NCBI GenBank assembly: GCA_003160115.1
Contig: PLQL01000016.1
Coordinates: forward strand, 17,683-69,629
Source of the DNA: Acidimicrobiaceae bacterium
Lineage (GTDB): Bacteria > Actinomycetota > Acidimicrobiia > Acidimicrobiales > RAAP-2
Direction of reading: 5' to 3'
DNA length: 51,947 nucleotides
The translations under genes were made by a program, and so were the position numbers. Shown one piece after another: positions 1 through 51,947 of the stretch (the first letter of the stretch is position 1; the number at the start of each line of letters is the position of its first letter). Under the pieces are notes generated by a model, which saw only the letters and a list, made by a program, of their open reading frames with translations, was not told the DNA's origin and made no database searches.

Positions 1-695
1 GAGAACGTGAAGATCGAACCCGCCACCACGCCGGGCAGGATCATCGGCATCAGGATCCGGCGAAAGGTAAACCAACTGCCCGCACCCAAGTCCGCCGAAG
101 CCTCAAGCAACGAGTCGGGAACCCGCTCGAAGGCGCCGTAGATGGGAACGATCATGAACGGCAGCCAGAGGTAGGAGAAGACGATCCACATCGCCACGTT
201 CGTATACGCGAGGTTGGTGACCGGCAGTCCCAGGTGCGACTCGAAGCTGGGCAACACGCCGTGGTTCGAGAGGATATTGATCCACGCGTAGACCCGAGCG
301 AGGTAGCTCGCCCACAGGGGCAAGAGGACGAGGGCGAGGAATATCTGGCGAGTACGACGCGACGCGATCTTCGCGATGAAGAAGGCGAAGGGCAGGGCGA
401 TGAGGGCGTCTGTGAGTGTGACCGCTATCGCCATCAACAGGGTTCGCACGATGATCGTGTGGTACACGGACTGGGTGAAGATCTGGGAGAAGTTCGACCA
501 CGTCCATTGATAGATGATGTTGCCGGTGAGCGAATTCGTGCTGAAGAACGCGGTGACCAGCAGAGCGACGAGTGACGCCAGGTAGATCACGAGGAACCAC
601 AGCAGGGGCGGCGAGAGTATGAGGGCGCCACGCAACCAGGGGCGACGCCACAGCGCCGCCCCTAGTCGTTGCCGGGTCCCTTCGCGAACGCTCAC
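1..695 (-). CDS. Polyamine-type ABC transporter permease (PotB-like), 3' end outside window
   Basis: This is the inner-membrane channel subunit of a spermidine/putrescine-type ABC importer. It is not in the ORF track because it runs off the left edge. Read from GTG 695 it gives MSVREGTRQRL, a first hydrophobic segment (ALILSPPLLWFLVIYLASLV), a periplasmic stretch, then LLMAIAVTLTDALIALPFAFFIA. Near the cut end is an EAA-type loop, LLEASADLGAGSWFTFRRIL, which in this family contacts the ATPase. The start codon lies 6 nt past the TAG of the binding-protein gene and in the same frame as that stop, so no earlier start is possible. It is the third gene of the potA-potD-potB-like unit; a PotC-like permease probably follows outside the window. 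Family assignment is firm; the exact substrate is inferred. Confidence 0.85.
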   Translation of the reverse strand, partial: MSVREGTRQRLGAALWRRPWLRGALILSPPLLWFLVIYLASLVALLVTAFFSTNSLTGNIIYQWTWSNFSQIFTQSVYHTIIVRTLLMAIAVTLTDALIALPFAFFIAKIASRRTRQIFLALVLLPLWASYLARVYAWINILSNHGVLPSFESHLGLPVTNLAYTNVAMWIVFSYLWLPFMIVPIYGAFERVPDSLLEASADLGAGSWFTFRRILMPMILPGVVAGSIFTF

Positions 696-701
696 GTGGG
701 T

Positions 702-1895
702 CTAGCCAGTGATCTGCGTCCAGGCCTGCTGCCACTGCGTGAAGGCCACACAATCGTTCTGCCCATTGTCACACGTCGACAGCGGCGTCTTCCAAAACTT
801 GATCGTCGAGAAGTACGACTCGGGCTCGTTCGCGTGGTACGCGGCGCAGCCGCCCGCCTGCAATTTATTCATGAGTGGGCACGCCAAAGTGTTGGCCGGC
901 GTCTCGCCGTAGGAGATGGCGTCCTCGGCTTGGATCTTGGGCGTGGACATGTAGGCCATCCACTTGTAGGCGCAGTTCGGGTGTGGCGCGTTGGCCGCGA
1001 GCATCCAGGTGTCAGCCCAACCGGTCGCCCCTTGCTTGGGGATGGTGTCGGCTACGGGAGCCTTGGCCGCCTGGAGCGTCGAGGTCTGGTAGGGCCACGC
1101 CGCGCCCACGACTGCTTCGCCGTTCTGGAACAAGGAAATCTCCTGGCTGGCGAGGTCCCAGTACTTCTTGACGAGCGGGTGCTCGGCCTTCAAGAGGTTG
1201 ACCGAGGCGTTGAACTGGGTCTGGGTCAATTCGTACGGGTCGGTGATTCCGAGACTCGGCTTGGCCGTCTCCAGGTAGAGCGCCGCGTCGGCGATCTGGA
1301 TCGGGTTGTCGGGGATGGTGATCCGACCTTTGTACGCCGAGTTGTACAGCACCGACCACGAGGCGGGCGGCGTCTTAAAGGTTTTGGTCGAGTAGAGCAG
1401 GACGTTCGGACCGAACTCGAAGCTCACGCCGTAGTGGTAACCGTTGATCGTGTTGAACGAAGGCGACTTCAAGAAGGGTTGGAATTCGCTCCACGACGGG
1501 ATGAGTTTGATGTTGATCGGTTTGACGTCACCGCCATAGATGAGTCGCAGGTCGGCGTCACCCGAAGCCGAAACGAGGTCCCACTGGTGTCCACCACCGT
1601 TTGCCATGAGCGAGACCATCTCACTCGATGAGCCGGCGTACTTGACGTTCACCTGACAGCCAGTCGTCGATTCGAACGGCTTCACCCACTGGGGCTGGGT
1701 GTAGCCCTCCCAAGCGATGATGTTGAGTGCGCCTTCGCTCTTACCTATAGAGCTTGGGGTTTTCATGCTCTGGGTGGGCGGAGTGCCCAACGCCGCTCCA
1801 GCCGAGCCGCCGAGAGCGATCGGCATGACGAAAACGCTGAGTAGCAGCGTTGTCGCTCCCGCGCTGAACCACTTCAGCCATCTGGTCTTAGTCAT
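702..1895 (-). CDS. Spermidine/putrescine-type ABC substrate-binding protein (PotD/SBP_bac_8-like)
   Basis: This extracytoplasmic binding protein delivers ligand to the adjacent permease. It has 397 residues. A positively charged start (MTKTRWLKW) and a hydrophobic core (LLLSVFVMPIAL) form a signal peptide, followed by a mature domain beginning near NIIAWEGYTQPQWVKPFE, typical of PotD-like proteins. ADAALYLETAKPSLGI and GAAWPYQTSTL match the ligand-cleft region of the family. There is no lipobox cysteine in the signal region, so it appears to be secreted by Sec rather than lipid-anchored, which is unusual for a Gram-positive binding protein. The start overlaps the end of the ATPase gene by 8 nt, implying translational coupling. 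The ligand could be another organic cation or small metabolite; only the family is clear. Confidence 0.88.
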   Translation of the reverse strand: MTKTRWLKWFSAGATTLLLSVFVMPIALGGSAGAALGTPPTQSMKTPSSIGKSEGALNIIAWEGYTQPQWVKPFESTTGCQVNVKYAGSSSEMVSLMANGGGHQWDLVSASGDADLRLIYGGDVKPINIKLIPSWSEFQPFLKSPSFNTINGYHYGVSFEFGPNVLLYSTKTFKTPPASWSVLYNSAYKGRITIPDNPIQIADAALYLETAKPSLGITDPYELTQTQFNASVNLLKAEHPLVKKYWDLASQEISLFQNGEAVVGAAWPYQTSTLQAAKAPVADTIPKQGATGWADTWMLAANAPHPNCAYKWMAYMSTPKIQAEDAISYGETPANTLACPLMNKLQAGGCAAYHANEPESYFSTIKFWKTPLSTCDNGQNDCVAFTQWQQAWTQITG

Positions 1896-2979
1896 GTTGC
1901 TCCTTTGTCAATGGTCCGGACTGATTCTCAGTGTCGGACGGTCCAGCTAGGGGGAAAGCGTCGGTGAGGTCCCAGGAAAGCGTGACCTCACTATCGGTCG
2001 GTAAGTCGTCGCCTGCGGCGCGCGCGCCCGCCGAACGGTTCTGACGCACCGCGGTCATGGTGCCTCCGTCACGTAGTTCGACGGTGAAGCGGGTGATCAT
2101 GCCGAGATAGGCGACGTCGACGATTCGTCCCTTCGTGCCGAGGCGACCTTTGGGCAGCGCACCGCTCGACAACTCGATCTTTTCCGGACGCAACACGGCC
2201 CGACCGTTCTTCGTCTCGACCACGTTGGAAGTGCCGACGAAGGAGGCGACGAATTCGGTCGCGGGCTGTTCGTAGACCTCGGTGGGGTGTCCCACTTGTT
2301 CGATGCGCCCGTCGCGAAACACCGCGAGGCGATCGCTCATCGTCAGTGCCTCTTCCTGGTCGTGGGTCACGTAGATGAACGTGATGCCCACCTGACGCTG
2401 GATTCGCTTGAGCTCGACTTGCATCTCCTGGCGAAGTTTGAGGTCAAGTGCGCCCAGTGGTTCGTCGAGCAGGAGGACCTCGGGCTCGTTGACTATCGCG
2501 CGCGCGAGAGCGACGCGTTGGCGCTGCCCTCCCGAGAGTTGGGCAGGCTTGCGCTGGGCGAATTCGCTCATTCGAACCATTGCGAGCACGGTGTCGATCC
2601 GTGCCGCGCGTTCGGCACGCGGCACCTTGCTAACGCGTAGCCCGTAGCCGACGTTGTCCTCGACGCTGAAGTGTGGAAAAAGGGCGTAGTCCTGGAACAC
2701 CGTATTGACGTTTCGTTGGTAGGGCGGGCGACCCGTGACGTCCTGGCCGTTAAGGGCGATGGTGCCGCCGTCGGGTACCTCGAAGCCGGCGATGAGGCGC
2801 AACAGGGTGGTCTTGCCCGAACCCGAGGGTCCGAGCATCGTGAAGAACTCGCCACGATGTACGTCGAGGTCGACGTCGTTGACCGCGACGTGCGACGCGA
2901 AACGTTTGGTGACGCCGCGCAGCGAGACGCCTTGTTCGGACGTCACGGCGACGTCGCGGGCGGGAGCGTCGTCGATCAT
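1888..2979 (-). CDS. potA: Polyamine-type ABC transporter ATP-binding protein (PotA-like)
   Basis: This cytoplasmic ATPase powers the importer encoded downstream. I start it at ATG 2979 (MIDDAPARDV), preceded by AAAGGA at good spacing; the track's extra 49 N-terminal residues look non-coding. The protein has 363 residues. Walker A GPSGSGKT lies at about 50-57, the Q-loop (VFQDYALFPH) near 96, the signature LSGGQRQR at 148-155, Walker B VLLLDEP at 168-174 and the H-loop histidine (THDQEEAL) near 206. A C-terminal TOBE-like segment (LRPEKIELSS onward) follows, as in PotA/FbpC/UgpC importer ATPases. The gene order ATPase, binding protein, permease with overlaps indicates one transcript. The symbol is by family resemblance; the substrate is not proven. 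Confidence 0.88.
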   Translation of the reverse strand: MIDDAPARDVAVTSEQGVSLRGVTKRFASHVAVNDVDLDVHRGEFFTMLGPSGSGKTTLLRLIAGFEVPDGGTIALNGQDVTGRPPYQRNVNTVFQDYALFPHFSVEDNVGYGLRVSKVPRAERAARIDTVLAMVRMSEFAQRKPAQLSGGQRQRVALARAIVNEPEVLLLDEPLGALDLKLRQEMQVELKRIQRQVGITFIYVTHDQEEALTMSDRLAVFRDGRIEQVGHPTEVYEQPATEFVASFVGTSNVVETKNGRAVLRPEKIELSSGALPKGRLGTKGRIVDVAYLGMITRFTVELRDGGTMTAVRQNRSAGARAAGDDLPTDSEVTLSWDLTDAFPLAGPSDTENQSGPLTKEQHD

Positions 2980-3372
2980 GTCGTTCCTTTGGCCCTCCGC
3001 CGAGGTCGAGTGATTCGGAGCGCGTCGTTTTCGACGTACCTCTCGCGGTTCGCAGGAGCGAACACTCGTACCAAGTCGTGACGCATGTTTTCGTGCACTC
3101 AGCACCCCCCGTGCTGGTGCCATCATAGGAGAAGAGTTTGGTCGGCGGCTGGAGAATGTCGCGGTAGTACGGTACGTCTATCGCGCGGGCGAGTGCCAGG
3201 ATTTCTTGAGTCATCTGATGACTTGAGTGTGACGGCGATCAGTGCATCATGCGGACACGTCCTTCCTCGAGCTGTTCGTCGTCCCGATGCTTCGCGGCGC
3301 TTCCGCTAAGGTGCGAGGGCACCTCTCGGTGCGCCACGCCCTCGAGTGTCCTCGCGTGGAGAAGGGTTCATC
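2980..3372. promoter_or_regulatory. Divergent intergenic region with a 15-bp palindrome
   Basis: This roughly 390-nt space separates the minus-strand transporter operon from the plus-strand reductase gene. I see no convincing gene here; the reading frames in the track are shadows or run into potA. At 3209-3223 lies AGTCATCTGATGACT, a perfect 7+1+7 palindrome that could be an operator for a dimeric regulator of one or both flanking units. The downstream gene has its own Shine-Dalgarno-like GAAGGG. No regulator gene is adjacent, so the cognate protein is unknown. Confidence 0.4.
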
Positions 3373-4032
3373 ATGAAAATAGGCATTATTGGTGCGGGCA
3401 ATATCGGTGGAACGCTGACCCGTCGCTTCAGCGAACTCGGTCACCACGTCGCGGTCGCCAACTCGCGCGGGCCCGAGACGTTACGCGAGCTCGCTCTGGA
3501 GACGGGAGCGACCGCCGTGAGCGTCGAACAGGCCGCGCTGGACGCCGACGTTGTCGTGGTCACGATTCCTGAGAACAAGGTGCCGAATCTGCCAGTTGGT
3601 TTTCTCGACGGGGCCGCCAAGAACGTCGTGGTGATCGACACCGGTAACTACTACCCCCAGCAGCGCGACGGTCGGATCGCCGAGATTGAGGACGGCATGA
3701 CCGAGAGTCGTTGGGTCGCCAACCAGATTGGCTATCCGGTGGTTAAGGCGTTCAACGGGATCCAGGCTCTGCACCTGCTCTCGCACGGCAAGCCCGAAGG
3801 GACGCCGCATCGTATCGCATTGCCGGTGGCGGGCGACGACGGGCGCGCCAAGCGCGTCGTCATGGACCTGGTGAACCAACTCGGTTTTGACCCGGTCGAC
3901 GCGGGAGGGCTCGACGACTCGTGGCGCCAAGAGCCAGGTAGCCCCGTCTACGGGCGCGACTTCGACGCCGACGGCGTTCGCCTGGCGCTCACCGAGGCGG
4001 TGCACGTGCGTAGCCCCGAGTGGCGAGCGTAA
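3373..4032 (+). CDS. F420-dependent NADP oxidoreductase family protein
   Basis: This protein likely moves hydride between reduced deazaflavin F420 and NADP, or is a paralogue with a related role. It has 219 residues from ATG 3373, preceded by GAAGGG; the track's nine-residue extension lacks a ribosome site. The N-terminus MKIGIIGAGNIGGTL is a Rossmann nucleotide loop, and VAVANSRGPETL after the second strand carries the S-R pair that typically binds the NADP 2'-phosphate. VIDTGNYYPQQRDG and VKAFNGIQALHLL are typical of the F420_oxidored family as used in actinobacteria and archaea. A Ddn-family deazaflavin protein elsewhere in the window supports F420 in this organism. Some family members act on other substrates, so the exact reaction is inferred. 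Confidence 0.75.
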   Translation: MKIGIIGAGNIGGTLTRRFSELGHHVAVANSRGPETLRELALETGATAVSVEQAALDADVVVVTIPENKVPNLPVGFLDGAAKNVVVIDTGNYYPQQRDGRIAEIEDGMTESRWVANQIGYPVVKAFNGIQALHLLSHGKPEGTPHRIALPVAGDDGRAKRVVMDLVNQLGFDPVDAGGLDDSWRQEPGSPVYGRDFDADGVRLALTEAVHVRSPEWRA

Positions 4033-4124
4033 TTCGACATCGATAGATCCGTGAACCAGAGCAATCGGACGAGCGCGTACCTGCTCACCGTCTTCCGCTT
4101 CACACCACTCACCAAGGAGATTCC

Positions 4125-4913
4125 ATGATTCTTGACCTCTTTAGCCTCGAGGGCAAGGTTGCCGTTCTCACCGGCGCTGGACGCGGCATTGGCGCCGCGA
4201 GCGCACTCGCGCTCGCCGAGTGCGGAGCAAATGTCGTCATCGCCTCACGCACGCAGTCTGACCTCGACGAGGTCGCGGCCAAGGTCGCGCGCACCGGTCA
4301 ACGAGCGGTCACGGTCGCGGGTGACCTCGCGGACCTGGACGTGTTGCGTTCGCTCGTGACGCGCGCGAACGAGGAGTTCGGACGCCTGGACGTGGTGGTA
4401 AACAACCTCGGCGGTGCGATTCCTCTGCCGTTTTTGGACACGAGCCCCGAATACCTCGAAGAGGCGTTTCACTTCAACGTGACCACGGCGCACGCGCTCA
4501 ACCTCGCCGCGGTGCCACTGATGCTCGAGAACGGCGGCGGTTCGATCGTGAATATCTCTTCGGTGATGGGCCGAGTCGCGGGGCGTGGTTACAGTGCCTA
4601 CGGCGCGACGAAGGCGGCGCTCTCGCACTACACCCGATTGGTATCGAAAGACCTCGCGCCTCGCATCCGCGTGAACGCCATCGCCGCTGGTTCGACCGCG
4701 ACGTCGGCGCTGGAGATTGTGACGTCGACGCCTGAACTCAAGTCGATGATGGAGGACCTCACGCCGCTGCACCGTATTGCCGATCCCGAGGAGATTGCCG
4801 CCGGGGTGCTGTACCTGGCCTCGCCCGCCGGGGCGTTCCTGACCGGCAAGGTGCTTGAAATCGACGGGGGAACCGACATCCCGAGCCTCGATTTCGGCTT
4901 GGCGGATCTGTAG
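4125..4913 (+). CDS. Short-chain dehydrogenase/reductase, classical SDR
   Basis: This is a cytoplasmic NAD(P)-dependent oxidoreductase of 262 residues. The cofactor loop TGAGRGIG is at 16-23, the structural NNLGG at 93-97, the catalytic serine in NISS near 145, and the YxxxK pair as Tyr159/Lys163 within YSAYGATK. The C-terminus ([21 protein letters not shown], then GKVLEIDGG) is the usual end of 7-alpha-hydroxysteroid/3-oxoacyl-reductase-like SDRs. ATG 4125 is preceded by AAGGAG. The residue after the second strand is Ser-Arg (VIASRTQ), suggesting NADP preference. The gene sits alone between the F420 reductase and the prenyl synthase, with no substrate hint from context. Confidence 0.85.
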
Positions 4914-4988
4914 GGCGAGCGTCCGCGAATACTCGCATCGCGAACTAACATCTCACTGACGTCACGATTTCACACGATGGAGAGGTCA

Positions 4989-5768
4989 ATGGCCCTTCGA
5001 CGCACCCTGTATCGCTACTACGAGCACCGTTTGGAGAGTTCGCTTCCCGCGGATCGGCTGCCCCAGCACGTCGGGGTCATTCTCGACGGACATCGCCGTT
5101 TCGCTCGCGAGGCGACCGACGGTGAGTACCGGGCTAGTTACGAAGCGGGAATGGCCAAGCTCGAAGAACTGATCGGGTGGTGTGCGGACTTGAAGATCGG
5201 TGCGGTGACCGCCTGGGTGCTCTCGACCGAGAACTTGCGCCGACCTACGGCCGAATTGGAACCGTACTTCGAGGTGCTCACCGAGCTGTTCAATCGAATG
5301 CCGAAACTAGCCGAGCGACTCCACTTCACGCTCACGGTCAGTGGCAGTCTGGACTTGTTGCCCCCGACGCTGGTCCTGGCGGCGAAGCAGGCCGTCGAAC
5401 AGGTCGCCCAGATGGGCAAAGCACCGATGAGCATCAATATCGCCCTTTGTTACGGGGGACGTCAAGAAGTGGTGGACGCGTGCCGCTCGCTAGTGACCGA
5501 TTTGCTCGCCGAGGGTGTGGCGCCCGAGAACCTGGCTGAATCGATCGACGCGAAGGGTCTCGCGGGCAACCTCTACGCGGCCGATCTGCCCGACACCGAC
5601 CTCGTCATTCGCACGAGTGGTGAATCGCGACTTTCGGGTTTTCTCCTGTGGCAGTCCGCGTTCGCCGAGTTCGCCTTCGTCGACCCGTATTGGCCAGCCT
5701 TTCGCAAGGTCGACCTGTTGCGCGCGTTACGTGACTTCACGCGTCGCGACCGACGCTTCGGGGCCTAA
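4989..5768 (+). CDS. Short-chain Z-isoprenyl diphosphate synthase (UppS/Rv1086-like)
   Basis: This cis-prenyltransferase extends allylic diphosphates with isopentenyl diphosphate for lipid carriers. I choose ATG 4989 over 4977 because GGAGAGG lies between them at proper spacing; this gives 259 residues. The catalytic aspartate is in ILDGHRRFAR near residue 33, STENLRRP follows at about 79-86, and RTSGESRLSGFLLWQSAFAE near 210 holds the diphosphate-binding arginines and the metal-site glutamate. The first motif departs from the usual MDGNGRWA (His in place of Asn, Arg in place of Gly). A long N-terminal arm (MALRRTLYRYYEHRLE) resembles the actinobacterial Z-farnesyl type. Whether the product is C15 or longer cannot be read from sequence. 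Confidence 0.85.
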   Translation: MALRRTLYRYYEHRLESSLPADRLPQHVGVILDGHRRFAREATDGEYRASYEAGMAKLEELIGWCADLKIGAVTAWVLSTENLRRPTAELEPYFEVLTELFNRMPKLAERLHFTLTVSGSLDLLPPTLVLAAKQAVEQVAQMGKAPMSINIALCYGGRQEVVDACRSLVTDLLAEGVAPENLAESIDAKGLAGNLYAADLPDTDLVIRTSGESRLSGFLLWQSAFAEFAFVDPYWPAFRKVDLLRALRDFTRRDRRFGA

Positions 5769-5830
5769 CTGATCGTTTTGTGACATTCGGCCCTAGCGCG
5801 CCGGCGCGATGCTACTTACTCTGAGAATTA

Positions 5831-5878
5831 GGAGCGCTCTCGTTGGCGCACACTGAGCCGCAAGCGCTCCGAAGGAGG
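5831..5878 (+). promoter_or_regulatory. Structured 5' leader of hsp20, possible SD-sequestering switch
   Basis: Immediately upstream of the Hsp20 start, GGAGCGCT (5831-5838) can pair perfectly with AGCGCTCC (5863-5870). The last four bases of that right arm, CTCC, can instead pair with GGAG of the Shine-Dalgarno (5874-5877) across a GAA loop. The two pairings exclude each other, so one exposes and the other hides the ribosome site. This is only a candidate RNA thermometer or leader switch; no CIRCE or HAIR heat-shock operator is visible. Confidence 0.35.
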
Positions 5879-5882
5879 CTGC

Positions 5883-6332
5883 ATGATGGTTTCCAAGAGT
5901 CAGTTGCAGGAACTTGACGTTCCCTTTTTGAATAATCTGAACTGGCCCTCGTGGCCGCGATTTGACGACATGTTTCGTGACGTCGAGTGGCGTCGGCCCT
6001 TCAAGATTGAAGAGTGCCACGAGGACAACGTCATGGTGATTCGTGCCGAACTGCCCGGAGTGGACCCCGAAAGGGACGTTCAGGTCGACGTGGTCGATGA
6101 CCAACTGGTGATTACGGCACAGAAATCCGAGTCACACGAGAAGAGTGCACGTCACGTGCACCACAGCGAATTCCGTTACGGATCAATGACCAGAAGCGTT
6201 TCGATGCCCAAGGGTGTCGACGAGTCAATGATATCGGCGACCTACAAGGACGGTGTTCTTGAAGTCCGGGTTGCGATGCCTGCAGCATCCGTGATGGAAG
6301 AAGGACACCGGGTGCCGATTAAGAGGGTGTAG
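5883..6332 (+). CDS. Hsp20-family small heat shock protein
   Basis: This is an ATP-independent holdase that binds unfolding proteins in the cytoplasm. It has 149 residues: a short N-terminal arm rich in aromatic residues (NNLNWPSWPRFDDMF), then the alpha-crystallin domain from about residue 40 (FKIEECHEDNVMVIRAELPGV) to 140. Typical elements are AELPGVDPE, the SESHEKSARHVHHSEFRYGSM loop, and KDGVLEVRV, where bacterial members have GVLxIxxP. It ends in VPIKRV, which carries the C-terminal I-x-I/V-like anchor. AAGGAGG precedes tandem ATGs at 5883 and 5886. It is flanked upstream by a leader with alternative pairings (see separate entry), suggesting post-transcriptional control. Confidence 0.9.
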   Translation: MMVSKSQLQELDVPFLNNLNWPSWPRFDDMFRDVEWRRPFKIEECHEDNVMVIRAELPGVDPERDVQVDVVDDQLVITAQKSESHEKSARHVHHSEFRYGSMTRSVSMPKGVDESMISATYKDGVLEVRVAMPAASVMEEGHRVPIKRV

Positions 6333-6468
6333 TCGGCACACGGTGAAAGTCGGTCCGAGGCACGCCGATAGGACGGTGTGGGTTGCGCGAAGTGGCGTGG
6401 CCCGCACCGTTTCGCGTGGCGACTCAGCACCCCTTGACCCGAGGACGTCGTTCTGGTGGAGTAGACGG

Positions 6469-6903
6469 GTGCACGAGACCGACGAGGATATTGCCCAGTT
6501 ACAGATGCTCTTGGACGAGAGCGATGAGCGGGAAGGTAGCCACCTGCGCGAAGTGCTCACGGCCGAGCGTCGTCTAAGCGCGCGCACCACGTGCGATCGC
6601 TTGGTCGGCATGCGCCTGCTGGCCCTGGCAACGGTGAGTGGCGACGGGCGCCCTTTGGTGGGGCCCGTCGACGGCATCTTCTTTCGAGGTTCGTTTCACT
6701 TCAGTTCCTCGCCTGATTCGTTGCGGGTGCGTCACATCCGCGCGCGGCCCTGTGTGAACGCGACCCACCTGCCCGGCGAGGAGTTCGCGGTCACCGTGCA
6801 CGGCGTCGCCGAGATTCTCGACGTCACCGCACCACAGCACGCGCAACTGCGCGAGACTATTCTGAACATTTGCACACCTTCGTACGGGAAAGACTGGTAC
6901 TAA
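6469..6903 (+). CDS. Pyridoxamine 5'-phosphate oxidase-fold (PPOX) protein
   Basis: This is a small flavin/F420-binding split-barrel protein of 144 residues when started at GTG 6469, which has GGAG seven bases upstream. The track's start at 6343 lacks a ribosome site and its first 42 residues look non-coding. LLALATVSGDGRPLVGPVDGIFF near 40-65 is the typical first strand pair of PPOX proteins, followed by FHFSSSPDSLRVRHIRARPCVNATH. Members include F420-dependent reductases and haem-binding proteins; the substrate here is not evident. It starts 137 nt after hsp20. Confidence 0.7.
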   Translation: MHETDEDIAQLQMLLDESDEREGSHLREVLTAERRLSARTTCDRLVGMRLLALATVSGDGRPLVGPVDGIFFRGSFHFSSSPDSLRVRHIRARPCVNATHLPGEEFAVTVHGVAEILDVTAPQHAQLRETILNICTPSYGKDWY

Positions 6904-6976
6904 TGCCTCCAGGCGAATGTCGTGATGCCAATCCAGGCGCGTCGGATGTTCACGTTTCACCTGGAATGAACATCGA

Positions 6977-7093
6977 CTACTTCTTTCGCACGGCCCGCTT
7001 GGCCTTTGTGACCTGTTGGCGGATCTTGTCACGCAAGCCCTCTTTCACCTTACGTACCTCGCGTCTCAAGTGATGGTTCTGGGCCCTAATCAC
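6977..7093 (-). CDS. Doubtful small basic helical ORF
   Basis: A 38-codon frame from GTG 7093 encodes a strongly basic, helical peptide (HHLRREVRKVKEGLRDKIRQQ, ending KRAVRKK). The same frame stays open upstream, through the 7129-7168 hairpin, back to the TAG of the secreted-protein gene at 7178. There is no clear ribosome site, and it could be the decayed tail of an older gene. It was too short for the track. The 270-nt stretch 6904-7177 otherwise holds only the terminator. Confidence 0.2.
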   Translation of the reverse strand: MIRAQNHHLRREVRKVKEGLRDKIRQQVTKAKRAVRKK

Positions 7094-7128
7094 TTGAGCG
7101 CTTCGGCGGTTCGCGAACTCAAAGTGAG

Positions 7129-7168
7129 ACAACAAGAAGAGGGAGCCTACGCTCCCTCTTCTTGTTGT
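7129..7168. terminator. Perfect 18-bp hairpin terminator
   Basis: ACAACAAGAAGAGGGAGC (7129-7146), loop CTAC, then the exact complement (7151-7168). It lies 9 nt past the stop of the minus-strand secreted-protein gene, and the minus-strand 3' arm is pyrimidine-rich (CTCTTCTTGTTGT), consistent with intrinsic termination on that strand. It could also stop transcription coming from the PPOX gene on the plus strand. Confidence 0.8.
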
Positions 7169-7177
7169 CGGCCGCGC

Positions 7178-7777
7178 CTACGAAGGCTGACCGGGATTCG
7201 CCGGTGGGGGACCGAGCGCTGTGAGCGCATTCGCGTGCGCTGTGGTCGCTTCACCCACCGAGGTCTCAAGGGCCCCGCGAGCCGCCTCGCGCTCGATAGC
7301 CGTCGTGGCCGCCGCCAGAGCTGCCGCGTAGGTGGACTGGGCCGCTACCACCGAGGCGCGGAAGGTCTCGTTGATGCTCTGGAAACTAGTTACCCACACC
7401 GTGCCGTTGAAACCGGCCGGTGGCGAAGGTGGATCACCCGCTCCGGTGATCGCGCTCACGCGCAGGTTCAACGCCACCACCAGTGAGGCATCCAGCGCGG
7501 CGAGAGCCGCCTGACGTTCAGCCTTGGTCGTGGCGACCTGAAGGGCCGCCTGGTAGGTCGCTCGCGCGCTCTGGACTGACTGGTGGTAAGTGGTGTTGAT
7601 CGCTTCGAGTCCCTGCACGTAGGTCTTCCACTGTGCCTTGAACGCGGTCCAGGCGGTTGGCGTGGTCGTGGACGAGGCGTGCGAGGTGGGTGACGCGAAC
7701 GCTATCGCGGGAACACTGACACCGAGTCCGGCGACTAGGGCCAGGGCGGTGAGTGACTTGATCATGGTGTGCTTCAT
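7178..7777 (-). CDS. Secreted alanine-rich helical protein of unknown function
   Basis: This is an exported protein of 199 residues starting at ATG 7777 with AAAGGAG upstream (the track used an earlier TTG). The signal peptide is MKHTMIKSLTALALVAGLGVSV followed by an AFA-S-type cleavage region. The mature part is rich in Ala and Thr and holds two similar helical modules: YHQSVQSARATYQAALQVATTKAERQ and FRASVVAAQSTYAAALAAATTAIERE. This looks like an internal duplication of about 90 residues separated by a Pro-Gly linker (GAGDPPSPPAGFNG). It ends in a Pro-rich tail. I do not recognise the family. A strong terminator follows. Confidence 0.7.
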   Translation of the reverse strand: MKHTMIKSLTALALVAGLGVSVPAIAFASPTSHASSTTTPTAWTAFKAQWKTYVQGLEAINTTYHQSVQSARATYQAALQVATTKAERQAALAALDASLVVALNLRVSAITGAGDPPSPPAGFNGTVWVTSFQSINETFRASVVAAQSTYAAALAAATTAIEREAARGALETSVGEATTAHANALTALGPPPANPGQPS

Positions 7778-7961
7778 CTGTTCTCCTTTCAAAGGAACAC
7801 TCCTCAGGGTACGAACGCCCTTTGTGAGAACCGTGTGAAGCGCCTGTTTGACGGGTGAGACCTTTCAGAGAAGTTCCTGTGAAGAATCCGTCGTTGTCAG
7901 CGATGCTGCGTGTGTTACTCGACGAGGGCCCTCGCGAGCACGACGCTCGCCGATGAGTGGT

Positions 7962-8297
7962 TCAGCTCGTCTCGACCTCGTCGACGGTCAGTTCGGCCGC
8001 GGGATCGGCTTCGAGACGTTCGTCGCTGATGGGCGTGCCACTGCGCACCGACAGACCGTAGCTACCGTCGGCGAGACGAGCTTCGGCACGTTCTACCGCC
8101 TCGAGACGAGCTCGCAGGCTCGCCGCGATGGCGTTGTTCTCCTCTTCGGAGGTAAATGGTTCAGCGGAGTCGGCGATGTCGCCCTGCTCGTTCGCACCCT
8201 CGCGCTCGACGAGTCCGACTTGCGTCGAGTGCACCAGCAAATCCTCGAGTCGTCGACGTTCGTTCGCCAGTAATTCCTCGGCCCTTCGATGGTCCAT
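7962..8297 (-). CDS. DksA/TraR-family protein lacking the zinc-finger cysteines
   Basis: DksA/TraR proteins enter the RNA polymerase secondary channel through a coiled coil and carry a C-terminal C4 zinc finger. This 111-residue protein keeps the coiled coil (EELLANERRRLEDLL onward, then NAIAASLRARLEAVERAEARL) and the hallmark lead-in DGSYG at about residue 78. The expected CxxC-GxPI-ERL pattern reads LSVRSGTPISDERLEADP, and the second cysteine pair is also missing, so no cysteine remains. Gly, Pro and Glu-Arg-Leu framing is intact, so this is a zinc-less variant rather than a frameshift. AGGGAG precedes ATG 8297. The role on polymerase is inferred only. Confidence 0.75.
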   Translation of the reverse strand: MDHRRAEELLANERRRLEDLLVHSTQVGLVEREGANEQGDIADSAEPFTSEEENNAIAASLRARLEAVERAEARLADGSYGLSVRSGTPISDERLEADPAAELTVDEVETS

Positions 8298-8385
8298 GAT
8301 TACTCCCTGCTCGAGCCTGCTGGGTCAATGCTAAGCCACGCCAGCGTCGCCCGATGCGGCGAGCAACTGCGCGTGCGTGGCACTC

Positions 8386-10425
8386 TCACCAGAGTTTTGA
8401 CAAGCGACCTTCGACCAGTGCCGGACCGGGGATCGGTTCTAGATCGGCGAGGTTCATCGTGCTCGCACGAGGAGTCTCGTGCAGTTGTTCCTCGAGGGTC
8501 TGGCGCACGGCCTTGCTCAAGAAACGCGATGGTTGGGCCCACGAATGATCGTCGCGCACTCGGTGGTGGTGGTAGCGCAGAGGAACGTAGATCGCGAGGT
8601 GACGCCGGGCGCGCGTGACCGCGACGTAGAAGAGTCGTCGCTCCTCTTCGAGCCCCTCGGGTGACCCGAGGGCCATATCCGAAGGAAAGTTGCCGTCGGC
8701 GGCGTGGATGACGTGCACCGCGTCGAACTCGAGGCCCTTGGCCGAATGGACCGTCGATAGCACGAGCCAATCCTCGTCGACGAACGGGGGCCCCGCGAGG
8801 TCCCCGGTCGAGGCGGGCGGCTCCAGGACCTGTTCGGCGGCGACGTCACTGAGGCGCGTCGTCTCGTTGCAAGCGAGCACGAGCGCGCCCAGGTCTTCGA
8901 GGCGCACCGCGGCGTCCTGGTAGGACGCGACGATGAAGGGTACGAGTGCGTCGGCGATCCGTTGGGCGTGAGCCATCGGCGGTTCGTGCGCTCGTGACAC
9001 CATGGCCTGGATCAGTTGGGCCGACGCGTCGCGCGTGTCGCAGGGCACGAGCTCGAGGGCCCCGGGCCAGCGATGCTCGACCTCCAGGAACGAAAGAGGT
9101 AGCAGCCGGTGTTCGTCGCGCAGAGCGTCAATGAGACGGCGAGCTTTGGCGGGACCGACGCCCGGCATCAATTGGAGGAGACGGAACCACGCCACCTCGT
9201 CGCGCGGATTGTCCGCCAGGCGAAAGGCCGCGAGCAGGTCCTTCACGTGTGCCGCCTCCAGATAGCGCAGTCCGCCGTACTTGACGAAGGGGATCCGGCG
9301 CCGCGAGAGTTCGATCTCGAGGTCGGCACTGTGGTGCGCCGCACGAAAGAGGACGGCTTGGTCGCGGAGTGCGACGCCCTCCTCGTAGAGTTCGAGGACG
9401 CGGTCCGCCACGATCTCGGACTGGTGACGTTCGTCGGCGCAGTGCACGAGTTGGGGTGAGCCCGTGCCGAGTACGGGTCGGTCCTCACGCAAGACGGCAC
9501 AGAAGCCTTCCGGGGCGTCCGCGGCGAGCGCGTTGGCGACCTCGAGTATGGCGCCCGAGGAGCGGTAGTTGACGTTCAGCGTGATGGTGACTAGACCTTC
9601 GAAATAGTCAGGGGCGTCGAGCAGAAAGCGTGGCGAGGCACCTCGAAAGCCGTAGATTGCCTGGGCGTCGTCACCGACCATGGTCACGCGCGGGTCGCAC
9701 CGGCGAAGGCCCCGCAGGATATCTAACTGCAACTGGTTCACGTCCTGGAACTCGTCGACCAGTACGTGGTCAAAGGAAGCCGCCAACGTGGCTCCCAGAG
9801 CGTCATCTTCGACGGCGGCGCGCCAAAAGAGCAGAAGGTCATCAAAGTCCAAGAGACCGAGCGCACGCTTGCGATTCACGAAGGCTGAGAAGAGGGTACC
9901 GACCTGTTCGTGGTGGTCGACGCACCAGGGAGTGTGCTCGGCCATGACGTCACGCAGCGCGTCGCCCGTGTTCACCGTCCTCGAATAGAGGGCCGCCAAG
10001 GTGTTCTTCTTGGGCAGGCGGCGTTTGTCGCTGAGCACACCAAGATCACTGCGCACGAGGTCAAGGAGGTCCGCGGCGTCGCCGTGGTCTAGTACTCCGA
10101 AGCCATCGCTCAGACCCACGGCCGTGTGATGTCGACGAAGCGTATGGTGGGCGACCGAGTGAAACGTGCCGCCCGCGACGCGGTGCACGTGCGCTGTGGC
10201 ACGTATCGCGCGGACCCGATTGAGAATCTCGCGGGCGGAACGCCGGGTGAAGGTGAGCAACAGGATCCGCTCGGGCGCGATCCCCTGGTCGAGCAAATAC
10301 TCAACCCTCGCGGTCAGGGTGGTCGTCTTTCCGGTACCGGGCCCGGCGATTACGCGCAACGGCTGATCACCGAACGAGGCCGCCTCGCGCTGATGATCGT
10401 TGAGATCGGTGCGAGTGGCGAACAT
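8386..10425 (-). CDS. UvrD/PcrA/Rep-family superfamily 1 DNA helicase
   Basis: This ATP-dependent 3'-5' DNA translocase is used in repair or replication-fork processing. With start ATG 10425 it has 679 residues; the track's 26 extra residues before the Q-motif look non-coding. Motifs in order: Q-motif (DLNDHQREA) at about 7-15, Walker A AGPGTGKT at 27-34, Ia LLTFTRRSA, motif II DEFQD near 224-228, motif III GDDAQAIYGFRGA near 251, motif IV NYRSS, motif V TVHSAKGLEFD and motif VI RRLFYVAVTRARR. It is slightly shorter than PcrA, with an altered 1B/2B region, and resembles the second UvrD-like helicase (UvrD2-like core) of actinobacteria; there is no C-terminal HRDC visible. Its neighbours give no pathway hint. 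Confidence 0.88.
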   Translation of the reverse strand: MFATRTDLNDHQREAASFGDQPLRVIAGPGTGKTTTLTARVEYLLDQGIAPERILLLTFTRRSAREILNRVRAIRATAHVHRVAGGTFHSVAHHTLRRHHTAVGLSDGFGVLDHGDAADLLDLVRSDLGVLSDKRRLPKKNTLAALYSRTVNTGDALRDVMAEHTPWCVDHHEQVGTLFSAFVNRKRALGLLDFDDLLLFWRAAVEDDALGATLAASFDHVLVDEFQDVNQLQLDILRGLRRCDPRVTMVGDDAQAIYGFRGASPRFLLDAPDYFEGLVTITLNVNYRSSGAILEVANALAADAPEGFCAVLREDRPVLGTGSPQLVHCADERHQSEIVADRVLELYEEGVALRDQAVLFRAAHHSADLEIELSRRRIPFVKYGGLRYLEAAHVKDLLAAFRLADNPRDEVAWFRLLQLMPGVGPAKARRLIDALRDEHRLLPLSFLEVEHRWPGALELVPCDTRDASAQLIQAMVSRAHEPPMAHAQRIADALVPFIVASYQDAAVRLEDLGALVLACNETTRLSDVAAEQVLEPPASTGDLAGPPFVDEDWLVLSTVHSAKGLEFDAVHVIHAADGNFPSDMALGSPEGLEEERRLFYVAVTRARRHLAIYVPLRYHHHRVRDDHSWAQPSRFLSKAVRQTLEEQLHETPRASTMNLADLEPIPGPALVEGRLSKLW

Positions 10426-10630
10426 GGTGTGACCGTAGTGAGGGGCTGTGACAGGACTTGGGTGGTCGACCACACCGCACCATTCTTCTGGCCTCCAGGC
10501 CAAGTCGGGACCGTCCTAAAGCCCTGAAAACCGGCAAAACGGCGAGACATTCGACTGGATCGAGACGTCATTGAGTGACGCAGCCACGAACAACATGGTG
10601 TCGCGTACCGAGATGGCTGGGTCAGCGTGA

Positions 10631-13600
10631 TCAATCCGCGGGTGGTTCGCTCAAGGACTCTTCGCTCGCGTTCACCGGCCAGCGGTGGCCCTCGTCGATT
10701 AACTTCGTGAGATTCGCCGCGGTCATGGGTTGGGCGAGCAGATAGCCCTGACCGCGTACGCATGACAGTTTCCTTAGCAGCTCCAGTTGCTCCTGCGTCG
10801 CCACGCCCTCGGCGGTCACCTCGAGGTTAAGTGCGGCCGCCATGGCGATGATGGCGGCGACGAGCGCCGAGTCGTCCGAGTCGTGGCCTAGACCATCGAC
10901 GAAGGACCGATCGATCTTCACCGCGTCAAAGGGAAACAGCTTCAGGTAACTCAGAGACGAGTAGCCGGTGCCAAAGTCGTCGATGACGAGCCCGACGCCG
11001 AGTTCCTTGAACGACGTGAGAATTCGAGCGCAGTAGTCGATGTCTTCCATCCAGATGCTCTCGGTCAGTTCCAAGGAGAGGTCTGCGGGCGAAAGTTTCG
11101 ACCGTTTGAGCGCGTCGCGTACGGTCGCGATGATGTCAGGATTGAGGATTTGGCGAACCGAAAGGTTGACTGCGATGCTCAGGGCGGGCTGTGTGGCCTG
11201 CCACGCGACCAACTGCTCGCACGCTTCTTCCAGGACCCACGCGCCGATGGGAATTATCAGACCAGAATGCTCGGCAATCGGGATGAAATCGTCCGGGTTC
11301 ACGAGCACGCCACTGGGGTGTTCCCAGCGCAGTAGCGCTTCAGCCCCTATCAATTCACCGGTCCAGATATTGACGACTGGTTGGTAGTAGACCGTGAATT
11401 CCTCTCGCGTGAGCGCCAAGGCGAGGGCCGACGTGGTAGCCAAACGCCCTTCGACCTTCTCGTGAAGTACCTCGTCGTAGAGGGCGATGCTGCCCGGGCC
11501 CAGTCCCTTTGCCCGGTACATGGCGAAGTCGGCGGTCTGCAGCATCGTCTCGGGCGTCGACGCCGAGCCCGAAGTGGTCACGCCCATACTGCCGGTGACG
11601 CGGACTTCGCCGGCGGCTAATTTCACCGGTAGTTTGATGGCGTCGAGAATTCGAGTGCCGATCACACTGACTTCGGCCTTGCTGGCCCCTTCGCAGACGA
11701 TCACGAACTCGTCGCCGCCAAAGCGCGCCACCGTGTCACCGGGTCGTATGGCGCTCCTTATCTGGGCCGCGACGTACACCAGCAGTTCGTCCCCCGCCGT
11801 GTGGCCAAGCGAGTCGTTGATCTCCTTGAAATTGTCGATGTCGAGGAACATCACGTTGATGGGTACGTGGCTGCGAGTAGAGCGGGCGAGGCTCTGGTCG
11901 AGGCGGTCGGCGAGTAGAGCGCGGTTGGGCAGTCCCGTGAGCTCGTCGTGCATCGCCCGGTGAGCGAGCTCGTTGGCCAGCTTCTTGTACGCGGTGATGT
12001 CCAACAAGTACGAGTAGAAGTAAAGGGGAGTTCCCTTCGCGTCACGTACGATTGAAACGTGGGTGGCGGCCCACACCTCGGAGCCGTCCGGACGTAGGTA
12101 CCGTCGCTCGTCGGCGTAGGTCGAAACACCGGCGGCAACTTTTTCGGTGAGGATGTCCATGAGAGGAATGTCATCAGGGTGGGTGAAATCGGTCCAGCGT
12201 CGGCCGAGAAGGAGCTCCTTGGGTCGACCCAGGAGGTCACAGACCGCCTGATTGACCCGCAGAGCAATGCCGTTGAGGTCAACGAGAGCCGTTCCAATCG
12301 CCGATTGCTCGAAACCGGTTTCAAAACTGAGTTCGAGGCGACGCCGTTCACCCTCGAGCGCGACCCGTTCCGTTTCGTCACTGAGAGTGCCGACCATGTT
12401 AATCGGAGTGCCGCTGGCGTCGCACTGGATTTCGGCAAGCGCCTTGACGGAGCGCTCTTCACCATTCGCGAAAACAATCCGGAAGTCGATATTGAACGGC
12501 ACGCCATGGAGGGTGGCGTTGAACCAGGCTTTACGAACCCGTTCGATGTCGTCGGTATGAATGCACGTAAGGAAAAGTTCGGTACTTGGCGCGAGGTTGG
12601 CCTCAACACCGAGGATCCGGTACATCTCGCCCGACCACGTCATCGTGTCGTGGACGACGTCGTACTGCACGCCTCCGACGTGGGCAATACGTTGGGTTTC
12701 AATAAGTTGACGCTGGCTCTCACGAAGCATTGCGTCGGCGGCCCGTTGTGCGGTGACGTCGTGCGCAATTCTTGAAATGCCGGTGATCTGGCCCTGCGCA
12801 TTCAATATTGGTGAGACCGTGATCTGTACGTCGAGAGAGCGTTTGCCCCTGGTCACGTGCACGACGTCAATCTGCTCGGGAACGCCGGTGGCAATCACTC
12901 GCTGTCGAATAGTCCTAGCCTCGTCGTATTGTTGAGGCGGGAGAATACTTGCCAAAGTCTTGCCGATCACCTCGCTCGCTTTTGCGCCAAAGAGTTTCTC
13001 GGCTGCGGCATTCCAACTCATTATGATGCCATGTCGGTCTGATCCAAATATGGCCTCGCCTGAGCCCTCGACTATGGTGGCGAGCAAGAGACGCTGATTC
13101 TCCATGTCGAGTTGGGTTGTCACGTCATCGACGACCGCGCCAATACCGATGATCTCGTTGTCGACCCGTACGGGGTAGAAGTTTGACCGCCACTGATGAG
13201 TACGCTGAGGGTCAGTCCTCGAGGGTCCCGTGACTTCGTGGTTGAGAATCGCTGGTCCACCCTCGAGGATCCGGTGAAACGCTGGCCCGATTTGGGTCCA
13301 CAAGTCGGGTAGGGCCTCGGAGACGAGCTGGCCCGTCCGTTCACTTACGGTTGACAGCGTGATGGACGCCAACTGTTCATTGATGGTTCGTACGCGGAAA
13401 TCTCGGTCGACGAACGCGATACCAACCGGTGCGTCCTCCAGGATCATCTTCAAGATTGCCGAAGTCTCGCGGGCGTGACGCGCGAACAATTGCGCTGCGG
13501 CCTCGTTCGTTACGGCGTCCTCGACGTCGATCGCCGTGCCGATCCAGCTTCGCCGCCGGCCGTGCGCGTCGTCAACCGTTCGGGCGTTCACCTCGTGCCA

Positions 13601-13909
13601 GCGATAGATTCCGTCGAATCGTCGTACGCGATATCGACAGGAATACGGCGAGGAGTCGCGCATTGAGGTCTTCCACTCCTTGCGAGCGTTCTTGGCGTCG
13701 TCGGGATGCGCGAAGGAGAACCAGTCCCAGGACTCACCGTCGATGACGCTAAGACCCGTGTAGAGCGTTCCTAAGTTGTTGAGGTATTGACTCGCCCCCT
13801 GGGGCGCCGCCGTCCAAACGATGCTCGGAACCGAGTCGCAGACGACACGCAAGTCCGCGTCTTTGATGGCCGTGCCCGGGCCTGATTGGTCGGCCTTCAA
13901 GCGGCCCAC
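10631..13909 (-). CDS. Five-PAS diguanylate cyclase/phosphodiesterase (GGDEF-EAL)
   Basis: This is a large cytoplasmic cyclic-di-GMP enzyme of 1092 residues without membrane segments. Five PAS modules can be followed: near 20-130 (DSVPSIVWTA, with the PAS3-like IYRWHEVNAR), 150-265 (EDAPVGIAFVDRDF), 280-390 (GSGEAIFGSDRHGIIMSWN), 410-520 (TMTWSGEMYRILGV) and 530-650 (QSAIGTALVDLNG). A GGDEF domain follows (HDELTGLPNRALL, then RFGGDEF) with an RPGD inhibitory site five residues ahead. The EAL domain has EALLRW, ELTES and DDFGTGYSS, all intact. Both activities are therefore possible. GTG 13909 is the first start and lacks a clear ribosome site. It stands alone, so its signal and target are unknown. 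Confidence 0.9.
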   Translation of the reverse strand: MGRLKADQSGPGTAIKDADLRVVCDSVPSIVWTAAPQGASQYLNNLGTLYTGLSVIDGESWDWFSFAHPDDAKNARKEWKTSMRDSSPYSCRYRVRRFDGIYRWHEVNARTVDDAHGRRRSWIGTAIDVEDAVTNEAAAQLFARHARETSAILKMILEDAPVGIAFVDRDFRVRTINEQLASITLSTVSERTGQLVSEALPDLWTQIGPAFHRILEGGPAILNHEVTGPSRTDPQRTHQWRSNFYPVRVDNEIIGIGAVVDDVTTQLDMENQRLLLATIVEGSGEAIFGSDRHGIIMSWNAAAEKLFGAKASEVIGKTLASILPPQQYDEARTIRQRVIATGVPEQIDVVHVTRGKRSLDVQITVSPILNAQGQITGISRIAHDVTAQRAADAMLRESQRQLIETQRIAHVGGVQYDVVHDTMTWSGEMYRILGVEANLAPSTELFLTCIHTDDIERVRKAWFNATLHGVPFNIDFRIVFANGEERSVKALAEIQCDASGTPINMVGTLSDETERVALEGERRRLELSFETGFEQSAIGTALVDLNGIALRVNQAVCDLLGRPKELLLGRRWTDFTHPDDIPLMDILTEKVAAGVSTYADERRYLRPDGSEVWAATHVSIVRDAKGTPLYFYSYLLDITAYKKLANELAHRAMHDELTGLPNRALLADRLDQSLARSTRSHVPINVMFLDIDNFKEINDSLGHTAGDELLVYVAAQIRSAIRPGDTVARFGGDEFVIVCEGASKAEVSVIGTRILDAIKLPVKLAAGEVRVTGSMGVTTSGSASTPETMLQTADFAMYRAKGLGPGSIALYDEVLHEKVEGRLATTSALALALTREEFTVYYQPVVNIWTGELIGAEALLRWEHPSGVLVNPDDFIPIAEHSGLIIPIGAWVLEEACEQLVAWQATQPALSIAVNLSVRQILNPDIIATVRDALKRSKLSPADLSLELTESIWMEDIDYCARILTSFKELGVGLVIDDFGTGYSSLSYLKLFPFDAVKIDRSFVDGLGHDSDDSALVAAIIAMAAALNLEVTAEGVATQEQLELLRKLSCVRGQGYLLAQPMTAANLTKLIDEGHRWPVNASEESLSEPPAD

Positions 13910-14040
13910 CTGACCAAGTAGTCTGTTTCAGAAGTATCGCGGCGCTCGTGGCAACCGCCATTATGACGCGAAGGAACTGCGGCCATAGACGCGAAACGGA
14001 CGGGTCTCGGTCGCCGGCGCGAGAGCTTCGTCACGACGAC

Positions 14041-14283
14041 CTAGGCCCGCGCCTCGTGGTCGTGATCAGAAGCTTGGGTGAACGACAGTTTGTTGAGGAT
14101 GTTGCGCGCAATCTGCGCGTGCGGCACTTTGATTTGGCCCGCGGGACCCCTTCGGCCGTCGAGCCGACCGCGGTCGAAACTGCCAGCGTCAAAGAGAAAG
14201 TCCGTAAGTGAGTCGTCGCCCTTGTCGGTGGGTTTGACCACCGATTCCCCAGCGCCGTGGGTCATGTCCTCTAATCCGCTCAT
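14041..14283 (-). CDS. Small hypothetical protein
   Basis: An 80-residue polar protein with start ATG 14283, preceded by GAGGAG; the track's longer version from 14394 adds 37 doubtful residues. It begins MSGLEDMTHGAGESV, has an acidic middle (TDKGDDSLTDFLFDAGSFDRG) and a basic or neutral end with HAQIARNILNKLSF. No membrane segment or known motif is visible. The plus-strand frames over it are shadows. I do not recognise a family. Confidence 0.5.
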   Translation of the reverse strand: MSGLEDMTHGAGESVVKPTDKGDDSLTDFLFDAGSFDRGRLDGRRGPAGQIKVPHAQIARNILNKLSFTQASDHDHEARA

Positions 14284-14589
14284 CGTGGCTCCTCGTCGTT
14301 TCGAGGTCACCGGGGGCTGGAGTGACGAACCTACGAAGTTGAACCCGACGATTCCCAACGTGGTACTCAACTTCTTGCTTAATTGTATACCCATCAGGGA
14401 ATTGAGCGAACAAAATCTCCCTTCGCGCTTTGCGGCGCCGCACGCCCATTTTCGCTAAAACGGGGAATATTCAGGGTCGAACCTGGGTCCGACGATCGGT
14501 CAAATACGAAAGTCTGGTGGTCCGCACTGATGTAATGGTGGCGCGCTGAAGCGATTTGTCACCTGTAGCGAGGCTATAAATCTGGCCGA
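14284..14589. other. Intergenic stretch without a recognised gene
   Basis: About 300 nt between the small hypothetical protein and the MFS gene stop. Frames on both strands are short, change composition along their length and lack good starts. The region is locally poorer in GC (for example around 14380-14410 and 14500-14580). I see no clear hairpin terminator or palindrome. Confidence 0.4.
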
Positions 14590-16059
14590 TTACTCGGACT
14601 CGTCGCCCGCGAGCGTTCCCGCCGCCACCATGCCGAGCTCGGCGTGGGCCAGCGTCGCCTCGGTCGTCGTCGCGGGTGGTCGCAGACGGCCTGGTACGAA
14701 GAAGGCGGCGATCGTGGCGGCGGCGGCCGCCACCGTGAGCAAGGCGAACCCGTGCGTGTAGCCAGATTGTCGAGGGACTTCGCCCGCGCGTGCACCCGAC
14801 GTGACGATGCTGCTCATCACGGCGGCCCCCACCGAACCCCCGATCGTTCGGATGTTCGCGTTCATGCCGCTCGCGACACCGGTCTGGTGCGGGGGCACCG
14901 CCACGACGACGAGCGCCGACATCGAAGAAAACGCCAAACCGAAGCCGACACCCTCGATGACCATGGCGAGCAGGATCTCCCATTGGGCGGCGTGGGCGAA
15001 AGTCAAGATCGCGAAATTGGCGATGCCCACGAAGAGGCCGGCGATGAGAACGGTTTTGCTGCCGTAGCGCTGCGAGAGTCGGCCCGACATCATGCCAAAG
15101 ATGAACATGAAGACGCTCGCCGGCAGCAGGATCAGACCCGACTTGGTGATGCTGAGCGCGAAGCCGTAACCGGCCGAACGCGGCGTTTGCAGGAACTCGG
15201 GCAGGAACGCGAAGACCGCGTACATGCCGACGCCCAACAGCAGGGCCACGAGATTCGTCGTCCAGACCGCGGGGATGCGCATCATCTCCATGTCGATGAG
15301 CGGATGCGTGGAGCGCGCCTCGACGAACACCCATGCCACCGCCACCAGAAGTCCTAGGACGATCAGAGCGATCACGCGCGTCGAGCCCCAACCCCAAGTG
15401 GGCGCCTCGCTGATCGCGAGGATGATCGCGACGAGCCAGACCGACAAGAGCACGACGCCGGACCAGCTGAGCGTTCCGGGCGTACGAACGTCGGACTCGG
15501 GGATCACGTAGTGCGCCGCTACTGTCGCGTAGGCCATGACAATCATCGGAATCCAGAACAGCCAGTGGTAGTTGAGCGCGTTGACGATGGGTCCCGCGAG
15601 CACGATACCCACACCACTACCCGCCGCCGCTAGGGCCGCGATCACGCCAATGGCTCCCAGGACCTTCTCCTTAGGGAACTCGTCGCGAATGAGCCCAAAG
15701 GACAAGGGCAGCACGCCACCACCGATTCCCTGGATGGCGCGAGCGATGATCATCAGCGAGATTGACCCGGCCACCGCGGCGAGCAGCGAACCCAGCGTGA
15801 GTGCGATCAGCGTAAGCACTAGGAGACGTTCCTTGCCGTACATGTCCCCGAGGCGTCCCATGATCGGCGTGAAGATCGCCGCCGACAAGAGGTACGCGGT
15901 CAGGACCCAGGTGACCGTGTTTTGAGAGGTGTGCAGTCCCGCCTGGACCGTGGGAAGGACCGGTATGACGAGCGACTGCAGCAGCGCGAAGCCGGCCACG
16001 GCGAGGGCGAGTACGGCGTAGGTCGCCCGATAGGAGCGGCGAGTGGTGGGAGGGGCCAT
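14590..16059 (-). CDS. MFS multidrug efflux transporter (DHA2/EmrB-QacA type)
   Basis: This is a proton-driven drug or metabolite exporter in the inner membrane, 489 residues with about 14 hydrophobic segments. I start at ATG 16059 (MAPPTTRRSYRATYAV) with AAGGTGA eight bases upstream; the track uses a GTG four codons earlier. Family motifs include motif A-like GRLGDMYGKERLL after TM2 and the antiporter motif C region AAAGSGVGIVLAGPI in TM5. VIPVLPTVQAGLHTSQNTVTWVLTAYLL is the typical DHA2 start. A second DHA2 exporter lies at 18110-19624 but is not closely similar at the ends. No regulator is adjacent. Confidence 0.85.
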   Translation of the reverse strand: MAPPTTRRSYRATYAVLALAVAGFALLQSLVIPVLPTVQAGLHTSQNTVTWVLTAYLLSAAIFTPIMGRLGDMYGKERLLVLTLIALTLGSLLAAVAGSISLMIIARAIQGIGGGVLPLSFGLIRDEFPKEKVLGAIGVIAALAAAGSGVGIVLAGPIVNALNYHWLFWIPMIVMAYATVAAHYVIPESDVRTPGTLSWSGVVLLSVWLVAIILAISEAPTWGWGSTRVIALIVLGLLVAVAWVFVEARSTHPLIDMEMMRIPAVWTTNLVALLLGVGMYAVFAFLPEFLQTPRSAGYGFALSITKSGLILLPASVFMFIFGMMSGRLSQRYGSKTVLIAGLFVGIANFAILTFAHAAQWEILLAMVIEGVGFGLAFSSMSALVVVAVPPHQTGVASGMNANIRTIGGSVGAAVMSSIVTSGARAGEVPRQSGYTHGFALLTVAAAAATIAAFFVPGRLRPPATTTEATLAHAELGMVAAGTLAGDESE

Positions 16060-16178
16060 GGGGAGGGTCACCTTGCGTTTACGAGATGGAACTTCGAATG
16101 CTCAGACTAGTGGCGACGAATGGCACCTTTGGCGCGACATCGAGCGTCCAGACAATCGTGGTCGCCGTTCGAGGGGCG

Positions 16179-17006
16179 TCAGGCCCCGATGAAGCCGAGC
16201 GACTTCTCCCACAGGAGGCGGGCATTCTCGGGATCTAACGCCTGGACGTCGAGCGAATCCGAGATCGAGTGTTTGATGTAGTACTTACCGGACTGCCAGT
16301 CCCTACCCGGGGTGGTACTGGCGAGCCAGATCAGATTGTCCGCGCCCTTGGCGGTCGAGATGAGAAAGAGATTTCGAAGCGGTGAGTGGTAGACGTAGCG
16401 CATGAGGCTGTTCGTGTCGTTCGCGAAGTTGCTCGCGACGTTGCCCGGGTGGAACGCGACCGCGGAGATGCCCTGTTCGTGGAAGCGTCGGTGCAGCTCA
16501 AAAGTGAACAAGATGTTCTCCAATTTGGCGTTGCCGTAGGCCACGCGCTGTGAGTACCTGTCGGTCACCTCGAGGTCGTTGATGTCAAAGCGGCTGAAGA
16601 ACTTGGCCGCGATGCTCGAGGTGTTGAGCACCGACGCGCGGCTGGCGATCAAGACGTCCATCAATTCGTGCGTCAGGAGGAACGGTGCGAGGTAATTGAT
16701 CTGCATCGTCTTCTCGTGACCGTCTACTGTGACTTCGCGCTCTCCGAAGATGCCGCCAGCGTTGTTGGCGAGCACGTCGATGCGCGGAAGGTCGCGTCGC
16801 AGGTTCGACGCCAAGCGTCGGACGTCGCTCAGCTTCGCAAAGTCGGCGACGTAGAAGGGAACACCGATACTTCGAGCCACCTGTTCGGTCTTGGCCGGTG
16901 AGCGGCCAACCACGACCACCGCGTTGCCCCGGGCGTGCAGGGTACGGGCCGCCTCGGCGCCGATGCCGTCACTGGCTCCCGTTATGACAATGACTCGTTG
17001 GTCCAC
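16179..17006 (-). CDS. SDR oxidoreductase, retinol dehydrogenase-like
   Basis: This is a 275-residue NADP-type short-chain dehydrogenase. TGASDGIG at 9-16, VVVGRSPAKT after strand two (Arg suggests NADP), NNAGG at 81-85, serines in NTSS near 130 and the catalytic pair Tyr157/Lys161 in YGNAKLEN. The layout, with the conserved LTHELMDVL helix and FHPGNVASNF after the active site, matches the retinol/protochlorophyllide-reductase-like SDR group. GTG 17006 has GAGGAA upstream. It is a single gene whose promoter region (17007-17214) is shared with the divergent HipB-like regulator. Substrate unknown. Confidence 0.82.
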   Translation of the reverse strand: MDQRVIVITGASDGIGAEAARTLHARGNAVVVVGRSPAKTEQVARSIGVPFYVADFAKLSDVRRLASNLRRDLPRIDVLANNAGGIFGEREVTVDGHEKTMQINYLAPFLLTHELMDVLIASRASVLNTSSIAAKFFSRFDINDLEVTDRYSQRVAYGNAKLENILFTFELHRRFHEQGISAVAFHPGNVASNFANDTNSLMRYVYHSPLRNLFLISTAKGADNLIWLASTTPGRDWQSGKYYIKHSISDSLDVQALDPENARLLWEKSLGFIGA

Positions 17007-17214
17007 GATTGTTCCTCAGGTTCGTTGACGCCACGTCCGAAGCCGATAAAGAGACACCGCTCGTACGCCCTAAAGCAGGGTAGACCGTGACGCGGTGAAC
17101 CGTGTCGGGACCGTCTAACGCAATTGCACTAGTAGAGTCAGGGCCGTTTTGCCTACGACGAAAGGTTCAGGTGGATGATGGACTGATTTCCAGACAAGCG
17201 TACGGTGACTTGAC

Positions 17215-17517
17215 ATGGAGACAAATAACCTCAAAACCGCAATTCAAGGACCACTTTTGATTGAGAGCGCTGCCTCAATTGGCAACGCTATCCGCCGCTA
17301 TCGGGCTGAAGCTGGGCTCACCCAGGAACAATTGTCACGCCGGACCGGTATTCGACGGGTCTACCTCTCGGAGATGGAAAGTGGCAAGGAAACCGAGCAG
17401 ATCAAGCGGCTGCTGGCGTTGCTGCACGAATTGGGCGTGTCGGTCACGTTCGACAAGGCAGAGTGGCCCCTTAGCAGATTTGCTGAACTCGACGACCTGC
17501 ACTCGTTGGTGCACTGA
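17215..17517 (+). CDS. Orphan HipB-like XRE regulator
   Basis: This is a DNA-binding protein of 100 residues with one HTH_3 domain at about 22-77: IGNAIRRYRAEAGLTQEQLSRRTGIRRVYLSEMESGKE, followed by LLALLHELGVSVTF, the usual HipB/y4mF tail. In most genomes such a gene precedes hipA or another toxin. Here the next 190 nt contain only a GC-rich hairpin (GGCGCCG...CGGCGCC, 17528-17547) and then a YjbR gene, so the partner is missing. A TACGGT hexamer eight bases before ATG suggests a leaderless transcript. It may be a solitary regulator or a leftover antitoxin. Confidence 0.75.
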   Translation: METNNLKTAIQGPLLIESAASIGNAIRRYRAEAGLTQEQLSRRTGIRRVYLSEMESGKETEQIKRLLALLHELGVSVTFDKAEWPLSRFAELDDLHSLVH

Positions 17518-17710
17518 GTCACCCCTCGGCGCCGCCCCCACGGCGCCCCCCACGACACGGCCCAAGGTGTTGGACCCGACGAGGTCCCCGGGTCGTAGGC
17601 TTGGCCGTCCCCGCAATGATGTCGCTGGTTGATTAGCGCGGTGAGGGCCTTGGACGGCTCGCCCACGCGATTATGGTGTCGACCTGTCGACGATCGACGA
17701 AGCGTCCTCG

Positions 17711-18067
17711 ATGGCCCATCGGTTGGCGGAGGTCACCGAGGGGACGCGACGCGAGAATCGTACCTGGTTCGTTGCGGGCAAAGCATTCATGTGGGAGCGC
17801 CCCTTCAGCAAGGCCGACCTCAAGCGCTTCGGCGAGGAGAAGCCGCTGGCCGGACCGATTCTGGCTTTGTGCGTCGAGGACCTGGACGAGAAGCAAGCGG
17901 CCCTCGCCGCACACCCGGGTTCATTCTTTAGCATTTCGCACTTCGACGGGTACGCCGCCGTGCTCGTCCAGATGAATATGGTGACTAAGCGTCAACTCCA
18001 AGAGGCAATACTCGACGCGTGGCTCGCGAGCGCGCCTACACGCCTGAAACGTGGCTACCTGCGCTGA
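17711..18067 (+). CDS. MmcQ/YjbR-family protein
   Basis: This is a small cytoplasmic protein of the YjbR (CyaY-like fold) family, function unknown, 118 residues. VTEGTRRENRTWFVAGKAFMWERPFSK at about 8-35 is the family's VTEG...F.V.GK.F pattern; later ISHFDGYAAVLVQM matches the HFDGYPAVLV core, and the helix near 95-110 (LQEAILDAWLASAPTRL) matches the ending. The reading frame stays open upstream (LSTIDEASS precedes Met) without an ATG, GTG or TTG start, so the true start may be CTG 17684 or the 5' end may have been damaged. ATG 17711 is the only standard start. Confidence 0.65.
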   Translation: MAHRLAEVTEGTRRENRTWFVAGKAFMWERPFSKADLKRFGEEKPLAGPILALCVEDLDEKQAALAAHPGSFFSISHFDGYAAVLVQMNMVTKRQLQEAILDAWLASAPTRLKRGYLR

Positions 18068-18109
18068 GCGAGTTGCGACGTTCCAGACGGCACGAGCTTG
18101 CTCATTCGG

Positions 18110-19624
18110 TCACTCGTGTCGGTGCAGGGGCACGACGATCTCGCCGTCGAGGACCTCTTCGATGGCGTGACTGCTCGCGACGTGGGCGTCGGCGTCGTCG
18201 AGGGGCGGGCGTGTCGTCCGGCCGAGTCCGAGGGACACGGCGCCGGCCGCCAGGGCCATCGCCGCGATGAAGAGCCAGAGGTGATGGAAGTTGGCGAGTG
18301 CGGCGTTCTCGTTGGACGGTGTGCCCAAGAGCACGACCAGTAGCGCCACGCCGAGTGCACCACCAATTTGCCGAGCGGTCTGATTGACGGCGCTGCCCAC
18401 GGCGAAGCGTTCACGCTCGAGGCTCGACACCGCGGCGGCGCTCAGCACGGGAAAGGTCAGACCTATTCCCAGGCCGACGATCAAGGTACCGGGTAACCAC
18501 AAGGTCAGGTAGTGGGGCGCCAGGCGCACGCGCCACACGTACCAGAGCACGCCCAGGGCGAACGTAGCGAAGCCGACGAGCAGTACCGGTCGAAAGCCGT
18601 GTTTCGAGGCGATCTTGCCCGCGGGTCCAGAAACGACCGCGACGACCAGGGGTCCAGGGGTCACCGCCAGTCCGGCGTCAAGGATTGAGTAATGCCACAC
18701 GCCCGTGAGGAACAGTATGTTGCCGAGCAGCATGGCGAAGAAGCCCATCGAGTAGAGGAAGGCCGCGGCGTTCGCGAGACGGAACGAACGCGCCCGAAAG
18801 AGTGTGAGGTCGAGCACGGGCTGTTCGTGTCGACTCGAACGGAAGATGAAGAGCGCCAGCAGCGCGCACGCCAAAACGAAACCAGCGAGTACCCACGAAC
18901 TCGACCAGCCCCAGCTGGGACCTTCGGAGATGGCCAGCACGAGCGAGGCGAGGGCTACGCTCAGTATCGCGGCGCCCGGGTAGTCCGGCGCAGCCGATCG
19001 TTGCGCGCTCGCGGTGGTGATGAGGACCCTTCGTCCCACGAGGTAGGCGACGACACCGATTGGCACGTTCACGTAGAACACCGCTCGCCAGCCGAGCGCC
19101 GTGATGAGCGCGGCACCAAAGGACGGACCAGTGGCGACCGCGAGTGCGCCGATCCCTCCCCACAGCGCCACTATCTGCGATCGCCGTTCGATCGGATAGG
19201 CCGCGAGCAAGAGGCTCAGTGACGCGGGCAACATCATGGCGGCTCCGATTCCTTGGACCACGCGTCCACCAATCAGCAAGCCCACCGTGGGCGCCAGACC
19301 GCAGAACAGCGAACCAACACAGAACACCAAAAGTCCGGCGAAGAAGACCTTGCGAGCCCCGAGGCGGTCGGCGGTACGTCCTGCGATCACGAGCAGCGAA
19401 CCAAAGATGATGCTGTAGCCCGTGATGATCCAGGCCAGGCTGGCACGGGGGTCGTGGGAGAACGCGCGCTCGAGAGCGGGGAACGCCACGTTCACGATAG
19501 AGAGGTCGAGCGAACCCATGAAGGCGCCGAGCGCGGTCACCAAGAAGATGGCTCGACGTCGCGAGTCGTCGAGGTTCTCGGAGGCGGCCAATGGGCTGGT
19601 TAGTTTCGTCATGAAACGGACCAT
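18110..19624 (-). CDS. MFS multidrug efflux transporter (DHA2 type), divergent from HxlR
   Basis: This inner-membrane exporter has 504 residues and about 14 transmembrane segments. I start at ATG 19624 (MVRFMTKLTS), which has AAGAG upstream; the track adds eight codons. DLSIVNVAFPALERAF in TM1, AGRTADRLGARKVF (motif A) and ATGPSFGAALITALGWRAVFYVNVPIG (antiporter motif C region) are typical of EmrB/QacA exporters. It faces the HxlR gene across 41 nt that contain an 11-bp inverted repeat, so HxlR-type control in response to a transported compound is likely. The C-terminal tail is histidine/aspartate-rich and cytoplasmic. Confidence 0.87.
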   Translation of the reverse strand: MVRFMTKLTSPLAASENLDDSRRRAIFLVTALGAFMGSLDLSIVNVAFPALERAFSHDPRASLAWIITGYSIIFGSLLVIAGRTADRLGARKVFFAGLLVFCVGSLFCGLAPTVGLLIGGRVVQGIGAAMMLPASLSLLLAAYPIERRSQIVALWGGIGALAVATGPSFGAALITALGWRAVFYVNVPIGVVAYLVGRRVLITTASAQRSAAPDYPGAAILSVALASLVLAISEGPSWGWSSSWVLAGFVLACALLALFIFRSSRHEQPVLDLTLFRARSFRLANAAAFLYSMGFFAMLLGNILFLTGVWHYSILDAGLAVTPGPLVVAVVSGPAGKIASKHGFRPVLLVGFATFALGVLWYVWRVRLAPHYLTLWLPGTLIVGLGIGLTFPVLSAAAVSSLERERFAVGSAVNQTARQIGGALGVALLVVLLGTPSNENAALANFHHLWLFIAAMALAAGAVSLGLGRTTRPPLDDADAHVASSHAIEEVLDGEIVVPLHRHE

Positions 19625-19627
19625 ACA

Positions 19628-19679
19628 CTCTTGCGTTCTATGATGCAACTAACTAGACTGGACTTATGGAACGCAAGAG
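19628..19679. promoter_or_regulatory. Overlapping divergent promoter and operator-like inverted repeat
   Basis: CTCTTGCGTTC (19628-19638) and its exact complement GAACGCAAGAG (19669-19679) flank the space between the two start codons. On the plus strand, TTGCGT (19631-19636), 17 bp and TAGACT (19654-19659) make a promoter whose start point falls on the HxlR ATG at 19666, so that transcript would be leaderless. One arm covers the -35 and the other the first codons of the regulator, which suits autorepression and control of the exporter. Confidence 0.6.
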
Positions 19680-20160
19680 CTTTGTCGATATGGACTGCTC
19701 GGTCGCCCAGTGCCTTGAGGTGATCGGTGAGTGGTGGACGATGCTCGTCGTGCGTGATTGCTTCATGGGGGTGACCCGGTTCGAAGACTTCCAGCGTCGC
19801 CTTGGAATCTCCCGAAATATCCTGCATTCGCGACTAACCACACTGGTGGACGCCGGGATCCTCAAGCGGGTGCCGTATTCGGTGCACCCACCGCGCGACG
19901 ACTACAAGTTGACCGCGAAAGGTCTGGACCTCTGGCCGATTCTTACGGCGATGCGCCAGTGGGGTGATCAATACGCCGCGCCCGATGGACCGCCGGTCAC
20001 CATCACGCACGCCTCGTGTGGCGAAAATGCTCATGCGGTCATGGTCTGTCACCACTGTGGGGAGCGGATCGAACCCCGAGACGTGAAGCTTAATCCGAGG
20101 GCCAATCGGATGCCAGGCCCGCCTTTGCGTGAGCGCACCGTCACCGCTCCGCGCGCGTAG
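19666..20160 (+). CDS. HxlR-family transcriptional regulator
   Basis: This winged-helix regulator has 164 residues. The HTH domain spans about 10-100: CSVAQCLEVIGEWWTMLVVRDCF, then FEDFQRRLGISRNILHSRL, the wing GILKRVPYSVHPPRDDYKLT and LTAMRQWGDQY. A C-terminal extension has HASCGENAHAVMVCHHCGE, a possible metal knuckle seen in longer actinobacterial HxlR proteins. The start has no ribosome site; TAGACT six bases upstream indicates a leaderless mRNA. It is divergent from a DHA2 exporter with an inverted repeat between them, so it is likely the exporter's repressor. Confidence 0.85.
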   Translation: MERKSFVDMDCSVAQCLEVIGEWWTMLVVRDCFMGVTRFEDFQRRLGISRNILHSRLTTLVDAGILKRVPYSVHPPRDDYKLTAKGLDLWPILTAMRQWGDQYAAPDGPPVTITHASCGENAHAVMVCHHCGERIEPRDVKLNPRANRMPGPPLRERTVTAPRA

Positions 20161-20268
20161 CTGTTTTACCTTCCGGTCAGGTAGTTCGCTCAACCGTCGG
20201 TCTCGGGGTGGTCACGCCTGTATGGTCAAGTTGTCAGTGAAGACAACGTCGACAGAAGGCGGGATCGA

Positions 20269-20823
20269 ATGGCGCAGCCAATACTGGAGAGACGTTCGCT
20301 TTCGCGCGGATTGACGTTCGGACTAGCCCTCGCGGGCGCTTTGCTGATCACTGGCGTGGGTGTCGTCGGTGCGTCGAGCCATAGTGCCAAGGCCGTCGTG
20401 CTATCGACGCAACAGTCCTCGACCTACGGCACGATCCTGGTGAGCGGTGACACGCTCTATTCACTGTCGCCGAGTAAGACGGCTTGTGCGGCGACTTGCT
20501 TGAAGTACTGGCCCGAACTCACGTTGCCCAAGGGCGTCAACGCCGCCACCGCGGGTAAGGGTGTCGCAGCGGCGAAGATCGGTGTCGTGCACCGCGCGGG
20601 AGGCGTTCGTCAAGTCACCTACGAGGGCAAGCCCCTCTATTACTTCTCCGGTGACACGAAGCCCGGTGAAGTGAAGGGCAACGTCACTGACACCTGGGGC
20701 AAGTGGCAATCGATCGTGCTTTCGAGCAAGGGAGCGAGTTCAGGCACTACGACGACCACGACGAGTTCGGGTGGCGCGACGACGACCACGACGAGTCCCG
20801 GGGGTGGGGGCGTCGGTTTCTGA
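20269..20823 (+). CDS. Secreted COG4315-type 'secreted repeat' protein with Thr/Gly-rich tail
   Basis: This exported protein of 184 residues has unknown function. After a basic start there is a hydrophobic signal (LTFGLALAGALLITGVGVVGAS). Two repeats of the secreted-repeat family follow: YGTILVSGDTLYSLSPSKTACAATCLKYWPEL near 53-84, and RQVTYEGKPLYYFSGDTKPGEV near 116-137, with the typical L-Y/F-S-x-D and WP/W cores. The tail is low-complexity Thr/Ser/Gly encoded by an 18-bp direct repeat. AAGGCGGG precedes ATG 20269. A free cysteine pair sits in the first repeat (KTACAATC). Such proteins occur near electron-transfer or cell-surface genes in actinobacteria, but no such partner is seen here. 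Confidence 0.78.
   Translation: MAQPILERRSLSRGLTFGLALAGALLITGVGVVGASSHSAKAVVLSTQQSSTYGTILVSGDTLYSLSPSKTACAATCLKYWPELTLPKGVNAATAGKGVAAAKIGVVHRAGGVRQVTYEGKPLYYFSGDTKPGEVKGNVTDTWGKWQSIVLSSKGASSGTTTTTTSSGGATTTTTSPGGGGVGF
20749..20796 (+). repeat. 18-bp direct repeat within the Thr-rich tail
   Basis: ACGACGACCACGACGAGT occurs exactly at 20749-20766 and 20779-20796, a period of 30 bp. It encodes the TTTTTS-type tail of the secreted-repeat protein and is a likely site of length variation. Confidence 0.75.
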
Positions 20824-20851
20824 TGCGACTCACCTGGTCGATCGGAGACTC

Positions 20852-21934
20852 GTGACGTCGTCGTTCGTCTCGTTGTCGCGCTCGCGAAAGGATGTGCGGG
20901 TCCGTGGATCGGTCCTTGCGCGCACGTCTCAAACGGCGAACCGCACTCGAAAGTCCTTATATTTACCGGCGTTTTCCATCGTCGCCGTCGCGGTGACGCT
21001 CATTGGCATTGGTTGGTCGAGCAAGTGGGGCGGCTCGAGCTTCTCCCAGTCCATGACGAGTTTGCGGGTGGTGGTGGTGGGACCCGCGACGCTCATCGTC
21101 CTTGGTGCGTTCTTGGTGATCGAACGACTTCGCCCGGCCCAGCGTAGGTCCCTCTTCGCTCGCGGCTATCGACAGGACGTCCTGTTTACGCTCTTGAACG
21201 CCACGCTCGTCGTTCCCCTCGGGACCGCTTTGGCGCTCTCGTTCTCCGAAGTCGCGCGCCGCGTGGCGCCGTGGGTCGTCATCCCTCGCACCAGCGTCGT
21301 GCCCAAATGGGTCGTGATCGCCCTGATAATGATTGCCATGGACGCTTGCAACTGGTTCGCCCATCTGGCCAACCATCGCGTGCGCGTGCTCTGGCGTTTC
21401 CACGAGCTTCACCATTCTCAAGAGGACATGAGCGTGCTCACGGTGTTTCGCACCCATCCACTGATCCATGTGTCTTATCTTCTGGCGTTGGTCCCGGGCA
21501 TCGTTCTACTCGCCAACGGCGCGGTGCCCACGGCGATGCTCGTGCTCTACGCGGCCGTGGTCGCTTTCGAGCACTCCAACACCAATTTTGGTTTCGGCGC
21601 GCTCGAGCGAATCTTCGTAAGTCCGAACTACCACCGGATCCATCACCGGATCGAAGGACGCCAGGACGTGAATCTTGGTTTCGCGTTGACAATATGGGAT
21701 CAACTCTTCCATCGAGCGGTGTTCCCCACTGAACACACCGTTCGCATGGCCACCGGCCTACCCGGTCGGCCCCTCGCCGTCGAACAAGCGGGTGAGAAGC
21801 CCCATCACCTGCGTGTCTTCGTGGCTCAACTGGTGGGACCGTTCCGTCCGCTAGGGGAGGGGTCCGGGCATGTCGCCACTTCGCCGGTCGCGGGCGCGAC
21901 GGGACGAGAGGATGAGGAGACTGTCGCGTGGTGA
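20852..21934 (+). CDS. Fatty acid hydroxylase/sterol desaturase-family membrane protein
   Basis: This is a di-iron membrane oxygenase-like protein. I start at GTG 20852, preceded by GGAG; the track start at 20771 lies inside the previous gene. It has 360 residues with hydrophobic spans near 30-50, 65-90, 110-135, 145-165 and 210-245. The histidine clusters expected for the metal site are present: HLANH, HELHHS and HRIHH, the last followed by NLGFALTIWDQLF. The C-terminal 60 residues after the last motif are polar and not conserved-looking. The stop overlaps the DoxX gene by 7 nt. The substrate (sterol, hopanoid, carotenoid or fatty acid) cannot be told. Confidence 0.8.
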   Translation: MTSSFVSLSRSRKDVRVRGSVLARTSQTANRTRKSLYLPAFSIVAVAVTLIGIGWSSKWGGSSFSQSMTSLRVVVVGPATLIVLGAFLVIERLRPAQRRSLFARGYRQDVLFTLLNATLVVPLGTALALSFSEVARRVAPWVVIPRTSVVPKWVVIALIMIAMDACNWFAHLANHRVRVLWRFHELHHSQEDMSVLTVFRTHPLIHVSYLLALVPGIVLLANGAVPTAMLVLYAAVVAFEHSNTNFGFGALERIFVSPNYHRIHHRIEGRQDVNLGFALTIWDQLFHRAVFPTEHTVRMATGLPGRPLAVEQAGEKPHHLRVFVAQLVGPFRPLGEGSGHVATSPVAGATGREDEETVAW

Positions 21935-22476
21935 ACGGCGCGTCGTCGCGGTCTGCTCGAACGTCGAGATCCGTCAGGGCGCTGGTGGCGCCAAATTCCC
22001 CTATGGTCCTTCGAGACGTCGCCCTGGTGGTGGTACGGGGCATCCTCGCGTGGATCTTCATCTATTACGGGGCCGGCAAACTCTTCGGGGCGTTCAACGG
22101 TCCCGGGATCCATCAGACGTCCATCTTCTTTTCGACCGTCGCACACTTGCATCCGGGGGGACTCTTCGCGGTCCTGGGTGGTGTCACTGAACTCGGTGGC
22201 GGCATCGTGATGATCCTCGGGCTCGGCACACGACTCGCCGGCCTGGCCCTGACCGGCGACATGGTGATGGCCATGATCACCGTCACGTGGGCGCACGGCA
22301 TCAACTCGCAGTCGCTCAACCCGGGTTACGAACTCAATCTGGCCCTGGGAGCATTGGCCCTGGTCGTCGTCCTGCTCGGCCCGGGTCGATTCAGCCTCGA
22401 CGCGCTGCTCGCGCGCGGGTTTGCTGTGCGTCCGCGTCGAAGCGAGAGTGAAGCAGTCGACTTTCTCGATCGCTGA
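21928..22476 (+). CDS. DoxX-family membrane protein
   Basis: This is a four-helix inner-membrane protein of 182 residues. Family landmarks are ARGxL-type start of TM1 (VVVRGILAWIFIYYGAGKLFG), GGVTELGGGIVMILGLGTRLAGLAL in TM2-TM3, and a final hydrophobic stretch (NLALGALALVVVLLGPGRFSLD). DoxX proteins are linked to quinone or thiol redox in several bacteria. GTG 21928 overlaps the end of the desaturase-like gene and has GAGGAGA upstream, implying coupled translation and perhaps redox partnership. A later ATG at 22003 is possible but lacks a ribosome site. Ends in a cytoplasmic acidic tail. Confidence 0.82.
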   Translation: MVNGASSRSARTSRSVRALVAPNSPMVLRDVALVVVRGILAWIFIYYGAGKLFGAFNGPGIHQTSIFFSTVAHLHPGGLFAVLGGVTELGGGIVMILGLGTRLAGLALTGDMVMAMITVTWAHGINSQSLNPGYELNLALGALALVVVLLGPGRFSLDALLARGFAVRPRRSESEAVDFLDR

Positions 22477-22579
22477 GCCGTCATCGGCAGTGTCGTCTCG
22501 TTGATGGCCGCCAGCACTCGTGGCGTCCCCGGAGCAAGGTCGACTCGAACCGACGAGCCAGACACCTTCGACGCGAAGG

Positions 22580-23146
22580 TCAGTCCGCTCTACGTGAGCC
22601 GAAGTCGACGTCGCTGGTCGCCACCGTTCCGGCCGTGCGCCCTGGCGCGTCCTGGTACGTCCAGTACATGTTCGTATGCGATATCACCTTGTCGGGCGTG
22701 GGAGCGCCCCACTGTGAGGCGTCCTCAGTCGTGTGCGCGTCACTGACCAACAGTGCGTCGTATCCCCTAACGAAGGCACCGTGGAGGGTTGAGCGGATGC
22801 ACGCGTCGGTCTGGGCGCCCGTGACCACGACTCGACCCACGCCGAGGTCGGCGAGGACGTTCTCGAGTTCGGTGTCTTCGAAGGAGTCGCCGTAGTGCTT
22901 CTCGACGAGTGGTTCGCTGGGATCTGGGTGCAACTCGTCGGCGAGACGCCACCGGTCGCTGCCCCGTTCTAGTTGTTCGTCCGAGTGCTGGATCCAGACG
23001 AGAGCCACGTGCTCGGCTCGTGCCTTGTCCACGAGGGCGTTGATGTTCGCGATGACCCTGTCGCGCTCAAAGGCGTTTTCCACGACGCCCCGCTGAACGT
23101 CGATAACGAGCAGTGCGGTGTTCGGGCGATTCTTCAGCGTGGTCAC
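22580..23146 (-). CDS. Isochorismatase-family cysteine hydrolase
   Basis: This is a cytoplasmic alpha/beta hydrolase of 188 residues. The catalytic triad can be placed: Asp in LLVIDVQRGVV near 14, Lys in VEKHYGDSFEDT near 80 and Cys in VTGAQTDACIRST near 113, preceded by the usual non-proline cis-peptide region. I start at GTG 23146 (VTTLKNRPNTALL), which follows a G-rich ribosome-like stretch, since the track's 17 earlier residues do not fit the family. Members cleave isochorismate, nicotinamide, ureidoacrylate and related amides; nothing nearby picks among these. It is a single gene convergent with DoxX. Confidence 0.82.
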   Translation of the reverse strand: MTTLKNRPNTALLVIDVQRGVVENAFERDRVIANINALVDKARAEHVALVWIQHSDEQLERGSDRWRLADELHPDPSEPLVEKHYGDSFEDTELENVLADLGVGRVVVTGAQTDACIRSTLHGAFVRGYDALLVSDAHTTEDASQWGAPTPDKVISHTNMYWTYQDAPGRTAGTVATSDVDFGSRRAD

Positions 23147-23331
23147 GGTGCCCCCGACTCTTTGCGGATTCTTGCATTGGAGTGTAGGTCCAAACACTGG
23201 TTCGACGGCCGATTCACGAGGCGACGGTCGCGCTCGAGGTGCCGACGACGCGGGTCGTGGGGCAGGGGGCCGTAGCGGTCAACTGATACCCTCCGATACG
23301 TACGGCTCCAGTTGGCCCACCGAAGGGAAGC

Positions 23332-24078
23332 ATGACGAGCGCTTCTAAGAATGACGATGACGTCTTTGGACGCGCACTCTTGGACTGGGCCAAGGGGGGC
23401 ACCGCGTGTGAGGTACTCGAGCGCGAGGACGGCTTCGCCCAGCTTGGCGCGGGACCCGAGGTGTACCTCGCGAAATTCAGAGACTGGCCCGTCGCCGAGC
23501 GTGCTTCGGTCCGTTTGATGCAAGGTCGTGTCCTGGACGTCGGCTGCGGCGCGGGCCGAGTGGCACTGGACTTGCAGCGTCGCGGTCGAGAGGTGGTCGC
23601 ACTGGACACGTCACCCTTGGCGGTGCGAGCCGCCACGATTCGAGGAGTGAAGGAGGTCTGGCGTTCGCCCCTCGAAGACCTCGGGCCCAAGCTCGCGGAC
23701 TTCGACTCGCTCGTGCTCTTTGGCAACAACTTCGGGATTTTCGGCACACCCCGTCGTGCGCGACGTGACCTGAGCGCACTCGCGGCCCACACGAAACCCA
23801 GCGCCCGCATCTTTGTCGAAAGCACGAGCGCGTACTTCGGTGGGGCACCGGGCTTTGATCGCACGTACTATCGTCGCAACAGAGCAAAGGGGACGGCGCC
23901 CGGTCAAGGAAGATTCCGCTTCCTTTACGAGGACTTGCGAGGTCCCTGGTTCGATTGGCTCTACGTCTCGCCAGGCGAGATGAATGAACTCCTGCGCGAC
24001 ACCGGTTGGCATCAGCGTCGGGTCTTCAAGGCCGCGTTGAACGAGCCCTACGTGGCGGTGTTGGAGAAAGTGGACTAG
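23332..24078 (+). CDS. SAM-dependent class I methyltransferase
   Basis: This is a 248-residue cytoplasmic methyltransferase. Motif I is LDVGCGAGRVALDLQ at about 69-83, the acidic end of strand two is VVALDTSP near 90, and motif IV is DSLVLFGNNFGIF near 125. The C-terminal half (RTYYRRNRAKGTAPGQGRFRFLYEDLRGPWFDWLYVSPGEMNEL fragmentary here) carries the substrate region with many aromatic residues. AAGGGAAG precedes ATG 23332. No close neighbour suggests the acceptor, which may be a small molecule. Confidence 0.8.
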   Translation: MTSASKNDDDVFGRALLDWAKGGTACEVLEREDGFAQLGAGPEVYLAKFRDWPVAERASVRLMQGRVLDVGCGAGRVALDLQRRGREVVALDTSPLAVRAATIRGVKEVWRSPLEDLGPKLADFDSLVLFGNNFGIFGTPRRARRDLSALAAHTKPSARIFVESTSAYFGGAPGFDRTYYRRNRAKGTAPGQGRFRFLYEDLRGPWFDWLYVSPGEMNELLRDTGWHQRRVFKAALNEPYVAVLEKVD

Positions 24079-24210
24079 CCGCTTCGAAGCGGGTGTTCTT
24101 GCGAAGTGGTCGGCCACGGCGCGACGTCGCCGACTTCGACGTCCTATTAATAGTGCTCAGTTAGGTAATCACACGTCGCGAAATCCAGTCCTTGCTCTCG
24201 TCAGAGGGGA

Positions 24211-24504
24211 TTAACTTTCCAGGCGCACCGTAAGGACGATATCGACGTAGTCGCCACCGTCAAGGTCTTCGCTCTTGCGCACCGCCGCCTTGATGGGCAC
24301 GAGGTACGCGCCGTCTTTGGGGAACAATGAGGTCTCGAACATGGTGTCGCCGAGTTCGACGCGCACGGGAATGACGCCCCAGCCGTAGGTGGCGAGTGCC
24401 GAGACGGCCTGGATCTCCGCGCTCTCCTCCTCGGGTACCGCGACGAAGAAGAACGGCGCCGGGCCACGCCATTCAAATATCGTTCCGCCAAAGGTCAGCC
24501 GCAT
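24211..24504 (-). CDS. DUF1905 family protein
   Basis: This is a small beta-rich protein of 97 residues in the DUF1905 family. The pattern is clear: FGGTIFEWRGPAPFFFVAVPEE at the start, YGWGVIPVRVELGDT in the middle, and SLFPKDGAYLVPIKAAVRKSEDL near the end, finishing with a strand DYVDIVLTVRL. Function of the family is unknown. I place the start at ATG 24504 because TACGTT lies exactly six bases upstream, the leaderless spacing seen repeatedly in this window; ATG 24507 is the alternative. It is divergent from the Ddn-family gene. Confidence 0.8.
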   Translation of the reverse strand: MRLTFGGTIFEWRGPAPFFFVAVPEEESAEIQAVSALATYGWGVIPVRVELGDTMFETSLFPKDGAYLVPIKAAVRKSEDLDGGDYVDIVLTVRLES

Positions 24505-24510
24505 CATCGC

Positions 24511-24516
24511 AACGTA
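24511..24516 (-). promoter_or_regulatory. -10 hexamer of the DUF1905 gene (leaderless)
   Basis: TACGTT on the minus strand, six bases before ATG 24504. It fits the TANNNT-N6-start pattern and no ribosome site is present. Confidence 0.5.
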
Positions 24517-24595
24517 GCAAAACGGCGTTGGTATACAACCGCAGTGCGTCGGCGCTGCCCAGCCGGACAAGGGCGCCGGTGACTCAGCACGGGAC

Positions 24596-24601
24596 TACAT
24601 T
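24596..24601 (+). promoter_or_regulatory. -10 hexamer of the Ddn-family gene (leaderless)
   Basis: TACATT followed by exactly six bases and ATG 24608. There is no Shine-Dalgarno, so the start point probably coincides with the start codon. No good -35 is seen. Confidence 0.55.
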
Positions 24602-24607
24602 GTCTTC

Positions 24608-25051
24608 ATGCCAGTCAATGGAGAGTACGAGGCAAGTCCGTCGGAGTGGGTGCGCGATCAAGTCACTGCCTATGAGGAATCACACGGCACGCGCGCGAAC
24701 ACGTTGCGCGATACCGCTTTGCCGATCATCATTGTCACGACTCGGGGCAATCGAAGCGGCAAAGTGCGAAAGACGCCCGTCATGCGGGTGCTGTACGACG
24801 GCGCGTACGCACTGGTCGCTTCCAAGGGCGGCGCGCCCACGCACCCGGTCTGGTACTACAACTTGGTTGAAAACCCCGATGAAGTGGCCATCCAAGATGG
24901 ACCCGAACCTTTCGACGTCGTCGTGCGTCAGGTAAGTGGCGACGAGCGAGCGATCTGGTGGCAGCGGGCCGTCGCGGCGTACCCTCCTTACGGCGATTAC
25001 CAGCAGAAGACCGAGCGTGAAATCCCGGTCTTCATCGCGACACCCAAGTAA
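24608..25051 (+). CDS. Deazaflavin (F420)-dependent nitroreductase family protein (Ddn-like)
   Basis: This is an F420-binding split-barrel protein of 147 residues. It shows the family signature: LPIIIVTTRGNRSGKVRKTPVMRVLYDGAYALVASKGG (in parts) near 38-75, then HPVWYYNLVENPDEVAIQDG near 78-97 and a terminal ERAIWWQRAVAAYPPYGDYQQKT region. The GRxSGxxRxTPV and PxWYxNL motifs are those of Mycobacterium Ddn, which reduces nitroimidazoles and quinones with F420H2. The start is supported by a leaderless promoter hexamer. Together with the F420-dependent NADP reductase family gene at 3.4 kb it supports F420 metabolism in this organism. Physiological substrate unknown. Confidence 0.87.
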   Translation: MPVNGEYEASPSEWVRDQVTAYEESHGTRANTLRDTALPIIIVTTRGNRSGKVRKTPVMRVLYDGAYALVASKGGAPTHPVWYYNLVENPDEVAIQDGPEPFDVVVRQVSGDERAIWWQRAVAAYPPYGDYQQKTEREIPVFIATPK

Positions 25052-25115
25052 CGCCGCGACAACGTCGTCACTGAGGGCTCCCAAGCGCAGGGCCGCCTGC
25101 AAGTACGCCACGCAA

Positions 25116-25121
25116 TACGCT
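25116..25121 (+). promoter_or_regulatory. -10 hexamer of the EntS-like MFS gene (leaderless)
   Basis: TACGCT followed by six bases and GTG 25128. This spacing is the reason for preferring GTG 25128 over ATG 25134, which would have no room for a ribosome site. Confidence 0.5.
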
Positions 25122-25127
25122 TGACCA

Positions 25128-26348
25128 GTGAGGATGAACGAATGGGTGGGGGCCCTCAAGGAACGAAACTTTCGCCTGTTCTTTCTGGGTCAGACGGCCT
25201 CGCAGATCGGTACCGGTATGGCGCCGGTCGCCATTGCCTTTGCGGTTCTAAAACACGGGACGGCGAGCGACGTCGGTTTCGTGTCGGCCGCGGGTTTGGT
25301 GCCCGTGGTCATTCTGATCCTCGTCGGAGGCGTCATCGCCGATCGTTTCAGTCGACGAGTCGTCATGTTGACGTCCGACGTCCTGCGCACCCTGGCTGAG
25401 CTCGGTCTGGGGTCTTGGATTCTCCTGGCGTCGACACCGCTTTGGGGTTTCATGGCCCTCGCCGCCGCGGTGGGGATCGGTTCGGCATTCTTCAACCCGG
25501 CTCTGACGGGCCTCGTCCCCCAGGTCGTCTCCGAAGCGAAACTGCTGCAGGCGAACGCGCTCAACAGCTTGTCCGGTTCCATCGCCGGGATCATCGGGCC
25601 CGCCGTGGCGGGCATCATCATCGCTGTCTCGAGCCCGGGTTGGGCCGTTCTCGTCGACGGCTTGACCTACGTCGTTAGCGTGGTGAGCCTGTACATGATC
25701 ACCATCGAATGGGAGGCGAGCGAAACCGTTGAGACGTTCCTCGTGCAGCTGCGAGGGGGTTGGACTGAGTTCTGGTCGCGTACGTGGCTCTGGGTCATCG
25801 TCGTCGAGTTCTCTTGCGTCAACGTATTGATTTTCGCCCCTATTTTCGTGCTCGGTCCGGTCATCGCGAAGCAGTCGCTCGGCGGCGCACCGGCGTGGGG
25901 CTTCATCCTCGCGCTCGAGGGCGCCGGTGCCGTGCTCGGGGGCATGGTGATGCTGCGTTGGAATCCGGTAAGGCCCTTGCTCGTCGCGACGATTGTCACG
26001 GTCGGCTGGGTATGGCCGCTCCTCGCCCTAGCGTTTCGGGGTCCCGTGCTCGTGATAGCGGCCGGCGGGTTCGTCGCCGGGGTGGGTCTGACGATCTTTG
26101 GCACGCTGTGGACGACGACGATGCAGCGCGAGATCGCGCCCGAAGTCCTGTCTCGGGTCAGCGCCTACGACTGGTTTGGTTCGTTGGTCTTCTTGCCCAT
26201 CGGCATGGCCATCGTCGGGCCCATCGCCGCCGCCTGCGGCGTCACCGCGACCATCGTGGGCGCGGCAATTCTTCTGACTGCCCTCGTTGGCGTGACGTTG
26301 CTGGTACCGGGGGTGACCAGAATGCGCGCGCCCGCCGTGGTGGTGTGA
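25128..26348 (+). CDS. MFS transporter, EntS/MFS_3-like
   Basis: This is a 12-segment inner-membrane permease of 406 residues. It begins VGALKERNFRLFFLGQTASQIGTGM, typical of the EntS/MFS_3 group, with motif A-like GGVIADRFSRRVVMLTSD after TM2 and SAFFNPALTGLVPQVV after TM4. The central loop has EWEASETVETFLVQLRGGWTEF, then TM7 onward (LWVIVVEFSCVNVLIFAPIFV). Group members export siderophores or macrolides. The start is supported by a TACGCT hexamer six bases upstream. No siderophore genes are nearby, so the cargo is unknown. Confidence 0.82.
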   Translation: MRMNEWVGALKERNFRLFFLGQTASQIGTGMAPVAIAFAVLKHGTASDVGFVSAAGLVPVVILILVGGVIADRFSRRVVMLTSDVLRTLAELGLGSWILLASTPLWGFMALAAAVGIGSAFFNPALTGLVPQVVSEAKLLQANALNSLSGSIAGIIGPAVAGIIIAVSSPGWAVLVDGLTYVVSVVSLYMITIEWEASETVETFLVQLRGGWTEFWSRTWLWVIVVEFSCVNVLIFAPIFVLGPVIAKQSLGGAPAWGFILALEGAGAVLGGMVMLRWNPVRPLLVATIVTVGWVWPLLALAFRGPVLVIAAGGFVAGVGLTIFGTLWTTTMQREIAPEVLSRVSAYDWFGSLVFLPIGMAIVGPIAAACGVTATIVGAAILLTALVGVTLLVPGVTRMRAPAVVV

Positions 26349-26440
26349 AGCGTCGGTCACTTCAATCGCGACCGTGGTCGGTGCTCGCTCTTTCTTAGGA
26401 CGCGTACTCGAGGTCGCACGAGAGGTGAGACTGCTGGCGC

Positions 26441-26722
26441 TCAGCGCGAGGGACCGCCCTTTATTCGTAGTTGGATACCTCGAGCTATGACCACCGTGGC
26501 TGCGACGATGTTGAGGATCACCGCCGCCGCAAGGGGATAGAGAACCGACGCCACGCCCGCAAAGTAGAGCACGAGCAAGGTCAGCAGAATCGCGCAAATC
26601 ACCATTTGCGAAGTACGAAAGAGGCGCCAGGTGGGATCATTCCAGTACGGCCACCGCGTCGACGCGCTTTGATTCACGACGTACGCTCCCGCCCGTCCCT
26701 GGAAAGGACTTACGTGGCTCAT
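26441..26722 (-). CDS. Small two-helix membrane protein
   Basis: A 93-residue protein when started at ATG 26722 (MSHVSPFQGRAG); the track's extra 47 residues are polar and not convincing. A polar N-terminus of about 40 residues (with WPYWNDPTWRLFRTSQ) leads into two hydrophobic helices, MVICAILLTLLVLYFAGVA and LYPLAAAVILNIVAATVVIA, then a short basic tail RGIQLRIKGG. No family is recognised. Either terminus could face the cytoplasm; the positive tail favours both ends inside. It is divergent from the next small ORF. Confidence 0.55.
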   Translation of the reverse strand: MSHVSPFQGRAGAYVVNQSASTRWPYWNDPTWRLFRTSQMVICAILLTLLVLYFAGVASVLYPLAAAVILNIVAATVVIARGIQLRIKGGPSR

Positions 26723-26863
26723 CGTACTCGGGTCACTTGGAGTGTCGATCTCTTCGTTTGGAAAGTACTCGGCAGACGACCGTTGGTCGTTGCTCCAAAC
26801 TCGCTCGACTGCGCAGCTTCGACGTTTGACGCGGTTTATCGAGAGCGCAGGTGGTCGTGCCAC

Positions 26864-26869
26864 TACTGT
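26864..26869 (+). promoter_or_regulatory. -10 hexamer of a small hypothetical gene (leaderless)
   Basis: TACTGT, six bases before ATG 26876. It is the main support for calling the downstream ORF real. Confidence 0.4.
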
Positions 26870-26875
26870 GTCGAC

Positions 26876-27157
26876 ATGATTCGTGACGACGCGGTGGGCC
26901 CCGCAAGGCCGAAAACGCCCATTGAATCATTCCTGGCGCAACCGGCCCTGCGAGCTGAGGAGGATTCGCCCGAGCTCGTCGTCGCTTCACAGGATACGGC
27001 TCAGTTCTCGGGAAACACTTGGCAGCGGTTTCGTCATCGTGTCACCTCATTCATGTTCGAAAAGCAACCCGGTCGCTACTCGTCGATCGCGCCTCGGACC
27101 CCTGACGGTAAGCGAACGAAGATCTTTCCGTTCAACGGGAACGGGCGAGGCCGGTGA
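26876..27157 (+). CDS. Small hypothetical protein with basic C-terminus
   Basis: A 93-residue polar ORF, MIRDDAVGPARPKTP at the start and a basic end with RTPDGKRTKIFPFNGNGRGR. There is no membrane segment or known motif. A TANNNT hexamer six bases upstream of ATG 26876 supports a leaderless gene. The competing frame 26883-27215 looks like a shadow of this one. Coding status is uncertain. Confidence 0.4.
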   Translation: MIRDDAVGPARPKTPIESFLAQPALRAEEDSPELVVASQDTAQFSGNTWQRFRHRVTSFMFEKQPGRYSSIAPRTPDGKRTKIFPFNGNGRGR

Positions 27158-27247
27158 TGGTGCTGGTAATGAATTGCCGAAGTGTCGTCAAGGGCACTTG
27201 ATGCGAAGACTTTAAGCTGATCGACGGCGGTAAGGTTGTTACCGACT

Positions 27248-27724
27248 TCACATCGGCGGTCTGACGTTGTTCTTCTCGTCGACGCCGAGGACGCTATCAG
27301 TTGCCATGATGCCTCGATCGTCGCCCGCCGCGTCCTCGTCGTGAGCTCCATAGGCTAATAGAGCCAAGAAATACGACACGCCACCGACGCTCGCGATGAC
27401 GTCCTCCTGCCAATACGTCTTGTTGGCAGCGACCATGATCAGGGCGATGACGAAGGTGACTCCGTACATGACGATCATCGCGAAACGTGAGGCCTTCATC
27501 ACGACGTGGCGCTGGCGTTCGTCCTTGCGCTGACCGTAGATCGCACCAACGTCGCTCTTAGTCCCTGCGAGCAAGTAGTAACCGACTGCGAAGAGCACGA
27601 CGATGACTTCGGTCACGATCGCATAGGTCCAGGTATGTCCAATTCTCACGGCGATTGCCATAGCGGTGCCAATCGCCAAGGTGGACGCGGGCGCAATCCA
27701 CCGGGCGTGCTTGTTCTTGGTCAT
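27248..27724 (-). CDS. Membrane protein paired with an XRE regulator (DUF2178-like)
   Basis: This is a four-helix membrane protein of 158 residues. Helices: WIAPASTLAIGTAMAIAV, YAIVTEVIVVLFAVGYYLL, then after a charged loop (QRKDERQRHVVMKASRF) MIVMYGVTFVIALIMVAA and VGGVSYFLALLAYGA. The D-E-R-x-R-loop between helices 2 and 3 is typical of DUF2178-like proteins, which regularly travel with small XRE regulators. Its ATG overlaps the regulator's stop by 4 nt, so the two are translated together. Function unknown; a regulator-sequestering or membrane-sensing role is speculation. It ends in a soluble acidic tail. Confidence 0.75.
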   Translation of the reverse strand: MTKNKHARWIAPASTLAIGTAMAIAVRIGHTWTYAIVTEVIVVLFAVGYYLLAGTKSDVGAIYGQRKDERQRHVVMKASRFAMIVMYGVTFVIALIMVAANKTYWQEDVIASVGGVSYFLALLAYGAHDEDAAGDDRGIMATDSVLGVDEKNNVRPPM

Positions 27725-27927
27725 GCTTCTGCCTCCTCTGAGGGGTCGAACATTGTTTCCACGGGAACCTCGAAATACCGCGCGATCCGAAAGGCCAGGG
27801 GCAGCGACGGGGAGTATCGACCATTTTCGATGGCGATGATCGTCTGGCGCGAGACGCCCAGTCCCTCGGCTAGATCCGCCTGGGATAACTCTCGTGTGCG
27901 CCGGTACTCTCGGACTTCATTCTTCAT
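27721..27927 (-). CDS. Small XRE-family regulator
   Basis: A 68-residue protein from ATG 27927: MKNEVREYRRTRELSQADLAEGLGVSRQTIIAIENGRYSPSLPLAFRIARYFEVPVETMF (shown in parts below 20 residues per motif in the family). The HTH is RELSQADLAEGLGVSRQTI at about 13-31 followed by ENGRYSPSLPLAF. This is the YazB/HTH_3 single-domain group. It heads a two-gene unit with the membrane protein. TTGACA, 17 bp and TAAACT precede it, with the start codon seven bases after the hexamer, so it is probably leaderless. The promoter is covered by a 19-bp inverted repeat, suggesting autoregulation. Confidence 0.85.
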   Translation of the reverse strand: MKNEVREYRRTRELSQADLAEGLGVSRQTIIAIENGRYSPSLPLAFRIARYFEVPVETMFDPSEEAEA

Positions 27928-27928
27928 G

Positions 27929-27976
27929 ATGTAAAGTTTACTTGACATTTGTATGGGTGTCAAGGAAACTTTACAT
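27929..27976 (-). promoter_or_regulatory. Near-consensus leaderless promoter inside a 19-bp inverted repeat
   Basis: ATGTAAAGTTTACTTGACA (27929-27947) and TGTCAAGGAAACTTTACAT (27958-27976) are inverted copies with one mismatch. On the minus strand the outer arm supplies the -35 TTGACA (27958-27963) and the inner arm the -10 TAAACT (27935-27940), separated by 17 bp; ATG follows the -10 by seven bases. Binding at both arms would block the promoter of the XRE gene. Confidence 0.75.
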
Positions 27977-28101
27977 TACCTTCAGAACTTAGTTCGGACG
28001 CTCTAGTCCCGGAAGGGATGGGGACCCACCGAACCGGCGGTCCCCAGCGATGCGTTGATATTTCTAGGCCATCGCTCAAGGATTCGGGTTGTGGCGAGCG
28101 T

Positions 28102-28842
28102 TTACGACTTGGTTCCCGTCACCAGGCGTTCGCGGTTCATCATGCGCGCGACGATGCGTATTGCGCGCACGTCGATGGCGAGTAGGACCAAGGCGAAGAT
28201 AAGCGCCACTGACAACGTGGGATGGATGACGCCCACCGCGAGAATCAAGATCAGAATCACTGGCGGGATGCTCGCCAAGGTGCCCAACTGTTGGGCGACG
28301 CGGATCTCAGTCGCCCTCACCGATACCGCCATGCCGACCGCAATCGACCAACTTGCGAGCAAGGGCGCTAGTACGATCAGCGCGACGAGCAAGGCTCCCT
28401 GGGTGAAGATGGCTGATGACACGACCGACTTCGCGAACAGCTCGGTCGCGAGGAGAAACAGCGCGTAGATACCGTAGGTGAGGGCCATCGTCGGAATGAG
28501 GACCGCCGCTCCTTTACCCGCGATGAATTCGCGCTGGCTGATGGGCGTGGTGAGCAGTGGCTCGAGCGTTCCCTGTTCACGTTCGCCCACGACGGTAAAG
28601 GCCGCCAGCATGTTGGGCATAACGCTCGGTATCAGGAGCAGGTAGAGAATAGGGAGCAGGACGTACGTCTTAGCCCCGGTCACCACTGAAGTAGAAGGCA
28701 CGACGAAAATTGCCACCACTGGCTCGATCAGAAACAGGAAAGGCAAGATGACCATCGTGACCACAATCGAACGCTTGCGCCGGTAATCGCGCATCTCCTT
28801 TTTCACCACCGCCGAGAATCGTGCGTAATTGAAATTCTTCAT
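28102..28842 (-). CDS. ABC-2 type exporter permease
   Basis: This membrane subunit has 246 residues and six predicted helices, including IVVTMVILPFLFLIEPVVAIFV, TYVLLPILYLLLIPSVMPNML, GALLVALIVLAPLLASWSIAV and IPPVILILILAVGVIH. It begins with the short cytoplasmic FSAVVKKEMRDYRRKRSIV helix typical of ABC-2/NatB-like permeases and has the ERE-QGTLEPLLTTPIS motif (VGEREQGTLEPLLTTPI) before helix three, a hallmark of this class. The start overlaps the ATPase stop by 4 nt. The pair resembles NatAB-type exporters; cargo is unknown. Confidence 0.85.
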   Translation of the reverse strand: MKNFNYARFSAVVKKEMRDYRRKRSIVVTMVILPFLFLIEPVVAIFVVPSTSVVTGAKTYVLLPILYLLLIPSVMPNMLAAFTVVGEREQGTLEPLLTTPISQREFIAGKGAAVLIPTMALTYGIYALFLLATELFAKSVVSSAIFTQGALLVALIVLAPLLASWSIAVGMAVSVRATEIRVAQQLGTLASIPPVILILILAVGVIHPTLSVALIFALVLLAIDVRAIRIVARMMNRERLVTGTKS

Positions 28843-29870
28843 AACTGCTTACCCCCGCGATCTTCGTTGACCAGTGCGAGATAGACGTCCTCGAGTGAGT
28901 GCTCGTTCTCACCAATCGCGAGGACGTCCGCTCCCGCGCCGACGAGGCCCCGAGCGACTTGCGGAGCTGCCTGCGCTATGTCGGCGACAGCGAGTTCGTA
29001 ACGCCCTGGTTCGTTCGAGTGCCAGTCGCTGACCGATGCGATAGCGCCAAAGACTCCGCCAGGATCCTTCAACGGCACGAGGGTCCGGACAATGAGCGTA
29101 CTGTGGAAGAGTTGTGCGCGCAGGTCGGCGGGACTGCCCACGGTGCGAAGGGTCGTGTTGAGGATGGCTACCCGATCACAGAGTTTCTCGGCCTCGTCGA
29201 GGCGGTGCGTGGTGAGGAAAATGGTCACACCCTTCTCGCGCAGTGCGCTGATGAGTGTGAGCACTTCGAGTGCCGCGACCGGGTCAAGACCCGATGTCGG
29301 TTCGTCGAGGAACATAACCTCGGGGTCGCTCATCAATGTGCGAGCGAGGCCTACGCGCTGACGAAGGCCCTTGGACAGGCCACCACACAGGTCTTGGGCC
29401 CGATCGGCGAGATTCACGGAGGCCAGCGCGTCGTGGATGCGCGACTCGGGCTGGCGCAGTCCAAAGAGGGCGGCAAAGTACTCAAGGTTCTCGGTCACCG
29501 TCAGACGGGAATAGAGTCCGGGTGCCTCAGGCATGATGGCGATTCGTTGGCGAATCTCAACGCCGTTCTCGGCACTGAGCGGGATGCCCGCGACGATGGC
29601 CGACCCCGAGGTGGGTGCGATGAGTGTTCCGAGGGTGCGTACGGTAGTGGTCTTACCCGCGCCGTTGGGCCCAAGGAATCCGAAGACCTCGCCGCGCGCG
29701 ACTTCGAAGGACACGTCAGAGAATGCGGTTCGATCGCCGAAGCGCTTGGTCAGGTGGCTGACGACGAGGGCCGGTTCACCCGGGGCGTGCGAAACCGGCG
29801 CCGCAGTGCTGGCCGTCGTCGCGGCCCCATCGTTCGTTGACTGAATCTCGGCGTCGTGGTGACTGGTCAT
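28839..29870 (-). CDS. ABC exporter ATPase (NatA/CcmA-like)
   Basis: This is the ATPase partner of the ABC-2 permease, 343 residues from ATG 29870, which has GGAGG upstream. The first 30 residues are a Thr/Ala/Pro-rich extension. Walker A GPNGAGKT is at about 67-74, the signature region is CGGLSKGLRQRVGLAR, Walker B is EVMFLDEPTSGLDP and the H-loop is FLTTHRLDEAEKL. The C-terminal 90 residues (from LRTVGSPADLRAQL) form the usual extra domain of drug or Na+ exporter ATPases. Signature LSKG replaces the standard LSGG. Transcription is probably from the 276-nt upstream space, where I see no other gene. Confidence 0.87.
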   Translation of the reverse strand: MTSHHDAEIQSTNDGAATTASTAAPVSHAPGEPALVVSHLTKRFGDRTAFSDVSFEVARGEVFGFLGPNGAGKTTTVRTLGTLIAPTSGSAIVAGIPLSAENGVEIRQRIAIMPEAPGLYSRLTVTENLEYFAALFGLRQPESRIHDALASVNLADRAQDLCGGLSKGLRQRVGLARTLMSDPEVMFLDEPTSGLDPVAALEVLTLISALREKGVTIFLTTHRLDEAEKLCDRVAILNTTLRTVGSPADLRAQLFHSTLIVRTLVPLKDPGGVFGAIASVSDWHSNEPGRYELAVADIAQAAPQVARGLVGAGADVLAIGENEHSLEDVYLALVNEDRGGKQL

Positions 29871-30133
29871 GTAAACCCTCCGAGGCCGCCCGACCTGCAC
29901 GAACCTCACTCAAGTATGGACCGGCTGCGATCGCTTTATGGCTGTTCTTTTTGGCGCTTGAAATAATTCCCATAACGGCCTTCAATTCCTGCCAATTCAA
30001 AGAATGGACCGTCCAGGGTAGGTGGCCTCAAAATTCCACTCATGATCAACTTCACCATGGTGTTCGCGCCAGTGGCCAATCTCTGACCTGCCGCCATTCG
30101 ACCAGGCAGGTGCGGATGCTCCTACCTCTGCAC

Positions 30134-30139
30134 TACTGT
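30134..30139 (+). promoter_or_regulatory. -10 hexamer of the SRPBCC gene (leaderless)
   Basis: TACTGT seven bases before ATG 30147, with no ribosome site. It is near-identical to the TACTGT at 26864 in the same context (CACTACTGT). Confidence 0.5.
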
Positions 30140-30146
30140 CGCTGAG

Positions 30147-30644
30147 ATGACAGATCGCCGAGAACGTGCAGTCATCAAATTCCCGAACGAACTCGAGATT
30201 GAAATCACTCGCGGTTTCGACGCGCCGATCGATCTCGTCTTCGATTGTTTTACGAAGCCTGAACATCTCAGCAAGACCTTCGCTCCCTTCGGGGAGGAGG
30301 TGACCGTCTGCTCGATCGACTTACGCGTGGGTGGGGACTACCACATCGTCATGGTGACCAACGACGGCGTCGAGTGCTCGTTTCGTGGAACGTACTTGGA
30401 AGTCGAACCGCCGACCAGAACGGTCGAAACCTGGAGGTTCGAAGGTTGGTCCGACGTAGAGGCCGTCGAGTCGATAGAGCTGCGGGCGACCAATGGCGTC
30501 ACGGAATTGACGTGGAAGTTGGCGTTCCGCGATCAGTCTGGCCGTGATCACATGAGTAACTTCGATGGCATCGAATCTAATTTTGACAATGTCGAGGATT
30601 ACCTAAGGTCACTGCTCGACCAAGAGGACACGGACTCTCGTTAG
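30147..30644 (+). CDS. SRPBCC/AHSA1-domain protein
   Basis: This is a 165-residue single-domain protein of the START-like hydrophobic-pocket superfamily. LEIEITRGFDAPIDLVFDCFTKPEHLSKTFAP opens the domain near 16-47, GGDYHIVMV and FRGTYLEVEPPTRTVETWRFEGW give the strands, and the final helix DGIESNFDNVEDYLRSLL closes the pocket. AHSA1-like members are often of unknown function or linked to ArsR regulators; no regulator is adjacent here. It is transcribed alone, apparently leaderless, divergent from the ABC exporter. Three more SRPBCC domains occur at 43-50 kb. Confidence 0.83.
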   Translation: MTDRRERAVIKFPNELEIEITRGFDAPIDLVFDCFTKPEHLSKTFAPFGEEVTVCSIDLRVGGDYHIVMVTNDGVECSFRGTYLEVEPPTRTVETWRFEGWSDVEAVESIELRATNGVTELTWKLAFRDQSGRDHMSNFDGIESNFDNVEDYLRSLLDQEDTDSR

Positions 30645-30718
30645 CTGGACGCCGAGAATGCATTGTGTCCTTCGGAGTGACCGAAAGATTCCATCAACTC
30701 GTGTGCCGCAACACTGCG

Positions 30719-31060
30719 TTACTTCGGGCCCTTACAAATGTGGGGACGTTGATTCGCGTCGATATCCGCGTCGGGTGTGCGATCGGGAATGCGTCCACGG
30801 CCGGCGTCGTTGTCGTGGCTGGGCGGCAGGGTCGTGCTCGACGAACCTTTGTAAAGTGTCGATCCCGACAATTTGATGAGAGCGCCTGAACTCTTGGTGC
30901 ACGCGGCGGTTCCGATCGTCGAGCAGGCCGAAAGCGACAGCGAGAATCCGGCGATGACGATCGCTGTGACGATCGCCGTACGATACCGAACCTTGCGGCG
31001 ACGTACGGTCCCAACGTCACTTCCAGTGAGGTCGTTGGTCTGATCTAATTCACCCTTCAT
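30719..31060 (-). CDS. Small lipoprotein, third gene of the MarR-linked micro-operon
   Basis: A 113-residue exported lipoprotein. After a polar, basic N-terminal stretch (DLTGSDVGTVRRRKVRYR) comes a hydrophobic segment TAIVTAIVIAGFSLSL with lipobox SACS, giving a lipid-attached cysteine near residue 46. The n-region is unusually long. The mature part is short and Ser/Thr-rich (SGALIKLSGSTLYKGSSSTTLPPS), then charged with ANQRPHICKGPK at the end. Its ATG overlaps the stop of the preceding gene by 4 nt. No family recognised. A role as a surface anchor alongside the two upstream small proteins is inference. Confidence 0.7.
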   Translation of the reverse strand: MKGELDQTNDLTGSDVGTVRRRKVRYRTAIVTAIVIAGFSLSLSACSTIGTAACTKSSGALIKLSGSTLYKGSSSTTLPPSHDNDAGRGRIPDRTPDADIDANQRPHICKGPK

Positions 31061-31305
31061 AAGCCCACCCCTTTGAGCACTTCTGATTGATCCTGGGTTG
31101 ACCCCGACGATGCAGGCAGGTTACTCAAGGAGTGCTCGGCACCGCGGTGTTCGTCCTCCGGGGTCAAAGCTCCGGTCGGCCTAGAAGTGACCTTCATTGT
31201 GGGCCCCTTGGATTCGCCGAATTCTGGACGGCGCATCCACGCGTAGGTACTGACGAACAAGACACAGAAGAACACCATCGCGACCATGGGAAGGACGACG
31301 CTCAT
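31057..31305 (-). CDS. Small single-pass membrane protein, second gene of micro-operon
   Basis: An 82-residue protein with one N-terminal helix (MSVVLPMVAMVFFCVLFVSTYAW) followed by MRRPEF and a polar, Ser/Glu-rich cytoplasmic tail. GGAGGT precedes ATG 31305 at ideal spacing. It overlaps both neighbours by 4 nt (ATGA), so the three genes are tightly coupled. The shape (helix, basic stop-transfer, acidic tail) recalls small accessory subunits such as CcoQ/CydX-like peptides of oxidases, but I see no oxidase genes nearby and do not claim that identity. Confidence 0.7.
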   Translation of the reverse strand: MSVVLPMVAMVFFCVLFVSTYAWMRRPEFGESKGPTMKVTSRPTGALTPEDEHRGAEHSLSNLPASSGSTQDQSEVLKGVGL

Positions 31306-31400
31306 TGCGGACCTCCATCAATCGATGCTCTCTTTGCCTCAACTTTCGCGTCCCGATCTGAACTGGCTTCTTTCCGGGACTCCCAATGCTCGAATCTCAT
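31302..31400 (-). CDS. 32-residue charged peptide, first gene of micro-operon (not in ORF track)
   Basis: MRFEHWESRKEASSDRDAKV continues for 12 more residues to IDGGPQ and stops at a TGA that overlaps the next ATG. AAGGAGG sits five bases before ATG 31400 (a second ATG at 31403 is too close to it). The peptide is highly charged and probably helical, with no signal or membrane segment. The perfect ribosome site, the ATGA junction and a promoter 30 nt upstream support it being translated. It may be a functional peptide or a leader that couples translation of the downstream genes. Confidence 0.6.
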   Translation of the reverse strand: MRFEHWESRKEASSDRDAKVEAKRASIDGGPQ

Positions 31401-31426
31401 CATCTCCTCCTTATTCCCAGTTTTAG

Positions 31427-31456
31427 TAGTGTATGATTAAATCGTACACTAATCAA
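31427..31456. promoter_or_regulatory. 25-bp MarR-type palindrome over the micro-operon promoter
   Basis: TAGTGTATGATT-A-AATCGTACACTA (31427-31451) is a palindrome with a single mismatched pair. On the minus strand TTGATT (31451-31456), 17 bp and TACACT (31428-31433) form a promoter for the micro-operon, so the palindrome covers its spacer and -10. Candidate marR -10 hexamers (TAGACT at 31462 and 31473) lie just beyond. Symmetry, size and AT-rich centre suit a MarR/OhrR dimer. Confidence 0.7.
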
Positions 31457-31498
31457 TAGGGTAGACTCTATTTAGACTAGAATCAAGGTATAGGGACC

Positions 31499-32083
31499 GT
31501 GAAGTCAAGAGAAAACGGCCCGAAGGCGAGCCCTACCATGACGGAGATGGCGAAGGTGGAAGAACATTCGATCGACGGGCAGATTTCGGCGCAGGGTTCG
31601 AGTTCGGCCGCGAGTGGTGGCGACCAGATTGCAACGCCGGTGGACCCGCTCGCCCTCGAGCGCCAGGTCTGCTTTGCCCTCGTCGTGGCCGCTCGAAGTG
31701 TCTTGTCGGTCTATCGACCCTTACTCGAGCCCATGGGACTCACTCACCCTCAGTACCTCGTCATGCTCGCGCTTTGGGAGCATTCACCACTTTCAGTGGG
31801 GGAGATCGGCGCTTTGCTGCAACTCGATTCGCCCACGCTCTCGCCTCTGCTCAAACGATTGGCAACCGCTGGTCTCGTAACGAGGACCCGAAGTGATGAC
31901 GACGAACGTCGCCTAGTGATTGAACTTACGCAAAAGGGCCGTGAGCTCCGTGAACGCGCCACGCTGATTCCTCCCGCCGTCGTGGCCCGTCTCGGTATCG
32001 AAATTTCCGAACTGGAGTTACTCCATACGGCCTTAACAAAAGTGATCAAAGCCGCCCTCGAGGTTGACGCACCTACTCAGTGA
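31499..32083 (+). CDS. MarR-family regulator, OhrR-like
   Basis: A 194-residue regulator with a long N-terminal extension of about 50 residues and a MarR winged-helix domain. ERQVCFALVVAARSVLSVYRPLLEPMGLTHPQYLVMLALWE (in parts) matches OhrR, including the cysteine in QVCFAL that senses organic peroxides and the tyrosine of YRPLL. The HTH is SVGEIGALLQLDSPTLSPLLKRL and the wing VTRTRSDDDERRLVIELT. GTG 31499 is used; ATG 31538 is possible. No ohr peroxidase gene is next to it; instead a three-gene micro-operon lies across a 25-bp palindrome. Redox sensing is inferred from the cysteine. Confidence 0.85.
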   Translation: MKSRENGPKASPTMTEMAKVEEHSIDGQISAQGSSSAASGGDQIATPVDPLALERQVCFALVVAARSVLSVYRPLLEPMGLTHPQYLVMLALWEHSPLSVGEIGALLQLDSPTLSPLLKRLATAGLVTRTRSDDDERRLVIELTQKGRELRERATLIPPAVVARLGIEISELELLHTALTKVIKAALEVDAPTQ

Positions 32084-32128
32084 CGACCTCGGCGTTGGAG
32101 TGTCCTAGTTGGACGCTCACAGTGTCGG

Positions 32129-33217
32129 TCAACTACACCGCTGTACGAACGCTGTGCTTCCAGGTTGGAGTGCTTGGCCAGAGTTCGCGTTCACTATAAG
32201 ACACGATTCGTCGACCGCGACGAACTGGGAGGCGGGGATCTGCTTGAGTTGATCAACCTCGCCGTAGGTCCAGCGTCGATCCGCAGTGCCCTGGAAGTAC
32301 CAGTTGCTCCCGTTATCGGCCAGGATCAGACCGTAGGTCTTCATGGTCGTGACGACCGTCTGGCAAAAGCTGTTGCAACTCGACACCGGTAACGTGAACG
32401 AAGCGTTCAGGCGAAACCGTGCTCCCATGGGGGGACATTGCGTGTTAGTTTGACCAGCCTCGTGACGCGCGGGCCATACGAACGATTCCTGAGTGCATTG
32501 CGCGCTGAAGCGAAGTGCGTGATTCATGGATCCCGACGCCATCTCGTCATAATTGACAAGTCCGGGCAGAATCGGCAGACCTGCTGCGTCGGCCGACGTG
32601 AAACCGCTGGGTCGAAGGGCGTTGGAGTTCAGATTCCAGATCGCGCCCGAGCCGGCAACGGAACGTCCGTTTGTCCTATACGTCGTGTCGTAGGTCTCGA
32701 ACAACGTACAAGCGTGCGACGTCGGCGACGCAGTCGGATCAACCATCAACGCGTGACGGTCCGAACCCCCCTCGATACGCGTGGTGCGAGTCAACGGATA
32801 CGGCCCGGGGCTGCTTTCGGCGGCGTATTGGAACATGATCCTCGTAAATACCGTGCGAGGCGCCACGATATTCCAGGGAATCCCATAAGGGGCCGACGGA
32901 TTGCCCGAGGGCCCGAAGTCAGGGTGAAGTGAAGTGGTTGACGCATCCATCGTCGCGAGCCAGGTCGCGCTGCTCGAATTGATCGGTAAATCCGTGATCG
33001 GCGTATTCCACACGTTGTCACGAGGAAACACCGAACAAGTCGTGCCCGGTAAGACCACACCCAATGACGAGGAACTCGAATGGGGCAGCGGTGACGCGCG
33101 CGCATCAAGTGTCCACGCAGATACGACACCGGCGTTCATGACGACCAACAGCAGTGCCACGCTTTTTTTCAGCACTCGCTTGGAACACCGAAGCGGGGCG
33201 CAACTCTTGGTTCTCAA
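32129..33217 (-). CDS. Secreted protein of unknown function with multiple cysteines
   Basis: This exported protein has 362 residues. A basic start and SVALLLVVMNAGVVSAW form the signal; the mature part begins near SSSSSLGVVLPGTTCSVFPRDNVWNTPI. FPxDNVWNTPI, the later LHPDFGPSGNPSAPYGIPWN and the tail region SNWYFQGTADRRWTYGEVDQLKQIP recur in a family of secreted actinobacterial and acidobacterial proteins without known function. Seven or more cysteines suggest disulphides outside the cell. The start is uncertain: TTG 33217 has no ribosome site and GTG at codon 14 (VLKKSVALLL) is a good alternative. It neighbours a metallopeptidase-like gene on the same strand. Confidence 0.75.
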   Translation of the reverse strand: MRTKSCAPLRCSKRVLKKSVALLLVVMNAGVVSAWTLDARASPLPHSSSSSLGVVLPGTTCSVFPRDNVWNTPITDLPINSSSATWLATMDASTTSLHPDFGPSGNPSAPYGIPWNIVAPRTVFTRIMFQYAAESSPGPYPLTRTTRIEGGSDRHALMVDPTASPTSHACTLFETYDTTYRTNGRSVAGSGAIWNLNSNALRPSGFTSADAAGLPILPGLVNYDEMASGSMNHALRFSAQCTQESFVWPARHEAGQTNTQCPPMGARFRLNASFTLPVSSCNSFCQTVVTTMKTYGLILADNGSNWYFQGTADRRWTYGEVDQLKQIPASQFVAVDESCLIVNANSGQALQPGSTAFVQRCS

Positions 33218-33377
33218 AAGTGTCCAATCCTACGACGGAGAGCTCAAGCGACCTTTGGCTCGCGGTACTCGATGAACTTCCTAGGGCGGATGGTATCAGC
33301 GAACCAGAAGATGGCCAACTGTCCTCGTCGTGGCTGGTCAATCGTCAGACACTTCCTACGGAGACGTAGAAGGGCAA

Positions 33378-34244
33378 TCACCAATCTTGGACTGCTCGGC
33401 TCAGAGTCTCGCTCACCTCAGTCCTAAGCAGCGGGATCAGCGACGTGGCCGTGACCTGGCCCGGGTTGAGGCGATCGTTGGCGTGAAAACAATCCCAAAA
33501 ACGGACCAGTCCGTCCTCGCCGTCGGCGTTGAACATCGCCGCCGCGATTCGTTGCCACCGATATTGAAACCAGACATAGTTCAGTGGACTCATCGGGTCA
33601 TCACCACCCGTGTAATGGACTTCGAGTTCTTCCAGCGTCGTGAATCCTCTGACGCGCATCCAATCTTCAAGGTGAGTACTCTGCGCCCCCACCGTGGGGA
33701 GCACTTCGAGCGTGCTCAAGCTATCCGGCTGCTTCATGGCGATGAAGGCGTGGAGGCAGAGATTGGCAAAGATCTCGCCCAACCAATACGTCGGCATCCT
33801 GCGATCACCGAGGACCTCGAACGCGTGGCCAAGTTCATGGATCGTGACCAGGTCGAAGAATGGTTGCAGATCGAAGTGGCCTGCGCCGTCGGGGTATGTT
33901 GCAAGCACCTTGGCATAGCCTTCCGGCGACGTCTCGCGAAGGTCTTCTCCCATCGCGATCCAAAAGTCTCCGCGACTAGCAGGCATCACCACGATGCCGG
34001 GACGGATCTGACCATCGTCATCATTGAAAAAGGGCAGGCCGTATGGTTGCCTGCTCTCCCAGTCCGCTGGGCTAGCCACGATCACCGCGATGTTAGGTTT
34101 GAATCCCGAAAACAGACGGCTGAAGTAGGCGTAGGCGTCCGCAGCAATATCGGCCAGGACGCGCGCGCGTTCCGAGGTCCCGGAACTGTAACGCACCTCA
34201 AACGGATAGCCGCCTAGGCGAGCAAGCGCCGATCCCATTGCCAT
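33378..34244 (-). CDS. HExxH metallopeptidase-like protein
   Basis: A 288-residue protein without a signal peptide, from ATG 34244; the track's 59 extra residues are shadow sequence, and TAGGTT lies seven bases before this ATG. TIHELGHAFE places a zinc motif HELGH at about 136-140, and GEIFAN 17 residues later supplies the third ligand Glu, as in gluzincins. Upstream is a mixed domain (NIAVIVASPADWE, GIVVMPASRGDFW) resembling the N-terminal fold of secreted peptidase-like proteins. The C-terminal YVWFQYRWQRIAAAMFNADG helix closes it. Being cytoplasmic it may not degrade bulk protein. The substrate is unknown. Confidence 0.72.
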   Translation of the reverse strand: MAMGSALARLGGYPFEVRYSSGTSERARVLADIAADAYAYFSRLFSGFKPNIAVIVASPADWESRQPYGLPFFNDDDGQIRPGIVVMPASRGDFWIAMGEDLRETSPEGYAKVLATYPDGAGHFDLQPFFDLVTIHELGHAFEVLGDRRMPTYWLGEIFANLCLHAFIAMKQPDSLSTLEVLPTVGAQSTHLEDWMRVRGFTTLEELEVHYTGGDDPMSPLNYVWFQYRWQRIAAAMFNADGEDGLVRFWDCFHANDRLNPGQVTATSLIPLLRTEVSETLSRAVQDW

Positions 34245-34251
34245 GACCCAA

Positions 34252-34257
34252 AACCTA
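34252..34257 (-). promoter_or_regulatory. -10 hexamer of the metallopeptidase-like gene (leaderless)
   Basis: TAGGTT on the minus strand, seven bases before ATG 34244, with no ribosome site. It decides the start of the HExxH gene. Confidence 0.5.
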
Positions 34258-34322
34258 ATTGGCCATACGAGCTCGGATGAGGTGCAACTTCTCGTCGCCG
34301 TCCGCCGGGTATTTGTGGAAGC

Positions 34323-34880
34323 ATGAGTCGGATGCGCGTGGTTGAATTCGTCTTCGCCATCGGATGGGCTGGGTTCTGGATCTATTGGATCGTGGCAGCT
34401 CTCCATATGAAGAAGGGCCACGCCTCGTGGTCTCGCGATCTACGTGTCAGGGCGGTGATCGCCATCTTTGTGCTTCTCCTGATTCGGGTAGGAGCATTTC
34501 GAAACGGCAGTTTCAACTCCGACCCGTGGCGCGCTGGCGTGGGGCTCGTCCTCTTTGCCTTCGGCTTGGGGTTCGCGATTTGGGCCCGCCTGCATATCGG
34601 ACGTAACTGGGGCACCCCAATGTCACAGAAGGATGAACCGGAGTTGGTGACGAGCGGTCCCTATCGGCTGATCCGCCACCCGATCTACTTTGGCTTGTTG
34701 CTCGCGGGTGTCGGCACCGCGGTGGCGCTGCGTTGGATGTGGCTCATTGCGCTGGCCCTGGTCGGTATGTACTTCGTCTACAGCGCGACCGTCGAAGAGC
34801 ACTACCTGACCGAGCAGTTCCCCGACGCATACCCAACGTACAAACGGGCCACCAAGATGCTCGTGCCCTTCGTCTTTTGA
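34323..34880 (+). CDS. Isoprenylcysteine carboxyl methyltransferase-like membrane protein
   Basis: This is a 185-residue membrane methyltransferase of the ICMT/PEMT group, with about five hydrophobic segments (VFAIGWAGFWIYWIVAALHM, AVIAIFVLLLIRVGAF, VGLVLFAFGLGFAIWARLHI, FGLLLAGVGTAVALRWMWLIALALVGMYF). The SAM-binding signature GPYRLIRHPIYFG is at about 110-122, and EEHYLTEQFPDAYPTYKRATKMLVP is the conserved ending. Bacterial members methylate isoprenoid or phospholipid head groups; with the window's prenyl synthase a lipid substrate is plausible but unproven. It is divergent from the metallopeptidase-like gene across 78 nt. ATG 34332 is an alternative start. Confidence 0.85.
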   Translation: MSRMRVVEFVFAIGWAGFWIYWIVAALHMKKGHASWSRDLRVRAVIAIFVLLLIRVGAFRNGSFNSDPWRAGVGLVLFAFGLGFAIWARLHIGRNWGTPMSQKDEPELVTSGPYRLIRHPIYFGLLLAGVGTAVALRWMWLIALALVGMYFVYSATVEEHYLTEQFPDAYPTYKRATKMLVPFVF

Positions 34881-34914
34881 GTTGGTTTGGTCAGCTTTCG
34901 TGATAAAGGCCGAG

Positions 34915-35334
34915 TTAGGCGCAGGCCCTGATGGATGCGGCCAGCGCCTTAACGTTCGCCTCAAATGACGCATGATGAGCTGCCTCGTACGCCCCAAGCT
35001 TCGACAGGCTCGTGTAGTTCCCGTAGGCCTTCAGGACCACGACGATGTCGTTGAGCTCCGTCTTGGTCTTGGCGTTAGGAGCCGCTGCGGCCATCTTTTC
35101 AAAGTACGGTGCGAGTGCCTTCGCCCAAGCGTGGTAACTGGCGAGGGTTAACGTAGTCGGCGCCGGAGGTTGGTGTTGTACCCAACTGAACAAGGCCGTG
35201 CAGAAGGGACCCGAACCGAGCGCACCCGCTTCGGGAGCCGACAGTCCTAACGGAACAATCAGGGCCGTCGCGAACACCGATCCCGCGATCAGCATGCGAG
35301 CTCGCGACGCCAGTCGGTTTGTGCGAGTGATCAT
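34915..35334 (-). CDS. Secreted helical protein of unknown function
   Basis: A 139-residue exported protein from ATG 35334, preceded by a GGAAGG stretch; the track's earlier start is unsupported. The signal is ARMLIAGSVFATALIVPLGLSAPEAGA. The mature domain holds one cysteine near its start (GPFCTALFSW) and one at the very end (IRACA), likely paired. Its helices are KALAPYFEKMAAAAPNAKTKTELNDIVVVLKAYG and GAYEAAHHASFEANVKALAA. I do not recognise the family. It converges with the ICMT-like gene (34 nt apart). Confidence 0.65.
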   Translation of the reverse strand: MITRTNRLASRARMLIAGSVFATALIVPLGLSAPEAGALGSGPFCTALFSWVQHQPPAPTTLTLASYHAWAKALAPYFEKMAAAAPNAKTKTELNDIVVVLKAYGNYTSLSKLGAYEAAHHASFEANVKALAASIRACA

Positions 35335-35579
35335 GGCATTTCCTTCCCTCTGGGAAATCGCAAGTTCAAGCTGCAGCTTCCCGGTCCCCAATGTCAGCCA
35401 GCACTCCTGTGACGGCACACCTCACTTTTAGCAGGTTCGACCCATCAGCGTGGACCTTTCGCGACGCTGATCATCGTTAATGTCACTTGAAGCGAAGTCG
35501 CCACTGCGCCGAACACTTAGTAAGTGGGCCCTCTTAAAAGAACGCCTTGGAGCAAACTTGCCGTGAGTCCTCGCCGACG

Positions 35580-35903
35580 TCACCGATCCCGATCAACCGC
35601 TGTAAGTCGTAGTTGAAGCGCCAGGCTCGGAACGACGAAGGACGCGAGGAAGATCGGCAGAAAACTCTTACCGGTGCATCGAAAGGCGACCGTTTGACCC
35701 TCGGCGGCGTCAAAGTTCTGAGTTCGACTGGAGTTTCGGCCACTGCGGACTTGAAGGACGTGCCGTCCAGGTTCAATTGGTATCTCAATCGTGTCGTTCA
35801 TCGCAATTGACCCGGCAAGCTGACCGTCAACTTCGATATCGTACTTTCCGCGCCGGACCTCGACCCCGATAGCTTTATGCGTCAGTTTCAGCGTTGCGGC
35901 CAT
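35580..35903 (-). CDS. Small beta-domain protein with C-terminal membrane anchor
   Basis: A 107-residue protein from ATG 35903 (GGAG seven bases upstream). A compact beta-rich domain covers residues 1-75: GVEVRRGKYDIEVDGQLAGSI, then TIEIPIEPGRHVLQVRSGRNSS, like PEGA-type folds. The hydrophobic C-terminus SFLPIFLASFVVPSLALQLRL is a single tail anchor. It would sit on the cytoplasmic face of the membrane. No family name can be given and no partner gene is adjacent. Confidence 0.6.
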   Translation of the reverse strand: MAATLKLTHKAIGVEVRRGKYDIEVDGQLAGSIAMNDTIEIPIEPGRHVLQVRSGRNSSRTQNFDAAEGQTVAFRCTGKSFLPIFLASFVVPSLALQLRLTAVDRDR

Positions 35904-36274
35904 TGTAGATCTCCACCTTTTTAAGGACGATGCCTCTGTTGAGAACTTGACCTGCTCTAGCCCCAATTTTTATCACCGTACACGAGTGACCCGTGGGTGG
36001 TCGTCCGACTCTGACCCGCACGGGTCGAGGGTCCATTCTCATTGGGACCTATCAGATCTCAACTTCTGGATCGGCGTCGATTCTCCCGAAATCCCTCAAC
36101 CTCTTGCACCACCCGCAAGCGGTTCGGTGTCTTTCGACTGTCTTCTTGCCCGGAGGCTTACGGTCGTGGGTCCGTCATGAACTTCAGGTCAGCAGCACGT
36201 GCAGCAACGACCACTCGTGCCAATACGGCACGGAACTTCGGCGGGAAAAGTCGAGCCAGTTCTGGCTCGACTAA
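35904..36274. other. Intergenic region, no convincing gene
   Basis: Overlapping short frames exist on the plus strand but none has a good start, and composition shifts within them. The only clear element is the terminator hairpin at its right end (separate entry). A fragment encoding an Arg/Thr/Ala-rich peptide from ATG 36176 may be a remnant. Confidence 0.4.
36246..36271 (-). terminator. Rho-independent terminator after the ABM-like gene
   Basis: On the minus strand GTCGAGCCAG, loop AA, CTGGCTCGAC, then TTTT: a perfect 10-bp stem with a short U-run. It begins 4 nt past the stop codon of the gene ending at 36275. Confidence 0.85.
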
Positions 36275-36547
36275 TTAGATGACTTCGAAGATCTCGATGC
36301 GCGGGTGGCCGATGACGCCGCCATTCTTCATCGCTTCGGCGAGAGCAGGATTCGCGGCAAAGGCGCGAGCGTCCTCCAGCGTGTCGAAGTGGTGCAGGAC
36401 AATCACCGTGTTCTTGTTGTCGGGATCACGTAGGACTTGGAGGTGACGGACGCCAGCCGAGTCCTGAAAGGAGCGCGCGTTGTCAAAGCCCGCCTTCCAT
36501 TCGTCGTAGTCCTTTACGTCGGCTCGCACGATCATTTCTACGGCCAT
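36275..36547 (-). CDS. Small ferredoxin-like-fold (ABM/DUF1330-like) protein
   Basis: A 90-residue protein with an alpha-beta dimeric-barrel pattern. MAVEMIVRADVKDYDEWKAGFDNARSFQDSAG gives strand and helix, HLQVLRDPDNKNTVIVLHHFDTLEDARAFAANPALAEAM gives the hairpin and second helix, and the last strand is RIEIFEVI. Such proteins act as small oxygenases, cyclases or have unknown roles. AGGAGG precedes ATG 36547; the track's longer start is unsupported. It ends 4 nt before a clear terminator, so it is a single-gene transcript. Confidence 0.75.
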   Translation of the reverse strand: MAVEMIVRADVKDYDEWKAGFDNARSFQDSAGVRHLQVLRDPDNKNTVIVLHHFDTLEDARAFAANPALAEAMKNGGVIGHPRIEIFEVI

Positions 36548-36738
36548 ACGGCCTCCTCTCATGATTGTTGAAGTGAGAAAGGGTTTTTTCAAGCGCGATT
36601 ATATTCAAAAGATTCTGTTGTCGAAACGGTTTTGGGCCGTACGCAGAAGTCTTGATCGGTCGGCACTCTGTCGTTCCTTCTGCAAGGTCATCCTCGTGGG
36701 CCGACCTCATGGCACCTCAATGGAGCAACGCCGTTGCT

Positions 36739-37212
36739 TTACGCGGCATAGCAACCGGTGCGCGGAGACTTCGTGCCAATCGAGTCCGTGGACGAAGGAC
36801 CGTATCGGGGGATGATGCTGAGTACCGTGCCATTCCAAGCGAACGTGAAGTATGGCGCTCCTGACGGCCACGAGTGCATGATGGGCTCGCCGTAAGGATT
36901 TGAGGTCGCCCAGGTTGTGCCGGAACTTGGTGGCTTTCCATTATCTGAAAAATAGGTCACAATCGCAGTCTCGATGGACGAGAAATCAGCCTCACACGTT
37001 GAGACCTGTGCCTGCGTGATGATGGCGCCGGCACCCGTGGAGTTCGACAACGTGGTGGATGATCCACCGGTTCCGGAACTTGGCAGGCCCGTATTGTTCA
37101 AACTACTGATGGCGAGCGCCATCATGACGCCCAGGATTATCACGATTAGGAGAAGTGAGATGAGGGAAAATCCCTGTTCATCGGGGGGAGTTCGTGAGAA
37201 GTTGCGAGACAT
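36739..37212 (-). CDS. Type IV prepilin-like protein, orphan
   Basis: This is a 157-residue protein with a class III prepilin signal. The cleavage site is DEQG-FSLISLLLIVIILGVMMALAI at about residues 12-35: Gly before Phe, Glu expected at +5 is replaced by Ser/Leu context, and the hydrophobic stalk helix is long. Next is a Ser/Thr/Gly-rich linker (GTGGSSTTLSNSTGAGA) and a globular part with two cysteines (STCEADFSSIETAIVTYFSDNGKPP and GCYAA at the end), like a pilin D-region. No pilus assembly genes are in the window, so it may use machinery elsewhere. AGAGGCG precedes ATG 37212. Confidence 0.78.
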   Translation of the reverse strand: MSRNFSRTPPDEQGFSLISLLLIVIILGVMMALAISSLNNTGLPSSGTGGSSTTLSNSTGAGAIITQAQVSTCEADFSSIETAIVTYFSDNGKPPSSGTTWATSNPYGEPIMHSWPSGAPYFTFAWNGTVLSIIPRYGPSSTDSIGTKSPRTGCYAA

Positions 37213-37595
37213 GGACACGCCTCTAGTCGTTGTCGTCAATGCTACCTCTTCACTTTTCGCCTGCGAGGAAAGGTACTACTGGCCGCTGCGGCGTGAGGTT
37301 TGTCGCGTGCCCTTGGATTGAATCAGTAGGTTCAGACCATTGGAACTTCCTCCGGAAATGGGGATCATCTCTCGTTGCGCGTGACTCACGCTCTTATCGA
37401 AATGCGAATTCAGGCACGTGTCCGACAGTTTGCGCCCCCTTTGGTTCACGTGAGCGCGAAGCAGAGACGCGTACGAGAAATTGACAATTTATGAACGTTG
37501 GTGGTGCAAGTGAAGCAGGTTAAGGTGAATTCAAAGAAGAGGCGGCCGGTCAAAACCTTGATCTTCGCGTTCACGTCATTTGAGGAGAATCCATC
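37213..37595. other. Divergent intergenic region upstream of prepilin and rhamnosidase
   Basis: About 380 nt without a convincing gene. A TTGACA at 37481-37486 could be a -35 for the rhamnosidase gene, though no matching -10 stands out. The region is locally richer in A and T than its surroundings. Confidence 0.35.
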
Positions 37596-40500
37596 ATGAC
37601 TCTGCTTGAGCGGTCTCGACGTGTTGGACAAGTACCGATGGCCGCAATGGCCATGGCCATGGCCATGGTGATATTGGTCTCGCTGGTTGCGGTGGGCCCT
37701 CTGGGAGTTGGGATCGCTGGCGCGCAGGGTACGTTGAGCGTCAGCGGACTACAAACAGACGCTCTTGTAAATCCGATCGGTATCAACGACCTGACGCCCG
37801 CTCTTAGTTGGAACGACGTCGACTCGGTGAACGGGGCGACACAGACCGGTTACGAGATACAAGCCGCATCGAGTGCGGCAGCGCTCGCCGCGGGTACACC
37901 TTTGCTCTGGGATTCGGGACAGGTGTCGTCGTCATCGCAGCAGGCCGCGTACGCCGGTCTCGCTCTTGCCTCGCGCTCGACTGTTGCCTGGCAGGTAAGG
38001 GTGTGGGATTCGGACGGTCAAGAGAGTGCGTGGAGCGCTGTGAACACGTTCGTCATTGGCCTCACGAAGCCCACTGATTGGACCGCGCAGTGGATAACCA
38101 ATCCGAACTGGACTGGTGCGAATGCGGGCACCGGTTCGGGTAACAACACACCGATTACCGTGGGCTTCAGCTCGGTACAGGCCCAATACGTGCAACTCAA
38201 CATCACCCAACTTGGTCAAGCCGTGACCAGCGCGTCAACGTTCTACGCACAACTGGCTGAGATCGAGGTCTTCGGACCCTCAAATCCATCGGTCAATCTC
38301 GCCAGGGGCGCAAAGGTCACCTCCTCGAGCAGTATCGAGGGTTGGGGCTGGAGTGTCAATTACTTGACTGACGGCGTGACGAACACGCTCAATTCGAGCG
38401 CTCACGGGTGGTCGTCGAACTCGTACAGTTCAGCGAAGTTGTCAACACCTATCACGGTGACAATCAATCTCGGCTCGGTCCAGTCGGTGTCGAGTGTGCA
38501 GTTATTCAAACGAGATGACGTCACGTCCACGTCGGGCGGCACGCCGTCGTTTCCGGTGAACTACTCGATTCTCACGAGTACCGCCAGTGCCACGTCGGGC
38601 TTTGCGACCCGTGCGACCATCACGAACCAGGCGAACCCACCGGTGCAGAGTTCGACGTACGCGTCACTGCCGCTCTTGGCCAAGCAGTTCGTCACGACCG
38701 GAGCGCCGGTAAGCGCCAACCTCTACATTAGTGGTGAGGGAATCGTGGTCCCGAGCTTGAACGGCCAGAACATTGGCACTGAAGTACTCGAGCCGGGCGA
38801 CAGCAATTCGGCGGACCAAATTGGCTACCAGGAGTACAACGTCACGTCGATGTTGAACGCCAGTGGCTCCAACGTCATTGGCATCGCGCTCGGCTTGGGT
38901 AGTCGCTACATTCAGCCCACGTCGAGCGCACAAGGAAACCGTTACGACAAGTACTCGCTGACCCCGACGTCGGGCTTGCCCCGAGCGATCGCGCAACTCG
39001 AGATCACGTACGCCGACGGCACCACGCAAACCATCGCCACCGATGGCACGTGGACTTCCGCGCTCGGACCGACGACCGTCACTGCCTGGTTCGGTGGTGA
39101 GTCCTACGACGCCCGTCTAGAGATACCCAATTGGAACATGCCTGGTGGACCTTCAGCCTCGTGGTCACCGGCGGTCGTGACAACAGCGCCCGCGACGACG
39201 ACGGTACTCGCGGGCCTCACCGCGCCTCCGCTCCAAGTCGTGGGACAGAACGCCGGCGTGTACATGGGTGCACCGGGTGCTGGCTCGCAGCTTTACAACT
39301 TTGGCGTCAACCAGTCGGGATGGGAGCAGTTCACGATTAGCGCGCCCGCTGGTACGACGCTGACCTTCACGCCCGCCCAAGAGCTCAAGAGTGGACAGGC
39401 GTATCAGGACGCCGGAACTACCGGTAGTCCGGTCTACGACACCTTCACGAGTAACGGCACCACCGAAACGTGGCACCCGACTTTCGACTATCACGCCTTC
39501 CAGTACGTCCAAGTGTCAGGGATCGTCACCGGGGTGACGCTGAGCAATCCTGAGCAGCTCTTGATCCGTGCGTCGAACCAGTCCGCGGGCAGCATCACGA
39601 CGTCGAGTTCGATGATCAACTCGATCAACAGTCTCGTGGGCAACGCACTTTCGAGCAACATGTACAGCATCCTGACCGACACGCCCAGCCGAGAGAAGTT
39701 GGGTTGGAACGAGGAAGTGTGGTTGCTCTTTCCGATGATCGCGCGCTTGTACAACGTCGACGCGTACGGTCGATCACTCGAGGCCAACTTGGCCCAGGCC
39801 CAGGCCTCGAGCGGCGTCGTACCCGACACCGCGCCGTATTACACATCCCTGGCGTTCACGGGCGGTTTCTACGACGACGTCAACTGGGGTTCGGCCATCA
39901 TCCAGTTGCCGTGGGAGTTGTACCAGAACTACGGCGACACACAGACAATGGCCACCTATTACTCGAACATGCAGGCCTACCTCGCGTACCTCAAGACTCA
40001 ATCGAGCGGTAACCTCGTGAACTATCCGAACGGCTTGGGTGACTGGGGCGAGTCCTCGGTGACCTCGGTCATGACGCCCATCAATCTGGTGGAGAACTGG
40101 GCCTACTACCGCGACGAGAGTGCCATGGCCAGCATGGCCACAGCGCTGGGCAAGACCTCGGACGCGTCGACCTACAGTGCGGCCGCCGCGGCGACGCTCG
40201 CCGCCTTCACGGCTTCGTGGTACAACGCCTCGAGCAAGACGGTCGCGAATGGTACCCAGTGCGCAATCGCCATGGCTCTGAACATCGGCGCAGTACCCGC
40301 GAGTGCCGTAGCCACGGTCACGGCCGAGCTCGTGAGCGCCATTAACTCCAACGGTGGGTTCGCGGTGGGAGAAATCGGACTGGTGCCACTCTTTCAGGTA
40401 CTGAGTGCGGCGGGTGACGACTCACTGATCTACCAGGACATCACCGCCGACAAGATCGGTTCGTACGGCTACTTCGTCGATCAGGGGCTGACGTCATTGC

Positions 40501-40892
40501 CCGAGTACTGGAACATCACGTCGGGATCCCTCGACCAATGGATGCTCGGTGAGGTTGATCTCTGGTTGAACAATGACCTGGTCGGCATCCAGCAGACGTC
40601 GAGTTCGAATGACTTCAATAGCATCGTCATTAAGCCTTCCGTGGTGGGGGGCCTGACCAGTGCGAGTGGCACGTTACAGACGAATCACGGCCTCATCGCG
40701 GCGTCCTGGTCGGCGACTACGTCAAGTGCGACCATGGCGGTCACTATTCCGACCGGCAGTGTCGCGACGGTGTACGTACCGATCGTCGGAACCGCGGCAC
40801 CCACGGCGACCGCGGGCGCGGTGTACGTGGGTACGGCCAATGGCTACGCGCAGTACACCGTCGGCTCGGGAACCTGGAACTTCACGACGTAG
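37596..40892 (+). CDS. Secreted alpha-L-rhamnosidase-like GH78 protein with F5/8-type insert
   Basis: This is a large exported glycoside hydrolase-like protein, 1098 residues, likely removing terminal rhamnose from plant or microbial glycans. The signal peptide (MAAMAMAMAMVILVSLVAV) is encoded by ATGGCC repeats. GH78 N-terminal region follows (LQTDALVNPIGINDLTPALSW). A discoidin/F5/8-like domain is inserted near 190-330 (VNLARGAKVTSSSSIEGWGWSVNYLTDG). The rhamnosidase beta-domains resume (YISGEGIVVPSLNGQNIGTE) and an (alpha/alpha)6 barrel carries DTPSREKLGWNEEVW, GLGDWGES and EYWN. The first acid motif is less acidic than the family DxxxRDER. GAGGAG precedes ATG 37596. Confidence 0.85.
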   Translation: MTLLERSRRVGQVPMAAMAMAMAMVILVSLVAVGPLGVGIAGAQGTLSVSGLQTDALVNPIGINDLTPALSWNDVDSVNGATQTGYEIQAASSAAALAAGTPLLWDSGQVSSSSQQAAYAGLALASRSTVAWQVRVWDSDGQESAWSAVNTFVIGLTKPTDWTAQWITNPNWTGANAGTGSGNNTPITVGFSSVQAQYVQLNITQLGQAVTSASTFYAQLAEIEVFGPSNPSVNLARGAKVTSSSSIEGWGWSVNYLTDGVTNTLNSSAHGWSSNSYSSAKLSTPITVTINLGSVQSVSSVQLFKRDDVTSTSGGTPSFPVNYSILTSTASATSGFATRATITNQANPPVQSSTYASLPLLAKQFVTTGAPVSANLYISGEGIVVPSLNGQNIGTEVLEPGDSNSADQIGYQEYNVTSMLNASGSNVIGIALGLGSRYIQPTSSAQGNRYDKYSLTPTSGLPRAIAQLEITYADGTTQTIATDGTWTSALGPTTVTAWFGGESYDARLEIPNWNMPGGPSASWSPAVVTTAPATTTVLAGLTAPPLQVVGQNAGVYMGAPGAGSQLYNFGVNQSGWEQFTISAPAGTTLTFTPAQELKSGQAYQDAGTTGSPVYDTFTSNGTTETWHPTFDYHAFQYVQVSGIVTGVTLSNPEQLLIRASNQSAGSITTSSSMINSINSLVGNALSSNMYSILTDTPSREKLGWNEEVWLLFPMIARLYNVDAYGRSLEANLAQAQASSGVVPDTAPYYTSLAFTGGFYDDVNWGSAIIQLPWELYQNYGDTQTMATYYSNMQAYLAYLKTQSSGNLVNYPNGLGDWGESSVTSVMTPINLVENWAYYRDESAMASMATALGKTSDASTYSAAAAATLAAFTASWYNASSKTVANGTQCAIAMALNIGAVPASAVATVTAELVSAINSNGGFAVGEIGLVPLFQVLSAAGDDSLIYQDITADKIGSYGYFVDQGLTSLPEYWNITSGSLDQWMLGEVDLWLNNDLVGIQQTSSSNDFNSIVIKPSVVGGLTSASGTLQTNHGLIAASWSATTSSATMAVTIPTGSVATVYVPIVGTAAPTATAGAVYVGTANGYAQYTVGSGTWNFTT

Positions 40893-40969
40893 TCATCCTT
40901 TGTCTAAGAAGTACCTGTGCGCCAGATGGACGAGAGGCCTCGCGGCGTGAGGCAGTCCTATGGAGACGC

Positions 40970-41599
40970 TCAATCACGCCCGGCGAGTATCGAGACGCCG
41001 TCGCCGCTCAAATCAGCCAGTGCCCCCTTCCTCCCGGTCATGGCGAGCACGAGTGACTGCAGCGGCCCTGACACGACGGGTCCTGTCCCGTGTGACCAAC
41101 TGGCGTCGGTTGCCCGAAGTTGCACGCCGGTAATACGACGTTTGGAACCAATGAGCAGATTGCTGTTCTTCCAATTGTCGGCTACCGCAAGGAGCGCCGC
41201 CTCGGGCGACTTGTGGGTGATGCCCAAGGGACGTCGGATGTCGTCCCCGTGAACCACGATTTCGCCGAGCATCGCAATGACCGGGGCGGGGGGATGGTTG
41301 GTCGTGGTGGTCCTTGACTGGAGACGTCGAATCAATTCAGAGGGTTCGAGCGCCGCAAGCTTCTTCGCATCACGTTCAGCGAAGACGTCAAATTTGAAGC
41401 CGGCGCTGGCGAGCTCTTTATAGAAGTTAAGTGTGGTCTGCTCCGCCGCGGAAAGAACGTGGCCCACGACTTCCTTCACGTTCCACGCACCGCACCAGGT
41501 GGGCGCCGACCATTGCTCGGGTGAGAGTGATCGCAGCGTTTCGACGAATTGTTCACGTTCGCCATGTATGTTGGACCAGATTTCCTGCTTGTTCATCAT
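40970..41599 (-). CDS. Mycothiol-dependent maleylpyruvate isomerase-family (DinB-fold) protein
   Basis: This 209-residue protein belongs to the TIGR03083-like, metal-binding DinB four-helix family common in actinobacteria that use mycothiol. The opening helix is REQFVETLRSLSPEQWSAPTWCGAWNVKEVVGHVLS, with the first histidine ligand in GHVLS; the other ligands are in LGEIVVHGDDIRRPLG near 115-130. Family members isomerise maleylpyruvate or conjugate thiols, but most are uncharacterised. AAGGGGG lies before the tandem ATGs (41599/41596). It converges with the rhamnosidase gene and stands 76 nt from the ECF sigma gene on the same strand, possibly part of its regulon. Confidence 0.8.
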   Translation of the reverse strand: MMNKQEIWSNIHGEREQFVETLRSLSPEQWSAPTWCGAWNVKEVVGHVLSAAEQTTLNFYKELASAGFKFDVFAERDAKKLAALEPSELIRRLQSRTTTTNHPPAPVIAMLGEIVVHGDDIRRPLGITHKSPEAALLAVADNWKNSNLLIGSKRRITGVQLRATDASWSHGTGPVVSGPLQSLVLAMTGRKGALADLSGDGVSILAGRD

Positions 41600-41675
41600 G
41601 CCCCCTTCTTGTCAAGAATGGATTTCATTCGAGAATTTACCGAACCAAACCGCGTTCGACGATAGTGACTGGCTG

Positions 41676-42917
41676 TCACGATGCCCCCTTCACGGCACTC
41701 TCCGACGAGATGTCATCGAGTCGCTGCTGAAGAAAACTGCGCTCAACTGCATTGTCGGTCAGGAGCAGGGCCAGCTCGTACGAGGCAACCGCCCGCTCGC
41801 AATGCCCTAAGCGATAGAAGAAATCTGCACGAGCACTTTCGTAGTAGGTGTAATGAGCGAGGAATGGATCGCTCGAGAGTTCGTCGAGCGCCGAGAGGCC
41901 CGCGAGAGGCCCCTCCGCGAAGCCGATCGCCACTGCTCGATTCAGTGCTACCACTGGTGATGGCCAAGTGAGAAGAAGAAGGTCGTAGATCGAAACGATC
42001 TCTCCCCAGTCGGTCTCGGAAAACGATGGCGCCTCGGCGTGCACCGCCGCTATCGCCGCCATGAGGGAGAACCGCGTCGGTGGCCGGTGCGTCAGGGATT
42101 CTCGCACGAGACCGATGCCCTCGAGTATCGATTCATGATCCCACTTGGACCGGTCCTGGTCCTCCAGCAGGACCAGGGCGCCAGTTTCCGATGTTCGTGA
42201 AGTGCGTCGTGCGTCTGAGAGAAGTATCAGGGCCAGAAGTCCGGCCACGCCGGGATCGCTCGTGAGGAGTTCACGCAGCATCCTCGCAAGTTGAAGGGCG
42301 CGACTCGTCAGATCGTCGCGGACGAGACTGGAACCCGATGGTGCCGTGTGGCCGGTCGTAAACACCAGGTGCACGACGTCCAACACCGCCTCGATTCGAT
42401 CGGGCAGCTCGTCGGCGCTCGGTACGTGGTAGGGGATGTGGGAGACGGCAATCTTCTTCTTAGCTCGGGTCAGGCGTGCCGCCATCGCCGATTCCTTGAT
42501 GAGAAAGGCCTTCGCCACCTCCGCCGTGGTGAGTCCACAAACGAAGTGCAAGGTCAGAGCAATCTGGGATTCCAGGTCGAGGGCCGGATGACAGCACGTA
42601 AAGATCAGTCGGAGGCGGTCATCACCGGCATCGTCGCTGCGCGCATCAACCGGTCCATCGTCGACGTCGGCCACCAGCAGGGGAAGAAGTCGGGCGTGTG
42701 TCGCGTGGCGGCGCTGTTGGTCGAGGGCGAGACGACGAGCCACGGTGGTGAGCCATGCGCCGGGCTTGATCGGGATACCGTTGGCCGTCCAGTCGGTGAG
42801 GGCCCGCGCGAACGCATCCTGCACGCACTCTTCGGCGGCATCGATGTCTCGTGTGACCCTCACCGTGGCGGCGAGTACGTACGCCCACTCATTGCGGTGC
42901 GCCTCGGCCACCGCCAC
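41676..42917 (-). CDS. ECF42-type RNA polymerase sigma factor with C-terminal TPR-like domain
   Basis: This is a 413-residue sigma factor. Region 2 is YVLAATVRVTRDIDAAEECVQDAFARALTDW (near 13-43), region 4 is ALTLHFVCGLTTAEVAKAFLIKESAMAARLTRAKKKI (near 120-155), and the long C-terminal half (from PDRIEAVLDVVHLVFTTG) forms helical repeats as in the ECF41/42-like, DUF6596-containing group. ECF42 members have no classical anti-sigma factor and travel with YCII/DGPF proteins; exactly such a gene lies 23 nt upstream on the same strand. GTG 42917 is used; GTG 42911 has a better-placed GAGG. Its targets may include the DinB-fold or YCII genes. Confidence 0.88.
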   Translation of the reverse strand: MAVAEAHRNEWAYVLAATVRVTRDIDAAEECVQDAFARALTDWTANGIPIKPGAWLTTVARRLALDQQRRHATHARLLPLLVADVDDGPVDARSDDAGDDRLRLIFTCCHPALDLESQIALTLHFVCGLTTAEVAKAFLIKESAMAARLTRAKKKIAVSHIPYHVPSADELPDRIEAVLDVVHLVFTTGHTAPSGSSLVRDDLTSRALQLARMLRELLTSDPGVAGLLALILLSDARRTSRTSETGALVLLEDQDRSKWDHESILEGIGLVRESLTHRPPTRFSLMAAIAAVHAEAPSFSETDWGEIVSIYDLLLLTWPSPVVALNRAVAIGFAEGPLAGLSALDELSSDPFLAHYTYYESARADFFYRLGHCERAVASYELALLLTDNAVERSFLQQRLDDISSESAVKGAS

Positions 42918-42940
42918 CTCGGCGTCGGTTCGAGTCGTAC

Positions 42941-43285
42941 TCAGGTCGGCATGATGGGACGGACTTCGACCCCTCCGGTAGGCGCAGGAACGTCCTTGGC
43001 GATTGCGAGCGCCGCGTCGAGGTCTGGCGCCTCGATGAGGTAGTAGCCGCCCAGTGCTTCCTTCGTCTCGACGAAGGCACCATCAGTGACGGTGACCTTG
43101 CCACTCTTGTCGTGGCGCAGACTCGTAGCGCTGTTGGTGTAGTGCAGTGCGTTCCCTCCGCGAAGGCTCGCGCCGTGCTTTTCGCCAAACGCCATATGAC
43201 CCTTCATCACCTTTTCGCCGGTGGCTGGATCGCTCCATGAAGGATCGGACTCATCCTGGTAAATCAATATCAAATACTCTGACAT
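42941..43285 (-). CDS. YCII/DGPF-domain protein, partner of the ECF42 sigma factor
   Basis: A 114-residue YCII-related protein. MSEYLILIYQDESDPSWSDP opens the ferredoxin-like fold, GGNALHYTNSATSLRHDKSGKVTVTDGAFVETKEALGGYYLIEAPDLDAALAIAK (in parts) carries the DG(P/A)F-VETKE-LGG-Y signature, and the last strand is GVEVRPIM. AAGGAG precedes ATG 43285. The track's start at 43615 is a run-through of unrelated sequence. It is cotranscribed with and 23 nt from the ECF42 sigma gene. DGPF proteins are the usual companions and targets of such sigma factors; their molecular role is not established. Confidence 0.87.
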   Translation of the reverse strand: MSEYLILIYQDESDPSWSDPATGEKVMKGHMAFGEKHGASLRGGNALHYTNSATSLRHDKSGKVTVTDGAFVETKEALGGYYLIEAPDLDAALAIAKDVPAPTGGVEVRPIMPT

Positions 43286-43478
43286 CGCAGCTCCTTTGTT
43301 CGTCTCGGGAAATCCCCGTACATCGACGACGAATGGACAATGGCTGAATCGACAACGCTGGCCAATTATGGCAAAGAATCTTTGCTTTGGTGAGAAATTT
43401 CCACCGAAATTCAGGATTTGCCACTCTATGCTCGGGCCAAGTCGCGCAGCGACAGACGCCTCGACCGTGGAGGGAACG

Positions 43479-43925
43479 ATGAGCGGACCAAGCTTCACTT
43501 CAAGTTTTTTGGTTGATAAGAGTCCCGAGGAAGTATTCGCAGCCATCAACAACGTTCGTGGCTGGTGGTCGGGCAACATCGAAGGCGAGACGGACAAACT
43601 CGGTGACGAATTCACGTACCGGTATGAGGATGTCCATTATTCAAAGCAGAAGATCACTGAGTTCGTTCCCAACAAAAAGGTCGTCTGGTTCGTTGAAGAC
43701 AGTTTTTTGAGTTTCGTGAAGGACAAGACCGAATGGAACGGCACGTCGATCTCTTTCGAGGTCACGAAGAAGGGTGACGAGACCGAGGTGCGTTTCACCC
43801 ACCAGGGATTGGTGCCCGAGTACGAATGTTTTGAAGCCTGCTCAGGGGCCTGGAGCTATTACATGAATGAGAGTCTCCGGGAGTACATCGTTTCTGGCCA
43901 CGGTGCGCCGAACAACATTGAATGA
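43479..43925 (+). CDS. SRPBCC-domain protein
   Basis: A 148-residue single START-like domain. SFTSSFLVDKSPEEVFAAINNVRGWWSGNIEG opens the domain, with the W-W-S/x motif at the first helix end; DEFTYRYEDVHYSKQKITEF forms strands, and WNGTSISFEVTKKGDETEVRFTHQGL is the central sheet, followed by the closing helix WSYYMNESLREYIV. GGAGGG precedes ATG 43479. It is divergent from the ECF42-YCII unit across 193 nt and could share its control. Members may bind hydrophobic ligands; nothing more specific is visible. Confidence 0.82.
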   Translation: MSGPSFTSSFLVDKSPEEVFAAINNVRGWWSGNIEGETDKLGDEFTYRYEDVHYSKQKITEFVPNKKVVWFVEDSFLSFVKDKTEWNGTSISFEVTKKGDETEVRFTHQGLVPEYECFEACSGAWSYYMNESLREYIVSGHGAPNNIE

Positions 43926-44357
43926 AATAGCCGAACGAGGAGCAGCTGAATTCCAAGCACCAGTTCGTCCAGTTTCCTGGTTGAGGTGGGTTGCTTCGCG
44001 CATAAGAGCGGGCTGCCTTCGCGTTGACGGTACAAGCCGTCGAGAAAAATACCTAACTATTTAATTCCTCGCATGCTCAGCACGTGCTTTAAGTGGCGGG
44101 ACTCGCTGGCGAGCATTGGAGGAGAGATGTACCTATTCGTGATGCCCGCCAGGTTGACGGGCCTCTTCATGACCTGCGACTGGTGTTGCCTGGAATCAGG
44201 AAAGTGCCGGTGGGATCGACGGAGGATCAGACGGGCAACTTTTGCCAGTCCGTCCATGCTGCATAATCAGAGGTAGCACGGACTGCTCGTCCAAGAAACT
44301 GGGCCGGGCCAGGTGTGGCAACTATCGCCTCGATTGCGGGCAGATTGGAAGGCTCCA
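43926..44357. other. Intergenic region with one doubtful Cys-rich micro-ORF
   Basis: No firm gene in about 430 nt. A 49-codon frame from ATG 44127, with GGAGG four bases upstream, encodes a peptide with TCDWCCLESGKC and a basic end. It may be spurious. The stretch 44040-44070 is AT-rich and could hold a promoter. Confidence 0.25.
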
Positions 44358-44741
44358 GTGAAGAACCAGCCGGACGATAAAGATGGCGCGCCCGTAGCTA
44401 GCACGAAGCAAGGAGATGTGCCCGGTGAGTCCGGAGCCGAGCCTCGTACTACTTCTGAGGGAATCACGTCGACGCGAACGTCGAGGGCGTGGATTCGACT
44501 ACTTCCGGCACTGTTGGTCTTGGTCGTCGTACTGGTGTTTGTCTTTCAGAATCCAAAGGACGTAAAAGTGAGCCTCTTCACTTTTTCTGGTGCGCTTCCT
44601 CTCTCGGTGGCCCTTCTTGGTGCGGTGATACTCGGAGCTCTGATGGCGCTGGCGCTGGGCTCGTTGCGTATTCTTCAGCTTCGCCGACAGGTCCATCGAA
44701 GGTCGGGAAACGCCAAAGAAGACAATCTTCGTACTCGATGA
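44358..44741 (+). CDS. LapA-domain (DUF1049-like) membrane protein
   Basis: A 127-residue inner-membrane protein from GTG 44358, with GGAAGG upstream; the track's start at 44313 is unsupported. A disordered polar N-terminus of about 45 residues precedes helix one (LLPALLVLVVVLVFVFQN), then the LapA signature NPKDVKVSLFTFSGALPLSVALLGAVILGALMALAL, and a basic cytoplasmic helix (LRILQLRRQVHRR). LapA-like proteins support lipopolysaccharide or envelope assembly in other phyla; in actinobacteria their role is unclear. No partner gene is visible. Confidence 0.78.
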   Translation: MKNQPDDKDGAPVASTKQGDVPGESGAEPRTTSEGITSTRTSRAWIRLLPALLVLVVVLVFVFQNPKDVKVSLFTFSGALPLSVALLGAVILGALMALALGSLRILQLRRQVHRRSGNAKEDNLRTR

Positions 44742-44850
44742 AGATGGATTTCATTCGAGTGATCGACGGGGGATGAATACTGTACCCGCCTTGGCGTGAG
44801 GGCATATTCGTTTGCGAACCCTGTGAAGAGACCGAGGCATGGACAGTAAG

Positions 44851-44856
44851 TAGTTT
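44851..44856 (+). promoter_or_regulatory. -10 hexamer of a small membrane protein gene (leaderless)
   Basis: TAGTTT followed by exactly six bases and ATG 44863. No ribosome site is present. Confidence 0.5.
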
Positions 44857-44862
44857 GGATTG

Positions 44863-45030
44863 ATGCGAAGCACGACTGACGCCGTACTTTATGTACTTGT
44901 CATGGTGGCGGTCGTCGTCGGCGTGGATGTCCTCTTCTTTAGGCACCATTTCATGGTCCGGCTCGTAGCCAATGTCGGCATTGTCTTGGTGTTCGCGGCG
45001 TTCTATACGACGTTCCTGAGGCATCGTTGA
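44863..45030 (+). CDS. 55-residue two-helix membrane protein (not in ORF track)
   Basis: A 55-residue ORF: MRSTTDAVLYVLVMVAVVV leads helix one (through VDVLFF), then RHHFMVRL as a basic loop, then helix two (VANVGIVLVFAAFYTTFL) and RHR-stop. Positive loop between helices suggests both ends outside or a hairpin. A leaderless promoter hexamer six bases upstream supports translation. The hydrophobic pattern is sharply defined on one frame, unlike neighbouring shadow ORFs. No family recognised. Confidence 0.6.
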   Translation: MRSTTDAVLYVLVMVAVVVGVDVLFFRHHFMVRLVANVGIVLVFAAFYTTFLRHR

Positions 45031-45082
45031 GTACAGTCGCCAGATGTAGATTGTCACCGAGTTGGATATTGGGGGTCAAGAA

Positions 45083-45469
45083 ATGCCTAGGTACTTGATT
45101 TCGTTCGATGACGGTGCAACGACCTTCGCCGAGGAAGATTTGCCAGCGGTGGGCGATGCCGCGCACTCGGTGGTCCTCGCGGCTCAGGAGGCCGGAGTGT
45201 GGGTTTTTGGCGGTGGGGTGGCGAGCCAGCAGGCGAGCATCGTCGCTACCGACGGCATCGTGGCAGACGGTCCCTACCCGGAGACCAAAGCGGTCATCGG
45301 CGGGTTCGCAATCGTCGACGTGCTTTCGCGCGAAGATGCCCTGAAGTGGGCTGCCAAATTTGCCGTCGCCTGCCGCTGCGCGCAAGAAGTCCGGGAGATA
45401 ATGTTTGACCCGCGCGTCTTATCCAATGAGATTCGCGCCGACCTACTTCAGCATGACAAGGCTTTGTGA
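45083..45469 (+). CDS. YCII-related domain protein
   Basis: A 128-residue ferredoxin-like protein of the YCII group. MPRYLISFDDGATTFAEEDLPAV starts the fold; the middle AAQEAGVWVFGGGVASQQASIVATDGIVADGPYPETKAVIGGFAIVDV (in parts) has the DG-x-DGPYPETK-GGF signature, close to DGPF proteins; ending with the helix EDALKWAAKFAVACRCAQEVREI. A GGGGGT stretch precedes ATG 45083. It sits apart from any sigma factor but may belong to the ECF42 regulon in trans. Function of the family is not established. Confidence 0.78.
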   Translation: MPRYLISFDDGATTFAEEDLPAVGDAAHSVVLAAQEAGVWVFGGGVASQQASIVATDGIVADGPYPETKAVIGGFAIVDVLSREDALKWAAKFAVACRCAQEVREIMFDPRVLSNEIRADLLQHDKAL

Positions 45470-45608
45470 GGCGAAATCAGCGCTGGCATCGCCGAGTGGC
45501 AATCCGAATGCTTAGAACCGAGCCGCTACGAACGCGGTGCACCTGTAATGAAAGTTGGGCGCAGTTTGGGTCTCGGCACGAAGCTTCGTTTGACTTAAGT
45601 GAAACGCG

Positions 45609-46364
45609 ATGACCGACCAGGAGCCGTTTTCTACCCGTGAGTCCAAAGGGATGCTGTCCTCGCGCCCCATCACACTGCTCATCGTCGCGATTGTCGCCTG
45701 CGTTGTTCTAGCGAACGTTTGGAGCGCCTACCGAGCGACCAACCGCATTCAGTCCAGTCCGAATTGGGCCGGCTACGTGTGGCCCAACGCCCAACCAGTG
45801 CAATTCGTGAGCGCCAACGTGACGGTGCCCACGCTTGACTGCCACTCGACGGCGAACGCACGCTCCAGTGCATGGGTTGGTGTCGGGGGCTATGGGGCCA
45901 ACTCGATCTGGCCCTTCCCGCAAACTGGCATCAATATGGACTGTTTGCACGGAAAGCAAGTGGATTTCACCTGGTGCAGCCATTCAAGTTTTCGGGAGGA
46001 TTACGTTGAACCGGGGGATTGGATTGCTGAGTCGGTCTATCTCAAGAGAGGTCATTGGTTCTGTGAAGTTCAGGACGTGACGGCCGGGAGCGACCAGGTT
46101 CATGAGTTGAATTATTCGTACAAGGGGACGGTTGCCTCGTCGGAGTGGATTGTCGAGGATCCAACGCTGAATCTAAAACGAAAGAACCTCGCCAAGTTGG
46201 CCAATTTCCGATCGGTTACTTTTCAAAATCTAAAGTTGGGCCCAGGCACGCTTGTTTTGGGAACCGGGAACCTGCACCATGAGATTCAGATTGAGGGATC
46301 GTCGGGAAAGGTTGAGGCCAAGCCGACGTGGACTGGCCCTGAGTTGAAAGTTACTTTTCGATAA
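45609..46364 (+). CDS. Membrane-anchored G1 (eqolisin-like) acid peptidase
   Basis: A 251-residue protein with an N-terminal anchor (PITLLIVAIVACVVLANVW, about 20-38) and an exported beta-sandwich domain. SPNWAGYVWPN is the family opening, then FVSANVTVPTLDCHSTANARSSAWVGVGGYG, where VP and WVGIGG are typical. The catalytic glutamine is expected in FPQTGINMDC and the catalytic glutamate in VASSEWIVEDP, matching the Q/E dyad of scytalidoglutamic peptidase. Four or more cysteines may form disulphides. G1 enzymes work at low pH, mostly in fungi and acidophiles, so an acidic habitat is suggested. No clear ribosome site precedes ATG 45609. Confidence 0.8.
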   Translation: MTDQEPFSTRESKGMLSSRPITLLIVAIVACVVLANVWSAYRATNRIQSSPNWAGYVWPNAQPVQFVSANVTVPTLDCHSTANARSSAWVGVGGYGANSIWPFPQTGINMDCLHGKQVDFTWCSHSSFREDYVEPGDWIAESVYLKRGHWFCEVQDVTAGSDQVHELNYSYKGTVASSEWIVEDPTLNLKRKNLAKLANFRSVTFQNLKLGPGTLVLGTGNLHHEIQIEGSSGKVEAKPTWTGPELKVTFR

Positions 46365-46497
46365 GTCATGGACGTCAGTACGAAGCGAGAGCACGCCTTC
46401 TTCGCGGACCGCAGGACCCTCCCAATTCCGTAGAAACGAAGGAGATGAACAAGGAATCTGCCATCCTTACAACTAGAGGAAAGTAAGGATAACGGGC

Positions 46498-46746
46498 ATG
46501 GACGTCGCCGCGAAGTTGAGTTCGAAGGTTCAAATCACAGTTCTCAAGGCGGTCCGTGACGTCCTCGAACGTGAAGAAGGCGATGACGTGCTCTTTCGAG
46601 TCGAGGGCCAGCGAGCGATCATGTCCAAGACACCCCAATTACTCGACTTGGCGGGATCCATAGCAGTGCCGGAGGACAAACGAAGTGCGACATGAGATGA
46701 AGTCCTGCACGCAGCCTGCACCCGCCGGACAGGGGACGCGCACTGA
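46498..46746 (+). pseudogene. Truncated AbrB/VapB-type antitoxin gene
   Basis: The ORF (65 codons, 46498-46695) encodes a swapped-hairpin DNA-binding domain: AAKLSSKVQITVLKAVRDVLEREEGDDVLFRVEG, as in AbrB/MazE/VapB antitoxins. The stop TGA at 46693 interrupts the family's usual toxin-binding tail: the same frame continues DEVLHAACTRRTGDAH to a second TGA at 46744-46746. A W-D-E-V motif is expected there, so the TGA is probably a mutated TGG. AAGGA precedes ATG 46498. The natural stop overlaps the start of the toxin remnant. Confidence 0.7.
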
Positions 46747-47039
46747 CCTGCTTCATTGATGCCAACGTGCTCGAGACGCATTTGACGAATGACCCACCTA
46801 ATCTCGCGCGCCGCGCCACAACATCGCACTCGCGATGCGATCCCTGCTTGCCGTGGATTCAACTTCGTGCGCCGACGTCTCTTTGTTACTTCGCTCGATC
46901 GAGGTATACGAGACCGAACGAATTGAATTACGCTGAGGCCTACTTAGTCGCTTGCGCGGAGACGACCGGCGTTCGGTCGATCACTTCTATTGACAGGTCA
47001 AAAGACAGGTTGGGAACCGTAACTCGGATCGAACCCTAG
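46743..47039 (+). pseudogene. Decayed PIN-domain toxin (VapC) gene
   Basis: The remnant begins LTCFIDANVLETHLTNDPPNLARRA, the classical VapC N-terminus with the first catalytic Asp, but its start codon is CTG where ATG is expected. After LARRA the middle of the domain is missing. Downstream, one frame gives DVSLLLRSIEVYETERIE and then the adjacent frame gives NYAEAYLVACAETTGV and RLGTVTRIEP, the normal C-terminus, so a frameshift lies near 46925. The total length (about 98 codons) is well under the usual 130-140. The gene is inactive. Confidence 0.75.
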
Positions 47040-47089
47040 CCAAGTCAAGTGCACGCTTAGAGGCGATAGAGCGAGTGGTCTTCGGTCAG

Positions 47090-48292
47090 CTACGGCGTAG
47101 CGATGACCAGCAGGCCGGTCGATACCGGGTGTTCGGTTCCTCGCGACGGCTTGTTCAGCACGCGTCCCTCGGCAAAGAAAGTGGTGGAATTACCTCCATC
47201 CAGGTCGAGCGCGGTCACGACGCCCAGTGACTCGAGTAGACGGTCCAACTGGTAGGCCGTCGCCCCGGACACCGCGTCCTTGCCGTCGACGGTCATGAGG
47301 ACCGTCACGCCTGTTGCCGTCCAGCCGATCAGGGTTCGCGCGTAGGGCTTGACCATGTAGGTGTCAGCGGGAGCAATCGGCGCTACGACGCCCTGATTGA
47401 TGAGGATCGGATGCCCGCCAATGTTGTTGCAACCCGCAGTGGAGGTAGTCGTCAAAGTGACGGTCTCGCCTGGTTCCAGGGATGTCAGCGCCGTGCCGGC
47501 AGGTGCGGAGACGTCGACGCCACCGTCGCCCACCCGAACGGGTTGTGTCGTCTGGCCCACGTACGACAATTGTGCCGTCGTATTGATGGTGGTGGGACTC
47601 GCAGTTCCACCAACCTGGGTGAACTCGTAGGTGGTCCGGCCCCCCGCGGACGGGATGTCGAGAGCGTAAGGGGCGCTATAGAGCAGCGTGCCCGTGAGGG
47701 GGAGACTGATGGTGCTGTACGACAACGGCAGCTCCTGGTTGATCGCGGCGATCGGGACGTTGGTGCCGTTGACCGTCAGGGTGCTGCTCCAGTTGAGCCC
47801 GTTGCTCACTGAATGCCCGTCCAGGTTGGCCTGCTGGTGTGAGATCTCGGGACTGTGCAGTAGGACACAGTTCTGGATGACGCCACCCACTTCATCGCCC
47901 GGGTCGGACACGTTTGGTGGCGTCAGATCGAAGAAGTCAGCGTTGACCGCGGCGACACAACCCGGCGTGTTCTGGCACATCGTACTCGGAGTTTGGATTC
48001 CGCCGTCTATCGCGTCATGAGCCAGACCGATGGCGACTGAGTACTGGGAGCCGTTGAAAGTGAGAACGTGGATCTGTGTAATCACACCGAAGTGGCGACC
48101 GTTGATTGAAAAGATGTGCAAACCACTTTCGCTAACCGTCACGTTGGCTTGCGGCGCGCCGCTCGCGTGGGCGCTTCCCGTAAGCACCATCACGAATGAT
48201 GCCGTCGTCACGAAGGTCGCCATAATGAAGCGGGCGGCACTGGCGACTCGACGTGTCGTGGCGTCATGAAGAACCTCGCGGGTCTGTTTCAT
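47090..48292 (-). CDS. Secreted phosphodiester glycosidase-like (NAGPA-domain) protein
   Basis: A 400-residue exported protein from ATG 48292 (MKQTREVLHD); the track adds 30 doubtful residues. The signal core is FIMATFVTTASFVMVLTGSAHAS. The NAGPA (phosphodiester glycosidase-like) fold shows CVAAVNADFFDLTPP near 110, an RTLIGWTATGVTVLMTVDG strand pair, and the hallmark QLDRLLESLGVVTALDLDGGNSTTFF near 360. Bacterial homologues such as YngK-linked or phage-like proteins are thought to cleave sugar-phosphodiester bonds in envelope or matrix. Four cysteines are present. The upstream region (48293-48768) is long and separates it from the SRPBCC promoter. Confidence 0.82.
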   Translation of the reverse strand: MKQTREVLHDATTRRVASAARFIMATFVTTASFVMVLTGSAHASGAPQANVTVSESGLHIFSINGRHFGVITQIHVLTFNGSQYSVAIGLAHDAIDGGIQTPSTMCQNTPGCVAAVNADFFDLTPPNVSDPGDEVGGVIQNCVLLHSPEISHQQANLDGHSVSNGLNWSSTLTVNGTNVPIAAINQELPLSYSTISLPLTGTLLYSAPYALDIPSAGGRTTYEFTQVGGTASPTTINTTAQLSYVGQTTQPVRVGDGGVDVSAPAGTALTSLEPGETVTLTTTSTAGCNNIGGHPILINQGVVAPIAPADTYMVKPYARTLIGWTATGVTVLMTVDGKDAVSGATAYQLDRLLESLGVVTALDLDGGNSTTFFAEGRVLNKPSRGTEHPVSTGLLVIATP

Positions 48293-48768
48293 TGGGGTTC
48301 TTCGAAGAGAAGAAAGGCTGTCGCCACGGTACGTCAATTCTAGGTTGCTACTCAATGAAACTGAATTCTCGACTGCTCGCAAAGTGCGATGGCGTGAGGC
48401 GTGATGCGCTAGTCATCCCTAGTGTCGTTTCGACCCTTGAGCTTCGAGACAGGAGCATCGACCAGTTCGGCCGACGGACATGAATTGTCGAAACGACCCA
48501 CCGGACGAAGCACACCGCCAGGTCACCGGATAGTGGCCGGTGACCGGTGGTCATCGCTAGGGGTGGGGATGGATTGGTAGAACTCGGAAATCGCGTAGTC
48601 CTGCCACTCGAGGACCGGCGAGTCCGACCAGTCAACCTGGGCCTAGGAATTGGGTGTTGTCGAGTGTCGACGATCCGGTCAGGTGTCGGCGTCCTGGAAT
48701 ACTTAAGTGGCACGTGTCGAGGCGAAATCCTCGTATTTCCTTGGAGAATCAAAGGTTTTAGAAATTGC
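48293..48768. other. Intergenic region with hairpin and a doubtful small ORF
   Basis: About 475 nt. GGTCACCGG (48521-48529), 7-nt loop and CCGGTGACC (48537-48545) form a perfect 9-bp stem without a T-run. A 42-codon frame from ATG 48355 has TAGGTT eight bases upstream, but its peptide (MKLNSRLLAKCDGVRRDALV at the start) shows no motif; I rate it unlikely. Confidence 0.3.
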
Positions 48769-48798
48769 TTGACAGGCAACCATTTGGTTGCCTATACT
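48769..48798 (+). promoter_or_regulatory. Near-consensus promoter with an operator palindrome as its spacer
   Basis: TTGACA (48769-48774), exactly 18 bp, TATACT (48793-48798). The spacer plus one flanking base on each side is AGGCAACCATTTGGTTGCCT (48774-48793), a perfect 9-bp inverted repeat around TT. The next genes encode an SRPBCC protein and an ArsR-SRPBCC fusion, so ArsR-type repression by blocking both hexamers is likely. This is the strongest promoter-like sequence in the window. Confidence 0.8.
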
Positions 48799-48865
48799 TT
48801 GGTATCCGAATAAGTGCGGACGTTTTTATCCCGTCGAAGTCGGCAAGCATGGAAAGGAGCTTCAA

Positions 48866-49303
48866 ATGCCAGACATAAGGCATCGTGTGGTCATATCGGC
48901 CCCATTGGCCAATGTGTACGAGGCCGTAGCCACGGCCGAAGGAATATCCGACTGGTGGACCCGTGACGGCGTCAAGGGGGAGTCGAAAGTGGGGGGCACG
49001 CTTGCGTTTTACTTTGGCCACACCGACCCGGCTGCCGTCATGGAAATCACCCGTCTGGATCCCCAAGGGCACGTGAACTGGACGTGCGTGCAGGGCGCCG
49101 ACGAGTGGGTGGGAACGAAGGTCTCCTTCGACCTGAAGAGCAACGGCGACGACACGGTCGTGATGTTCGCGCACGCAGACTGGAAAGAGCCCGGCGAGTT
49201 CATGTCCCATTGCAGTGCCCGTTGGGCTTACTTTCTGCTGAGCCTCAAGAGCTTAGAAGAGACTGGCAAGGGAACTCCCTTCCCAGATGACTTGAAGTTT
49301 TAA
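48866..49303 (+). CDS. SRPBCC-domain protein in an ArsR-controlled operon
   Basis: A 145-residue START-like protein from ATG 48866, with AAAGGAG upstream. RHRVVISAPLANVYEAVATAEGISDWWTRDGVKGES opens the domain (W-W motif), GGTLAFYFGHTDPAAVMEITRLDPQGHVNWTCVQG gives the central strands, and the last helix is ARWAYFLLSLKSLEETGKGTP. The gene ends 8 nt before the ArsR-SRPBCC fusion, forming an operon behind the 48769 promoter. The pocket could hold a small hydrophobic ligand sensed or modified together with the fusion protein. Confidence 0.85.
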   Translation: MPDIRHRVVISAPLANVYEAVATAEGISDWWTRDGVKGESKVGGTLAFYFGHTDPAAVMEITRLDPQGHVNWTCVQGADEWVGTKVSFDLKSNGDDTVVMFAHADWKEPGEFMSHCSARWAYFLLSLKSLEETGKGTPFPDDLKF

Positions 49304-49311
49304 CGATCCAC

Positions 49312-50106
49312 GTGGAGCCGATCGCGGGTGACGTCTTCAAGGCTTTGGCCGATCAGAGTCGACGTCACCTGCTGGACCGCTTGAACGATCGTAACGGGCA
49401 GAGTCTCCTTGAGCTCACCGCTGGCTTGGACATGACACGTCAATCGGTCAGCAAGCACCTCGCGATTCTTGAAGCGGCCAATCTCGTCACTGCCGTCCGG
49501 CGAGGTCGAGAAAGGCTCCACTATCTCAACCCTGTACCGATCAATGAGATTGCTGAACGATGGATCAATCAGTACGACCACACCCGAGTCCGAGCACTTT
49601 CGGACCTAAAGCATGCCCTGGAGGAAATACCAATGGAGAATCCCGAATTTGTCTACACGACGTACATCAAGACGACCCCGGAGCGTCTATGGCAGGCGCT
49701 GACCGAGCCATCATTCACTGGGCGCTGGTGGGAGACCACGTTTCAGACAGACTGGAAAGTCGGCTCGCCGATGATCTGGGATAACCATGGCGTTATTATC
49801 GCCGACCCTGAGCAAATCGTGCTTCAAGCAGACCCCTACACGAAGCTCGCCTACACCTGGCACTCCTTCACGCCAGAGATGCTGGCCAAGATCAAGGTCG
49901 ATAATGAGGTCGGCGCCAAGCTCGCGAGCGAGCAGCGCTCGCGAGTCACCTTCGAGCTAGAACCGGTCGGTGAGAAGGTAAAACTCACGGTCGTACACGA
50001 CAACTTCGAGATGGGAAGTATCGCCGCCACGATGGTACGCAACGGCTGGCCCTCGGTTCTCTCCAGCCTCAAGACCTTCCTTGAAACAGGTGAGCCCCTG
50101 GTGTGA
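49312..50106 (+). CDS. ArsR-family regulator fused to an SRPBCC domain
   Basis: A 264-residue two-domain protein. The N-terminal ArsR winged helix covers about 1-95: VFKALADQSRRHLLDRLNDRNGQSLLELTAGLDMTRQSVSKHLAILEAANLVTAVRRGRERLHYLNP (in parts). From about residue 110 a START-like domain follows: VYTTYIKTTPERLWQALTEPSFTGRWWETTFQTDWKVGSPM, then WHSFTPEM and a final helix WPSVLSSLKTFLETG. No metal-binding cysteine pair is present in the HTH, so the ligand is probably sensed by the START-like pocket. GTG 49312 follows the SRPBCC stop by 8 nt. It is likely the repressor of its own operon. Confidence 0.88.
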   Translation: MEPIAGDVFKALADQSRRHLLDRLNDRNGQSLLELTAGLDMTRQSVSKHLAILEAANLVTAVRRGRERLHYLNPVPINEIAERWINQYDHTRVRALSDLKHALEEIPMENPEFVYTTYIKTTPERLWQALTEPSFTGRWWETTFQTDWKVGSPMIWDNHGVIIADPEQIVLQADPYTKLAYTWHSFTPEMLAKIKVDNEVGAKLASEQRSRVTFELEPVGEKVKLTVVHDNFEMGSIAATMVRNGWPSVLSSLKTFLETGEPLV

Positions 50107-50164
50107 AAGCAATGTGACGTGCCGCAGGGGTAGAACTGCAAGGTGGCAAATAACGGGGGGACAC

Positions 50165-50473
50165 ATGAAGAACTGGCTTTGCGTCCTGGTGGCGCCAAGA
50201 CCGACTTTTCAATTTGACATGACCGATGAAGAGCGTGAGCTCATGCGAGAGCACGCGCTGTATTGGCGGGGTCAGGTGTCGAGCGGTAAGGCCTTGGTAT
50301 TCGGACCGGTCATCCATCCGAAGGCGGAATTCGGCGGCGTCGCGATCCTGGCCCTTGACGACGACGAGGATCCCAACGATTACAGTCTCAGCGATCCAGT
50401 AATTCGCGCTGGCGCGGGTTTCCGTTTCGAGGCCTACTGGATGCCCCAACTCGTACAATCTGAGTCATCGTGA
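50165..50473 (+). CDS. YCII-related protein
   Basis: A 102-residue protein from ATG 50165, preceded by GGGGGG. MKNWLCVLVAPRPTFQFDMTDEERELMREHALYW starts the YCII ferredoxin-like fold with the conserved histidine in REHALYW; GKALVFGPVIHPKAEFGGVAILALDDDEDPNDYSLSDPVIRAGAGFRFEAYWM (in parts) is the rest of the family pattern. It lies 58 nt after the ArsR-SRPBCC gene and is probably in the same operon. YCII members are dehydrochlorinase-like or of unknown function; no chemistry can be assigned. Confidence 0.8.
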   Translation: MKNWLCVLVAPRPTFQFDMTDEERELMREHALYWRGQVSSGKALVFGPVIHPKAEFGGVAILALDDDEDPNDYSLSDPVIRAGAGFRFEAYWMPQLVQSESS

Positions 50474-50570
50474 GTTGAACTGAATCAGCGACCTGGCGCA
50501 CGCCAACTCGAGCCGTCGATGGTCGTCACTAAGGTGTCGCAGAAGGAACTGACGATGCGCGGGTGAATCC

Positions 50571-51326
50571 TTAGAAGCCCGGGAACGCCGTCCCGAGGTC
50601 GCTCAGGGCAGGATTGCTGGCATCAGCAGTTGTCTTGGCGGCGTCCAATCTCCCGTAGACGAGTCGGACGAAGGCCTCGGCTGGTAACTCAAGATCAATC
50701 ACACCCGAGTGTGAAGCGGTGATCAGACTCACCGAATCACCGGCGAACACAATCGTGAAATCGCGCGCAGGTTCGGTCGTACGAATGCGCACTTCTTTGG
50801 TCTCGCCGTTCGCCTTGCCTGAGAAGCCGACGATCCTGCCAATACCCTCCAAGACCACAGCCGCGACGTCGCTCGATAACGTCGCCGTTGGATCAAGTGC
50901 CACTTCGACGTCCCACGCGTGCATCGCCTGTTCACCTAGACGCAGCGCGACAAATCCGTTGAAGTCCAGATTGAAGGGCCCCATCACGAGGTGGAAGGTG
51001 GCGCGCTTCGCATCGGGCAGAGCTTCGAGTGCGAGAAGCAGTGCCTGGTCCGCCACGAGAGCGTCCGTGACTTGGTCAGCCGGCGCCTTGGCGTTCCATT
51101 CGTCCCACACGGACTGATTGAAACCGGCGTCACTCTCAGTTCCGGCGACGACATCGTCGAAACGCTGCTTCAAGATGACCGCTCCCGATCCGATGTGAGA
51201 CATGGTGTCCGCGATGCTCCACTCGGTGGGGTAGGCAGATGTCTCGGGATCCAGGTTGGTGGTGCCGTCGATGACGGCGCGAAGATGTTCGATCGAGGTG
51301 CGTAATAAAGGCAGCGGTTCGGTCAT
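50571..51326 (-). CDS. Mycothiol-dependent (DinB-fold) maleylpyruvate isomerase-family protein
   Basis: A 251-residue metal-binding four-helix protein with a C-terminal extra domain. TEWSIADTMSHIGSGAVILKQRFDDVV carries the first histidine near 44, and LRLGEQAMHAWDVEVALDPTATL near 125-148 carries the other ligands in the family's LGE-x-x-HxWD signature. The C-terminal 80 residues (ETKEVRIRTTEPARDFTIVFAGDSVSL onward) resemble the SCP2-like domain fused in such mycothiol-dependent enzymes. AAAAGGAC precedes ATG 51326. It converges with the YCII gene. Substrate unknown. Confidence 0.82.
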   Translation of the reverse strand: MTEPLPLLRTSIEHLRAVIDGTTNLDPETSAYPTEWSIADTMSHIGSGAVILKQRFDDVVAGTESDAGFNQSVWDEWNAKAPADQVTDALVADQALLLALEALPDAKRATFHLVMGPFNLDFNGFVALRLGEQAMHAWDVEVALDPTATLSSDVAAVVLEGIGRIVGFSGKANGETKEVRIRTTEPARDFTIVFAGDSVSLITASHSGVIDLELPAEAFVRLVYGRLDAAKTTADASNPALSDLGTAFPGF

Positions 51327-51771
51327 GGTGTCCTTTTTCTTGAGTTCAGTGAGGCGGGTCGTTGGGGAAACTTACGCTGGCCCACGAGGTCAGGGCGTGC
51401 ATAACTAGAATCAGAGTTTTGCCAGGCCAGCAAGTGGTGGCCCTATTACATTACGTTTTCAAGACACAGGTTCAATCGCTAAGGAGTGATCCTTAAGTTC
51501 GTTGCCAGCAAATTGGTCAGCAGTGGACCTCTTGGTTGGCTTTAGGTGACCAATTCCTGTCAACAGAGATCTGAAGTTACTTAACGAAATTGGAAAGGGC
51601 ATTCCCACACTGAACTTTGGGCTTTAAGGGTTACAAACCGGCCTTTCTGTACAAGATGTCGCTCTAGATACATGCTTTGCACCGCCGTCTCCAAGACAGT
51701 TCACAATTTGCCCTAGAAGACTTGGGGTTATCCGAGGTCAACTTGGATGAAGTGCAATGAATGGAAGCGGC
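51327..51771. promoter_or_regulatory. AT-richer upstream region of a secreted-protein gene
   Basis: About 445 nt without a gene on either strand and visibly poorer in GC than the rest of the window. A small hairpin TAAGGA-GTGA-TCCTTA lies at 51480-51495. Promoters for both the DinB-fold gene (minus) and the last gene (plus) are expected here, but no hexamer pair stands out. Confidence 0.35.
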
Positions 51772-51947
51772 ATGAAAATGACCAAGAAGAACGCAGCAAT
51801 ACGATTAACCGTCGCGACCGTGCTCAGCCTGGGCTTATCCGCGGTTGTCATGGGCGTTGGCTCAGCTTCGGCTCACGGAACTCACGCGGCTCACGGAACT
51901 CCCGAGGCACACAGTTTCTCGTGGATCGAAGGGAACGCCGTAAAGGG
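51772..51947 (+). CDS. Secreted protein, 3' end outside window
   Basis: An open frame from ATG 51772 to the window edge, missed by the track. It gives MKMTKKNAAIRLTVATVLSLGLSAVVMGVGSASA, shown here as a signal peptide with basic start and hydrophobic core, then a His/Gly/Thr segment encoded by a near-exact repeat (GCTCACGGAACTC twice within 32 nt), then SFSWIEGNAVKG. GGAAG precedes the start. The mature function cannot be judged from the visible part. Confidence 0.65.
   Translation, partial: MKMTKKNAAIRLTVATVLSLGLSAVVMGVGSASAHGTHAAHGTPEAHSFSWIEGNAVK

Follow-up and report, generated by a model that had tools for sequence, protein, structure and literature searches.

The stretch of DNA analysed here (51,947 nucleotides of an Acidimicrobiaceae genome, hereafter the window) carries an OhrR-like MarR repressor gene that faces a micro-operon of small ORFs. 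On balance, the comparison of sequences leans towards a local regulon of an OhrR-derived, one-cysteine MarR repressor, in which a redox-released control would act on the repressor's own gene and on the operon of a membrane microprotein. In this system, the partners are undescribed, the regulator represents a diverged branch of an established family, and its operator appears to vary a known type. The window is part of contig C9 of an assembly of 1.92 Mb, which is 86% complete.

The micro-operon and its conservation

The regulator gene lies on the plus strand (31499..32083), starts with GTG, and encodes a protein of 194 aa with a single cysteine, Cys58, in a QVCFAL motif. Across a palindrome from it, the small ORFs run head to tail on the minus strand: one for a charged peptide of 32 or 33 aa (31302..31403), which has a strong ribosome site, one for an 82-aa single-pass membrane microprotein (31057..31305), and one for a 113-aa lipoprotein whose start codon is uncertain (30719..31060). 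As the ORFs are read, the peptide/82-aa and 82-aa/113-aa junctions are both ATGA overlaps. The micro-operon of three small ORFs with such overlaps and with ribosome sites is present as the sequence-only reading had described it, and the word "unrecognised", which it had used of the three genes, also proved apt, as the profile searches of Pfam and NCBIfam gave no match for the 32-, 82- or 113-aa protein. The regulator gene is also adjoined by a 362-aa ORF (32129-33217, minus strand), which has a signal-like start and no Pfam match.

Among the 172 Acidimicrobiaceae genomes surveyed, the regulator was found in 11 and the microprotein in 18. The microprotein gene is the divergent neighbour of the regulator gene in all nine genomes that have enough upstream sequence (9 of the 11 with the regulator), and although these genomes are related, so that the counts do not represent nine independent events, the divergence among them is nonetheless large. 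The expected conservation of the membrane ORF beside the MarR gene is thus borne out at every locus that could be judged. The other two genomes could not, as their contigs end just upstream of the regulator (G020, and G797, with 140 bases upstream, whose contig is apparently that of L066). In five genomes, the microprotein cores are 47-56% identical to that of the window copy. The constant part comprises the end of the helix and the juxtamembrane motif YxWMRRxxFGES, which weakens to MRRPxF in the copies that have diverged furthest.

A sister locus (L064, JABBNY010000124) presents the same succession of the operator, a 32-aa ORF, ATGA, an 83-aa membrane ORF, GTGA, and a 114-aa lipoprotein. Relative to this locus, dN/dS is 0.12 for the regulator, 0.18 for the microprotein and 0.14 for the 113-aa ORF, the last two values being only approximate because dS is 2.1-2.3. 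These ratios, near that of the regulator, point approximately to purifying selection on both of the larger small ORFs. The 32/33-aa ORF, which has two in-frame ATGs with AAGGAGGAG ahead of them, is 25% identical to its counterpart in L064, with a dN/dS of 0.56; its length, position and overlap are kept, and it is probably a leader or a translational-coupling ORF. The MAG to which JABBNY010000124.1 belongs is labelled Acidobacteria, its regulator is 83% identical to that of the window, and its operon is the same; this label, or the binning of the contig, is probably wrong.

In the window lipoprotein, the hydrophobic signal is followed by a lipobox of the [LVI][ASTVI][GAS]C type, LSAC, and the C-terminus reads LPPSHDNDAGRGRIPD.TPDAD.DANQR. 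A lipobox is also present in the homologues from G005, G008, G012 and G010; three more homologues are without it and look TM-anchored. The lipoprotein gene stands beside the regulator and the microprotein in three of the nine loci (the window, L064/G781 and G779), while seven more genomes of the genus carry it at a place other than that of the regulator. A fixed three-gene unit was therefore rejected. From the three-gene module proposed earlier, the membrane microprotein stood as the constant member (9/9), but neither the lipoprotein, which several genomes have elsewhere without the microprotein, nor the peptide, the sequence of which is poorly conserved, did so. Eight genomes of the genus have members of this lipoprotein-like family (window 30719-31060; L032-L038), which share the invariant tail LPPxxDNDA....R..D..PDxDxD and for the most part do not lie near OhrR; one may speculate that the acidic repeat binds calcium.

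The distribution of these genes bears on a neutral association, in which the microprotein and the lipoprotein would be unrelated housekeeping genes that share a divergent promoter region. Such an association would accommodate the lipoprotein genes located away from the regulator in seven genomes of the genus, as well as the orphan microproteins. It is quite improbable, however, in view of the divergent adjacency in nine of nine genomes over a large divergence, and of the candidate operator that lies directly ahead of the small operon at every locus inspected.

Nine genomes carry the microprotein without the regulator. At the orphan microprotein loci that were checked, no operator site of at least 15 bits was found, and the orphans were rejected on that ground as further targets in trans. 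Orphan WMRR copies with the regulator and the operator absent nearby were seen at L030 7031, L145, L205, L208-L211 and L214.

The predicted operator and the promoter

A palindrome of 25 bp, TAGTGTATGATTAAATCGTACACTA, occupies positions 31427..31451. It is built as 12+1+12 with one mismatched pair and is the sole such palindrome in the window; palindromes of equal quality occurred on average 0.3 times per shuffled whole window, and in 0.15% of the shuffles of the 95-bp intergenic region. By itself, this is suggestive of an operator, and it becomes convincing because the palindrome is conserved across the phylum. A palindromic weight matrix trained on 73 loci of the regulator from other actinobacterial lineages, none of them in the Acidimicrobiaceae set, with the consensus TAGTGCACTAATNATTAGTGCACTA, ranked the site at 31427 first in the 52-kb window with 25.8 bits, as compared with 11.9 for the best non-overlapping site and 10.1 for the reversed-sequence control. 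Moreover, in a genome-wide search for the operator pattern with up to three mismatches, the site at 31427 was the only one in this assembly. The weight matrix thus confirmed the 25-bp palindrome over the promoter region, which had been noted from the sequence, as a predicted operator conserved across the phylum.

The predicted operator is tandem, with two boxes 15 bp apart. In the window, the second copy overlaps the main one at an offset of 15 bp (31442..31466), has a weaker outer half-site, and scores 18.6 bits. In 72 of the 74 loci that have the operator, the site ranked second is offset from the first by 15 bp. As the half-site TAGTGCACTA is a palindrome in its own right, this is in part an automatic effect of symmetry, but there is enrichment of the outer, third half-site, which scores about -3 as compared with about -15 at other offsets. 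The core, ATGATTAAATCGT, agrees at 9 of 12 positions with the OhrR box ACAATTNAATTGT (PMC6034001). The footprint of Streptomyces avermitilis OhrR comprises two 13-nt boxes inside 28 nt (PMC6034001), an arrangement that would fit the 15-bp geometry of the window operator.

The promoter is the weakest part of the earlier observation. The sequence TTGATT-N17-TACACT is indeed there, within the operator (31428..31456, read from 31456 to 31428 on the minus strand), but it agrees with the sigma-70 consensus in only 8 of 12 positions and went unreported in a standard scan, and we regard it as a possible promoter of the small operon.

An OhrR branch with histidine at position 40

The MarR domain of the regulator was recognised by PF01047 (1.2e-15, 57.6 bits, cut-off 24.6). 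The best NCBIfam match was the OhrR model, with 146 bits, which is below the 200-bit cut-off, as is also the score of the canonical G030 protein; the closest solved structures are all OhrR (2pfb, 1.4e-33; 1z91, 2.5e-30; also 2pex). Cys58 aligns with the N-terminal sensing cysteine (Cys15 of Bacillus subtilis OhrR) and is kept throughout the subfamily. The best profile match, the structure matches and the alignment support a regulator of the OhrR type with the sensing cysteine in QVCFAL, as had been proposed. Its relatives occur through Actinomycetota and are 56-83% identical.

In canonical OhrR, the sensing cysteine is surrounded by Tyr19, Tyr29 and Tyr40; the sensing pocket takes shape between subunits. 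The position of Tyr29 holds tyrosine in 84 of 84 sequences and in all 83 members of the subfamily. That of Tyr40 is occupied by histidine in 83 of 83 subfamily members, the window protein included, and that of Tyr19 by alanine, valine or serine, again in 83 of 83 (valine in the window); nearly all of the 83 sequences have a single cysteine. As two of the three tyrosines are replaced, the classic OhrR mechanism cannot simply be assumed. At the window locus we find all the traits by which the His40 subfamily is defined here: His40, a single cysteine, a tandem operator of the TAGTGCACTA type, and no adjacent ohr. Judged from these comparisons, the regulator appears to be a previously undescribed, actinobacterial offshoot of the OhrR switch.

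The replacement of two tyrosines favours the main rival of a redox switch, a ligand-sensing MarR protein with an incidental cysteine. The regulator would then bind a small ligand (lipid, phenolic or other hydrophobic) in the MarR pocket, as many MarR proteins do, its cysteine would be structural or modulating, and the membrane proteins would answer membrane-active compounds. The constant histidine at position 40 and the loss of ohr as a neighbour would also suit such a sensor. In contrast, the invariance of the cysteine and of Tyr29 in 83 of 83 sequences, nearly all of them with one cysteine, argues for a redox role, and ligand sensing is, in our judgement, a serious but rather unlikely explanation.

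The association with ohr was followed in a sample drawn evenly from the phylum, to which the canonical G030 locus was added, with about 1.5 kb of flank on each side. An adjacent ohr gene was present at 11 of 11 loci of the Tyr40 type, which are not independent because most of them come from one family (f83), and at 0 of 20 loci of the His type. With no ohr at the window locus either, the view that the local target is something else than ohr was upheld. In a first set, for which flanks of up to 4 kb were searched, ohr was absent from 79 of 80 loci. The exception was G007, where an Ohr-family peroxiredoxin gene (L028 13852-14283) is located some 3.4 kb away from the regulator; none of the top sites is an operator belonging to that gene. 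The ohr-linked OhrR proteins of Streptomyces keep Tyr40 and have asparagine or histidine at the position of Tyr19.

One could argue that the regulator is an ordinary OhrR, the main target of which is an ohr gene elsewhere in the genome, the small neighbours being incidental. The OhrR fold with its cysteine, and the Ohr-family gene of G007, would agree with that. However, the operator occurs once in the genome, the only OsmC-family gene that was found in the assembly is OsmC-type and is without the operator, none of the 20 His-type loci has an adjacent ohr, and the regulator keeps the microprotein as its neighbour, which together make an ordinary OhrR improbable. Canonical regulation of ohr in trans was rejected on the basis of the unique operator and of the OsmC gene that lacks it, although an ohr gene or further targets may be missing from an assembly that is 86% complete.

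In comparison with the OhrR-ohr systems of Bacillus subtilis, Xanthomonas campestris and Streptomyces, the window system has in common the MarR fold, the N-terminal cysteine in Q-(V/L)-C-F, Tyr29, a divergent control region, and tandem operator boxes of apparently related sequence. It differs from them by the lack of an ohr target, by His40 and Ala/Val/Ser19, by the extension of the operator to TAGTGCACTAATNATTAGTGCACTA, and by a small membrane-protein gene as the apparent target. HypS of Mycobacterium smegmatis and QorR of Corynebacterium glutamicum have one redox cysteine per monomer, the oxidation of which de-represses neighbouring genes (PMC11633110). By this description, the window regulator is like them in its single cysteine; the passages on HypS and QorR in that source mention no small membrane-protein target (PMC11633110).

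Position 40, as Tyr or His, separated the ohr-linked OhrR proteins (L184-L193) from the non-ohr-linked ones (L164-L183) completely in the sample. This residue could be used as an annotation rule for OhrR proteins, and the actinobacterial 'OhrR' of Rhodococcus, Nocardia and mycobacteria are annotated for peroxide detoxification. The subfamily would also serve as a natural experiment on the effect of a changed tyrosine network on thiol sensing.

Partner proteins and the proposed mechanism

DUF5313 (PF17240) of Mycobacteriales has the same operator and stands beside the closest regulators outside Acidimicrobiaceae. It differs from the 82-aa protein in its length of about 125 aa and its two predicted TM stretches, and has no sequence similarity to it. 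In the phylum sample, it is the partner at 10 of the 20 His-type loci. In Mycobacteriales, its gene is located downstream of the regulator, in many cases with an overlap of 4 bases, and in several Pseudonocardiales-like loci it is divergent. Single-TM partners of 56-66 aa were found in Microbispora, Actinomadura and Actinoallomurus, while the partners that we call GPA are non-membrane proteins of 60-90 aa with an R..GPA..G motif. The small-partner ORFs were called by a heuristic of our own, with which no clear small partner was found at L083, L096, L116 and L166. In the regulator tree, the WMRR-linked regulators form one supported group (98/81) and the partner types are strongly clustered, requiring 6 changes as compared with 23.4 in shuffles. 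Taken together, the pattern appears to be actinobacteria-wide, with interchangeable small, mostly membrane partners. The core proposal of the earlier note holds in part, and the pattern is broader than that note saw. The main texts of the open-access PMC literature, to which the search was confined, contained no report of a regulator/small-protein module.

The small operon could also be a toxin-like or phage-defence-like membrane module silenced by the repressor, in keeping with the tiny size of its membrane proteins, with their presumed divergent repression, and with partners that are specific to a lineage and vary from clade to clade. Nevertheless, microprotein copies exist without the repressor, and the invariant juxtamembrane motif and purifying selection likewise speak against such a module, which we consider very improbable.

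In the local regulon that we favour, the reduced repressor, as one dimer or as two dimers on the tandem operator, would cover the divergent promoter region and hold down its own gene and the small operon. Oxidation of Cys58, whether by an organic peroxide, by hypochlorite or by some other thiol oxidant, would yield a sulfenic acid, a mixed disulfide or a mycothiol adduct, and the oxidised repressor would release the DNA. The core product, the microprotein, would then be made and inserted in the membrane as a single-pass protein, presumably N-out/C-in judging by the Arg-Arg after the helix, which would place the conserved WMRRxxFGES motif on the cytoplasmic side. In the window species and two others, the lipoprotein would follow. 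The most likely role of the microprotein would be to serve a larger membrane complex as a small adaptor or modulator. AcrZ, CydX and MgtS are bacterial membrane microproteins which, by description, it resembles in size, in having one TM helix, and in a short conserved flank that could dock on a larger membrane protein. The case for a redox trigger is weakened by the replacement of Tyr19 and Tyr40 throughout the subfamily, with which oxidant sensing may have been changed or lost; the microprotein copies without regulator or operator, the relatives without a clear small partner, and the GPA partners, which do not span the membrane, also count against the model.

A wider reading of the sequences is possible, though doubtful: the His40 offshoot may have been re-purposed from peroxide detoxification to the deployment of lineage-specific small proteins (DUF5313, WMRR, HGPAK, GPA), triggered by redox change or lipid peroxides, which would protect or reprogram a shared membrane complex. 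If true, this re-purposing would represent a general envelope-redox response so far undescribed. DUF5313 and several nameless microproteins in any case gain a testable regulatory context.

Two further observations concern the partner proteins. At L121 (Trebonia kvetii), a 101-aa single-TM protein starts downstream, at the stop of the regulator, and has IMIWIRVRR after the helix and then CAVCGEP; its layout resembles that of the WMRR microprotein. The GPA proteins recur as the ORF divergent from His40-type OhrR (L099, L109, L141, L142, L168-L170, L177 and L180-L183), and several GPA proteins end in a zinc-ribbon-like CPxCG...H...DRSG...HCP.
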